From an uncultured Bacilli bacterium (lineage in GTDB: Bacteria > Bacillota_I > Bacilli_A > RF39 > UBA660), in assembly GCA_904374795.1 (NCBI GenBank), contig CAJFEV010000008.1, positions 1 through 39,436 of the forward strand: 39,436 bases of DNA. The letters run 5' to 3'. Of the stretch, positions 1-39,436 are shown in pieces. Position numbers and translations under genes: made by a program. Each line of letters opens with the position of its first letter. Position 1 is the stretch's first letter. The notes under the pieces were generated by a model. That model was not told the DNA's origin. It was given only the letters and a program-made list of their open reading frames with translations, and searched no databases.

Positions 1-651
1 CCCTACAATTTGATGAGCTATTTTCCAAGTAGATTCATCCCGAACAGTCCATGGTAACCTTAATCCAATATATTTATTATAAGGAAATTTATAAAAAAAT
101 GTTCCACTAGCTATAATTAATGAAATTATTAATATAATAACAATTTCATTATTATAATTTTCTATATTAAATATATGTTGGGATATAATCAAAATAGGTA
201 TTGCTATGATAAGTAAATAATTAAATATTTTTATTACTTTAATTTTTCTATCATCTTTGCTTATATTAGTTAATTTATAAATATTTGAAGTAAAAAAGGC
301 TAATGTTATAATAGCAACTATTCCTATAATACTCATACCAATTATATTATTAGATAACACAGGTATAAACAAGCAAGTAGCTAGCAATATTAAACACAAA
401 ATCAATAAAATATAGTTCGTTTTATTTTTATAATTAATTTCTTTTCTACAGCCTGCAAACAATTCATCCTTTGTAATTTTGAATATTTTACATATATCAT
501 CATATAGTGATGCATCAGGTAAGCAAATTCCATTTTCCCATTTTGAAACAGCCTTATAACTAACCCCTAACATTTCTCCTAATTCTGTTTGTGTTAAGTC
601 TTTTTCTGTTCTAAGTTCAGCGATAAATTTACCAATCTTTTTTTGATCCAT
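1..651 (-). CDS. Xre HTH regulator fused to SdpI-like membrane domain (partial, C-terminus off the window)
   Basis: The frame is open from the ATG at 651 to the window edge (217 codons). Residues 1-65 form a Cro/CI helix-turn-helix (LTQTELGEMLGVSYKAVSKWE). About four hydrophobic segments follow, and the sequence ends in IGLRLPWTVRDESTWKIAHQ, which resembles the SdpI signature (IGIRTPWTL..E.VW..TH). SdpI of Bacillus is the immunity and signalling protein for the toxin SdpC. The HTH fusion suggests a membrane-linked one-component regulator, possibly tied to peptide stress like the neighbouring two-component system; this is inference. The start is supported by AAGGAGA about 8 nt upstream. Confidence 0.75.
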   Translation of the reverse strand, partial: MDQKKIGKFIAELRTEKDLTQTELGEMLGVSYKAVSKWENGICLPDASLYDDICKIFKITKDELFAGCRKEINYKNKTNYILLILCLILLATCLFIPVLSNNIIGMSIIGIVAIITLAFFTSNIYKLTNISKDDRKIKVIKIFNYLLIIAIPILIISQHIFNIENYNNEIVIILIISLIIASGTFFYKFPYNKYIGLRLPWTVRDESTWKIAHQIVG

Positions 652-678
652 AAGATCATCTCCTTTTCATGAATCAAA

Positions 679-749
679 TATACCATTTAATTAGCAATAT
701 TTATACCACTTAAAAGTAGAATTTAAATTATGATAGTTTTATACCATTT
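679..749 (-). promoter_or_regulatory. Three direct repeats RRTGGTATA upstream of the HTH-SdpI gene
   Basis: On the minus strand AAATGGTATA occurs at 749-740 and 688-679, and AAGTGGTATA at 711-702. All three have the same orientation, and the middle copy contains an extended -10-like TGGTATAAA. They fill the gap between this gene and the histidine kinase gene. They look like operators, most simply for the adjacent HTH protein acting on its own promoter. Confidence 0.4.
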
Positions 750-799
750 TTCAAGAGATAAAATATTCTCTTAAAATCCAACTAATCAAAACTTACTTA

Positions 800-2017
800 T
801 TAATAATACTTGATAATAAATGTTGTTTGCTGTCCTTTCTTTGAATCAACTTTAATAGAGCCATTATCTTTTTCAATAATAGTTTTAGCAAGTGCTAAAC
901 CAATTCCTACACTATCTTTAGAAGAGTTTTTTCCTTTATAAAATCTCTCAAAGATATGTGGCAAATCTTTTTCATCAATACCTTCTCCATTGTCTTTAAT
1001 AGTAATTTGTTTATATATTTTATTAGAATCTATATCTATTGTAATAGTAGAATCATCTTTTGAATGTTCTATACAATTTTTTAAAATATTAGTGATTGCT
1101 TCTATTTGCCATTTTGCATCACATACAAGTTTAATATTATCTCGATTATTTACTTCAATATTTATGTTTTTTAATTCTGCCATCATCTCTATATTAGAAA
1201 TAGCACTTTTCACAAGATCATTTATGAACACTTGCTGTTCTTCAAATTTAATTACACTAGCATCAAACTTTGATAATTTTAATATTTCTCCAACTAAAGA
1301 ACTAATATTTGTAATTTCTCTTTTTATATTTTGAATAAATTTTTCTTTTGTTTTATCATCCATCTCTGGATTATCTAAAATATTATCAAGCATAATATTA
1401 ATTGAAGTTAATGGAGTTTTTAATTGATGGGATATGTCAGACAAAGAATCCTTTAGTTTAAGTTTATCTTTTTTAGAATTTTCAGCATCTTCTTTTAACA
1501 TGATTGTAATTTTATAAAGTTCATTTTTTAAAATAGAAAGTTCATCTTCACTATTCTCATCAATGTTAATAGAATAATTTTTCTTGCTGATTTCCTCGAT
1601 ACATCTTGCAATTTTTTTAATTTCTTTATTTTGGACTTTCTCATGCTTTAAATATAATAAAATAAGACTTAGAGCTAAACCGATAAATAAGATATTATAT
1701 ACAATTATAAATCCACTAAATAATCGGTCATTTTCTATGATTATAGATTCATTTTGAATATCAATTCCATATCTACTAAAAATATCTTCAGATACTTTAT
1801 CATCACTATTTAAAATAGAAATCAGTTCGTTTCTATCTATATCTGGATATTCTTTATCAAGCAAATTAACGAGAGATGCTATTTTATTATTATAATTTTG
1901 TGTATAAGAATGATATTGATAAAAGAAAAATATGTTTCCTATAATTAGAAAAACTATGATTGGTATAATTGATATTAATAAAAACTTTTTTAGATGAACT
2001 TTATTTTCTAGTATCAT
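800..2017 (-). CDS. Membrane sensor histidine kinase
   Basis: 405 aa. The N-terminal membrane segment (about 10-33), an extracellular loop of some 65 residues, a second membrane segment (about 101-123) and a charged HAMP-like linker precede a complete kinase core. That core has the H box SDISHQLKTPLT (His197), an N box (NILKNCIEHS), the G1 region (DNGEGIDEKDLPHIFERF) and G2 (GIGLALAKTI). The gene overlaps the response regulator by 17 bp, so the two are translationally coupled. With the ABC transporter upstream this resembles Firmicutes peptide-sensing and detoxification modules. The extracellular loop is longer than in the loop-less BceS kinases, so it may sense its ligand directly. Confidence 0.93.
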   Translation of the reverse strand: MILENKVHLKKFLLISIIPIIVFLIIGNIFFFYQYHSYTQNYNNKIASLVNLLDKEYPDIDRNELISILNSDDKVSEDIFSRYGIDIQNESIIIENDRLFSGFIIVYNILFIGLALSLILLYLKHEKVQNKEIKKIARCIEEISKKNYSINIDENSEDELSILKNELYKITIMLKEDAENSKKDKLKLKDSLSDISHQLKTPLTSINIMLDNILDNPEMDDKTKEKFIQNIKREITNISSLVGEILKLSKFDASVIKFEEQQVFINDLVKSAISNIEMMAELKNINIEVNNRDNIKLVCDAKWQIEAITNILKNCIEHSKDDSTITIDIDSNKIYKQITIKDNGEGIDEKDLPHIFERFYKGKNSSKDSVGIGLALAKTIIEKDNGSIKVDSKKGQQTTFIIKYY

Positions 2018-2663
2018 CTATTCTATATCCTATTCCTTTAATTGTAATAATTATATCAACACCAATTTTCTCTCTAATTCTTTTCATGTAAACAGTAACA
2101 GTTTTATCATTAACATCATTAGTAGTCCATTCCCATATTTTCTCAATTATATAATCTCTTCTTACAACTTTTCCCAAGTTAGAAAAGAGTAAATGTAATA
2201 TTTTAAGTTCAAGTCTAGTTAAAGGAATAACCTTTCCATCTTTGCTTACTTCCATTTTATCAAAATCGAAACTAACTCCCTCAATCGTGATAACTGATTC
2301 ATTTTTATGTTTCATAATATTCCTTTTGATACGAGCAAGCAATTCTCTTGTTGAAAATGGTTTTGTCATATAATCTTCTACACCAAGTTCTAATCCCTTT
2401 ACCACATCATCTTCACCATCTCTTGCTGTTAAAAATATACTAGGAATATTTTTCTCTTTAATATAATTTTGGTACAAATCAAAGCCATTACCATCAGGTA
2501 AAGATACATCTATAATTGCAATATCTACTTGCTTATTTTCTTCTAAGAACTTTATGGTATCTGCTACATTAGTACAAGAAAATATTTTATACTTTTCTTG
2601 CTCTAAAGAATATTTTAATCCAGATACAATACTCTCATTATCTTCGATTAATAATACATTCAT
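2001..2663 (-). CDS. OmpR/PhoB-family response regulator
   Basis: 220 aa, full length for the family. The receiver has the acidic pocket E7-D8, phosphoacceptor Asp52 (AIIDVSLPDGNG), a conserved Thr (FLTARDG) and Lys101 (YMTKPFSTRE). A winged-helix DNA-binding domain follows (LTRLELKILHLLFSNLGKVV to GIGYRID). The start ATG at 2663 follows AAAGGAG. OmpR-type regulators bind direct repeats about 11 bp apart, and exactly such a repeat lies before the ABC transporter gene and the 46-aa gene, so those are the probable targets. Confidence 0.95.
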   Translation of the reverse strand: MNVLLIEDNESIVSGLKYSLEQEKYKIFSCTNVADTIKFLEENKQVDIAIIDVSLPDGNGFDLYQNYIKEKNIPSIFLTARDGEDDVVKGLELGVEDYMTKPFSTRELLARIKRNIMKHKNESVITIEGVSFDFDKMEVSKDGKVIPLTRLELKILHLLFSNLGKVVRRDYIIEKIWEWTTNDVNDKTVTVYMKRIREKIGVDIIITIKGIGYRIDDTRK

Positions 2664-2688
2664 GATATGCTCCTTTCCAGCTATTAAT

Positions 2689-2697
2689 ATTATAACA
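2689..2697 (-). promoter_or_regulatory. Extended -10 promoter for the response regulator-kinase pair
   Basis: The minus-strand sequence TGTTATAAT is a perfect extended -10 (TGnTATAAT), 26 nt before the regulator start. No good -35 is visible because the preceding transporter terminator occupies that region. The two-component genes thus seem to have their own promoter separate from the transporter. Confidence 0.45.
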
Positions 2698-2721
2698 AAA
2701 AAAGGGAATAATTTCCCCTTT
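2694..2721 (-). terminator. Rho-independent terminator of the ABC transporter operon
   Basis: On the minus strand an AAAGGG/CCCTTT stem with a 9-nt loop is followed by seven T. The hairpin begins at the stop codon of the permease gene. Confidence 0.7.
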
Positions 2722-5290
2722 AAATGTTATCCTTTCTAATTGTTTCAATGATGTTTTGTTTATTAATTTTACTCATTGAATAACGCATGATAATATATAC
2801 TAAAACAAATACTGCAACGATAGAAATGATAGTTGCTGTAAGTGGGAAATGATAACCATAATCCAATTTACTTGCTGTTGCAAGATATACTAGATAAGAA
2901 CCTATTGAACCTAGTGCTACACCATAAATAAGTGCCTTTATTGAATAGAATATTGTTTCTAAATTAATCATCCTGTTAAATTCTTTTCTTGTCATACCAA
3001 CACTTTTAAGCATAGCAAATTCTTTTTGTCTTAATTCTAAATTAGATGTAATAGTATTGAAGATATTTGTTACACCAATTAGCGTAATAACTGCAATAAA
3101 TCCATATAAGAATATCGACATAAGCAAATAAATAGATCTTTCAGCTTGAACATTTTCATCCATATTTACTGCATTTAATTCTGGCACTTCATTATTAATA
3201 TCTAACGTTACTTGTGCTGGATCATCAGCATTAATTGTTAAAATATAAGGTGTAAAACTCAAATCACGATATTCTTCTTCTGATACGATTAAATATCCAC
3301 CATAATCCCAAAATCTTTCAAGTCCATCTGGTCTTTCATTGGTTACTTCTGCCACATCAATTTCGAGTGGGTTACCATTATAAGTACCTTTGATTGTATC
3401 ATTCTTTTTATAATTATAAATACCTCTTTCTATACGAACATTATCAGCATTAATATATTCATAATTATTTACTAGAACACCTTTATCTTTTGCATTATTA
3501 TAGTTTAGCCCTAATTCTTCTACATATTTTTTAAATCCTTCTTCATTCATACCAATAATATTCATTTGAAGTTTTTTATCACAATCAAGATTATATGTAT
3601 CTTTTCGCTCATCATAGCATCCTTGTTCTCTTAATCCTTCTTCCATAATATCTTTTCCAAAATCAGTTAATTTAGACAAATCATCTATTTCTAAATAACC
3701 CTCAGTAGTAAGAGAACTTTGATATAGCATTGTATAATTATCAGCACCATTAACTTTTAGAGCATCTTCCATTTTTGGAGTGTCCTCAAAACTTGCTGTA
3801 ACCATTATATTATAATCTAAATCATCATAATAAGTACTTGTTGCTTTGAAAGTATAATACATAAATGTATTCATGCTAATAAATACAAATACACTAACTG
3901 CTAAAGATATTACTGTTGTACGATATTTCTTCTTGCTTCTTTTTAAATTCTTATAAGCAATTACTCCACCAATACCAAATAGCTTTTTAATAATAGATGG
4001 TGTTTTTAATTTCTTTTGATTAACTTTTACATCATCATTACTTCTGATTAAATCAATTGGACTTACTTTACTGGCTTTTTTTGCTGCTCTAATACTTGAA
4101 AAATAAATTGTTACTATACCAAGTAATATAGATACTAAAATCGGTTGCCATGAAATGACACATCTCATTTCAACATTTTGAGTTATAAAATCTCCAATTA
4201 CACTATTTACAATGATAGTTAAAATGAAAACTGCTATATAACCTACTATAATTCCAATTGGAATACCAATAATACCAATCATTAATCCTTCTGTAATAAC
4301 ATTTCTTTTTATTTGTTTTTTTGTTGCTCCAGCACTTGCTAGCATTCCATAATTCTTTCTCTTTTCCATTACAGAAATATCAAATGAATTTTTAATACAG
4401 AATACACTTGTTCCAACGATTATTGCAAGTACAACTGCCATAATTGAATAAAGCATAGTTGTAGTTCCAGAATCAAATTTTAATGCTTGCCATCTAAGTA
4501 ATGAAGCATTAATGCTATATTCTTCAGTTGCATTAGGTGAATCATTTGTAAAAGTAGTTCCTAAAATTTCTGAAAAAGATTTTTCATAACTAGCTGGATT
4601 TTTTAGGCGTATATAAACACTTTGCTGTTTATTAGAATTATTTTCTAAACCAACCGTAAGACATCCAATCCCAGGATCTCCATGTGGATCTAATCTATAA
4701 TCTCTATCCATAATACCTACAATAGTAAATGTTCTCTCTGTTGAATTACTTATTACTTCATCTTCGTTATATACATCTTCTAGTGAAAGTGATGTTCCAT
4801 CTATTGTTGTTCTATTTCCAACATTTAAAGTAATCTCTTCTCCTATATCATATTTATCTCTATCCAATAAATAAAGTTCTTCACTTATTAAAATTTCGTT
4901 ACTATTCTTTGGATATTCTCCATCAAGTAAATCTATTGTTAGATTAGTAAAACTCTTTTCATCATCATAAGAGTATAAATGGATATATGGTCTTTCTTCT
5001 GTTGGCATATCAAATTTTGAATAACCAACATTATTTAAAACCTCTATTTCTTCTATATCACGATTATTTTCTAAAACTTTTATATCTTCATCCGTTTGAT
5101 TAAATAACTCAATATGATAATTACCTTGACTTTGAACGGTTGTCTGAACTAAAGCATCTTGAAGACTGATAAACATTCCAGCAACTGCACATATTAATGC
5201 CACAGATAGTATGATACCAATTAAAGTACCTATACTTCTTTTCTTATTTAGAAGAAGATTCTTTAACGATAGTTTATTTAAAACCTTCAT
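2720..5290 (-). CDS. Large FtsX-type ABC transporter permease (two FtsX domains)
   Basis: 856 aa. There is an N-terminal membrane segment (about 18-40), an extracellular region of some 220 residues, then a three-helix FtsX core (about 280-410). After a cytoplasmic linker (SPIDLIRSND) a second membrane anchor (about 460-480) leads to another extracellular domain and a second three-helix FtsX core ending near the C-terminus. This duplicated architecture is typical of Firmicutes MacB/Bce-like exporters that remove peptides or other antibiotics from the membrane. It is 2 bp downstream of its ATPase gene and next to a two-component system, so a resistance or peptide-export role is likely; the substrate is unknown. 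Confidence 0.9.
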   Translation of the reverse strand: MKVLNKLSLKNLLLNKKRSIGTLIGIILSVALICAVAGMFISLQDALVQTTVQSQGNYHIELFNQTDEDIKVLENNRDIEEIEVLNNVGYSKFDMPTEERPYIHLYSYDDEKSFTNLTIDLLDGEYPKNSNEILISEELYLLDRDKYDIGEEITLNVGNRTTIDGTSLSLEDVYNEDEVISNSTERTFTIVGIMDRDYRLDPHGDPGIGCLTVGLENNSNKQQSVYIRLKNPASYEKSFSEILGTTFTNDSPNATEEYSINASLLRWQALKFDSGTTTMLYSIMAVVLAIIVGTSVFCIKNSFDISVMEKRKNYGMLASAGATKKQIKRNVITEGLMIGIIGIPIGIIVGYIAVFILTIIVNSVIGDFITQNVEMRCVISWQPILVSILLGIVTIYFSSIRAAKKASKVSPIDLIRSNDDVKVNQKKLKTPSIIKKLFGIGGVIAYKNLKRSKKKYRTTVISLAVSVFVFISMNTFMYYTFKATSTYYDDLDYNIMVTASFEDTPKMEDALKVNGADNYTMLYQSSLTTEGYLEIDDLSKLTDFGKDIMEEGLREQGCYDERKDTYNLDCDKKLQMNIIGMNEEGFKKYVEELGLNYNNAKDKGVLVNNYEYINADNVRIERGIYNYKKNDTIKGTYNGNPLEIDVAEVTNERPDGLERFWDYGGYLIVSEEEYRDLSFTPYILTINADDPAQVTLDINNEVPELNAVNMDENVQAERSIYLLMSIFLYGFIAVITLIGVTNIFNTITSNLELRQKEFAMLKSVGMTRKEFNRMINLETIFYSIKALIYGVALGSIGSYLVYLATASKLDYGYHFPLTATIISIVAVFVLVYIIMRYSMSKINKQNIIETIRKDNI

Positions 5291-5292
5291 AT

Positions 5293-5964
5293 TTAATCCT
5301 CCTCAACAATTCTTCCATCTTCAATTTTTATGATTCTATCAGCTTCTTTTGCAATTTCCATATTATGAGTAATCATGATAATTGTTTGGTTATATTCTTT
5401 GTTAGATTTCTTTAATAATGCTACAATCTCATCACTTGATTTTGAATCCAAATTTCCTGTAGGTTCATCTGCTAGAATAATAGCTGGATTCGTAATCAAA
5501 GCTCTTCCAATAGAAACTCTTTGCTGTTGTCCTCCTGATAATTCATTAGGTAAATGTTTACTTCTATGTTCTAGTCCAAGTAATTCTAATAATTCTTTTA
5601 ATGTTTTCTTATCAACTTCTCTATTATCTAATTCTAATGGTAAAGTGATATTTTCTTCTACATTTAATATTGGAATTAAATTATAGAATTGATAAATAAG
5701 TCCTACTTGTCTTCTACGAAAGATAGCAAGTTTATCATCATTCATCTCATAAATATTTTTGCCATCAATAAAAACTTTTCCTTTTGTAGGTCTATCTACT
5801 CCACCAACTAAATGAAGAAGTGTTGATTTTCCAGAACCACTTGCTCCTACGATTGCAACAAATTCACCTTTCTCTACTGAAAAAGACACATTATCTAATG
5901 CAACTACTTTATTTTCTCCCTTTCCATATACCTTAGAAAGATTTTCAACTCTTAATATTTCCAT
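5293..5964 (-). CDS. ABC transporter ATPase of the MacB/LolD/Bce type
   Basis: 223 aa with Walker A GASGSGKST (residues 40-48), the Q loop (LIYQFYNLIP), signature LSGGQQQR (142-149), Walker B AIILADE and the switch His (MITHNME). The Phe-Tyr-Asn-Leu after the Q loop and the VG..DRPT segment are typical of ATPases partnered with FtsX permeases. The start at 5964 follows AAAGGAGG. The promoter just upstream carries a direct-repeat operator that is repeated exactly before the 46-aa gene. Confidence 0.95.
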   Translation of the reverse strand: MEILRVENLSKVYGKGENKVVALDNVSFSVEKGEFVAIVGASGSGKSTLLHLVGGVDRPTKGKVFIDGKNIYEMNDDKLAIFRRRQVGLIYQFYNLIPILNVEENITLPLELDNREVDKKTLKELLELLGLEHRSKHLPNELSGGQQQRVSIGRALITNPAIILADEPTGNLDSKSSDEIVALLKKSNKEYNQTIIMITHNMEIAKEADRIIKIEDGRIVEED

Positions 5965-5988
5965 CTAATTTCCTCCTTTGTCGTTTTA

Positions 5989-6023
5989 ATTATATGATAA
6001 CCAAAATGACAAGTAAGTGACAT
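5989..6023 (-). promoter_or_regulatory. Promoter and direct-repeat operator of the ABC transporter (site 1)
   Basis: The -10 box TATAAT is at 5994-5989. Eleven bp upstream lies ATGTCACTTACTTGTCAT (6023-6006), which holds TGTCA twice with an 11-bp period, one helical turn, in place of a normal -35. The same 18 bp recur at 6280-6263 at nearly the same distance from a TATAAT. A class-II activator site for the OmpR-type regulator is the natural reading. Confidence 0.7.
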
Positions 6024-6041
6024 TTTGAAAAAAATAAAAAA

Positions 6042-6064
6042 AGATTAACTTCCAAAGTCAATCT
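6042..6064 (-). terminator. Rho-independent terminator of the 46-aa gene
   Basis: On the minus strand the stem AGATTGACTT/AAGTTAATCT closes on a 3-nt loop (one G-T pair, nine others) and is followed by a T-rich run. It lies 12 bp past the stop of the small gene and just before the operator of the transporter. Confidence 0.75.
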
Positions 6065-6075
6065 CAAATAAAATA

Positions 6076-6216
6076 TTATCTGACTAAAGCATATACAATT
6101 AAACCCACAAGTGCTACTACAACTAATATAGCATATATTGTAAACACTTTCCCAAATATTCTTATACCTTTATTAATTGTTCCAGCTAATTGCTCTGTGT
6201 TACTAACTTTTTTCAT
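6076..6216 (-). CDS. 46-aa single-pass membrane protein related to the membrane domain of the neighbouring Xre regulator
   Basis: The start at 6216 is chosen because AAGGAGG stands 5 nt before it; the frame extends further upstream but without a ribosome site. The protein begins MKKVSNTEQLAGTINKG and has one hydrophobic helix (about residues 24-44). The first 15 residues match the segment KVSNTERLAGIIIK just before the membrane helix of the adjacent regulator (6300-6869). It has its own promoter with the shared direct-repeat operator and its own terminator, so it is probably co-induced with the ABC transporter. It could be a small partner of the regulator or transporter. I know of no characterised homologue. 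Confidence 0.7.
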   Translation of the reverse strand: MKKVSNTEQLAGTINKGIRIFGKVFTIYAILVVVALVGLIVYALVR

Positions 6217-6246
6217 AAATTCCTCCTTCATTTTGGTAACAAATTC

Positions 6247-6280
6247 ATTATATATAATCAGAATGACAAGTAAGTGACAT
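6247..6280 (-). promoter_or_regulatory. Promoter and direct-repeat operator of the 46-aa gene (site 2)
   Basis: TATAAT at 6252-6247 is preceded after 10 bp by ATGTCACTTACTTGTCAT (6280-6263), identical over 18 bp to site 1 in front of the transporter ATPase. Confidence 0.7.
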
Positions 6281-6281
6281 A

Positions 6282-6307
6282 AAAAAAGATTAATCAAAAT
6301 TAATCTT
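6282..6307 (-). terminator. Terminator of the Xre-membrane regulator gene
   Basis: On the minus strand AAGATTAAT, a 4-nt loop, ATTAATCTT and then a T run form a perfect 9-bp stem. The regulator's stop codon lies within the hairpin. Confidence 0.8.
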
Positions 6308-6869
6308 CGCAAGTTCCACCATTATCTTTAAAATATTTTTCAATATTTTCTATACTATGGTCAATGTTTGCCCAATCAGTTATATCTTTTAAATATACAT
6401 TCATCTCTTTATTACATTCAGGGCAATCAAAATAATTATCATCTCCTATTGTAATAGTATAATTATTATCTTCAATAGAACAATTTAATGTAGCAGACTT
6501 TATTTCATTTACAGTTGTTACTTTTTCATTTGGAAAAACCTTAAATAAAATTATTCCTAAAACAATTAAAATAACATATATAATTCCAAAGACAGCAAAC
6601 ACTTTTAAAATCTTTATAATTATTCCTGCTAATCTTTCTGTATTAGATACTTTTTCTATTACTACATTTTTAACATCATTATCTAATAATTCATCAATAC
6701 TTACATTTAATGCTTTTGATAATAATTTTAATTGTTCTGGATTAGGAGTTGTTTCATTTAATTCCCAATTTGAAATTGTCTGCCTTGTTACACCAACCTG
6801 TTCTCCTAATTGTTCTTGTGATAATCCATTTTGTTTTCTTAACTTTAAAATATTTTCTCCGAGTTTCAT
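6300..6869 (-). CDS. Xre-family HTH regulator with membrane anchor and Cys-rich C-terminal domain
   Basis: 189 aa. Residues 4-65 form a Cro/CI HTH (GLSQEQLGEQVGVTRQTISN). A KVSNTERLAG linker leads into one membrane helix (about 90-111). The last 75 residues carry CPEC plus two further Cys (in ATLNCSIED and GGTCED), which suggests a small zinc-ribbon-like or disulphide domain outside the membrane. The start at 6869 follows AAAGGAG. A DNA-binding domain tied to the membrane suggests a one-step sensor. Its linker is duplicated in the 46-aa neighbour, which hints at an interaction. Confidence 0.8.
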   Translation of the reverse strand: MKLGENILKLRKQNGLSQEQLGEQVGVTRQTISNWELNETTPNPEQLKLLSKALNVSIDELLDNDVKNVVIEKVSNTERLAGIIIKILKVFAVFGIIYVILIVLGIILFKVFPNEKVTTVNEIKSATLNCSIEDNNYTITIGDDNYFDCPECNKEMNVYLKDITDWANIDHSIENIEKYFKDNGGTCED

Positions 6870-6941
6870 ATATTTCTCCTTTCGATGCTAATTATAAAAT
6901 AAATATACTTAACATTTCTACATAAGTTCTTTGGAAGTTTG

Positions 6942-7589
6942 TCAAAGAGTTTTAACATATATAATTATACATGTAAAATTTTTTATTTTTTGTGATGATA
7001 CTATCCAAGAGATAATATATATAACAGCACTTATAATGCAACAAATAACTAAAGTCATATTCATATTTTCTCTAACATTAAATATTTGATTTAATCCAAA
7101 TATTGATAATGCGAGTATTCCTGATGTTAAAGAATATGCTAGTATTGTTCCAATTATTGATTGCTCCTCTGGTAAAACAAAATTACAAGGCATTATGATA
7201 CTTCCACTTAAAAGAGAAATAATAATACTAAATCCAATAAATATGTTCATATAATTATCTGTTGTATTTGTAATTTTTAAAACTATTAAACATATTAAAG
7301 TACCAACAATTAAGCCTACGATTACCCAAAATAAATATGCAATATACTTACTCGATATGATTTGTTTTTTTGAAACTGGTAATGTTACAGAATATTGAGT
7401 CCATTTATTCTTTTTATCAGATATAATAGTTCCTGATACTGTCATACTTAGAGGAATCGCTACTAATATAATAACTACCGAAGGAGAAATCACAAAGGAT
7501 AATCCAATAGCCATTACTAGACATGATAGTAATGCAACTAATATATTAGCTTTAGTCGTATAAAAATCTTTTAAAAGTAAACCTTTCAT
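6942..7589 (-). CDS. ABC-2 type transporter permease
   Basis: 215 aa with about six hydrophobic helices and the typical ABC-2 segment with SDKKNKWTQYSVTLPVSKKQIISSKY between helices 2 and 3, common to permeases encoded beside GntR-type regulators. It starts 1 bp after the ATPase gene ends and is the last gene of the GntR-ATPase-permease operon. The substrate is unknown; related YtrABC-like systems respond to cell-wall antibiotics. Confidence 0.85.
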   Translation of the reverse strand: MKGLLLKDFYTTKANILVALLSCLVMAIGLSFVISPSVVIILVAIPLSMTVSGTIISDKKNKWTQYSVTLPVSKKQIISSKYIAYLFWVIVGLIVGTLICLIVLKITNTTDNYMNIFIGFSIIISLLSGSIIMPCNFVLPEEQSIIGTILAYSLTSGILALSIFGLNQIFNVRENMNMTLVICCIISAVIYIISWIVSSQKIKNFTCIIIYVKTL

Positions 7590-7590
7590 T

Positions 7591-8454
7591 CTACTTTTCC
7601 CCCTTTACATACATTAACATAATATCTTCAATTTTAATATTGTCCATTATAAAATTAGGATATTTACGTTCTAATTCTTTTTTATTTTTTACTAATATTT
7701 CATATCCATAATCCATTTTTCTGAATCTGATTATATCTTCTTTATCAATACTATCAAAGTCTTTCTGTTTGCACTTCATGATACCATAATCATATATAAG
7801 ATTATCTTTTGTTTCCTCAAAAATCATTTTACCTTCATGAATAAATACTATAGAATCTGCCACTTTTTCTAAATCGCTTGTAATATGTGATGAAATTAAT
7901 ATAGAATGGGTTTCATCCTGAACAAAGTCCAAAAGTATATCTAAAATATCATCTCTTACTACTGGATCAAGTCCACTAGTTGCTTCATCTAAAATAAGTA
8001 ATTCGGCTTTGTGAGATAACGCTACACTTATAGATAACTTCATCTTCATTCCTCTTGAGAATTTTTTTATCTTTTTATCTTTTGATAAAGAAAATTTTTC
8101 TAATAATTCAAAGAACTTCTTCTCTTCCCAATTTTTATATATAGCTTTTAATACATTATTTAATTTATTTGGTGTTAAATCTTCAGGAAAATTATTTCCA
8201 TCAAAAACAACTCCAATTCTTTCTCTAATATCATTATCAATCTTATTTTTTTTGCTATCTAAAATATAAATATCTCCAGAATCCTTTTGTACTATTTCAA
8301 GCATAGTATTTATAGTTGTACTTTTCCCTGCACCATTCTCACCAATTAATCCAACTATATTTCCTTTTGGAACATAAAACGAAACTTTGTCTAATAAAAA
8401 GCCATCATATTTTTTCGTTAAATTTTCTACTTTTAATGCGTAGTCTGACATCAT
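7591..8454 (-). CDS. ABC transporter ATPase (YtrB-like)
   Basis: 287 aa. Walker A GENGAGKST, a signature in the divergent form FSRGMKMK, Walker B LLILDEATSGLDP and a switch His (LISSHI) are all present. The divergent signature and C-terminal extension of about 70 residues fit single-domain ATPases of ABC-2 exporters. Two adjacent ATG codons follow GAGGAGG, and either could be the start. The gene overlaps the GntR gene by 1 bp and is controlled with it. Confidence 0.93.
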   Translation of the reverse strand: MMSDYALKVENLTKKYDGFLLDKVSFYVPKGNIVGLIGENGAGKSTTINTMLEIVQKDSGDIYILDSKKNKIDNDIRERIGVVFDGNNFPEDLTPNKLNNVLKAIYKNWEEKKFFELLEKFSLSKDKKIKKFSRGMKMKLSISVALSHKAELLILDEATSGLDPVVRDDILDILLDFVQDETHSILISSHITSDLEKVADSIVFIHEGKMIFEETKDNLIYDYGIMKCKQKDFDSIDKEDIIRFRKMDYGYEILVKNKKELERKYPNFIMDNIKIEDIMLMYVKGEK

Positions 8455-8828
8455 TATTCCTCCTCGTAAAATATTTTTAACAAATCAATAAGTTTAGATA
8501 AATTGATTCCACTTTCTTTTCCTAAATCAACTGCTTTTTGTAAATGTTCTTCAATTTCTCTTTGTTTTTCCTCTTGAACAAAATTCTTATTAAAAGAGCT
8601 AACAAAACTTCCTCTACCAACTGTTGTTTCAATAAAACCATCTTTTTGTAAATCTTCATAAGCTCTTTGTACTGATATAACACTAACGTGCAAAGATTTA
8701 GCTAAAGAACGCATTGAGGGTATTGATTCTCCAGCTTTTAATTCGCCAGACATTATCATTTGTTTAAATTGACTTGTTATTTGCTCATATATTGGCTTAC
8801 TTGTATTATTACTAATGATAATTTCCAT
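8454..8828 (-). CDS. GntR-family repressor of the YtrA type
   Basis: 124 aa from the ATG at 8828, which has GGAGG 7 nt upstream; a GTG two codons earlier lies against the ribosome site and is less likely. The N-terminal winged helix is clear (ISNNTSKPIYEQIT to ESIPSMRSLAKSLHVSVISVQRAYEDL and a wing with GRGSFV). The short helical C-terminal tail of about 45 residues without a ligand domain is the YtrA subfamily layout. It heads the ABC operon and probably represses it through the palindrome at 8843-8867. Confidence 0.93.
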   Translation of the reverse strand: MEIIISNNTSKPIYEQITSQFKQMIMSGELKAGESIPSMRSLAKSLHVSVISVQRAYEDLQKDGFIETTVGRGSFVSSFNKNFVQEEKQREIEEHLQKAVDLGKESGINLSKLIDLLKIFYEEE

Positions 8829-8842
8829 TTTCACCCCTCCTA

Positions 8843-8893
8843 AATGTACTTATTGAATAAGTACATTATAGTACATTTTGCTTTTGCTGTCAA
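8843..8893 (-). promoter_or_regulatory. GntR operon promoter and palindromic operator
   Basis: A near-ideal sigma-A promoter reads TTGACA (8893-8888), a 17-bp spacer and TATAAT (8870-8865). A perfect 12-bp inverted repeat around one central base spans 8843-8867 (half-site AATGTACTTATT). It covers the start of transcription and the edge of the -10. A third GTACAT-type half-site lies at 8871-8876. Binding of the GntR product here would block its own operon. Confidence 0.85.
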
Positions 8894-8947
8894 CTCCAAC
8901 AAAAAAAGAAAAATTAGATTGTTTTATAATTTTTCTTTTTGTTTATT

Positions 8948-9601
8948 TTATAAAAGTAATCTTGTCATAACTTCTTCAGCTTGTTTTTGAGTCAATACTT
9001 TTTCCATGTATTCATCAAAACCATATTCATAAATGAACTCATCTCTAGCTCCTGTAGAAAGAGTTAATACAACAATAGGAATATTAAATCCTTCTATATC
9101 TTTTAAATCATGTAAAACATCTATTCCATTACGTTTACCATATTTATATAGATTATTAGTTATGATAACGTCACAAGTATAACCATGAACAATTTTATCA
9201 TAGATGTCATCACCAGATTCTACAGTATCAACTTCAAAGCCTAATGACATTAATACTTTCCTAGTGTTTTGAAGCATCCACTCATGATAATCACCAACTA
9301 GAGCCTTTTTTCCTTTAAAAGTATCTTTCATGACTAATGAGGTGTTATCAGATATTTTAATTTTCTTATTACTATTAATTTTCTTTAATTCTTGTTCTTT
9401 TACTATTTTCAATTCTCTTTCATTTCTTTTACTTTCTCGAAAATAGTATTCTTTCTCTTCTTGTTCTGTTTTTAAATTACGTTCTAATAATATTGAATGT
9501 AGTTTATACCCTCTAAGTTTGTCAATCAAAATAAAAAGAACAATACATAAAATTACTACTAAAATTACTGCTATTATTAACAAAATTTCTATAGCATCCA
9601 T
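8948..9601 (-). CDS. Membrane-anchored pseudo-receiver domain protein
   Basis: 217 aa. A membrane helix (about 5-27) is followed by a charged, probably coiled-coil stretch (about 35-80). A receiver-like domain (about 97-217) follows with KALVGDYHE in place of the acidic-pocket strand, CDVIITNN, VVLTLSTG and EYMEKVL. The positions of the usual Thr (180) and Lys (201) are kept, but the phosphoacceptor Asp is Asn149 and only one pocket acid (Asp104) remains. It should therefore not be phosphorylated normally. There is no output domain. Architecture and missing Asp point to a scaffold or protein-interaction role at the membrane. No partner kinase is adjacent. Confidence 0.75.
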   Translation of the reverse strand: MDAIEILLIIAVILVVILCIVLFILIDKLRGYKLHSILLERNLKTEQEEKEYYFRESKRNERELKIVKEQELKKINSNKKIKISDNTSLVMKDTFKGKKALVGDYHEWMLQNTRKVLMSLGFEVDTVESGDDIYDKIVHGYTCDVIITNNLYKYGKRNGIDVLHDLKDIEGFNIPIVVLTLSTGARDEFIYEYGFDEYMEKVLTQKQAEEVMTRLLL

Positions 9602-9620
9602 TATAGTTTCCTTTCCTTAA

Positions 9621-9638
9621 TCTATACACGTGTATAGA
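9621..9638. promoter_or_regulatory. Perfect 18-bp palindrome between divergent genes
   Basis: TCTATACACGTGTATAGA is a perfect palindrome lying between the pseudo-receiver gene (minus) and the small HTH gene (plus). A plus-strand TATAAT sits at 9661-9666. A dimeric repressor, perhaps the adjacent HTH protein, may bind here and control both genes. Confidence 0.55.
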
Positions 9639-9694
9639 AGACTTTGTACTGCACAAACTATATAATAAAATAAGGTTTTCGGGATTGGAGGCGA

Positions 9695-9982
9695 TTGATT
9701 ATTACAAGGAAAAGTAAAGATATACTTGCAATAAATTTGAAATATTATAGGTATCAATCTAATTTATCTCAAGAGAAATTTGCTGAAGCTATTGATACCA
9801 CCTTCTTATACGAATACCAATTAGAAAAAGGTAAAAGAAATCCATCTGTGAATATGTTGGATAAATTATCCACCAACATTTCTAAATTGTTAGATTGTAA
9901 TATTACACCTGCTGATTTATTATCATACGATGAAAAGAAAATTATAAGTTCTAAAAGAATTGATAAAAGAAATAGTAATTAG
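9695..9982 (+). CDS. Small Xre-family HTH protein
   Basis: 95 aa. A Cro/CI HTH occupies residues 10-70 (SNLSQEKFAEAIDTTFLYEYQLEKGKRNPS) followed by a basic tail. The TTG start is the only standard codon that places the whole HTH in frame behind GGAGG, but its spacing is only 3 nt, so the exact start is uncertain. It is divergent from the pseudo-receiver gene across the palindrome. Confidence 0.7.
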   Translation: MIITRKSKDILAINLKYYRYQSNLSQEKFAEAIDTTFLYEYQLEKGKRNPSVNMLDKLSTNISKLLDCNITPADLLSYDEKKIISSKRIDKRNSN

Positions 9983-10178
9983 TGTCGACCAAAACATTTT
10001 AATTACTTTTTTTATAAAATTTTTTACTAGTATTCATATATCTATCGCCTCGGGATTTACCTTGTATTTATTTTCTTACAACTAACACTCTCCTTTCGTT
10101 AGTAATTCATATATATACTGCTTTATGATTACTCAAATACAATTATAACACAAATTTTGACTTATAAAACATAAAGTT

Positions 10179-10236
10179 GCTCCTTGTGAAGGAGCAGTAT
10201 GTTAATGATATTTCCTATAAAATTATTTATAGGAGG
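10179..10236 (+). promoter_or_regulatory. Two consecutive hairpins that each bury a ribosome site (possible translational attenuator)
   Basis: Hairpin 1 (GCTCCTT/AAGGAGC, 10179-10195) contains the AAGGAG that would serve a 20-codon leader ORF at 10199. Hairpin 2 is a perfect 9-bp stem (10213-10221 with 10226-10234), extended by two wobble pairs, and encloses the AGGAGG of the downstream HTH gene. Translating the leader ORF would melt hairpin 2. There is no T run, so these are not terminators. Confidence 0.5.
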
Positions 10237-10261
10237 TACTAACGATGAACAACATTTATGA
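10199..10261 (+). CDS. Putative 20-aa leader peptide upstream of HTH gene
   Basis: ATG at 10199 with AAGGAG 4 nt upstream opens MLMIFPIKLFIGGTNDEQHL and stops at 10261, overlapping the start of the HTH gene in another frame. It passes through the hairpin that hides the HTH ribosome site. No homology is claimed; evidence is only position, ribosome site and structure. Confidence 0.3.
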   Translation: MLMIFPIKLFIGGTNDEQHL

Positions 10262-10511
10262 TTTATTTAATCTTATAGGTAGAAATATGAAAACTATAAG
10301 AACTGAAATAATTGGTAAATCGCAAGAAAAAATGGCAGAAGAAAACGATTTAAGTAGAAGTTTTATTTCACACATCGAAAGTCCAAATGTGGATATGGGA
10401 GTTTCATTAGATACCTTATTTTATTTAGCACAGAAATATAACTTTGATATTAGAAAATTCTTCGATGGATATGAAGAACTTATGAATAAAGATAAAAGAA
10501 ATGACGATTAA
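10245..10511 (+). CDS. Small Xre-family HTH protein
   Basis: 88 aa with a Cro/CI HTH (residues 10-75: KSQEKMAEENDLSRSFISHIE to LDTLFYLAQKYNFDIRKFF). The start has a full AGGAGG 8 nt upstream, but this site is within a predicted stem. It is probably a regulator of element genes; the target is unknown. It is convergent with the CAP-domain gene, and a terminator covers its stop. Confidence 0.8.
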   Translation: MNNIYDLFNLIGRNMKTIRTEIIGKSQEKMAEENDLSRSFISHIESPNVDMGVSLDTLFYLAQKYNFDIRKFFDGYEELMNKDKRNDD

Positions 10512-10525
10512 TCATTTCTTTTTTT
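10497..10525 (+). terminator. Terminator of the small HTH gene
   Basis: The stem AGAAATGA/TCATTTCT (8 bp, 7-nt loop) overlaps the stop codon and is followed by seven T on the plus strand. Confidence 0.7.
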
Positions 10526-11648
10526 AGTAGTTCATTCTAAACGATGCTACAGCATACCATGTTCCGTTTTTCTCATATACACTTACTGCCATTGCTGTAT
10601 TTTGATCTCTTAACATAGTTTCTCTATGTGTTGGGCTACTTTTCCAAGCCTCAAAGAAATTACCACCTGCTGTTCCATAACCAATATTTTCATCAAAACC
10701 GTAGGAAGCATTATGCGAATAATTGCTTACAATTTGTTTAGCTCTCATGTCAGCTTCATTTTGTGCTTCTGTAGTGATTGGTAATTCAGATTTGCCATTT
10801 TGTCTTCTATAAGCATTAATCTGAGATGCGTATGTGCTAGCAATATCCCTTCTATATCCTTCTGATGATTGCTGAGAAGTATTATTACTTGATTGATTGC
10901 TTTTATTATTGTTTGTTGTATTATTGTTTTGTTTGCTCGTACTAGTATTATTATTACTTGAAGAAGGAGCTGGATTATTTTTAGCATTCTCATATTCAAT
11001 CATTGCATCACTTTTATATATAGTACCATCAATAGTTTTACTTATCTTTCCGTCCTCTTTAGCTGATTCTAAATCAATAATTTCTAATGTAAATTTTTTA
11101 GATGTTTTATTTTTATATTGATCTGTTGCAGTTGCTTCTAATTCATAAGTACCAATTTGAGATAAATCATAATCACCATCAATAGTGATTTCAACTTTCG
11201 ATAAATCCTCTGCTTCAAAGAATTTTTTTAAATCTACATCTTTTGAGTTTTGTTCTAAAGTTATTTTTTCTGGTACTGTTTTAAATTCTGGCTTTTTAGT
11301 ATCTTCTACTTTTATTTGAAATTGAATTTCTTTATCTTTATATTTCATAGATAATTTATAACTACCAACTTCTAATAATTCAGCATCTTTTGATAATAAT
11401 TTATCATCTACTATACTGAATTTATTTTTATCTTCGATATTAAGTTTATATTCATCTATATCTCTTATTTCTTCAGGATTCTTTAAATAATAAGATGATG
11501 TAAAAGGTACTTGATCTCCAAATTCAAATACAAAAGTATCTTTCTTCAATACAAGCTGATTTTTATTTAATAAAAGAAAAGAAATAACAATTAAAGATAT
11601 TATTATAATAATGGAAATTAAAATGATAATCAATTTTTTTCGCTTCAT
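10524..11648 (-). CDS. Membrane-anchored surface protein with Ig-like domain and CAP (SCP/YkwD) domain
   Basis: 374 aa from the ATG at 11648 (GAGGTG 6 nt upstream; the GTG three codons earlier lies within that site). A basic start and membrane helix (about 4-27) are followed by a beta-rich region. A bacterial Ig/HYR-like domain (about 120-190, KKPEFKTVPEKITLEQ to YELEATATDQYKNKTSKKFTLEI) precedes a low-complexity Asn/Ser/Gln linker and a C-terminal CAP domain (about 265-374: INAYRRQNG, YSHNAS, ENIGYG, AWKSSPTHRETML, WYAVASF). CAP domains of this type are extracellular and of uncertain activity. On this element it may serve contact with the envelope or other cells. It ends the operon beginning at 13579. 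Confidence 0.85.
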   Translation of the reverse strand: MKRKKLIIILISIIIIISLIVISFLLLNKNQLVLKKDTFVFEFGDQVPFTSSYYLKNPEEIRDIDEYKLNIEDKNKFSIVDDKLLSKDAELLEVGSYKLSMKYKDKEIQFQIKVEDTKKPEFKTVPEKITLEQNSKDVDLKKFFEAEDLSKVEITIDGDYDLSQIGTYELEATATDQYKNKTSKKFTLEIIDLESAKEDGKISKTIDGTIYKSDAMIEYENAKNNPAPSSSNNNTSTSKQNNNTTNNNKSNQSSNNTSQQSSEGYRRDIASTYASQINAYRRQNGKSELPITTEAQNEADMRAKQIVSNYSHNASYGFDENIGYGTAGGNFFEAWKSSPTHRETMLRDQNTAMAVSVYEKNGTWYAVASFRMNY

Positions 11649-11700
11649 TTGATACACCTCACACGTCTATGTAAATGTGGCAAAGCCACATTATATACTT

Positions 11701-12162
11701 CTAATTAATATGAAATTCATAAGTCGTTTGATAACTATAAGACACTCTATCGTTATAAATCGCTAATAAGTAAAATGCTTTAGGTTTATACTTTCTAATC
11801 GTTCTTTCTGCTATCTTCATTTTAACAGAAATTTGTGAATCTGTCAGTCCATAAAATCCTTTCCACATTAATAATTCTCCCAATACAGCATCTTTACTTT
11901 GAATTTCACATATATTTTTGATATATTGTCCAACTTTATCTTTTTCATTGTCTAACTTCTCTACTATTTTATTTTCAAATGAGCTTTTTTTTCTAACTTG
12001 ATTTGAGAATTTTATTAAACTAGTAGAGTTCATTGGAATAGTTAGATTTTTTTTAATTCGCCTTTCAACTAAAGGCTGATATTTCATACAAAGTTTCTTA
12101 CCATTTAAAATTGTTTTTTGTTCATCAATTTCTGGTATGTAAACTTCTGAAACATCAATCAT
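11701..12162 (-). CDS. ArpU-like transcriptional regulator (sigma-region-4-like)
   Basis: 153 aa. The C-terminal half has the pattern AVLGELLMWKGFYGLTDSQI then MKIAERTIRKYKPKAFYLLA, resembling the HTH of ArpU/RinA-type regulators of late phage operons. The N-terminal half is charged and helical. It starts 1 bp after the cold-shock gene stops and belongs to the same operon. On a non-phage element it probably activates transfer or late genes; that is inference. Confidence 0.6.
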   Translation of the reverse strand: MIDVSEVYIPEIDEQKTILNGKKLCMKYQPLVERRIKKNLTIPMNSTSLIKFSNQVRKKSSFENKIVEKLDNEKDKVGQYIKNICEIQSKDAVLGELLMWKGFYGLTDSQISVKMKIAERTIRKYKPKAFYLLAIYNDRVSYSYQTTYEFHIN

Positions 12163-12163
12163 A

Positions 12164-12385
12164 TTATGCCACAGTTTCTACTTCTTCTTGTTCTATTTTA
12201 TAAACATTGACTGCTTTCTTTAATTCTGGATCATAGTCAAATTGAACTAAATCTCCTTCATCTAATGTTTTAAAACCATTCATCATAATTTCTGAAAAAT
12301 GAACATATATATCATTTTCTACTTCCTCACTTTGAATAAATCCATACCCCAACTGAGCATCAAACCATTTTACTTTCCCTTTCAT
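12164..12385 (-). CDS. Cold-shock domain protein (CspA family)
   Basis: 73 aa, the usual single-domain size. RNP1-like KWFDAQLGYGFI and RNP2-like DIYVHFSEI are present, with the typical GDLVQFDYD. RNP1 in chromosomal Csp proteins reads KGFGFI, so this one is diverged (QLGYGFI). It would bind single-stranded nucleic acid as an RNA chaperone. The start overlaps the end of the upstream membrane-protein gene by 4 bp. Confidence 0.9.
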   Translation of the reverse strand: MKGKVKWFDAQLGYGFIQSEEVENDIYVHFSEIMMNGFKTLDEGDLVQFDYDPELKKAVNVYKIEQEEVETVA

Positions 12386-12987
12386 CTTCTTTTTCCCTTT
12401 CCTTTCGTCTTTAATTCATTTTCTCCTACAGCAATTCCATATAACTCATCAATCTTTGATGTAATAGAATTAATGATTAATAAAATAGCTAAGGTTACAA
12501 CTATATAATAAAAACTACTCATTAAACTACTAAATACTGCAAAATGTATAATTAATAAAACTATTTCTGGTATCAATAAAATTCCACATATAAACATCAT
12601 AATAATTTCTTTTGTACTTTTTATATTTTTCTTTTTGATTGCAATTAATGTTATTGCAAATACAAGTGTAATAATACATTTCTTTTTGATTGCAATTAAT
12701 GTTATTGCAAATACAAGTGTAATAATACATATATTGTAAACATCTAAAATAAAAGCAATAAACTTATTAATATTTATGATATTAACACTTGTAAGATATA
12801 TTAAACTTTGTGTAACCAGATTTACAAATATAAAAGTTGTTAATAAAAATATTATTTGCTTTACTACTTTTAAAATATTAGAAACTTTATGATATTTTTG
12901 CATCCTTTTATTATTGCCTTCGCCCTTCCAATACTCCATAGCACTTCTATCATATAAATCAGTATAAAACTGTTTTAGTTTTTTCAT
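12382..12987 (-). CDS. Hypothetical membrane protein with an internal 17-residue tandem duplication
   Basis: 201 aa. A soluble N-terminal part (about 40 residues) is followed by several hydrophobic helices. Residues about 86-119 are two exact copies of the 17-residue unit CIITLVFAITLIAIKKK, created by a perfect 51-bp DNA duplication. This adds a whole extra hydrophobic segment with a KKK cap and so may change the topology downstream. The function is unknown. The gene overlaps the MazF and cold-shock genes by 4 bp on each side, so it is part of one translationally coupled operon. Confidence 0.7.
   Translation of the reverse strand: MKKLKQFYTDLYDRSAMEYWKGEGNNKRMQKYHKVSNILKVVKQIIFLLTTFIFVNLVTQSLIYLTSVNIININKFIAFILDVYNICIITLVFAITLIAIKKKCIITLVFAITLIAIKKKNIKSTKEIIMMFICGILLIPEIVLLIIHFAVFSSLMSSFYYIVVTLAILLIINSITSKIDELYGIAVGENELKTKGKGKRR
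12629..12730. repeat. Perfect 51-bp tandem duplication
   Basis: Bases 12629-12679 are repeated exactly at 12680-12730, with no mismatch. The unit length keeps the reading frame and falls in a membrane helix of the 201-aa protein. Identity of both copies points to a recent event. Confidence 0.95.
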
Positions 12988-13319
12988 TTCTCCTCCTTCA
13001 ATGATAGAGATATAGATATTGCTTCATCAATATCTTTCATAGTACTACGTTTTAAAGTATATTGGTAACAGATTATCTGCTCTTTTGAGATAGTAAAGAT
13101 ATGTTCACATAAAGCCATCTGCTTTGAATCAATCCTTACATGAATTGGTAAATCAGTTCTTTTAATTTTTGTAGTAATTGGCACAACAATTAGTGTTTTA
13201 GAAAAAGTATTAGCGTAATCATTCTGGACGATTATACATGGACGTCTTCCGTTTTGAATATTAGGATAAGAATTATTAAGATTAACTAAATAGACATTGC
13301 CTTTTTTATAATTTTTCAT
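12984..13319 (-). CDS. MazF/PemK-family toxin (endoribonuclease fold)
   Basis: 111 aa, the usual MazF size. It shows the family pattern: KGNVYLVNL, then NGRRPCIIVQND, TLIVVPITTKI and a C-terminal helix. MazF toxins cleave mRNA. The usual antitoxin of MazE or RHH type is not next to it. The gene upstream, overlapping by 4 bp, encodes an 87-aa protein with no visible antitoxin motif. It is thus either an unusual toxin-antitoxin pair or an orphan regulator-like PemK as often carried on Firmicutes elements. Confidence 0.88.
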   Translation of the reverse strand: MKNYKKGNVYLVNLNNSYPNIQNGRRPCIIVQNDYANTFSKTLIVVPITTKIKRTDLPIHVRIDSKQMALCEHIFTISKEQIICYQYTLKRSTMKDIDEAISISLSLKEEK

Positions 13320-13579
13320 AAAAAGTATATTTTAATTGGTGTTTTTACTTCAAGAATATAATAAGCGTTTAGAGGATATTTGGACTTTCTTTTGAATCTA
13401 TCTTTAGGGTTTTCATAAATAATTCTTAAATCACAATTAAATCCAATCTTTTCTAACTGTTTGATTACATTTTCTTTTCCTACACGTTTTACAAGATCCC
13501 TGCCACAAGAACAATTACCAAATTTATCCAGATGATTGATAATCCATTGTGGTATTATTTCTTCATTAGATTTAGACAT
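13316..13579 (-). CDS. Hypothetical 87-aa protein upstream of MazF
   Basis: Not recognised. It is small and basic at the C-terminus, with a CSCGRDLVKRVGKENVI segment and another Cys in GFNCDLRI. The start at 13579 has AAAGG about 11 nt upstream. It overlaps mazF by 4 bp (ATGA), the arrangement expected of an antitoxin gene, but no MazE-like DNA-binding domain is evident. It is the first gene of the operon that runs to 10524. Confidence 0.65.
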   Translation of the reverse strand: MSKSNEEIIPQWIINHLDKFGNCSCGRDLVKRVGKENVIKQLEKIGFNCDLRIIYENPKDRFKRKSKYPLNAYYILEVKTPIKIYFL

Positions 13580-13678
13580 TTAGATGTCATCCTTTCAACA
13601 TTACTATTCAACACTTCATAATACTGCACTTTGGAAACCAATCTGTCTTTTTGTTTCTATCTATCACTCCTCTCTTTT

Positions 13679-13769
13679 GTAGACTACAGGAAACATTTAC
13701 TTTTTTTAAAAACACTAGTTATTAAGTGTAATTTTAAAAGTATTAGTTTGTAGACCACAGGAAACATTT
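13679..13769. repeat. Two operator-like repeats upstream of the 87-aa/mazF operon
   Basis: GTAGACTACAGGAAACATTT (13679-13698) and GTAGACCACAGGAAACATTT (13750-13769) differ by one base and are 71 bp apart in the same orientation. Related copies flank the promoter region of the Xre gene at 14650. The surrounding non-coding stretch 13580-13930 otherwise shows only AT-rich sequence and the hairpin at 13900. Confidence 0.7.
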
Positions 13770-13899
13770 TGCTTTAAAAAAATAAGTACTCCCTCTAGTT
13801 ATGTTATGATTTCTCATCACCATCCTCGGTACTTCATCCTACACATACATATTAATCTTTTTTTTAAAAAAAGTCAACCACTATTTTGAAGATTAAATT

Positions 13900-13924
13900 G
13901 CTGTATAGATATTTTCTATACAGC
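13900..13924. terminator. Perfect 10-bp stem-loop after the 105-aa gene
   Basis: GCTGTATAGA, a 5-nt loop and TCTATACAGC lie 6 bp beyond the stop of the 105-aa gene. No T run follows on the minus strand, so it may be an mRNA-end stabiliser or operator rather than a true terminator. Confidence 0.4.
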
Positions 13925-13930
13925 TTGGTA

Positions 13931-14248
13931 CTATTTTCTCATTATTGAGTCAGAATAATCAGATAATAATTTTAAAGTATTATCTAAAATGTCTTCATCC
14001 TCTATTGAAACAGTACCAATGATACCAACTGCATTTATTAAATTTTCTAATTTTACTGCTAATGAACTCGTACATAAAAGATCTTGAGTGGTAGTCTTAT
14101 AATCTTTTATTATTACATTGAGTTTTTGAAGCAACATTGATAAGTCTTGATAATTCATACTTTCCTTTAATTCAATGTGCTTTTGTACTACAGTTAATAC
14201 TTCATCTACTTCTTTTGCTACTTTTACTACTACAATTTCATTAGTCAT
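13931..14248 (-). CDS. Hypothetical 105-aa helical protein
   Basis: Not recognised. It is predicted nearly all-helical and acidic, with heptad-like leucines (LSMLLQKLNVIIKDYK, LENLINAVGIIG), so it may dimerise. It overlaps the 61-aa gene by 8 bp and is probably transcribed with it, opposite to the Xre gene. Confidence 0.6.
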   Translation of the reverse strand: MTNEIVVVKVAKEVDEVLTVVQKHIELKESMNYQDLSMLLQKLNVIIKDYKTTTQDLLCTSSLAVKLENLINAVGIIGTVSIEDEDILDNTLKLLSDYSDSIMRK

Positions 14249-14426
14249 ACTTTTTTCCTTCCTTTTTTTGAGTGGTATTTGTGGCTTCTTCCCCCTTTAA
14301 ATGATTAATACACTCTTCAAGAATCTGGATAGTTGTAGCTCGATCTAATTGTGTAGAAATTTTAATCTTTTTATCTTTCCTTGTACTTACACTAATCATT
14401 ATACTTCTGACCTGACATGAAGACAT
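14241..14426 (-). CDS. Hypothetical 61-aa protein (start uncertain)
   Basis: Not recognised. It is basic, with one amphipathic helix (DRATTIQILEECINHLKGEE). Two starts are possible. The ATG at 14426 has no ribosome site at a usual distance. The ATG at 14399 gives 52 aa, and overlaps the stop of a 16-codon ORF that does have a good ribosome site (14392-14442). The second would be expressed by translational coupling. Confidence 0.55.
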   Translation of the reverse strand: MSSCQVRSIMISVSTRKDKKIKISTQLDRATTIQILEECINHLKGEEATNTTQKKEGKKYD

Positions 14427-14442
14427 CTCTATATTTATTCAC
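14392..14442 (-). CDS. Possible 16-aa leader ORF coupled to the 61-aa gene
   Basis: GTG at 14442, preceded by AAGGAAGAGAG, encodes MNKYRDVFMSGQKYND and stops at 14392 in ATGATTAG, overlapping the internal ATG of the next gene. Upstream is a hairpin AGGGTG/CACCCT. The support is positional only. Confidence 0.25.
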   Translation of the reverse strand: MNKYRDVFMSGQKYND

Positions 14443-14535
14443 CTCTCTTCCTTAGGGTGAAAAAACCACCCTTTTCAAACTATCGCCTCCACTTCATATA
14501 CTACTAATTTAATAATATCAAAAAAAATTATGTTT

Positions 14536-14604
14536 GTCTACCACAGGCAACATAATTGCTTAATAATTAAAATTGAAAAGATATTTTTGTTACCCGTGGT
14601 AGAC
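14536..14604. repeat. Inverted operator-like repeats in the Xre promoter region
   Basis: GTCTACCACAGGCAAC (14536-14551) and its inverted partner GTTACCCGTGGTAGAC (14589-14604) match at 14 of 16 positions. They face each other across 37 bp of AT-rich DNA, just upstream of the Xre gene. With the two copies at 13679 and 13750 they define a motif GTnnACYACRGGnAACA. It is a likely binding site for the Xre protein, or iterons for the initiator at 15043. Confidence 0.7.
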
Positions 14605-14649
14605 ATTTTATAAAAAAAATAGTAAAATGATAAAGAAAGAGGTTGGATT

Positions 14650-15027
14650 ATGACTAGAAATGAAGCAATAAAAAAAATTGTATCTGATTATATATCATCC
14701 AATGGATTATCACAAAGTGATTTTGCTAGGCGTGGTGGATTAACTAGAGTTTATGTAAATAAACTTATTAAAAGAGATCCATCAACAAAATATGGAATAT
14801 CCTCTACCATGTTTGCTAAAATTGCTGATGCAATGAGAATGCAAGTGCAAGATTTAGAAGATTTAGTACACCTATATGAAGAAAATGATTCTATTCCAAA
14901 AGATTACACAGAAATTTCCAAGATTAAAAATGACATAATAAACATAATTAGAAATTCAAACCTTAATGAAAAACAATTATTAGAAATATATTACTTTATA
15001 AATCAATATAGCTCTAAAAATAGTTAG
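14650..15027 (+). CDS. Xre-like regulator
   Basis: 125 aa. The HTH is in the N-terminal half (LSQSDFARRGGLTRVYVNKLIKR, then STMFAKIADAMRMQVQDLEDLV), followed by a helical tail (IINIIRNSNLNEKQLLEIYYFI). The start at 14650 has AAAGAGG 7 nt upstream. It reads opposite to the leftward operons and sits behind the inverted repeat. It is probably the element's master repressor, controlling both directions; this is inference from the repeats. Confidence 0.8.
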   Translation: MTRNEAIKKIVSDYISSNGLSQSDFARRGGLTRVYVNKLIKRDPSTKYGISSTMFAKIADAMRMQVQDLEDLVHLYEENDSIPKDYTEISKIKNDIINIIRNSNLNEKQLLEIYYFINQYSSKNS

Positions 15028-15042
15028 AGTTTTTATTTTGCT

Positions 15043-15810
15043 TTAATACTCAAGTTCTAATTCATCATTTTCTTTATACCATCCCGTTTCATCATCCCAT
15101 TCTATTTGCTCCAAACTTTCTAATTTTTCAATATTGCTATACATCGAGGCTTTAAAATAATTATATTTATTTTCAATTAGATTTCCTTCTTCATCTTTAA
15201 ATTTATTCTTAATAACTTTATTTGTAATATAATGACTAATTTTAATGAGTTCTTGATATGAATATTCAGATAATAATTTATTAAACATTTCATCATATTG
15301 AAACAAATCAATATCCATGTCCGAAACATAGTTTTTTTCAATTAAATCTTTTGTTAAAGGATTTAAATTATTTAAATCAAAAAAAGATGACTTTTCTTTA
15401 TCATCTTTATCATTTTGTTCTTTAGTATTTTGTTTATTAGTATTTATTTGCGTTGGGTTATCCATATCTGGATTATCCATATATGGATTTTCCGTATCTG
15501 GATAAACTAATTCTTTTTCTATATGTGGTTCTTCATAAATAATATATGTATATTCAAATAATCCCTTATCATTTTTGCTCTTTTCTATTACCAAATAATT
15601 ATTATCTTTTAATTCCTTAAGAGTAGATCTAATTGCATCCTTACCCTCTTTACAAATAGAACAAAGTCCAGCAAGAGAATAATCCCAGTCATCAGGTAAG
15701 GATAACATGAACGAAAGTAATCCTTTAGCTTTTAATGAAAGTGATTTATCTCTTAAATGATAATTACTCATTACTGTGTAATTCTTATTTTTTTCTACTT
15801 TAAACACCAT
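15043..15810 (-). CDS. Replication-initiator-like protein with N-terminal winged helix
   Basis: 255 aa. The start MVFKVEKNKNYTVMSNYHLRDKSLSLKAKGLLSFMLSLPDDW and following WDYSLAGLCSICKEGKDAIRSTLKEL is the HTH_36-type winged helix common in replication or initiator proteins of Firmicutes ICEs and phages. A short repeat NPYMDNPDMDNP precedes an acidic linker. The C-terminal part (about 165-255) looks like the DnaD-type helical region of helicase loaders. It may open the element's origin, perhaps at the repeats near 14536. A GGGGAGG site precedes the ATG. Confidence 0.7.
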   Translation of the reverse strand: MVFKVEKNKNYTVMSNYHLRDKSLSLKAKGLLSFMLSLPDDWDYSLAGLCSICKEGKDAIRSTLKELKDNNYLVIEKSKNDKGLFEYTYIIYEEPHIEKELVYPDTENPYMDNPDMDNPTQINTNKQNTKEQNDKDDKEKSSFFDLNNLNPLTKDLIEKNYVSDMDIDLFQYDEMFNKLLSEYSYQELIKISHYITNKVIKNKFKDEEGNLIENKYNYFKASMYSNIEKLESLEQIEWDDETGWYKENDELELEY

Positions 15811-15833
15811 ATTCTCCTCCCCTTTCTGACATA

Positions 15834-15856
15834 TAAAAAAGAGCTTAACGCTCTTT
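15834..15856 (-). terminator. Terminator of the element valS
   Basis: AAAGAGC, a 5-nt loop, GCTCTTT and then T6 on the minus strand. The hairpin begins at the stop codon of valS. Confidence 0.85.
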
Positions 15857-18275
15857 AATCATTAGAATCCAAATTCAACTCTACCTTATTTACTTTATAA
15901 TCTTTATCAACTACATTTAATTGTAAATTTTCGATAAATAAAGTGGCTTTAAAATCTTTGATTGAATTTTCTATTGCATCCTTCAAATCTTCGTTAACAT
16001 CTAAATCCAAAGTCTTAATCGGAGTTTTTAAAGAAACATTATTATTTGTTTTTTCTCCTCTTGCAATACTAATAATTTCAATAATTTGATCTCCTAATTT
16101 CATTTCTTTATCAAAACTATTATTTAATTCTTTAATTTCAGTTAAATGAATTGATTTCTTATTATGATATAATTCTTGATAAATTTCTTCAGTAATGAAT
16201 GGGAAATAAATACTAAAATCTTGTAATAATTTATAAAGTAAAGTATAAACTGTTTTTTGTCCAGAATATCTTGCCTCATCACCAAATTCTTCAGGACGAT
16301 ATAATCTATGTTTTACAATTTCAATATAGTTGTCACAGAAGTTCCAGAAAAATTTCTCTAGGTGATTCAATGCAAGTCCTACTTCGTATTCATCAAGATA
16401 TTTTAAAAATCCTTTTTCCATTTCTTGATATTTTCCTAATATCCATTTATCAATATATTCATAATTATTAAATTCTTTATCTTTATAATCTTGAAGGTGC
16501 ATTTCAATGAATTTGGATACATTCCAAATCTTATTTACTAATTTACGTCCTCTCTGTAGTGTTTCTTCACTATAAACAATATCTGTTCCTAGACGTCCTG
16601 AACCAGCCCAATAACGAATGACATCAGCAGAATATTGGTTAATAAGATTCAAAGGTTCTACTTTGCTATTACCCTTACTCTTACTAATTTTTTCACCTTT
16701 ACCAGCCATTACAAATCCAGAAATCATTACATTATCCCATGGTCTTTGTCCAAAGTGATAAAAACTTTTAACGATTGTATAAAAATCCCATGTTCTAATA
16801 ATTTCTGAAGCATTAGTTCTTAAACTCATAGGTTTTAAAATATCTTCATAGTTATCTTTTTCACCATAACGCATATTGATTAATGGTGTTACTGAAGATG
16901 TTGCCCAAGTATCCATTACATCTGTTTCAGGAACAAACTCAGTACATCCACATTTAGGACATTTATCTACCTTTGGTGAATCCACTAATGGATTAACTGG
17001 TAAATCTTCTTTTCTTGCAAATATTGGCTCTCCACACTCTTTACAATACCAAACTGGGAATGGAACTCCAAAGTATCTTTGTCTTGATATACACCAATCC
17101 CACATGATATTCTCAACCCATTCATTATATCTATTTTGCATGTGAGCTGGATGCCATTTAATTTCATTTCCAATTTTCAAAAAGTCTTCTTTATGATCCA
17201 TAGTATCAATAAACCATTGTTTCATAACAGAGTATTCTACTTCTTTACCACATCTTTCATGTGTTTGAACTTCATGCTCTAATTCTTCAATTTTTACTAC
17301 AAATCCACCTGCTTGTAAATCTTCAATAATTTGTTTTCTTGCTTCTTTAATTTTTACTCCTCCATAATTTGGAACACTATCTATAATTCTTCCATCATTT
17401 GTAAAAATATATTTTAATGGTAAATTATATTTCTTCCACCACTCAATATCAGTTTGATCTCCAAAGGTACAACACATTACTACTCCAGTACCTTTATCAA
17501 TAGCAACTTTCTCATCTGCCATAATTGGTACTTCTACATCTATAACAGGAATATGGGCTGTTTTACCAATTAAATGATTATGCTTTTCATCATTAGGATT
17601 TACAAAAACACATACAATAGCAGGTAATAATTCTGGACGAGTTGTTGCAATAGTAAACTCTTCTCCATCTTCTACAGTTTTAAAATTAATATAATTGAAT
17701 GTTGTTTTTATTGTTTTTGTTTCTAGTTCTGCTTGAGCAATAGAAGTTAAACATTCATTACACCATAATGCTGGTGATTCTTTATGATAGCAATGACCTT
17801 TATCAATTAAGTCTAAGAAAGAAGTTTGACTGATTTTAATTGTAGAAGGACTAACTGTCTTATAATGAATATCCCAATCTGTACTTACTCCCATTTTACT
17901 AAATAATTCTTGAAACTCTGCTTCATATTTATCTGTAGTTTGGTAACATAATTTTGAAAATTCTTCTCTACCAATTTCATGAGCTTTTTTTCCTTGCTCT
18001 TTTTCTACAAGACGTTCACTTGGTAATCCATTATCATCAAAACCAAAAGGATAGAAAATGTTAAATCCTCTTAATCTTTTGTATCTTGCAATCATTTCTG
18101 TTTGTGAATAAGAAAAAATATGTCCAATATGAATTTTACCATTAACTGTTGGAGGTGGTGTATCTATAGAAAACACTTTCCTTCCATCTGGAATAAACTT
18201 ATATATTTTATTCTCATTCCAATAGTTCAACCACCTTGCTTCTTTTTCTTGTGCATTATATTTTTTATCTAACAT
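15855..18275 (-). CDS. valS: Alternative (archaeal-type) valyl-tRNA synthetase carried by the element
   Basis: 806 aa, complete. Class I motifs: HIGH at residues 49-52 ([12 protein letters not shown]) and KISKSKGNS. The editing domain holds [17 protein letters not shown] and [15 protein letters not shown], a Rossmann core has [14 protein letters not shown], and Cys pairs (CNEC, CKEC, CPKC) suggest zinc knuckles. The DDNGLP and GTGVVMCC signatures belong to the archaeal-like ValRS group, unlike the host enzyme ([21 protein letters not shown]). The C-terminal coiled-coil arm of bacterial ValRS seems absent. Its ATG overlaps the stop of the interrupted host valS (ATGTTAG), with AAAGGA upstream, so it is translated from the host T-box transcript. 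It probably supplies all Val-tRNA synthesis. Confidence 0.93.
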
Positions 18276-19186
18276 ACTACATTTTCCTTTCTTTTTATAT
18301 TAAAAATACTATTAACTGCCATAACTATATCCTTGATAACCCTTATAATTACAGGATTTGTACCATCGGGTGTAGTCTTAACAACACCTGTTCCTTTTTC
18401 TGGATCGGCATGCTCATCTCCAATAACAGGAATTTCACGATTTACTATTGGTAAAATAACTTTTTTTCCAATATATTTTTTGTATCTTTCATCATTAGGA
18501 TTTACAGCAACCGCTGTATCTCCAAACATTGTTTCTGGACGAGTAGTCGCGATATCTAAGTATTCATCGCTATCCACAAAAGGATATTTAATATGATAAA
18601 ATGCTCCTTCAACGTCTTTATATATAACTTCTTCATTAGATAAAGCTGTCTTAGCCATTGGATCCCAGTTAATCATTCTCTCGCCACGATAGATTAATCC
18701 TTCTTCATATAGCCTAACAAAAACAGTTCGTACAGCTTTACTTAAGCCCTCATCCAAAGTAAATCGCTCTTTATTGTAATCTAGGCTAAGTCCTAATTTA
18801 GCCCATTGATTATGAATATTTAAAGCATACTCTTCTTTCCATTCCCAAGCAACCTTTAGCCATTCTCCTCGTTTCATACTTCTTGGGTCAATTCCTTCTT
18901 CACGAAGCTTTTTATCAACCTTTGCTTGAGTTGCAATTCCCGCATGATCCATACCAGGAACCCATAAAGCATCAAATCCCTGCATTCTTTTATAACGAAT
19001 CATAATATCTTGAATAGAAGTATCCCAAGCATGTCCTAAATGAAGTTTACCAGTTACATTAGGCGGCGGTATAACGATGCAAAAAGGCTTTCCATTATTT
19101 CTTCCTGATGCAAAATATCCCTTTTCTTTCCATGTTTCATAAGCATTTTCTTCTACTTCTTTTGGATTGTATTTTTTATCTAGCAT
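18269..19186 (-). pseudogene. valS: Host valS, 5' fragment interrupted by the element
   Basis: The first 273 codons encode a normal bacterial ValRS N-terminus: HLGH at 49-52, [14 protein letters not shown], the editing-domain [17 protein letters not shown] and [11 protein letters not shown]. After that come 32 codons of element sequence and a stop. A bacterial ValRS is about 880 aa, so the KMSKS half, anticodon domain and coiled coil are missing and the stub cannot charge tRNA. It is probably still translated, because it has GGAGG 7 nt before its ATG and couples to the element valS. The missing 3' part should lie beyond the far end of the element. Confidence 0.92.
18276..18370. other. Element-chromosome junction within valS
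   Basis: Host valS similarity ends with the codons for VKTTP (Pro273 at 18370-18368). In other bacteria this is followed by AHD. Here the frame continues with 32 unrelated codons to TAG at 18269. The first 70 bp of element DNA carry ATCCT and AGGAT arms facing each other (18331-18335 and 18351-18355), as may occur at a recombinase site. The exact crossover base cannot be fixed without the other end or an empty site. Confidence 0.7.
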
Positions 19187-19200
19187 TTTGTTTCCTCCTC

Positions 19201-19590
19201 TTATAATGTTAAACTATTTAAAATATTATTTAAAAAGTTCTTTACATTTCCTATATCATGATATTTTCCATTTTTGTATTCTATTGCATGAATACGGACA
19301 GGCTCATCAAGAAAATTTTCCAGATAATATTTTGCTTGTTGTTTAGTAGTGCCTTCTGGAAATAAAGCTACTAAATCGGTAACATCTGGCATGATGATTA
19401 AATCTTGAAAATTCTCACAAGCATATTTGGAATTATCCAACATTGAATCTTTTATTTGATAATTTTCATCATAATATTTTTGAATAATTTGACCGACTAA
19501 AATATCGTGTCTTATCGTTCTATCCTCTGTCGCATTTGTTAATACTTCACCACTAGGTTCTACAACTAAAACTTCTTTTAAATAATCCAT
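19201..19590 (-). CDS. Hypothetical 129-aa protein in the T-box valS operon
   Basis: Not recognised. It is acidic with mixed alpha/beta character: [18 protein letters not shown], a central helix [31 protein letters not shown], and [16 protein letters not shown] near the end. It is the first gene after the valine T-box and ends 14 bp before valS. GAGGG is about 7 nt upstream of its ATG. The context suggests a role connected with valine, tRNA or general stress; no function is proposed. Confidence 0.75.
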
Positions 19591-19606
19591 ATCTAATCCC
19601 TCTTTC

Positions 19607-19798
19607 CAATAAAAAAAGACGATACCAAAGGAGTCTACTTAAATAGACGGTACCATCCTTATTTTTCACTTTTTTTGATAACGCAGTTCCCTGCGAAATA
19701 AACTCCATTGCAACCTTCAAAAGTTTCTTTTGCTTAGTTTCACCAAATCCAAGCTCTCTATAAAAAGAAATCTTTTTACTCCTCAATTTCAACGTTCA
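19607..19798 (-). promoter_or_regulatory. Valine T-box riboswitch (GUU specifier)
   Basis: Minus strand, in order. Stem I has the AGTA motif of the specifier loop. The apical part is AGAGAGC with a hairpin GCTTGG/CTAAGC. On the returning strand GGTTG gives specifier GTT (Val), closed by AUUG/CAAU pairing below it. A CGCAGGGAACTGCG stem follows, then the T-box core AAGGATGGTACCGTC. The terminator pairs GATGGTACC with GGTATCGTC (9 pairs, two G-U) around an inner GTCTA/TAGAC hairpin and ends in T7. Uncharged tRNA-Val would favour the antiterminator. An apparent ORF across this region is a by-product. Confidence 0.9.
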
Positions 19799-19805
19799 TA
19801 AAAAT

Positions 19806-19834
19806 ATGATAAATGATTTTCCAAAAATTTTCAA
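19806..19834 (-). promoter_or_regulatory. Promoter of the T-box valS operon
   Basis: TTGAAA (19834-19829), exactly 17 bp, TATCAT (19811-19806). The implied start lies at about 19799, at the 5' end of the T-box. Confidence 0.75.
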
Positions 19835-19839
19835 CCTTT

Positions 19840-20814
19840 TTAATCACTTTCTATAGTTTCAACCACTTCATTATTAATTGATATGACCACATTATTATTC
19901 GGATCGACAGTTGTTAAAACCTCATCATCTTCTTCAATAGAATATGTTTGACTAACAATTTCTTGATTAGCAATATCATAGACATAAAATTCATTCGTCG
20001 TAGTAAAACAATTTAGATATTTATCAGTAAAGGATAAATAAGAAAAATCCTCTGATAATATAGAATTATTATTATAGTCTAAAAGATGATAGTAGCCTTC
20101 TTCACTTCTTGTAATGAGATAGGTTCCAGTATAATCAACTATAGCTTCAAAAATTTCACTGGTAAGCATAGCGCCATTTTGATCAATTAATCGCCAACTA
20201 TTTTCATTTGCAACAATAAAATAGTCAGCCAATATTTTACCAGTTTCATCTTTTTGATCAGTTAATCCAATAAAAGTATATTGAATAGGAACAACCGGAG
20301 CGATGATATCACTTAGTTGAATCACACCATATTGATGTGATGCATTTTCAACAATCAACAAATTTCCACTAATTCCTACACCGTAATCTTTAGCCGAAAG
20401 ATAAGCCGCTTGCTGATAAGAAACACCATTGACAATATCATAAATAAAAGCTTCTGAAACAGACGTATCTGAAGTATCTGTTAATACTGCAAACCGATTA
20501 TTAATGATTTTAATAGGCTCATCTTCAGCTACAGCAACTGAATTCACACCATACTCTTCATCGTTGATAGTATTGATAGCATAGCCACAACGAGATGTCT
20601 TACATTCATATGTTCCAAGTAAAGTCCCGTCATCTTGATAAAACCATAATTTATTATCAAAATAAAATTCGTGATTTACATTTTCCAAACCAGTAGTTTT
20701 AACAGGCCCAGTTAATTTCAAAAACAAACCGTATCCAGCTAAAGGAACAAATAGAATAAGCAAAAAGATAATGAGAAAAAGTGCTCCTTTTTGAACTTTA
20801 GGATTCATCTCCAT
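19840..20814 (-). CDS. Membrane-anchored WG-repeat-like protein (one module)
   Basis: 324 aa from the ATG at 20814, which best fits AAAGGA spacing; nearby GTG/ATG codons are alternatives. One N-terminal membrane helix (about 10-33) precedes an extracellular beta-rich module of some 280 residues. The module opens with LWFYQDDGTLLGTYECKTSRC and contains YGVIQLSDIIAPVVPIQYTFI and WRLIDQNGAML, resembling WG/KWG repeats. The upstream 751-aa protein carries two copies of the same module. The genes overlap by 17 bp. The function is unknown; a surface-exposed beta-propeller-like binding protein is plausible. Confidence 0.7.
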   Translation of the reverse strand: MEMNPKVQKGALFLIIFLLILFVPLAGYGLFLKLTGPVKTTGLENVNHEFYFDNKLWFYQDDGTLLGTYECKTSRCGYAINTINDEEYGVNSVAVAEDEPIKIINNRFAVLTDTSDTSVSEAFIYDIVNGVSYQQAAYLSAKDYGVGISGNLLIVENASHQYGVIQLSDIIAPVVPIQYTFIGLTDQKDETGKILADYFIVANENSWRLIDQNGAMLTSEIFEAIVDYTGTYLITRSEEGYYHLLDYNNNSILSEDFSYLSFTDKYLNCFTTTNEFYVYDIANQEIVSQTYSIEEDDEVLTTVDPNNNVVISINNEVVETIESD

Positions 20815-23053
20815 CACTATCCTTTTCTTTTAAAAATCCAACTCTTTCCGTATAGGTATTATTTGTATTTCCAATTTCTACATAAACATGAGTATTATCA
20901 AAAGTTACGCGAAAAGCCTTAGCTCCTTCACCATAATAATTATTAATATGAAGTTCTAAACCGCTATCTCCTTCTTCCGTAACAGTAATTTCATTGTTTT
21001 CATAATCGTATACATGAACCCGATTATTTAAAACCGCCGCATAATATTCATTATACAACTCAATATAATTATAAGAATTACTTGAAACCTCATCATCAAA
21101 CGTATGAACAAAATACATGTTATCTTTATAAGTTTTTAAATATTTATGCGTATCATCTACTTCTAAATAATCAACAATTGGACTATTCTTATCTTGAGTA
21201 AGTTTATTGCCTTCAATATCATACAAAGCATAACCAGCATCACTTTGAGCAACATAATATTCCCCTAATTGTTTTATACTTAAATACTCAAATGGAAGAA
21301 CAGGACTTACAGCATCCGAAGTAATTCTTGCAATTCCAAACTTTCCACTAGTCTTAGATTTAGCAATAAAATAAAGCTCATTAATATTTGTAAATGTTAA
21401 GCTATTCATATTTGTATAAGAAGAAGTGTCAACACTTTCATAAGTTGCAAGTTCTTTTTTATTAACTAAATCATATAAATAAATCGTCTCACCATCTTTA
21501 AGAAAAACATATTGTTTATTAATCAAAGGAATTGAACCTACATCCTCACTATGATCAATTTCAAGCGTATTTCCAGTAATTTCGTGATAAAAAGAATCTG
21601 TAGCAAGAGTACAAGAATTCAAAGTAGTAGTATTTTCATCAATAGAATTTCCACTTTTGCAAGAATACGTTCCAAGTAATGACTTCTTGTCTTCATCAGA
21701 ATAAAAATACAAAGTTTTATCAAAATAATTCATAAAAGCAAGTTTACTAGAAAGGATTCCTTCTAATAAATTAAGAGAAAAGTTTTCATAATCATTTTTA
21801 TCATAAATATTAATATTTAATCGATTATTTTCAAGAGTAAAGTCAAAAGCTTTCTCAGTTTGAACAAGCTGATAATCCTTATAAGTCTCAACTGGATTAT
21901 ATGCGGTATTTTTCAAGTCATAAGGGGCAGGTATCATGCTATTTCCTACATAATCACTTACGTATAACTGATTATTCAAAACATATAAATATATATCATC
22001 TAATGGAACAATATAATCATACCCATCTTCATTTAATAAAGTTGAATTATAATCATAAACATAATACTTATCATCCTCATCTTTAGTAACGATATGAGAC
22101 GTTGTTGCATAAACAATTGATGTATTAAAAGCTTTTGTCAAAATTTTATTTCCCATATCCGCTAAATAAGAGTTATTGTCTTTTCGAACTGCTAATAAAT
22201 TTGCTTCTTCCTGATCAGGCAAAATGCCTAAAGCATCATAACTATAAGGAATTACCGTTTCTAAACCTGTTTCAGTAATATGTTCTAGCCCATATAAACT
22301 TTCATCATTTTTTAAAACCACAAGATTTTCATAATCTTCATAGGCTTTAACTGAAAAAACCGTTTTTAAAACCTTTTCATCTTGTAAATCATATACTTTA
22401 ATACTTTTATCATTTTCATCTTTATGATCAACGATAAAAACAAAGCGATGAAAATAAATGTTGCTAACAAGAGAAAGAGGATTTCCATCAGGATCAACCT
22501 GTTTAGGTTCCGAAAAATCATCATCTTGCGTTAAATTTGCCATCATGCATAAATTTTCATCTTTATTTTCACACTCATAACGACCAATCTCTTCATCATC
22601 TTCTATAAAAATCAAATTACCATTTTCATAACGATAATTACCCATTTCTAAAACAATATTAGGCTGTTCTTCTAAAGGATTCTCATCTTTACGCAAAAGA
22701 AAAAATAACCCAACTCCAATTAAGAGTAATATAACAACAATTAACACAATAAAAAGAATTTTTTTCTTTTTATCTAAATCATGCCATTTTTTTTGAAGCT
22801 TCTTTATCCAACTTTCTTTTGGAGTTTTCTCCAAAGAATCATTTTCATTTTTCACTTGTTCTTTTGTATCAACAACCGTTTTAAAAATTAAATCAGCATC
22901 ATCCATTTCTTCATCATAATCTGTTTGATACTCACTTTCAATATTATTAATAGCCGTCATGGATAAATTTTTTAAAGTCTGTACTTCTTTTGTAGTTTCA
23001 AGCGTTTCAACATCCTGATCATTTATTGTATCGGTAAATTCTTTTTCATCCAT
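20798..23053 (-). CDS. Membrane-anchored WG-repeat-like protein (two modules)
   Basis: 751 aa. An acidic cytoplasmic N-terminus of about 90 residues and a KK-rich patch precede one membrane helix (about 98-120). The outside part holds two modules of about 300 residues. Each starts with L.F...DD...G.Y.C and a second Cys, and contains IxNxYVFLxD-like strands and YGL/FGIARI...SPVLPFEYLSI type WG motifs. The repeated Cys pair suggests a disulphide or metal site. Its promoter is excellent and it is coupled to its single-module paralogue. No role is known to me. Confidence 0.72.
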   Translation of the reverse strand: MDEKEFTDTINDQDVETLETTKEVQTLKNLSMTAINNIESEYQTDYDEEMDDADLIFKTVVDTKEQVKNENDSLEKTPKESWIKKLQKKWHDLDKKKKILFIVLIVVILLLIGVGLFFLLRKDENPLEEQPNIVLEMGNYRYENGNLIFIEDDEEIGRYECENKDENLCMMANLTQDDDFSEPKQVDPDGNPLSLVSNIYFHRFVFIVDHKDENDKSIKVYDLQDEKVLKTVFSVKAYEDYENLVVLKNDESLYGLEHITETGLETVIPYSYDALGILPDQEEANLLAVRKDNNSYLADMGNKILTKAFNTSIVYATTSHIVTKDEDDKYYVYDYNSTLLNEDGYDYIVPLDDIYLYVLNNQLYVSDYVGNSMIPAPYDLKNTAYNPVETYKDYQLVQTEKAFDFTLENNRLNINIYDKNDYENFSLNLLEGILSSKLAFMNYFDKTLYFYSDEDKKSLLGTYSCKSGNSIDENTTTLNSCTLATDSFYHEITGNTLEIDHSEDVGSIPLINKQYVFLKDGETIYLYDLVNKKELATYESVDTSSYTNMNSLTFTNINELYFIAKSKTSGKFGIARITSDAVSPVLPFEYLSIKQLGEYYVAQSDAGYALYDIEGNKLTQDKNSPIVDYLEVDDTHKYLKTYKDNMYFVHTFDDEVSSNSYNYIELYNEYYAAVLNNRVHVYDYENNEITVTEEGDSGLELHINNYYGEGAKAFRVTFDNTHVYVEIGNTNNTYTERVGFLKEKDSDGDES

Positions 23054-23079
23054 CTTTAGTCACTCTCCTACTCTAAAAC

Positions 23080-23108
23080 ATTATATCAATAACTAAGTGA
23101 ATTGACAA
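23080..23108 (-). promoter_or_regulatory. Promoter of the WG-like gene pair
   Basis: TTGTCA (23108-23103), 17-bp spacer, TATAAT (23085-23080), about 27 bp before the 751-aa gene. Confidence 0.75.
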
Positions 23109-23126
23109 GGAAAAAAATGAAAGAAA

Positions 23127-23156
23127 AAAAGTGAAAAAACATTGGTTTTTCACTAA
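23127..23156 (-). terminator. Terminator of the DUF285 surface-protein gene
   Basis: AGTGAAAAA paired with TTTTTTCACT and followed by T7 on the minus strand. The stem begins at the stop codon. Confidence 0.75.
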
Positions 23157-25195
23157 ATAATTCCTTCCCAAGATGAATCTGTAGGTTTATTAATATCGGT
23201 CATTGTATCAAACATATATGTCACATCCGCATTATTTCGATAAACAAAATTATCTCCATAAACCACACTTTCTACACCACCACCACTATCACCACTGAAC
23301 ATGTACCTAAAATTTGTAACATTTTCTGTATTAAAACTACTAATGTCTAAAGAATTTATATTAGCATGGCCAAACATTCCTTCCATATTAACGACATTTT
23401 CAGTTTTAAAATTTGTCAAACTCAATTTTTCTAAATCTGAAGATGAGCTGCCTATTGAAGCAAACATATAGGACATATTTGTAACGTTAGATGTATCAAA
23501 AGTACTTAAATTGAAATTTTCAAGTTTCAATCCACCAAACATAAAAGACATATCTGTGACATTAGTTGTAATAAAGTTACTCACATCTAAAGAAGTTAAA
23601 GAATTCATTCCAGCAAACATTCCTGACATATTCGTTACATTTTCTGTTTTAAAGTTTTGGATATTTAATGTTGATACATTGGACAATCTATAAAACATAT
23701 ATGACATATCTTCTGCCTTTTCAGTATTAAAATTACTTACATCTAGAGAAAGTAAATTTTCTGAAAAAGCAAACATATTCGAAAAATCTGTTACATTTGA
23801 AGTATCAATAATTCCTAAATTTATAGTCTCAAGTCCTACTGAAAACCCAAACATTCCTGACATATTCATAACTTTTGAAGTATTCCAGTTACTAATATCT
23901 ATACGATAAGTATCAAACAAATCATAAAATCCAAGGAACATATTACTCATATTTTCTACATTGGAAGTATCTAAATTTAACATATATACACTATTATCAG
24001 AAATCTTTGGAATAAAGCTAAAAGCAAACATCGAAGACATATCTGTAACGTTAGATGTATTTAATAAATCTATAGGAATATTTACTGCAATATTATTTGG
24101 AATATCTGAAGCACCTTCATATGTCGAAAAACTAGCTGCCACCATTCCAGTTCCAGCAAATAAATTACTCATATCTATTACATTTGATGTATCTACATTC
24201 TCTAACCCATTAATTTGTAATAAATACATCATGCCTGCAAACCAACCACTAAAATCTGAATTAGCAATAAATTCTCCATCCGTTTGAATATGCAAATCAT
24301 ACCAGGTTCCTCCTCCAGTTATCTCTGAAAAACTTGCATTTTCTACTAAATAAGCCAGAATACTTCCGTCTTGTTTTTCAGATACGTCATAGGTATAACT
24401 AGCATCATCAGGTGGATTCATTTCTGTTTCAAAATTAATGGATAGAATTTGATTACTATATTGCCAAAAGGAATCACTATCAATTGTTAAGAGTGGCATA
24501 TCCCACACTAACTCCACATTAGCACTCGTAACAAACATGGCACTTTCATCAGGACTTTGCAAAATATTTTCTGGATGATATTCAATTTCAAAATCTGGTC
24601 CCTTCATTAACATATTAGAAGGAATATATGGAGTATAAGTAGCTGTTATGGTAATTTTACTTGCAAAAACTTTATTCATTGTTTCTTCTATAGCAGGTGT
24701 ATCATAATCCATCCATAATCGTAAATCATAAGTAATACTTTCTTTAGAATCTAAATATCCTGCTTTTAATTTATAAGAAGTAGTTGCATTTTCTAGTGTT
24801 GTTTCTACCATTTCTTTCTCTGTTAAAACTTGAGCATTCTCTTCATTTAATAAAACCTTTATATATTCACTGGATAATGTTGTATCTTCTAATACTTCTA
24901 AATTGATTTGATATTCAGCAAATTCTTCACATTCATTTGTTATAGTAAAAGAATAAGGAGTCAATTTTCGGCCATCTTCATCACTTATAGGATATGCTGT
25001 ACTCAAATTTATTGCATTACTCTCTTCTGTAAAAGTGATTTTAAAACAAGAACTTGCAACCGCATTTGAACTGTTCTGAACCAGCGTAAGATGCCAATAA
25101 GCATAACTGATTCCTATACAAACACTCATCAATAATAAAATAAATAAAACAATAGCTTTTTTATTATTCCTTAATTCCACAAGTTTTTCCTTCAT
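23153..25195 (-). CDS. Surface protein: SipW/TasA-like N-module plus DUF285 (BspA-like) repeats
   Basis: 680 aa. A signal-anchor helix (about 14-33, ending SYAYWHL) precedes a beta-sandwich-like module (about 48-190: SCFKITFTEE, TPYSFTITNEC, ESITYDLRLWMD). The C-terminal two thirds hold about ten repeats of roughly 25-30 residues with the core LDTSNVTDMSxMF, the hallmark of DUF285/BspA-like leucine-rich repeats. Such proteins are surface adhesins in gut Firmicutes and mollicutes. The N-module is the same as in the protein at 32163-33644. No LPxTG sorting signal is visible. Confidence 0.88.
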   Translation of the reverse strand: MKEKLVELRNNKKAIVLFILLLMSVCIGISYAYWHLTLVQNSSNAVASSCFKITFTEESNAINLSTAYPISDEDGRKLTPYSFTITNECEEFAEYQINLEVLEDTTLSSEYIKVLLNEENAQVLTEKEMVETTLENATTSYKLKAGYLDSKESITYDLRLWMDYDTPAIEETMNKVFASKITITATYTPYIPSNMLMKGPDFEIEYHPENILQSPDESAMFVTSANVELVWDMPLLTIDSDSFWQYSNQILSINFETEMNPPDDASYTYDVSEKQDGSILAYLVENASFSEITGGGTWYDLHIQTDGEFIANSDFSGWFAGMMYLLQINGLENVDTSNVIDMSNLFAGTGMVAASFSTYEGASDIPNNIAVNIPIDLLNTSNVTDMSSMFAFSFIPKISDNSVYMLNLDTSNVENMSNMFLGFYDLFDTYRIDISNWNTSKVMNMSGMFGFSVGLETINLGIIDTSNVTDFSNMFAFSENLLSLDVSNFNTEKAEDMSYMFYRLSNVSTLNIQNFKTENVTNMSGMFAGMNSLTSLDVSNFITTNVTDMSFMFGGLKLENFNLSTFDTSNVTNMSYMFASIGSSSSDLEKLSLTNFKTENVVNMEGMFGHANINSLDISSFNTENVTNFRYMFSGDSGGGVESVVYGDNFVYRNNADVTYMFDTMTDINKPTDSSWEGII

Positions 25196-25364
25196 ATTCT
25201 CACCCTATTCTCTTTTATTATAACTTAAAATTTAAAAAAATTACTATAAGTTCTATAATGATTTTATCATAACAACTCCTACCCCCTGTCAATTCTCAAA
25301 ATTTTTTTTATCATATTTTATGTAAAATAATGATATGATTATTATATAAAGGAGACTATATAAA

Positions 25365-25691
25365 ATGAAATTAAAAATACATAATCAAATAATAAATATC
25401 AAAAAAGCCACTGATTTTAAAACGCGCTTATTTGGACTAATGGGTCAAAAAAACATTCAAGAAGGAATTTTATTTCCAAAATGTAAGGCTATTCATACTT
25501 TTTTTATGCAAGAAGAAATTGATGTTATCGGATTAAATGAAGAAAATCAAGTAGTATATATTTATCGCAATGTACCTAAAAACAAAATAGTTAAAATCCA
25601 AAACAAAAATAAAAAAACTAGTATTTTAGAACTTCCTAAAAATACTAGCAAAGGACTAGTTATTGGCTCTATTCTTACTTTCAAAGAATAA
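25365..25691 (+). CDS. DUF192 family protein
   Basis: 108 aa, the usual core of the family. It has the pattern RLFGLMGQKNIQEGILFPKCKAIHTFFMQEEIDVIGLNEENQVV and SILELPKNTSKG. The common WMKNT of the family is here FFMQEE. DUF192 proteins are small beta-barrels of unknown role. AAAGGAG lies 10 nt upstream. It is divergent from the DUF285 gene. Confidence 0.85.
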   Translation: MKLKIHNQIINIKKATDFKTRLFGLMGQKNIQEGILFPKCKAIHTFFMQEEIDVIGLNEENQVVYIYRNVPKNKIVKIQNKNKKTSILELPKNTSKGLVIGSILTFKE

Positions 25692-25693
25692 TC

Positions 25694-25939
25694 TTATATT
25701 TTAAAATTTCTTGTTTCTAAATCTGTGGCATATAACATCAAAGTATCCCAAATCATTTGTTCATATTCTACAATGATTTTATTAATTTCAGGACTCATAT
25801 TTCGATAAATGTTAATTTCTGATAAAAATTCTCGAGCTTTAAAAGCAAATGAATAGTGATTTTTACAAGAATGGCATTCTAATAAAAAGAGTTCTTTTTT
25901 TATGAAAAGAATTTTTAAAACTTGTTGAAGGTTTTTCAT
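25694..25939 (-). CDS. Hypothetical 81-aa helical protein coupled to obgE
   Basis: Not recognised. It has a CHSC motif (ECHSCKNHYSF) and is otherwise helical. The ATG directly abuts the obgE stop (TAAATG), so it is expressed by translational coupling. Its end faces the DUF192 gene 2 bp away with no visible terminator. Confidence 0.65.
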   Translation of the reverse strand: MKNLQQVLKILFIKKELFLLECHSCKNHYSFAFKAREFLSEINIYRNMSPEINKIIVEYEQMIWDTLMLYATDLETRNFKI

Positions 25940-27214
25940 TTATTCTTTCCATTCGAAAATGTAGTCTAAAATTTGAACTTCATCACCTGGTTTTGCTCCT
26001 AATCTTTCTAGCTCATCATCAATTCCCATGCCCTTTAATTTACGTGCGAAACGTGTGACTGCTTCATCTTCAGTAAAACGAGTCATTTTAAATAATTTTT
26101 CTATTTCTTCACCTTTTAAAACCCAAATTCCATCTTCTTTAGTAATGGTATAAGGTTTTTCATTTTGAAATTTATAAACAATTGTGCTTTCATATTCCTC
26201 ATCTTGATAAAGTTTTTCTTCGCCAATTTCGTCCAAAACATCACGTAAATGAGTAAGTAGTGGTTCTAATCCTTCATGGTTCATGGCACTAATAGAAAAT
26301 ATTTCTTTATCTGGATATTTTCCTTTAAATTTCTTTAAATTTTCTTCAAATCCAGGCATATCCATTTTGTTAGCAACAATAATCTCTTTTTTCTTAGCTA
26401 GAGCATCACTATAACTTACGATTTCTTTACGAATAATTTCATAATCTTTAATTGGCTCTCTACCCTCCGTACCAGCCATATCAATCACATGAGCAAGTAT
26501 ACGTGTTCTAGATGCATGTTTCAAAAATTTTGTACCAAGGCCAACTCCCTCACTTGCTCCTTCAATCATTCCTGGTAAATCTGCCAAAATAAATGTTCGA
26601 CGATCTTTTAAAGTAACTACTCCAAGATTTGGACTTAATGTAGTAAAATGATAAGCAGCAATTTTAGGGTTTGCAGCTGAAACAGAAGACAAAAGTGTAC
26701 TTTTTCCCACACTAGGCATTCCAACTAATCCGACATCAGCAATAACTTTTAATTCACACTTAATATAACGAATCTCCCCAGGTTCACCAAGCTCTGAAAA
26801 CGATGGAGCGGGTTTTTCATGAGTTGCAAAAGCAGTATTACCACGTCCCCCTCTTCCGCCATGTGCCACGACAAAACTTTCGCCATTTTTTGTTAAATCC
26901 ACGATAACAAGGCCTGTATCTTCATCATAAATAGTAGTACCTGCAGGAACTTTAATAATAACATCAGAGGCATTTTTTCCTCGCATATTTTTTCCTTTAC
27001 CATTTTCTCCTTTATCTGCTTTCATAATTTTGTGAAATTTTAGATCAACAAGTGTTGTAAGACTATCGTCAACCAAAAAGACGATGTCGCCACCTTTGCC
27101 ACCGCTTCCTCCATCAGGTCCACCCATTGGCACATATTTTTCTCTTCGAAACGAAGTACAACCATCTCCGCCTTTACCGGCTACAAGTTTCATTTTTACT
27201 TCATCAATAAACAT
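25940..27214 (-). CDS. obgE: GTPase Obg (CgtA)
   Basis: 424 aa, complete. The glycine-rich Obg fold (about 1-158: GGDGCTSFRREKYVPMGGPDGG) is followed by a G domain with G1 GMPSVGKST, switch FTTLSPNLG, G3 DLPGMIEGA, G4 NKMD and G5 SISAM. A C-terminal OCT domain (about 345-424) follows. Obg acts in late 50S assembly and the stringent and stress response. In most Firmicutes obg follows rpmA; here it lies 8 kb away. Start supported by GGGAGG upstream. Confidence 0.98.
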   Translation of the reverse strand: MFIDEVKMKLVAGKGGDGCTSFRREKYVPMGGPDGGSGGKGGDIVFLVDDSLTTLVDLKFHKIMKADKGENGKGKNMRGKNASDVIIKVPAGTTIYDEDTGLVIVDLTKNGESFVVAHGGRGGRGNTAFATHEKPAPSFSELGEPGEIRYIKCELKVIADVGLVGMPSVGKSTLLSSVSAANPKIAAYHFTTLSPNLGVVTLKDRRTFILADLPGMIEGASEGVGLGTKFLKHASRTRILAHVIDMAGTEGREPIKDYEIIRKEIVSYSDALAKKKEIIVANKMDMPGFEENLKKFKGKYPDKEIFSISAMNHEGLEPLLTHLRDVLDEIGEEKLYQDEEYESTIVYKFQNEKPYTITKEDGIWVLKGEEIEKLFKMTRFTEDEAVTRFARKLKGMGIDDELERLGAKPGDEVQILDYIFEWKE

Positions 27215-27242
27215 TTTTATTCCTCCCTTTTTAACATTTTAG

Positions 27243-27644
27243 TTAAGAGCTATTTAAATCCATACACTGATATCCGACACTTTCATAAATTTGTCTAGCT
27301 TTTTGATTTATTGGATATATTTTTTGAAACCGCAAAAGTTTCATTAAAATATTTTTCTATTTCTTTTTTTCTCTGTAAAGTTTCAAGTAAAAGTTTTTTC
27401 CAAAAGAATATCCTTTTTCCTGAAATTCATATTTCACAAAAAGTTGATCAATATATAAAGATCCAAAAGCGGGTTCTTTATCATATGATGCTTTATAAGC
27501 TAAAAATTTGCTACTTAATATTCATTCTGTATAATATTTTTCCTCTTCTAAAAGACTTGCCAGCTGATAAGCATTCTCTCGTAAGCATTCAAGTACTTTT
27601 ATGTTTTCTCTAGTTGAAATGAGTAAATTATATGAAATATTCAT
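27243..27644 (-). pseudogene. GNAT acetyltransferase gene with two in-frame nonsense codons
   Basis: One continuous frame of 134 codons from the ATG at 27644 (AAAGGAG upstream, next to the end of the DUF4143 gene) to TAA at 27243 is broken by a TGA (codon 41) and a TAG (codon 96). The pieces still read as a GNAT: AYKASYDKEPAFGSLYIDQLFVKYEFQ.KGYSFGKNF and, at the end, PINQKARQIYESVGYQCMD, the usual N..A..IYES.GY motif. The absence of frameshifts suggests recent inactivation. Confidence 0.75.
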
Positions 27645-27646
27645 GA

Positions 27647-28909
27647 CTACTCCTTTAAATTTGCAATAGATACGATATATACACCATTATCTAGTTGATA
27701 AGAATATTCATCTCCTACTAAAACCATCAAAAAGCTTGGTTTTCCTAGTTTATCTGTATCTACTTTTTCTTGGAATTTCAATAAATTTTCGCTTGCACTT
27801 AATGCAAATCCTGAACTAAGCTTTATCTCGACAGCACCCCATCTTCCATCTTGTAAAACAATAATTGCATCTATTTCTAAATCTGTTTCATCACGGTAAT
27901 AAAAAATTTTGCCTCCCAAACTTTCAGCATATACTCTTAAATCCCTCATGCATAAAGATTCAAACATAAGTCCTAAGGTATTTAAATCCCCTTTTAAAAG
28001 TTCGCTATTTAACCCTAAAGACGCACAAGCAATAGACGGATCTACAAATTGAAGTTTTTCTTTAGAACGAATAGCAATTTTCGAACGAATTTTTCCCGTC
28101 CATGCAGGAACGTTTTCAACAACATATAATTTTTTTAAGATCTCAATATAAGAAGAAATTGTATTTCTTGCTAATGACGAATCATGGGCTAAAATATCTT
28201 CCTCGATCGTACTGATATTTACAGGTGAAGAAATATTTCTCGATAAGGAACGCAACAACAAATCAAGTCGATTTGCATTAAATTCTTTTTCATTAGATAA
28301 ACTCATATTCTCGTGTAATAAACTTATATAATAGTTTTTAGCAATTTCCAAAGAATAAGTTTTTTCCATTTTAACTGCGTTTGGCCAACCCCCACGTAAT
28401 ATATAAAAAATAATATCATCCAAAGTAACATTTGCTTTGGTTGCTGAAATATTCTTTTTATCAAATAAATCTTTTAAAGAAATCATTCCATCCGATTCTT
28501 CCGATTCATACAAAGACATAGGACGCATTAAAATTCTAGCAATTCTTCCTATCCCGCTGTGCATCGTCGTTCCTTCATTAGGCGTGGCAGAACCCGTTAA
28601 AATATACTCTCCTTGCAACCCACTTTTATCTACGTCATGACGAATTGCATCCCAAACAACAGGATACATTTGCCACTCATCAATAAGAAGAGGCTTTTCC
28701 CCTTCTAAAAATAAAGAGGGTTTAGTCTTAGCAATTAGATCAAATTTAGCTTTATCATCAACATTTTGAAGTTCCAATATGCTTTTTGCATGTCTTCTTG
28801 CAGTAGTACTTTTCCCGCACCATTTACATCCTTCAATCAAAACACAGCCAATAATTTTTAATTTTTTTTCCAATTCTTTATCTAAAATTCTAGGCATATA
28901 TGTCTTCAT
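27647..28909 (-). CDS. AAA ATPase with DUF4143 domain
   Basis: 420 aa. The N-terminal AAA_14 domain has Walker A GCKWCGKST, Walker B KPLLIDEWQ and a sensor-like TGSATP. The C-terminal DUF4143 part (about 200-420) contains YYRDETDLEIDAIIVLQDGRWGAVEIKLS, which resembles a PD-(D/E)xK nuclease-like core (D, E, K). The family is widespread in gut bacteria and archaea, with unknown role, often suspected in defence or DNA transactions. GAGGTGC precedes the ATG. Confidence 0.9.
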   Translation of the reverse strand: MKTYMPRILDKELEKKLKIIGCVLIEGCKWCGKSTTARRHAKSILELQNVDDKAKFDLIAKTKPSLFLEGEKPLLIDEWQMYPVVWDAIRHDVDKSGLQGEYILTGSATPNEGTTMHSGIGRIARILMRPMSLYESEESDGMISLKDLFDKKNISATKANVTLDDIIFYILRGGWPNAVKMEKTYSLEIAKNYYISLLHENMSLSNEKEFNANRLDLLLRSLSRNISSPVNISTIEEDILAHDSSLARNTISSYIEILKKLYVVENVPAWTGKIRSKIAIRSKEKLQFVDPSIACASLGLNSELLKGDLNTLGLMFESLCMRDLRVYAESLGGKIFYYRDETDLEIDAIIVLQDGRWGAVEIKLSSGFALSASENLLKFQEKVDTDKLGKPSFLMVLVGDEYSYQLDNGVYIVSIANLKE

Positions 28910-29014
28910 AAAAGCACCTCACTTATTTATTTATACCATATTTATTATTTTAAAGCAATCAAATTAATAAAAAAAAGGACGTTTTTTTGATAAAAAAAGG
29001 GAGAAAAAATTGAT

Positions 29015-29040
29015 AAAAAAAAGGACATAAAAACTATGTC
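29015..29040 (-). terminator. Terminator of the pflBA operon
   Basis: GACAT, a 7-nt loop, ATGTC and then a run of eight T on the minus strand, starting at the pflA stop. Three similar TTGATAAAAAAA-type stretches follow at 28987-29020. Confidence 0.65.
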
Positions 29041-29744
29041 AACTTTTCTGAAAATTTTTTATATAAATCATCGCAAATATTTTTATCCATTTCTGGTGTA
29101 TCTTTTAAAGGATTTTTCAAACCCAATTTTTCATACTTTTCAAAACCTAAATGATGAAAAGGTAAAAATTCAATTTTCTTTACATTTTTAATTTTCTTTA
29201 CATATGAGGCTAAAGAATCTAAATACTCTTCTTGATCGGTTATACCAGGAACGATTACCTGTCTTAACCACACATCCTTGCCACTTTTATTTAAGTGTTC
29301 AATAAATTTTTCTACCTCATCCATTTTTTGACCAGTCATTTTTTTATATCCTAAAGAATTTGTATGTTTAATATCCAAAATAACTAAATCAACTAAGGAT
29401 AAAATTTCATCATATTTTCCTATTCCTACGCCAGCTGTATCTAAGGCAATATGAATATTTTCAGCTTTTAACTTTTTACAAACCTCAAGCAAAAAATTCA
29501 CTTGTAATAAAGGTTCTCCACCAGAGAATGTAACTCCGCCATGATTTCTATTAAAATAAGGCTTACTCCGCAAAATCTTTTTAACAAGAGTATCTACATC
29601 CATATTATTTTCTTTTCTTTGAAACATTTCAGGATTATGACAAAAAAGGCAACGCAAGCGACAGCCTGAGAAAAAGACAACTGTTCTAATCCCAGGTCCA
29701 TCGACAAGCCCAAACGTTTCAATAGAATCTATACTCCCCATCAT
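29034..29744 (-). CDS. pflA: Pyruvate formate-lyase-activating enzyme
   Basis: 236 aa. Radical-SAM cluster motif C28-x3-C32-x2-C35 ([11 protein letters not shown]), FSGGEPLLQ and the typical start [21 protein letters not shown]. It generates the glycyl radical on PflB using S-adenosylmethionine and a 4Fe-4S cluster. It overlaps pflB by 4 bp (ATGA). Confidence 0.97.
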
Positions 29745-31972
29745 AATTTTTCATGGAAAGTTCTTGCAATAACTTCCTCTTGTTGTTTACGAGTTAAACG
29801 ATTAAAACGAACAGCATAACCAGAAACGCGAATCGTAAGTAATGGATATTTATCTGGATGCTCCATAGCATCAATCAAAGTTTCACGACTTAATACATTA
29901 ACATTTAAGTGATGCGCCCCTTGAATAAAATATCCATCTAACAAAGAAACTAAGTTGTCAATTTGTTCTTCTTTTGAATGTCCCAAAGAAGATGGAACGA
30001 TACTAAAGGTATTAGATATACCATCACGACAACAATTTGCATAATCAAGTTTAGCAACGGAATTTAAAGAAGCAATAGCCCCACTTTCATCTCTTCCATG
30101 CATCGGATTGGCACCAGGAGCAAAAGCTACCCCTTTCTTACGACCATCAGGTGTTGAACCTGTTTTACTTCCATAAACAACATTTGAAGTAATTGTTAAA
30201 ACAGATAAAGTAGGTACAGCATCCCGGTAACATTTATGTTTCGAAAGCTCAGCATAGAATTTCTCCAAAACTTCTTTAGCTAAATCATCTACTCGATCAT
30301 CATCATTTCCATATTTAGGATAGTCTCCTTCGATTTCAAAATCAACAGCAATACCATCTTCATTACGAATCGGTTTTACCTTAGCATATTTAATGGCTGA
30401 TAAAGAGTCTGCTACAACAGATAAACCTGCTACACCATAAGCCATTAAACGTCTTACATACGTATCGTGTAAAGCCATTTGACCAGCTTCATAAGCGTAT
30501 TTATCATGCATATAATGAATAACGTTCATCGCATCACTATAGACAGAAGCAATTCGTTCAAGCATTTTAAAGTAAGCATCATGCACTTTTTGATAATCTA
30601 ATACTTCATCCGTCATTTTTGAAAATCCTTCAATAACCAAATCGCCTTTTACTTCATCAACTCCACCATTAATAGAATAAAGCAAGGCTTTAGCTAAATT
30701 ACAACGTGCACCAAAAAATTGCATATCTTTACCTTCACGCATGGCTGAAACACAACAAGCAATCGCATAATCATCCCCATAAATTGGACGCATGACATCA
30801 TCATTTTCGTATTGAATAGAATCCGTTTCAATCGAAATTTTTGCACAATACTTTTTGAAAGTTTCAGGTAAATGTTCACTCCATAAAACCGTCATATTTG
30901 GTTCTGGTGCCGGATCGAGATTTGTTAACGTATGTAAAATACGGTAAGAAGTCTTTGTAACCATTGACTCACCCTTCTCCGTAATTCCGCCTATCGAACA
31001 AGTTACCCAAGTTGGATCTCCTGAGAATAATTCATCATATTCAGGTGTTCTTAAATGACGAACTAAGCGAAGTTTAATAACAAATTGATCAATAATTTCT
31101 TGAATTTCACTTTCAGTAATAGTTCCATCTTTTAAATCTCTTTCAAAATAAATGTCAAAGAAAGCATCCACTCTTCCCAAACTCATCGCGGCCCCATTAT
31201 TTTCTTTAACGGCTGCTAAATATCCAAAATATGTCCATTGAACAGTTTCACGACTATTTTTGGCAGGCTTAGAAATATCAAAACCGTAAGAAGCTGCCAT
31301 TTTTTTAATCTCTTCTAAAGCACGATATTGCATAGAAACATCTTCACGTAGCTGAATAAGTTCTGCAGTCATAGGACCTACTAAAACTTCATCCCAATCT
31401 TTCTTCTTTTGTTCCATTAAATAATCAATACCATATAAAGCAACTCTTCGATAATCTCCAATAATTCTTCCTCGGCCATAGGCATCAGGTAAACCAGTTA
31501 AAAGTCCAACGTGTCTAGCTTTTCTTACACTTGCAGGATACGCATCAAAAACTCCTTGATTATGAGTTTTACGAAATTCATTAAAATATTTATCAACTGT
31601 TTCATTTAACTTATATCCATAAGCATCTAACTCTTGATAAACCATTCTAATTCCACCATAAGGATTAACAATACGTTTTAAAGGGGCATCCGTTTGAAGA
31701 CCAACAATAACATCATCGCCCTCACTAATATACCCGGGTTTAAAAGCATTAATTCCTGACATGTGATCCACATCAATATCTAACACATGTTTTTTTAATT
31801 CTTCTTTTAACAACTCATTTACTTTTTTTAAAACTCTTCCCGTCTTATCTGTAATTCCAGATAAAAAAGATTCGTCTTCATCATATCTTGTATAGTTTTT
31901 CAAAATGAAATCCGAAACATTAATTTCATTCATCCAAACTCCTTCTTTAAAATTTTTCCATTCTTCCTTCAT
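29741..31972 (-). CDS. pflB: Formate acetyltransferase (pyruvate formate-lyase)
   Basis: 743 aa from the ATG at 31972, chosen because GGAGG is 6 nt upstream; the frame extends 13 codons further without a ribosome site. The active-site Cys pair lies in IACCVSAM and the glycyl-radical loop RVSGYAVRF near the C-terminus. It converts pyruvate and CoA to formate and acetyl-CoA under anaerobic conditions, consistent with an anaerobic fermenter. It forms an operon with pflA. Confidence 0.98.
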
Positions 31973-32014
31973 ATCATACCTCCGCCATTTAAATATATCA
32001 TGAAAAAGCAAATG

Positions 32015-32039
32015 AAAAAAGTGGCAGATGCACCACTTT
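32015..32039 (-). terminator. Rho-independent terminator upstream of pflB
   Basis: AAAGTGG, an 8-nt loop, CCACTTT and T6 on the minus strand. It separates the surface-protein gene (ending 32163) from pflB, or could attenuate pflB. Confidence 0.6.
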
Positions 32040-32111
32040 ACAAAACATTGAAAAAAAGTTTTTCATTCTTGTAAAAATTTATAACTAAAACCAATTTTTG
32101 TGTGGATAACT

Positions 32112-32154
32112 AAATGGCGCCCCTGCCACTTTTACTCGTGGCTGGGCCCCATTT
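32112..32154. repeat. Long GC-rich imperfect inverted repeat
   Basis: AAATGG...GCCAC pairs with GTGGC...CCATTT in a stem of about 16 pairs with one bulge and two mismatches and an 8-nt loop. It is strikingly GC-rich for this genome and lies directly after the surface-protein stop. It has no T run, so it may be a mobile hairpin repeat or a transcript-end structure. Confidence 0.6.
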
Positions 32155-32162
32155 TAGATATC

Positions 32163-33644
32163 CTATAGACTCAAAGTAAATGGTGAACTTTCTGATCCGT
32201 CTCCCCCACTTATTTTAACATTAGAGGATAGATATAAGGCGGGGGAAACAGCATCGAGCGGGTAGCTCACACTGAAGTTGCTGACACTCCCAAAACTGTA
32301 CACATAGAACACGTTGTACGAACTACTGGAATAGGGAGTTAAGGTCCATTGATAATTTGAACTATCATACAACCAGTCGTTATTTTTACAATCGCTTACA
32401 CTTGAACTATTCCAATTGTATAATTCTGTATTTAGGCATGTTTCCCTATCTGTACTATTTCCTCCACTAGTTGCATATCCATAGTCACTTGCATACATGA
32501 GTCCTATTTTTCCTATCCATTCTGTTGGTCTTCCACTATATACTGTTGTGCCTCTTTCTCTTTCATAAAACATGCTTGCTGTTACATTATTGTATGTACT
32601 ACTTCCTCCTAAGTTCCATTTGGCATCACTTATCATAGTTTTTGCTTCTTCTGTTAGTCCAGTAGAGCTAAAATCACAATTTGTCATTTCTCCGTTTTCT
32701 CCATATGGACATTCTCCGCTTGTTCGATTATAGTATGTTCCTTCATTTAAGACGATTTGTAAAGCACTATCACTCCAATCATTACTTCCGTTTGATGAAG
32801 TAGATGAGCCTACTCCGCTTGCTTTATTATCCCAACTATATTTTCCTATAGGTTCATTTCTTATGATTTTTAATCTTGTTTCTTTTGTTCCTGTTCCATC
32901 ATCTATATTATTAAATACTCCTATTATTCTCCATAATTCATTATTAAATGATACGTAGTTATTTGGATTAGCTCCGATATATCTTAAATTATTATCTGCT
33001 GTATTATCATAAGCTAGTTCTTCTGTTTCTCCTTTAGCTAATATAGTATCTGCGGCTGTTACTATTTTTACTGCAGAAGTAATAATGTTCACACTTCCTT
33101 CAAATCTTGTGTTCATCGCTTCGTTTCCTGTTGTCTCATCCATCCATAAATAGAAGTTGTAAGTGACACTTTCTTCTTCTTTTAATTCGCCACTTGCGAT
33201 AATGATAGATTCATCTAAATTGGCGATTTGTAACTCTTCTGTTGCTGTATTATAGTTGTTATTCGTTCCTAAATTTATTCCTGTCGTTGGTTTTGCTTCA
33301 TCACTTTTTTGAATCGCATATTTAATCCATTCTTTTTTCATTGTATTTGTTGTTAAAGTATTTAAGGTAACATCATATGAAGCTCCTATTGTACAGGTAT
33401 TTTTTATCGTAAATGTATAAGGTTCTGTTGTAAGGCCTTTTGTATCATTTACAGGATAAGTATTGTTTAAAGATATTGAACTTGTTTGTTCTGTAAATTC
33501 AATTTCAAAACATCCAACATTCACTATATTTTCTCCACCTGTGTATGTAGCTACCCATAATGCATAACTTTGATACGTCATTAAACATATTCCTATACCC
33601 ACTGTTATGATTGCTAATAGTATTTTATATTTTAGTCTCATCAT
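32163..33644 (-). CDS. Surface protein: SipW/TasA-like N-module plus DUF6273-like C-terminal domain
   Basis: 493 aa. A signal-anchor helix (about 8-28) precedes the same beta-module as in the DUF285 protein (GCFEIEFTEQ, TEPYTFTIKNTC, ESVTYNFYLWMD). The C-terminal part has YIGANPNNYVSFNNELWRIIGVF, then IGLMYASDYGYATSGG and SPALYLSSNVKISGGDGSESSPF, the layout of the DUF6273-like domains that occur in many copies in gut Firmicutes surface proteins. Two adjacent ATG codons follow AGGTGA, and 33641 may be the true start. Function unknown; probably exported. Confidence 0.82.
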   Translation of the reverse strand: MMRLKYKILLAIITVGIGICLMTYQSYALWVATYTGGENIVNVGCFEIEFTEQTSSISLNNTYPVNDTKGLTTEPYTFTIKNTCTIGASYDVTLNTLTTNTMKKEWIKYAIQKSDEAKPTTGINLGTNNNYNTATEELQIANLDESIIIASGELKEEESVTYNFYLWMDETTGNEAMNTRFEGSVNIITSAVKIVTAADTILAKGETEELAYDNTADNNLRYIGANPNNYVSFNNELWRIIGVFNNIDDGTGTKETRLKIIRNEPIGKYSWDNKASGVGSSTSSNGSNDWSDSALQIVLNEGTYYNRTSGECPYGENGEMTNCDFSSTGLTEEAKTMISDAKWNLGGSSTYNNVTASMFYERERGTTVYSGRPTEWIGKIGLMYASDYGYATSGGNSTDRETCLNTELYNWNSSSVSDCKNNDWLYDSSNYQWTLTPYSSSSYNVFYVYSFGSVSNFSVSYPLDAVSPALYLSSNVKISGGDGSESSPFTLSL

Positions 33645-33692
33645 ATCACCTATTCTTCTTTTATTATAAACATTTTTTTAGTTTTAACAACT

Positions 33693-34400
33693 TTATTTTT
33701 TAGATTGAAATAAAGTTATAGCTATCAAAATAAAAACGACCACAGCTAAACCTATAATAATATAATTAATACTTTGAGGATTATTTACCGCATCATTTAC
33801 AACCGCTGCAGTAAGAAAATAATCCGAACAATGGTCAATCTGAAATTCCACATATCCATTTTTTACTTCTACACCATGCTCAATATATTCTATTTGATCA
33901 AGTTCCGGATTATAATAATATAAATAAAGTTTTTCCCCATTTTGAAATCTATCTTGAACATTAATTTTCACGGTTGTATCTAACGGCAAATTTCCATGAT
34001 AATCAAAAGTAATAATAAGTTTATCCTGAGATACTTCTTCGTTAATTTTTTCAGTATCCTTAGTATCAGCGTCTAAAGAAAGTCGTAAATCTTCTTCTAT
34101 ATATAAGCTATCTTCCACAGATATATTTTGATTTCCCTCTTTTTGGAACTTCCAAGAATATTCTAAATCTCTTTCATAATCCTTAATTTCATAATAGTAA
34201 TAATCTTCTGTTTCAGTTTTAGTCATCAAAGTATCTTGATTTTCCATAGCTAAAACCTTACTTTGCTCATCATCCACTAAAATTGTATTTGTAATAGTGT
34301 CTTTTGGAAGAAAAAAAGTATACTTGCCGATCAAAGTCATACAAATTAGCCCCACAAGGATGAAGACTATTGTTATATATTTCTGCTGTTTTTTTTTCAT
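33693..34400 (-). CDS. Hypothetical surface protein with membrane helix at each end
   Basis: 235 aa. There is an N-terminal signal-anchor (about 8-30), an acidic beta-rich middle and a C-terminal helix (about 210-230) ending QSKK. The part LYLYYYNPELDQIEYIEHGVEVKNGYVEFQIDHCSDYFLT resembles the domain that closes many Firmicutes surface proteins just before their anchor. It may be a small cell-surface partner of the adjacent large surface protein. AAGGAAG is upstream. Confidence 0.65.
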   Translation of the reverse strand: MKKKQQKYITIVFILVGLICMTLIGKYTFFLPKDTITNTILVDDEQSKVLAMENQDTLMTKTETEDYYYYEIKDYERDLEYSWKFQKEGNQNISVEDSLYIEEDLRLSLDADTKDTEKINEEVSQDKLIITFDYHGNLPLDTTVKINVQDRFQNGEKLYLYYYNPELDQIEYIEHGVEVKNGYVEFQIDHCSDYFLTAAVVNDAVNNPQSINYIIIGLAVVVFILIAITLFQSKK

Positions 34401-34421
34401 TTTTTTCTTCCTTTCTAAAAA

Positions 34422-35090
34422 CTATATCCCGCTAATTAGTATAACTAAAGGGATAAGATTATATGCAAACTTTGTAAACATAACTAAAAGAATATTTCTT
34501 TTGTTTTTGACATAAATAGTTCCAAACAATAAAGCTGGCAAAAAATACGCCAAAACTTGAGACATATTAAACGCATCACTAGTAAAAATAAAATTCATAA
34601 TAGTATAAATAACCGCACTTACCAAAACAAACAAAACATTATTATCTATTAAATCGCTTAAAGACTCTCTAAACAAAAGCTCTTCAGCTACAACTCCAAA
34701 AATCATTGTTTTAAACACGGTATAAAGCATAGATAAACTTGCTAAATTTTGAATAGATTGTGTGTTCTGATCAACTGACCCTTCTTGAAATAATAATTGA
34801 GTTATACCAGCCACTAAAACATTAATAACAATAATAGATAAAAAACCAATAGCAATTACTTTAAATATTTTGCCTACAGTATAATCTTTTTTTAAAATTT
34901 GAAAATCCTTTTTTAAAGCTTTTTTATATATCAAAACAATAACAAGCAAAAATAAAATATCTAAAATAAGCATTACTAACTGACTATCCAAAGTTGGAAA
35001 CATATTGGCAATATAACTTCCAAAATATGTGTATAAAAAATACACTAAATATAATGATGTTGTTTTTAACAAAACTTCACTCTTTTTCAT
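34422..35090 (-). CDS. CPBP-like intramembrane protease homologue without conserved His
   Basis: 222 aa from the ATG at 35090, since AGGTAGG lies 6 nt upstream; the ATG two codons earlier touches that site. About seven hydrophobic helices. The first CPBP motif EExxxR is intact (AEELLFRESL). The places where the family has His read IYTIMNFIFT and FTKFAYN, so the metal-binding His residues seem to be missing. It could be inactive or a diverged immunity-type protein. Confidence 0.75.
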   Translation of the reverse strand: MKKSEVLLKTTSLYLVYFLYTYFGSYIANMFPTLDSQLVMLILDILFLLVIVLIYKKALKKDFQILKKDYTVGKIFKVIAIGFLSIIVINVLVAGITQLLFQEGSVDQNTQSIQNLASLSMLYTVFKTMIFGVVAEELLFRESLSDLIDNNVLFVLVSAVIYTIMNFIFTSDAFNMSQVLAYFLPALLFGTIYVKNKRNILLVMFTKFAYNLIPLVILISGI

Positions 35091-35169
35091 ATACATCCTA
35101 CCTTTTCTTTATTTTATCATTAAAATGTTTTTTCTTCGTTAACATTTAGCTATTTTACTTAAACTTTAC

Positions 35170-35277
35170 AAAAAAAGAACTGAAAAAACTTTCAGTTCAC
35201 CTTCCAATTAGCTATTAGAAGAAAATTCTAAAAATCCATAACATAGGATCACACTTCCCTTCCATCACTACTTGTAC
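35170..35277 (-). ncRNA. Candidate small RNA or leader of about 105 nt, unidentified
   Basis: A minus-strand extended -10 (TGGTAAAAT, 35292-35284) points to a start near 35277. The sequence then holds small hairpins (TTAGAA/TTCTAA) and ends in a strong terminator, a 9-bp GAACTGAAA/TTTCAGTTC stem plus T7 (35170-35198). No start codon with a ribosome site follows it before the terminator. It could be an independent sRNA or an attenuator leader of the CPBP gene 80 bp downstream. It does not fit SRP RNA, since the GGAAGnAGCAGCC loop is absent. Confidence 0.45.
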
Positions 35278-35391
35278 AAATATATTTTACCACAATTTTT
35301 GTAAAAAATCTAGGCTCTTTTAACAAATTTGCAAATTCCCCTTAAAAATTTTAGCAAAAACTTTTGAATTATTTAGCAAATTTATGGATAA

Positions 35392-35427
35392 TAAAAAAAG
35401 TGCTTACGCTTCTACTTCGTAAACACT
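35392..35427 (-). terminator. Terminator of the rplU-prp-rpmA operon
   Basis: A 10-bp stem AGTGTTTACG/CGTAAGCACT (one G-U) with a 9-nt loop and T7. The upstream arm lies within the last rpmA codons. Confidence 0.88.
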
Positions 35428-35694
35428 TGCTTTCTTTTTATCTCTTCCTAATCTCTCAAAACGAACAACACCATCTATTTTTGCAAATAAAGTATGATCC
35501 TTACCCATTCCCACATTTGTTCCTGGATAAATTTTTGTTCCTCGTTGGCGATAGATAATGCTTCCAGCTGAAATAACTTGACCATCAGCAACTTTTGCTC
35601 CTAATCTACGACCAGCTGAATCTCTACCATTATCTGTAGAACCTTGAGCCTTAACATGAGCGAATAATTGAAGATTTAAAAACATCTTATTCAT
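35404..35694 (-). CDS. rpmA: 50S ribosomal protein L27 with cleavable N-terminus
   Basis: 96 aa from the second ATG (35694), which has AGAGG at a normal distance. The first residues [20 protein letters not shown] contain the Firmicutes processing motif LNLQLF followed by AH. In Staphylococcus this extension is removed by Prp before L27 enters the peptidyl-transferase centre. The rest is typical L27 ([28 protein letters not shown]). The gene overlaps prp by 8 bp. Confidence 0.97.
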
Positions 35695-36007
35695 TGTACT
35701 CATCCTCTCTAACCGTTATATTTTTAGGATATTTTGAAGAAAGTTCTAAAAACAAATCAACCATATTTTCTAAAAGAATATCAATGATTTCACTAGTTTG
35801 TAATATTTTCAAACAAACCAAATCTTTTTCTTGTTGAACATCAATCGCTTGCTTATTAAAACGCAAAATCGCATTTACGGTCGTAATAAAAATAGTTGAT
35901 GCTCCAGCACATACAATATCTTTACCATAATCATCATACATCGCATGTCCAAAAACACAAATTTCTCCAAAATTTCCTTTTTTCTTTTTTATCAAAACAC
36001 GTATCAT
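35687..36007 (-). CDS. prp: Ribosomal-processing cysteine protease Prp
   Basis: 106 aa. The conserved GHA (His21) and DIVCAGAS (Cys33) form the catalytic pair of the Prp/YsxB family. It removes the N-terminal extension of L27, which is encoded next to it. The ATG overlaps the stop of rplU by 1 bp. Confidence 0.95.
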
Positions 36008-36306
36008 TATCCAACAATACTCTTAATCGTAACTTTTGTATAAGGTTGTCTATGTCCTTGTTTTTTACGATATTTTTTCTTTGGGCGATACTTAAAAACA
36101 ATAATCTTTTTTTGACGACCATGTTTTTCTACAGTTCCAACAACTTTAGCGCCTTTTACAGTTGGATTACCAGATTTACCATTAACATATAAAACTTCAG
36201 TAAATTCCACGTCACTACCAACTTCATTTGGCAATTTTTCTACATAAATCGTATCCCCTTCAGAAACATAATATTGTTTCCCACCAGTTACAAATATAGC
36301 TTTCAT
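36007..36306 (-). CDS. rplU: 50S ribosomal protein L21
   Basis: 99 aa. [25 protein letters not shown] at the start and [18 protein letters not shown] near the end are diagnostic. It is the first gene of the operon with prp and rpmA, behind a structured leader. Confidence 0.98.
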
Positions 36307-36330
36307 TTCCTACCTCCTTTATAAAATTAA

Positions 36331-36413
36331 GACGCGCCGTAAAGGTACGATTACACGTTTCCAACCTTTTCCGAGCGGTTTTGATAAAAGCTAATTGCCT
36401 TACAAAACAAAGT
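36331..36413 (-). promoter_or_regulatory. L21 leader (r-protein autoregulatory RNA)
   Basis: Minus strand: TTTTGTAAGGCAATTAGC, AACCGCTCGG, then AAACGTGTAATCGTACC and TTTACGGCGCGTC directly upstream of rplU. Conserved GC-rich blocks in an AT-rich region match the L21 leader of Firmicutes, which is believed to bind L21. Confidence 0.8.
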
Positions 36414-36414
36414 A

Positions 36415-36443
36415 ATTCTATCAAAAAAGCAAGAGCTTGTCAA
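36415..36443 (-). promoter_or_regulatory. Promoter of rplU-prp-rpmA
   Basis: TTGACA (36443-36438), 17 bp, TAGAAT (36420-36415). The transcript starts at the L21 leader. Confidence 0.9.
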
Positions 36444-36474
36444 ATATTATCCGAGCTGTTAATTAAGATTTAAC

Positions 36475-36513
36475 AAAAAAAGAATGCATCCAATTTTCCT
36501 TTTAAATGCATTC
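36475..36513 (-). terminator. Terminator of the 99-aa membrane-protein gene
   Basis: Perfect 8-bp stem GAATGCAT/ATGCATTC with a 16-nt loop and T7 on the minus strand, 9 bp after the stop. Confidence 0.75.
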
Positions 36514-36521
36514 CTAATAAT

Positions 36522-36821
36522 TCATTTCATTTTTGCAACAGCATATTGATTTAAACATTGACCTCGTAAACGAATAGCCCCAATAATAAAAACGCATGAA
36601 AAAACGCATAAAACTCCGCTCATTACCCAAGTAGCCCAATTAATTTCTTCAGATATATAACCACTGACAATTAAAAAAGCAGAAAACAATAGTCCAATTA
36701 TTCCAATAATTGTTAAACGATTTAATCTTTTTCTCATTTCTTTACCTTTAGGTGTATTATAATAAAATTCTTTACATTGCATTTTTTCTTCTTTACTCAT
36801 TCTTTGGTATTTATTTTTCAT
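36522..36821 (-). CDS. Small two-helix membrane protein
   Basis: 99 aa from the ATG at 36821, with GAGGTGG just upstream; the frame is open for 20 more codons but without a ribosome site. A basic N-terminus (MSKEEKMQCKEFYYNTPKGKEMRKRLNR) precedes two membrane helices (about 33-52 and 62-82). The function is unknown. Confidence 0.65.
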   Translation of the reverse strand: MKNKYQRMSKEEKMQCKEFYYNTPKGKEMRKRLNRLTIIGIIGLLFSAFLIVSGYISEEINWATWVMSGVLCVFSCVFIIGAIRLRGQCLNQYAVAKMK

Positions 36822-36880
36822 TTTCCACCTCAAAAACATCTTATCACAAAAAAGAAAAACATAAAAGAAAAAATAAAGCA

Positions 36881-36886
36881 TATAAT
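36881..36886 (+). promoter_or_regulatory. -10 box placing transcription start at the ATG (leaderless)
   Basis: TATAAT ends 7 nt before the ATG at 36894, so transcription would start at or next to the start codon. There is no ribosome site. The -35 is poor. Confidence 0.4.
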
Positions 36887-36893
36887 TCTATCA

Positions 36894-37268
36894 ATGAATA
36901 AAGTGTTAAAAACCTTAGAAGAGGTACGTATTGAAGATTGGATTTGGATTATTTACCTTTTTCTTGCAAGCTTTGCTTTAATTTCCAATTTCTTTGAGAA
37001 AGACTATTTAATAACCGGAAATAAAACTTCAAAAAAAGCTTTTAAAACAATTAATATAGCTAACTTTATCATTGTTTTCTTTATTTATTTATACTTTGTA
37101 TTACTTACTTATTCTCGTTTCAAAGAAAGAGAAAATCATACTTCCATAAAAAGTATGATTGTTACAAACGCAAATTTTATTGCAGCTACCTTATTTTTAA
37201 TTGGAGGAATTATTTACCTATTTACGGAAATTGCTAGTGATAATGAGACTGATGTAGATATACTCTAA
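36894..37268 (+). CDS. Membrane protein with three helices, probably leaderless mRNA
   Basis: 124 aa from the ATG at 36894; upstream codons in the frame have no ribosome site. Three hydrophobic helices (about 17-35, 56-77, 96-117) and the start MNKVLKTLEEVRIEDWIWIIYLFLA. I do not recognise it with certainty; it may belong to the small DUF families with a similar N-terminal EDWIWI. Its end overlaps the convergent glycosyltransferase gene by 4 bp. Confidence 0.65.
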   Translation: MNKVLKTLEEVRIEDWIWIIYLFLASFALISNFFEKDYLITGNKTSKKAFKTINIANFIIVFFIYLYFVLLTYSRFKERENHTSIKSMIVTNANFIAATLFLIGGIIYLFTEIASDNETDVDIL

Positions 37269-38584
37269 ATTATTCTTTTTTGAAATCGAAAGGAATAATA
37301 TGTATTTTTCGCTTCATCGTTTAAAGATAACTTTTTGCAAATATCCATTTCATCAGCTGATACTTCCTTGGAAAAAGGATAAAAATAGCCATCAACAAAT
37401 CCCTCATCCAAAAACATTTTTAAAATGTCACTCTTTGTAAAATGATTTTGTTTTTGAAAGTTTTGATAGTACCACGAATCTTTTAAAAGTAAAGAAAAAT
37501 TTTCAATATTACTTATATTTGAAAACTCTCCTATGATATATCCACCTGGTTTTAAATATTCTTTTAACTCATGAATAAAACATAAAGGCTTTTCGACTTC
37601 TTCCAAAATATTTCCAATAAAAATGGTATCAAAAGAATTTTTAACTAAATCTTCTATATTATTAGTAACATTCCCTACTAACTTAGAAATTGCAAATTTA
37701 TGAAGATTGCTTTCTACGCCTGCAACATAAGCATTAGGAAAAAGATAATGAATTCTTAATAAAGATGCACCAATTTCACAATGATAATCTAAAACTTCCT
37801 GCGGATCTTTTGCCAAAAAAATAGACAAATTTTTATTATGATCAAAAGAAAAAACATCAAAATTCCATTTTTTTTCAAAATAAGCGCGATTTTTTAAAAT
37901 AAGCTGATTAAATTTTTGCTCATCTTTACGAAAAGATGTTCCTAAATAATGATGAATAAAAGCATCATGACATAAATAGAGTTTATAGCCTAATTTAACT
38001 ATACGTAAAGACAAGTCATTATCTTCAATATATCCAGGCGTATAACCTTCGTCTAATCCACCCAACTTATCAATTACTTCTCTTTTAATAAGCATGCAAT
38101 ATCCAATTAAACAAATCTTTTCTTCCCATCTACTGGAATCACTAACATTATTTTTTTGTGCTTTTTCTTGCATTTCATCAAAGTTTTCATAAGTAAATTC
38201 ACAAGCTTGCAGATTAGCTCCATGATTGGATACCGCACCCACAGCCCCAATTTTAGGATCACTATGAAGACATTTTTGCAAATTGTTAAGCCAATTTGTA
38301 GTAGCAATAGTATCATTATTCAAAAGTAAAATATCATTTTCTCTAGCTGAAGCTTCAATCCCTATATTACACCCCTTAGGAAATCCAACATTTTCTTGAT
38401 TAAGTATCACATGTAAATCACTTTGAGTCTTTAACCATTCAGGCGTTTCATCTTGACTATGATTATCCACAATGATAATTTCATAGGTATCTTGTTCGGT
38501 ATATTTTCGTATGCTTTCAATACAATCCTTGGTTAAATCTAAATGATTATAAGTCAAAATAATAATCGAAGTTTTCTTTTTCAT
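37265..38584 (-). CDS. GT2 glycosyltransferase fused to a methyltransferase-like domain
   Basis: 439 aa from the ATG at 38584. The N-terminal GT-A domain (about 1-235) has SIIILTYNHLDLTKDCIESI, IIVDNHSQDETPEWL, the metal-site-like LLNNDT, GYCMLIKREV and GYIEDNDLSLR. The C-terminal part (about 255-410) resembles a SAM-dependent methyltransferase fold (LDYHCEIGASLLRIHYLFPNAYVAGVE, DTIFIGNILEEVEKPLCFIHELKEYLKPGG). It probably adds sugar to a surface polysaccharide or protein. No ribosome site precedes the ATG, and a TATAAT lies 9 nt upstream. Confidence 0.88.
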   Translation of the reverse strand: MKKKTSIIILTYNHLDLTKDCIESIRKYTEQDTYEIIIVDNHSQDETPEWLKTQSDLHVILNQENVGFPKGCNIGIEASARENDILLLNNDTIATTNWLNNLQKCLHSDPKIGAVGAVSNHGANLQACEFTYENFDEMQEKAQKNNVSDSSRWEEKICLIGYCMLIKREVIDKLGGLDEGYTPGYIEDNDLSLRIVKLGYKLYLCHDAFIHHYLGTSFRKDEQKFNQLILKNRAYFEKKWNFDVFSFDHNKNLSIFLAKDPQEVLDYHCEIGASLLRIHYLFPNAYVAGVESNLHKFAISKLVGNVTNNIEDLVKNSFDTIFIGNILEEVEKPLCFIHELKEYLKPGGYIIGEFSNISNIENFSLLLKDSWYYQNFQKQNHFTKSDILKMFLDEGFVDGYFYPFSKEVSADEMDICKKLSLNDEAKNTYYSFRFQKRII

Positions 38585-38593
38585 AAATATCAC

Positions 38594-38599
38594 ATTATA
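38594..38599 (-). promoter_or_regulatory. -10 box close to the glycosyltransferase start
   Basis: TATAAT on the minus strand with 9 nt between it and the ATG gives a leader of 0-3 nt. This is the second such case within 2 kb. Confidence 0.45.
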
Positions 38600-38644
38600 G
38601 CTTATGTAATGAAAACTAAAAAGTTCATTCTGTCCTTTTCATAA

Positions 38645-38673
38645 TTGACAATTTTTTTTAATTCCCTTATAGT
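38645..38673 (+). promoter_or_regulatory. Promoter of the GNAT gene
   Basis: TTGACA (38645-38650), 17-bp spacer, TATAGT (38668-38673). A full AAAGGAGG follows at 38684-38691. Confidence 0.88.
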
Positions 38674-38697
38674 ACTCTTTATTAAAGGAGGATATAT

Positions 38698-39213
38698 ATG
38701 CAATTATCTGATACCTTATGGTTAGAAAAAATAAATCTTAACAAAAATGCTCATACTTGGCTTTTAGACACATTAAATAAAGAAAATCCATCTAGCCAAA
38801 GTTTTATTTGGAATTTTAAAAAAGAAATCCAAAAACGTACAGACAATTATTTAGAACGCCCTGACATTCTATATTCACCTTTTGCTCTATATTCCTATGA
38901 TCATCCTGTAGGTTATTTAGAAATTTCTGACATCTACAATCCTGGAAATTATGTATGTCTTATTTATGCCTTGTTAAAAAAAGAGCAAAAAAAAGGATAT
39001 GCTAGTCGGACTCTGTTAAACATAAGTAAAATTTTATTAAATGAATATAAGCAAGAAATTCAGAAAGTTATCCTAACAATCGATCCAAATAATAAGGAGA
39101 GTATCACCCTAGCAAAACGTTGTGGTTTTTATACTTTAGATACGCCAATCCAAATCGAACAAAATGGAATATGTACATATGAAAAAAGTCTTAACCCACC
39201 AAAAAACATGTAA
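38698..39213 (+). CDS. GNAT family N-acetyltransferase
   Basis: 171 aa. The acetyl-CoA-binding region is KEQKKGYASRTLLNISKILL (motif A, with KKGYAS) preceded by PVGYLEISDIYNPGNYVCLIYAL. Motif B is LTIDPNNKESITLAKRCGF. The substrate is unknown. The start is certain from AAAGGAGG 6 nt upstream. Confidence 0.88.
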   Translation: MQLSDTLWLEKINLNKNAHTWLLDTLNKENPSSQSFIWNFKKEIQKRTDNYLERPDILYSPFALYSYDHPVGYLEISDIYNPGNYVCLIYALLKKEQKKGYASRTLLNISKILLNEYKQEIQKVILTIDPNNKESITLAKRCGFYTLDTPIQIEQNGICTYEKSLNPPKNM

Positions 39214-39360
39214 ACATATTTCATTCTATAATGTTTATCAAAAAATAGACTCGAATAATTATTGTTCATCCCCCCAAAATATTACAGCATCAGTTTTATA
39301 AGCATACCAATTTTTTACTCTAAATCTTAGGATTCATTTCTTTTTTTTAGAAATTTAAGC

Positions 39361-39388
39361 AAAAAAAATCAACCCAAATTGAGTTGAT
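39361..39388 (-). terminator. Terminator of a minus-strand gene beyond the window
   Basis: ATCAAC, a 9-nt loop, GTTGAT and then T8 on the minus strand. A gene ending just beyond 39400 on the minus strand is expected. The rest of 39214-39360 shows nothing recognisable. Confidence 0.6.
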
Positions 39389-39436
39389 ATTTATATTTAA
39401 AGTTCGAACTATTCGAACATATTTTTAAAATGGTGC

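Follow-up and report, generated by a model that had tools for sequence, protein, structure and literature searches.

The locus raises the question why a protein of 46 residues with a single transmembrane (TM) helix shares a motif and a membrane helix with the helix-turn-helix (HTH) membrane regulator encoded beside it, and what such a protein might do. The window, that is the whole stretch of DNA that was analysed, is 39,436 nucleotides long. On its minus strand the gene of the regulator (189 residues, 6300–6869) is followed by the ORF of the 46-residue protein (MKKVSNTEQLAGTINKGIRIFGKVFTIYAILVVVALVGLIVYALVR, 6076–6216, ATG at 6216), and then by genes for an ABC transporter ATPase of the LolD/MacB type (5293–5964), an ABC permease with FtsX and MacB_PCD domains (2720–5290), an OmpR-family response regulator (Response_reg and Trans_reg_C, 2001–2663) and a histidine kinase (HisKA and HATPase_c, 800–2017), all four assigned by family profiles. 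The control elements described below for these genes lie on the same strand.

The 46-residue ORF has a consensus Shine–Dalgarno sequence (AAGGAGG, 6222–6228), a -10 hexamer (TATAAT, 6247–6252) and, further upstream, a response-regulator-type box, TGTCACTTACTTGTCA (6264–6279). The same layout is seen at the ABC promoter, where a second, identical box (6007–6022) was found in the same searches, followed by a -10 hexamer (TATAAT, 5989–5994) and the ATPase gene. One terminator-like hairpin closes the regulator gene and precedes the box (6284–6308; -6.7 kcal/mol, z -3.2), and another follows the 46-residue ORF (6041–6065; -9.4 kcal/mol, z -4.0). A consensus terminator scan called none, because it demands G+C-rich stems; folding supports both. 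Having its own promoter and being flanked by the two hairpins, the ORF is taken as a separate transcription unit. A TTG-initiated form of 78 residues was rejected; it would extend across promoter and box into the terminator hairpin of the regulator gene.

The sequence-only reading had proposed that KVSNTE(R/Q)LAG and the helix after it are common to the two proteins and that the smaller one is the membrane part of a regulator standing alone, and both points were borne out. In a search of this genome, KVSNTE(Q/R)LAG and the next membrane helix aligned with 45% identity over 38 residues (E 1.7e-5), and the Smith–Waterman score of 85 exceeded the maximum of 63 reached in 2,000 shuffles in which each half retained its composition. 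V-S-N-T-E-x-L-A was invariant in all 16 family members aligned, the stand-alone copy included. Neither Pfam nor NCBIfam gave a family above cut-off for the 46-residue protein. Its chain ends within or directly after the TM helix, with almost nothing and no domain beyond it, and contains no cysteine. By homology, the protein corresponds to the linker and membrane helix of the regulator family, standing on their own and without the HTH, and its gene adjoins that of a regulator under a different promoter.

The 189-residue regulator is membrane-anchored and consists of an HTH_3 domain (1.1e-19), a linker/TM helix and a Cys-containing C-terminal domain; its hydropathy reaches 3.18 over 19 residues, from residue 90, at a single TM segment. 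Fold and structure searches placed its HTH closest to the P22 c2 repressor and SinR, and the matches to solved structures and folds were to the HTH half only. In an AlphaFold2 model made from 13 sequences (mean pLDDT 79.6, low in residues 61–80; pTM 0.35), linker and TM segment form one helix (residues 67–111) that contains the motif and leads out of the HTH domain into the membrane, followed by a small beta/alpha domain with the conserved Cys. This single helix would be a plausible place for pairing with a second copy of itself, the confidence of the model being low in residues 61–80. The regulator is the only intact member of its family seen in this genome. A second HTH-membrane paralogue of the same genome (L043 1286–1839; contig C38 of G000) carries a frameshift in an A-run just before KVSN, which leaves a 73-residue HTH protein without membrane anchor and could reflect a pseudogene, an assembly error or a slippage switch.

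The promoter of the regulator gene (-10 hexamer TATAAT, 6891–6896) is without the TGTCACTTACTTGTCA box and has an element of its own. An element of about 50 bp (TGTTAAAAnnCTTTGACAAAnTTCCAAAGnnnTTTGGTAGATTTGTTAA) is found, near-identical, just before the -10 hexamer in 38 of 38 non-redundant HTH-membrane upstream regions; in the window it covers 6912–6958, with CTTTG/CAAAG half-sites, and its core (6917–6947) is a probable autoregulatory operator. In nine genomes the 31-bp core occurred about as often as there are HTH-membrane genes and was almost confined to them, the exceptions being one extra site with three mismatches and one genome without a match, and the promoters of the 46-residue ORF and the ABC genes are devoid of the element. 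This distribution suggests that the regulator probably acts mainly on its own promoter, with the element as candidate operator. The possibility that the element encodes a small protein (MLKLFDKLPK...) was dropped, since in its relatives the frame is soon interrupted by stops and variation falls on codon positions 1–2 and not on position 3.

A DNA-binding domain and a TM helix in one chain are the features of the transmembrane transcription regulators, a class that includes BcrR and has been reviewed (PMC10269533). As in BcrR, an N-terminal Cro/C1-type HTH is tethered to the membrane, with an ABC transporter nearby, and the HTH and linker start of the two proteins agree at about 39% over 92 residues. 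BcrR differs in having several hydrophobic TM stretches after the HTH, a linker of its own and no VSNTExLAG, whereas the 189-residue protein has one TM helix and the Cys-containing C-terminal domain. The conserved upstream element would be a candidate site for DNA binding from the membrane.

It had further been claimed that the 46-residue gene, and not the regulator gene, is under a stress-type operator. The asymmetry stands, the box being present before the one and absent from the promoter of the other; the label does not. With up to two mismatches allowed, TGTCACTTACTTGTCA has exactly two copies in the 1.30-Mb assembly, the one before the 46-residue ORF and the one before the ABC ATPase gene. 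Related ABC permeases were found in 96 of the 193 genomes of the order (E 1e-60), and a set of 30 loci was used for the promoter comparison; one promoter was cut off, so that 29, including that of the window, were readable. All 29 have GTCACTTnnnTGTCACTT-like repeats with an 11-bp period shortly before the -10 hexamer, and 0–2 of 200 shuffles scored as well. Repeats of this period before a -10 hexamer correspond to the layout of an OmpR/PhoB-type site. Because of this layout, and because the module includes a gene for a regulator of that type, the supposed stress-type operator is most likely the response-regulator box of the adjacent two-component/ABC-exporter module itself.

As the promoter of the 46-residue gene belongs to this module, an effect on the kinase or the transporter is almost as plausible as pairing with the HTH regulator. 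In the manner of MgrB, the protein might provide feedback to the histidine kinase or the ABC permease, or assist one of them, its regulator ancestry having supplied only a membrane helix; we regard this as a genuine possibility on the unlikely side. It would account for the box and promoter layout common to the 46-residue ORF and the ABC operon, the box being of the module's own type at 29 promoters. MgrB has 47 residues, belongs to the regulon of its own kinase and contacts even non-cognate kinases through its TM region (PMC8404706). The resemblance to MgrB of the PhoQ/PhoP system extends to a single TM helix, a length of about 47 residues and a gene controlled by the adjacent or cognate response regulator, a control that is putative for the 46-residue protein; this protein differs in having no periplasmic region beyond the TM helix, no cysteine and the ancestry of a transcription regulator. 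In genome G077 (contig C14; L162 about 2480–2590), an unrelated single-TM peptide of 31 residues, MKNKKINKILMYSVILLMFIIACNFIYLQLI, is encoded between box and ABC ATPase, at the head of the ABC operon and thus in the same regulon position as the 46-residue ORF. This too is in line with a peptide of the export module, but at 28 of the 29 readable ABC promoters, among them that of the window, the box is followed by the ATPase gene with no ORF in between. Moreover, the regulator-family motif is the most constrained part of the 46-residue protein while its TM helix varies, and hydrophobicity alone would need no such motif.

The constraint became apparent in a comparison with the closest relative of the protein, which is not its neighbour. 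The regulator L023 (same contig as G366:C13) has 116 residues and consists of HTH, linker and TM helix only; its C-terminal half is 76% identical to the 46-residue protein, with the first 17 residues identical and variation in the TM helix. In the 16-member comparison, the next best family member reached about 50% and the window's own regulator 39%. The similarity to L023 at the DNA level spans 6075–6224 of the window and so begins 8 bp before the ATG of the 46-residue ORF, an exact module boundary, and the L023 gene has an in-frame ATG precisely where this ORF starts, behind the ribosome-site-like sequence AAAGGAGTTTTA. A short HTH-membrane paralogue of the L023 type is therefore, on sequence grounds, a likely source of the segment, and the idea that the small protein copies the membrane segment of the regulator next to it had to be given up, the L023-type regulator being far closer (76% vs 39%).

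The in-frame ATG might have a meaning of its own. Eight family genes have an in-frame ATG two codons before KVSNTE, and in 7 of them it is preceded by a ribosome-site-like sequence, which is found at this point in about 6 of the 47 family genes without the ATG; both ATG and ribosome-site-like sequence occur at the module start in L014, L015, L019, L023, L025, L029 and L072. Some family genes might thus make, besides the full regulator, an internally initiated membrane half that is free of the DNA-binding domain and antagonises the full protein, and in the window this nested product would have become a gene of its own, newly placed under the exporter's response regulator. We consider this quite improbable. 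Synonymous recoding indicated that the internal site needs rare codons in L029 and L072 (p about 0.005), and that most of the others could follow from the encoded residues (p 0.27–0.41). Since the gene instances are phylogenetically related, internal initiation is treated as a lead and not as a demonstration.

For the distribution of the family, 90 distinct module instances were counted at E 1e-12 or better. Stand-alone copies made up two of them, in the window and in G352 (L004), and a third was obtained in L005 by a separate search; all three loci are near-identical, and no stand-alone partner accompanies the other family genes, about 88 in number. The strongest form of the sequence-only reading, in which stand-alone protein and regulator co-occur generally, is accordingly wrong. 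In L003, a near-identical locus, the same regulator and ABC operon are present without the 46-residue ORF, the regulator hairpin leading straight into a single box; this locus has either lost the segment exactly from box to box or not yet received it. Genes of the regulator family do not keep to one neighbour: in L006 the same regulator is followed by a different two-component system, and among about 14 genomes that have both a permease relative and a regulator, the two are on one contig in the window and in G239. A plasmid search with the 46-residue protein gave no match, and a scan of viral contigs gave no stand-alone copy and one HTH-membrane relative, a regulator of this family encoded on a contig that IMG/VR lists as viral (L126 3764–4339). 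A 64-residue frame in G533 that had appeared to stand alone was rejected as a frameshifted HTH-membrane gene.

Three near-identical loci among about 90 family instances, together with the exact box-to-box difference in L003, are also what would be expected if the 46-residue ORF were a short-lived leftover of an HTH-membrane gene, caught behind a duplicated promoter on a mobile island and without selected role. Genes of this family are often broken, as seen from the frameshifts in C38 and G533 and the in-frame stops in G224 and G396. Against such an origin, ribosome site and promoter of the ORF are intact, and synonymous changes are in excess: 7 synonymous and 1 nonsynonymous change separate the window from L004 (binomial p 2.6e-4), and all three copies together show 7 synonymous and 3 nonsynonymous changes (p 0.002). 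In this small sample the ORF appears to be under purifying selection, which favours a functional protein; a neutral leftover is unlikely, and less likely than either pairing with the regulator or an MgrB-like effect.

For pairing with the regulator there is a precedent in Bacillus, where SinI and SlrA are small HTH-less relatives of the Cro/C1-type regulators SinR and SlrR, encoded by adjacent genes under separate control. In the case of SinI and SinR, pairing is the known outcome of such an architecture. SinI looks like a SinR from which the DNA-binding region has been cut off (PMC5864091). The 46-residue protein, in the same way, is homologous to the non-DNA-binding part of the neighbouring regulator and has no HTH, and by analogy it may work like a SinI antagonist. 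Unlike in SinI/SinR, its gene is under a two-component promoter and the shared segment is a juxtamembrane/TM helix and not a soluble helical hairpin, for which reason it is not considered a member of the SinI family.

The explanation that we tentatively prefer, and to which we give a little less than an even chance, is that the 46-residue protein is produced upon induction of the export system and, like SinI but embedded in the membrane, acts as a partner of the HTH-membrane regulator. The protein would be the HTH-less descendant of a short HTH-linker-TM regulator, its gene standing behind a second copy of the neighbouring module's response-regulator promoter. The histidine kinase would sense a cue, probably a cell-envelope-active peptide or drug, upon which the response regulator would switch on the exporter and the 46-residue protein together. 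Within the membrane, the latter would associate with the corresponding juxtamembrane/TM helix of the HTH regulator, through which the regulator is assumed to dimerise; mixed dimers would have a single DNA-binding domain, so that the regulator would loosen its hold on its own conserved operator.

Pairing is favoured by a homology beyond chance in which VSNTExLA is kept intact in the stand-alone copy, by the 76% identity and the common start point with the membrane half of L023, by the position of the gene beside the only intact family member of the genome, by the purifying selection, and by an HTH of the SinR/P22 c2 kind in the regulator, SinI being a truncated SinR without DNA-binding region. 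It is weakened by the restriction of stand-alone copies to three near-identical loci, with about 88 family genes managing without, by the intact regulator of L003 in the absence of the ORF, by the lower likeness to the adjacent regulator (39%) than to the L023 type (76%), and by a promoter that belongs to the two-component/ABC module and not to the regulator.

If pairing with the regulator were true, the locus would hold a membrane version of SinI/SinR, in which a two-component system calls up, when needed, a separate copy of the membrane helix of a transcription factor and this copy controls the membrane-held factor, and one short peptide would link one-component and two-component envelope-response systems. 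The origins of small membrane proteins are, to our knowledge, mostly unknown, and descent from regulators would be one simple way in which they arise. Membrane-bound one-component regulators with small co-components are already known, for instance ToxR and TcpP, beside which the small membrane proteins ToxS and TcpH are encoded (PMC10269533). Co-components of this type often carry a lipocalin-like domain outside the membrane (PMC10269533). The 46-residue protein shares with them the small size, the membrane location and the gene position next to a transmembrane regulator, but it is without a domain outside the membrane and homologous to the regulator itself. In the limited open-access set of literature that was searched, neither a stand-alone copy of a membrane regulator's helix under two-component control nor a KVSNTExLAG-type motif was found.

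The DNA around the 46-residue ORF has a history of its own. From at most 2635 to exactly 19186, the window is 96–97% identical to G352, a genome of another genus, whereas obgE on the same contig (25940–27214) is 73–79% identical to the window's own genus and 65–66% to the genus of G352. Because of this cross-genus identity next to an obgE that follows its own genus, the block carrying the 46-residue ORF is, by sequence comparison, one that moved horizontally between genera. Its end at 19186 is exactly the start codon of a truncated ValRS-like ORF (18269–19186), which is adjoined by a second, complete ValRS-like gene (15855–18275), and the block is a probable mobile island at valS. A tandem duplication of 51 bp (12623–12724) was noted in an ORF for a membrane protein of 201 residues (12382–12987), where it gives rise to an in-frame repeat of CIITLVFAITLIAIKKK.
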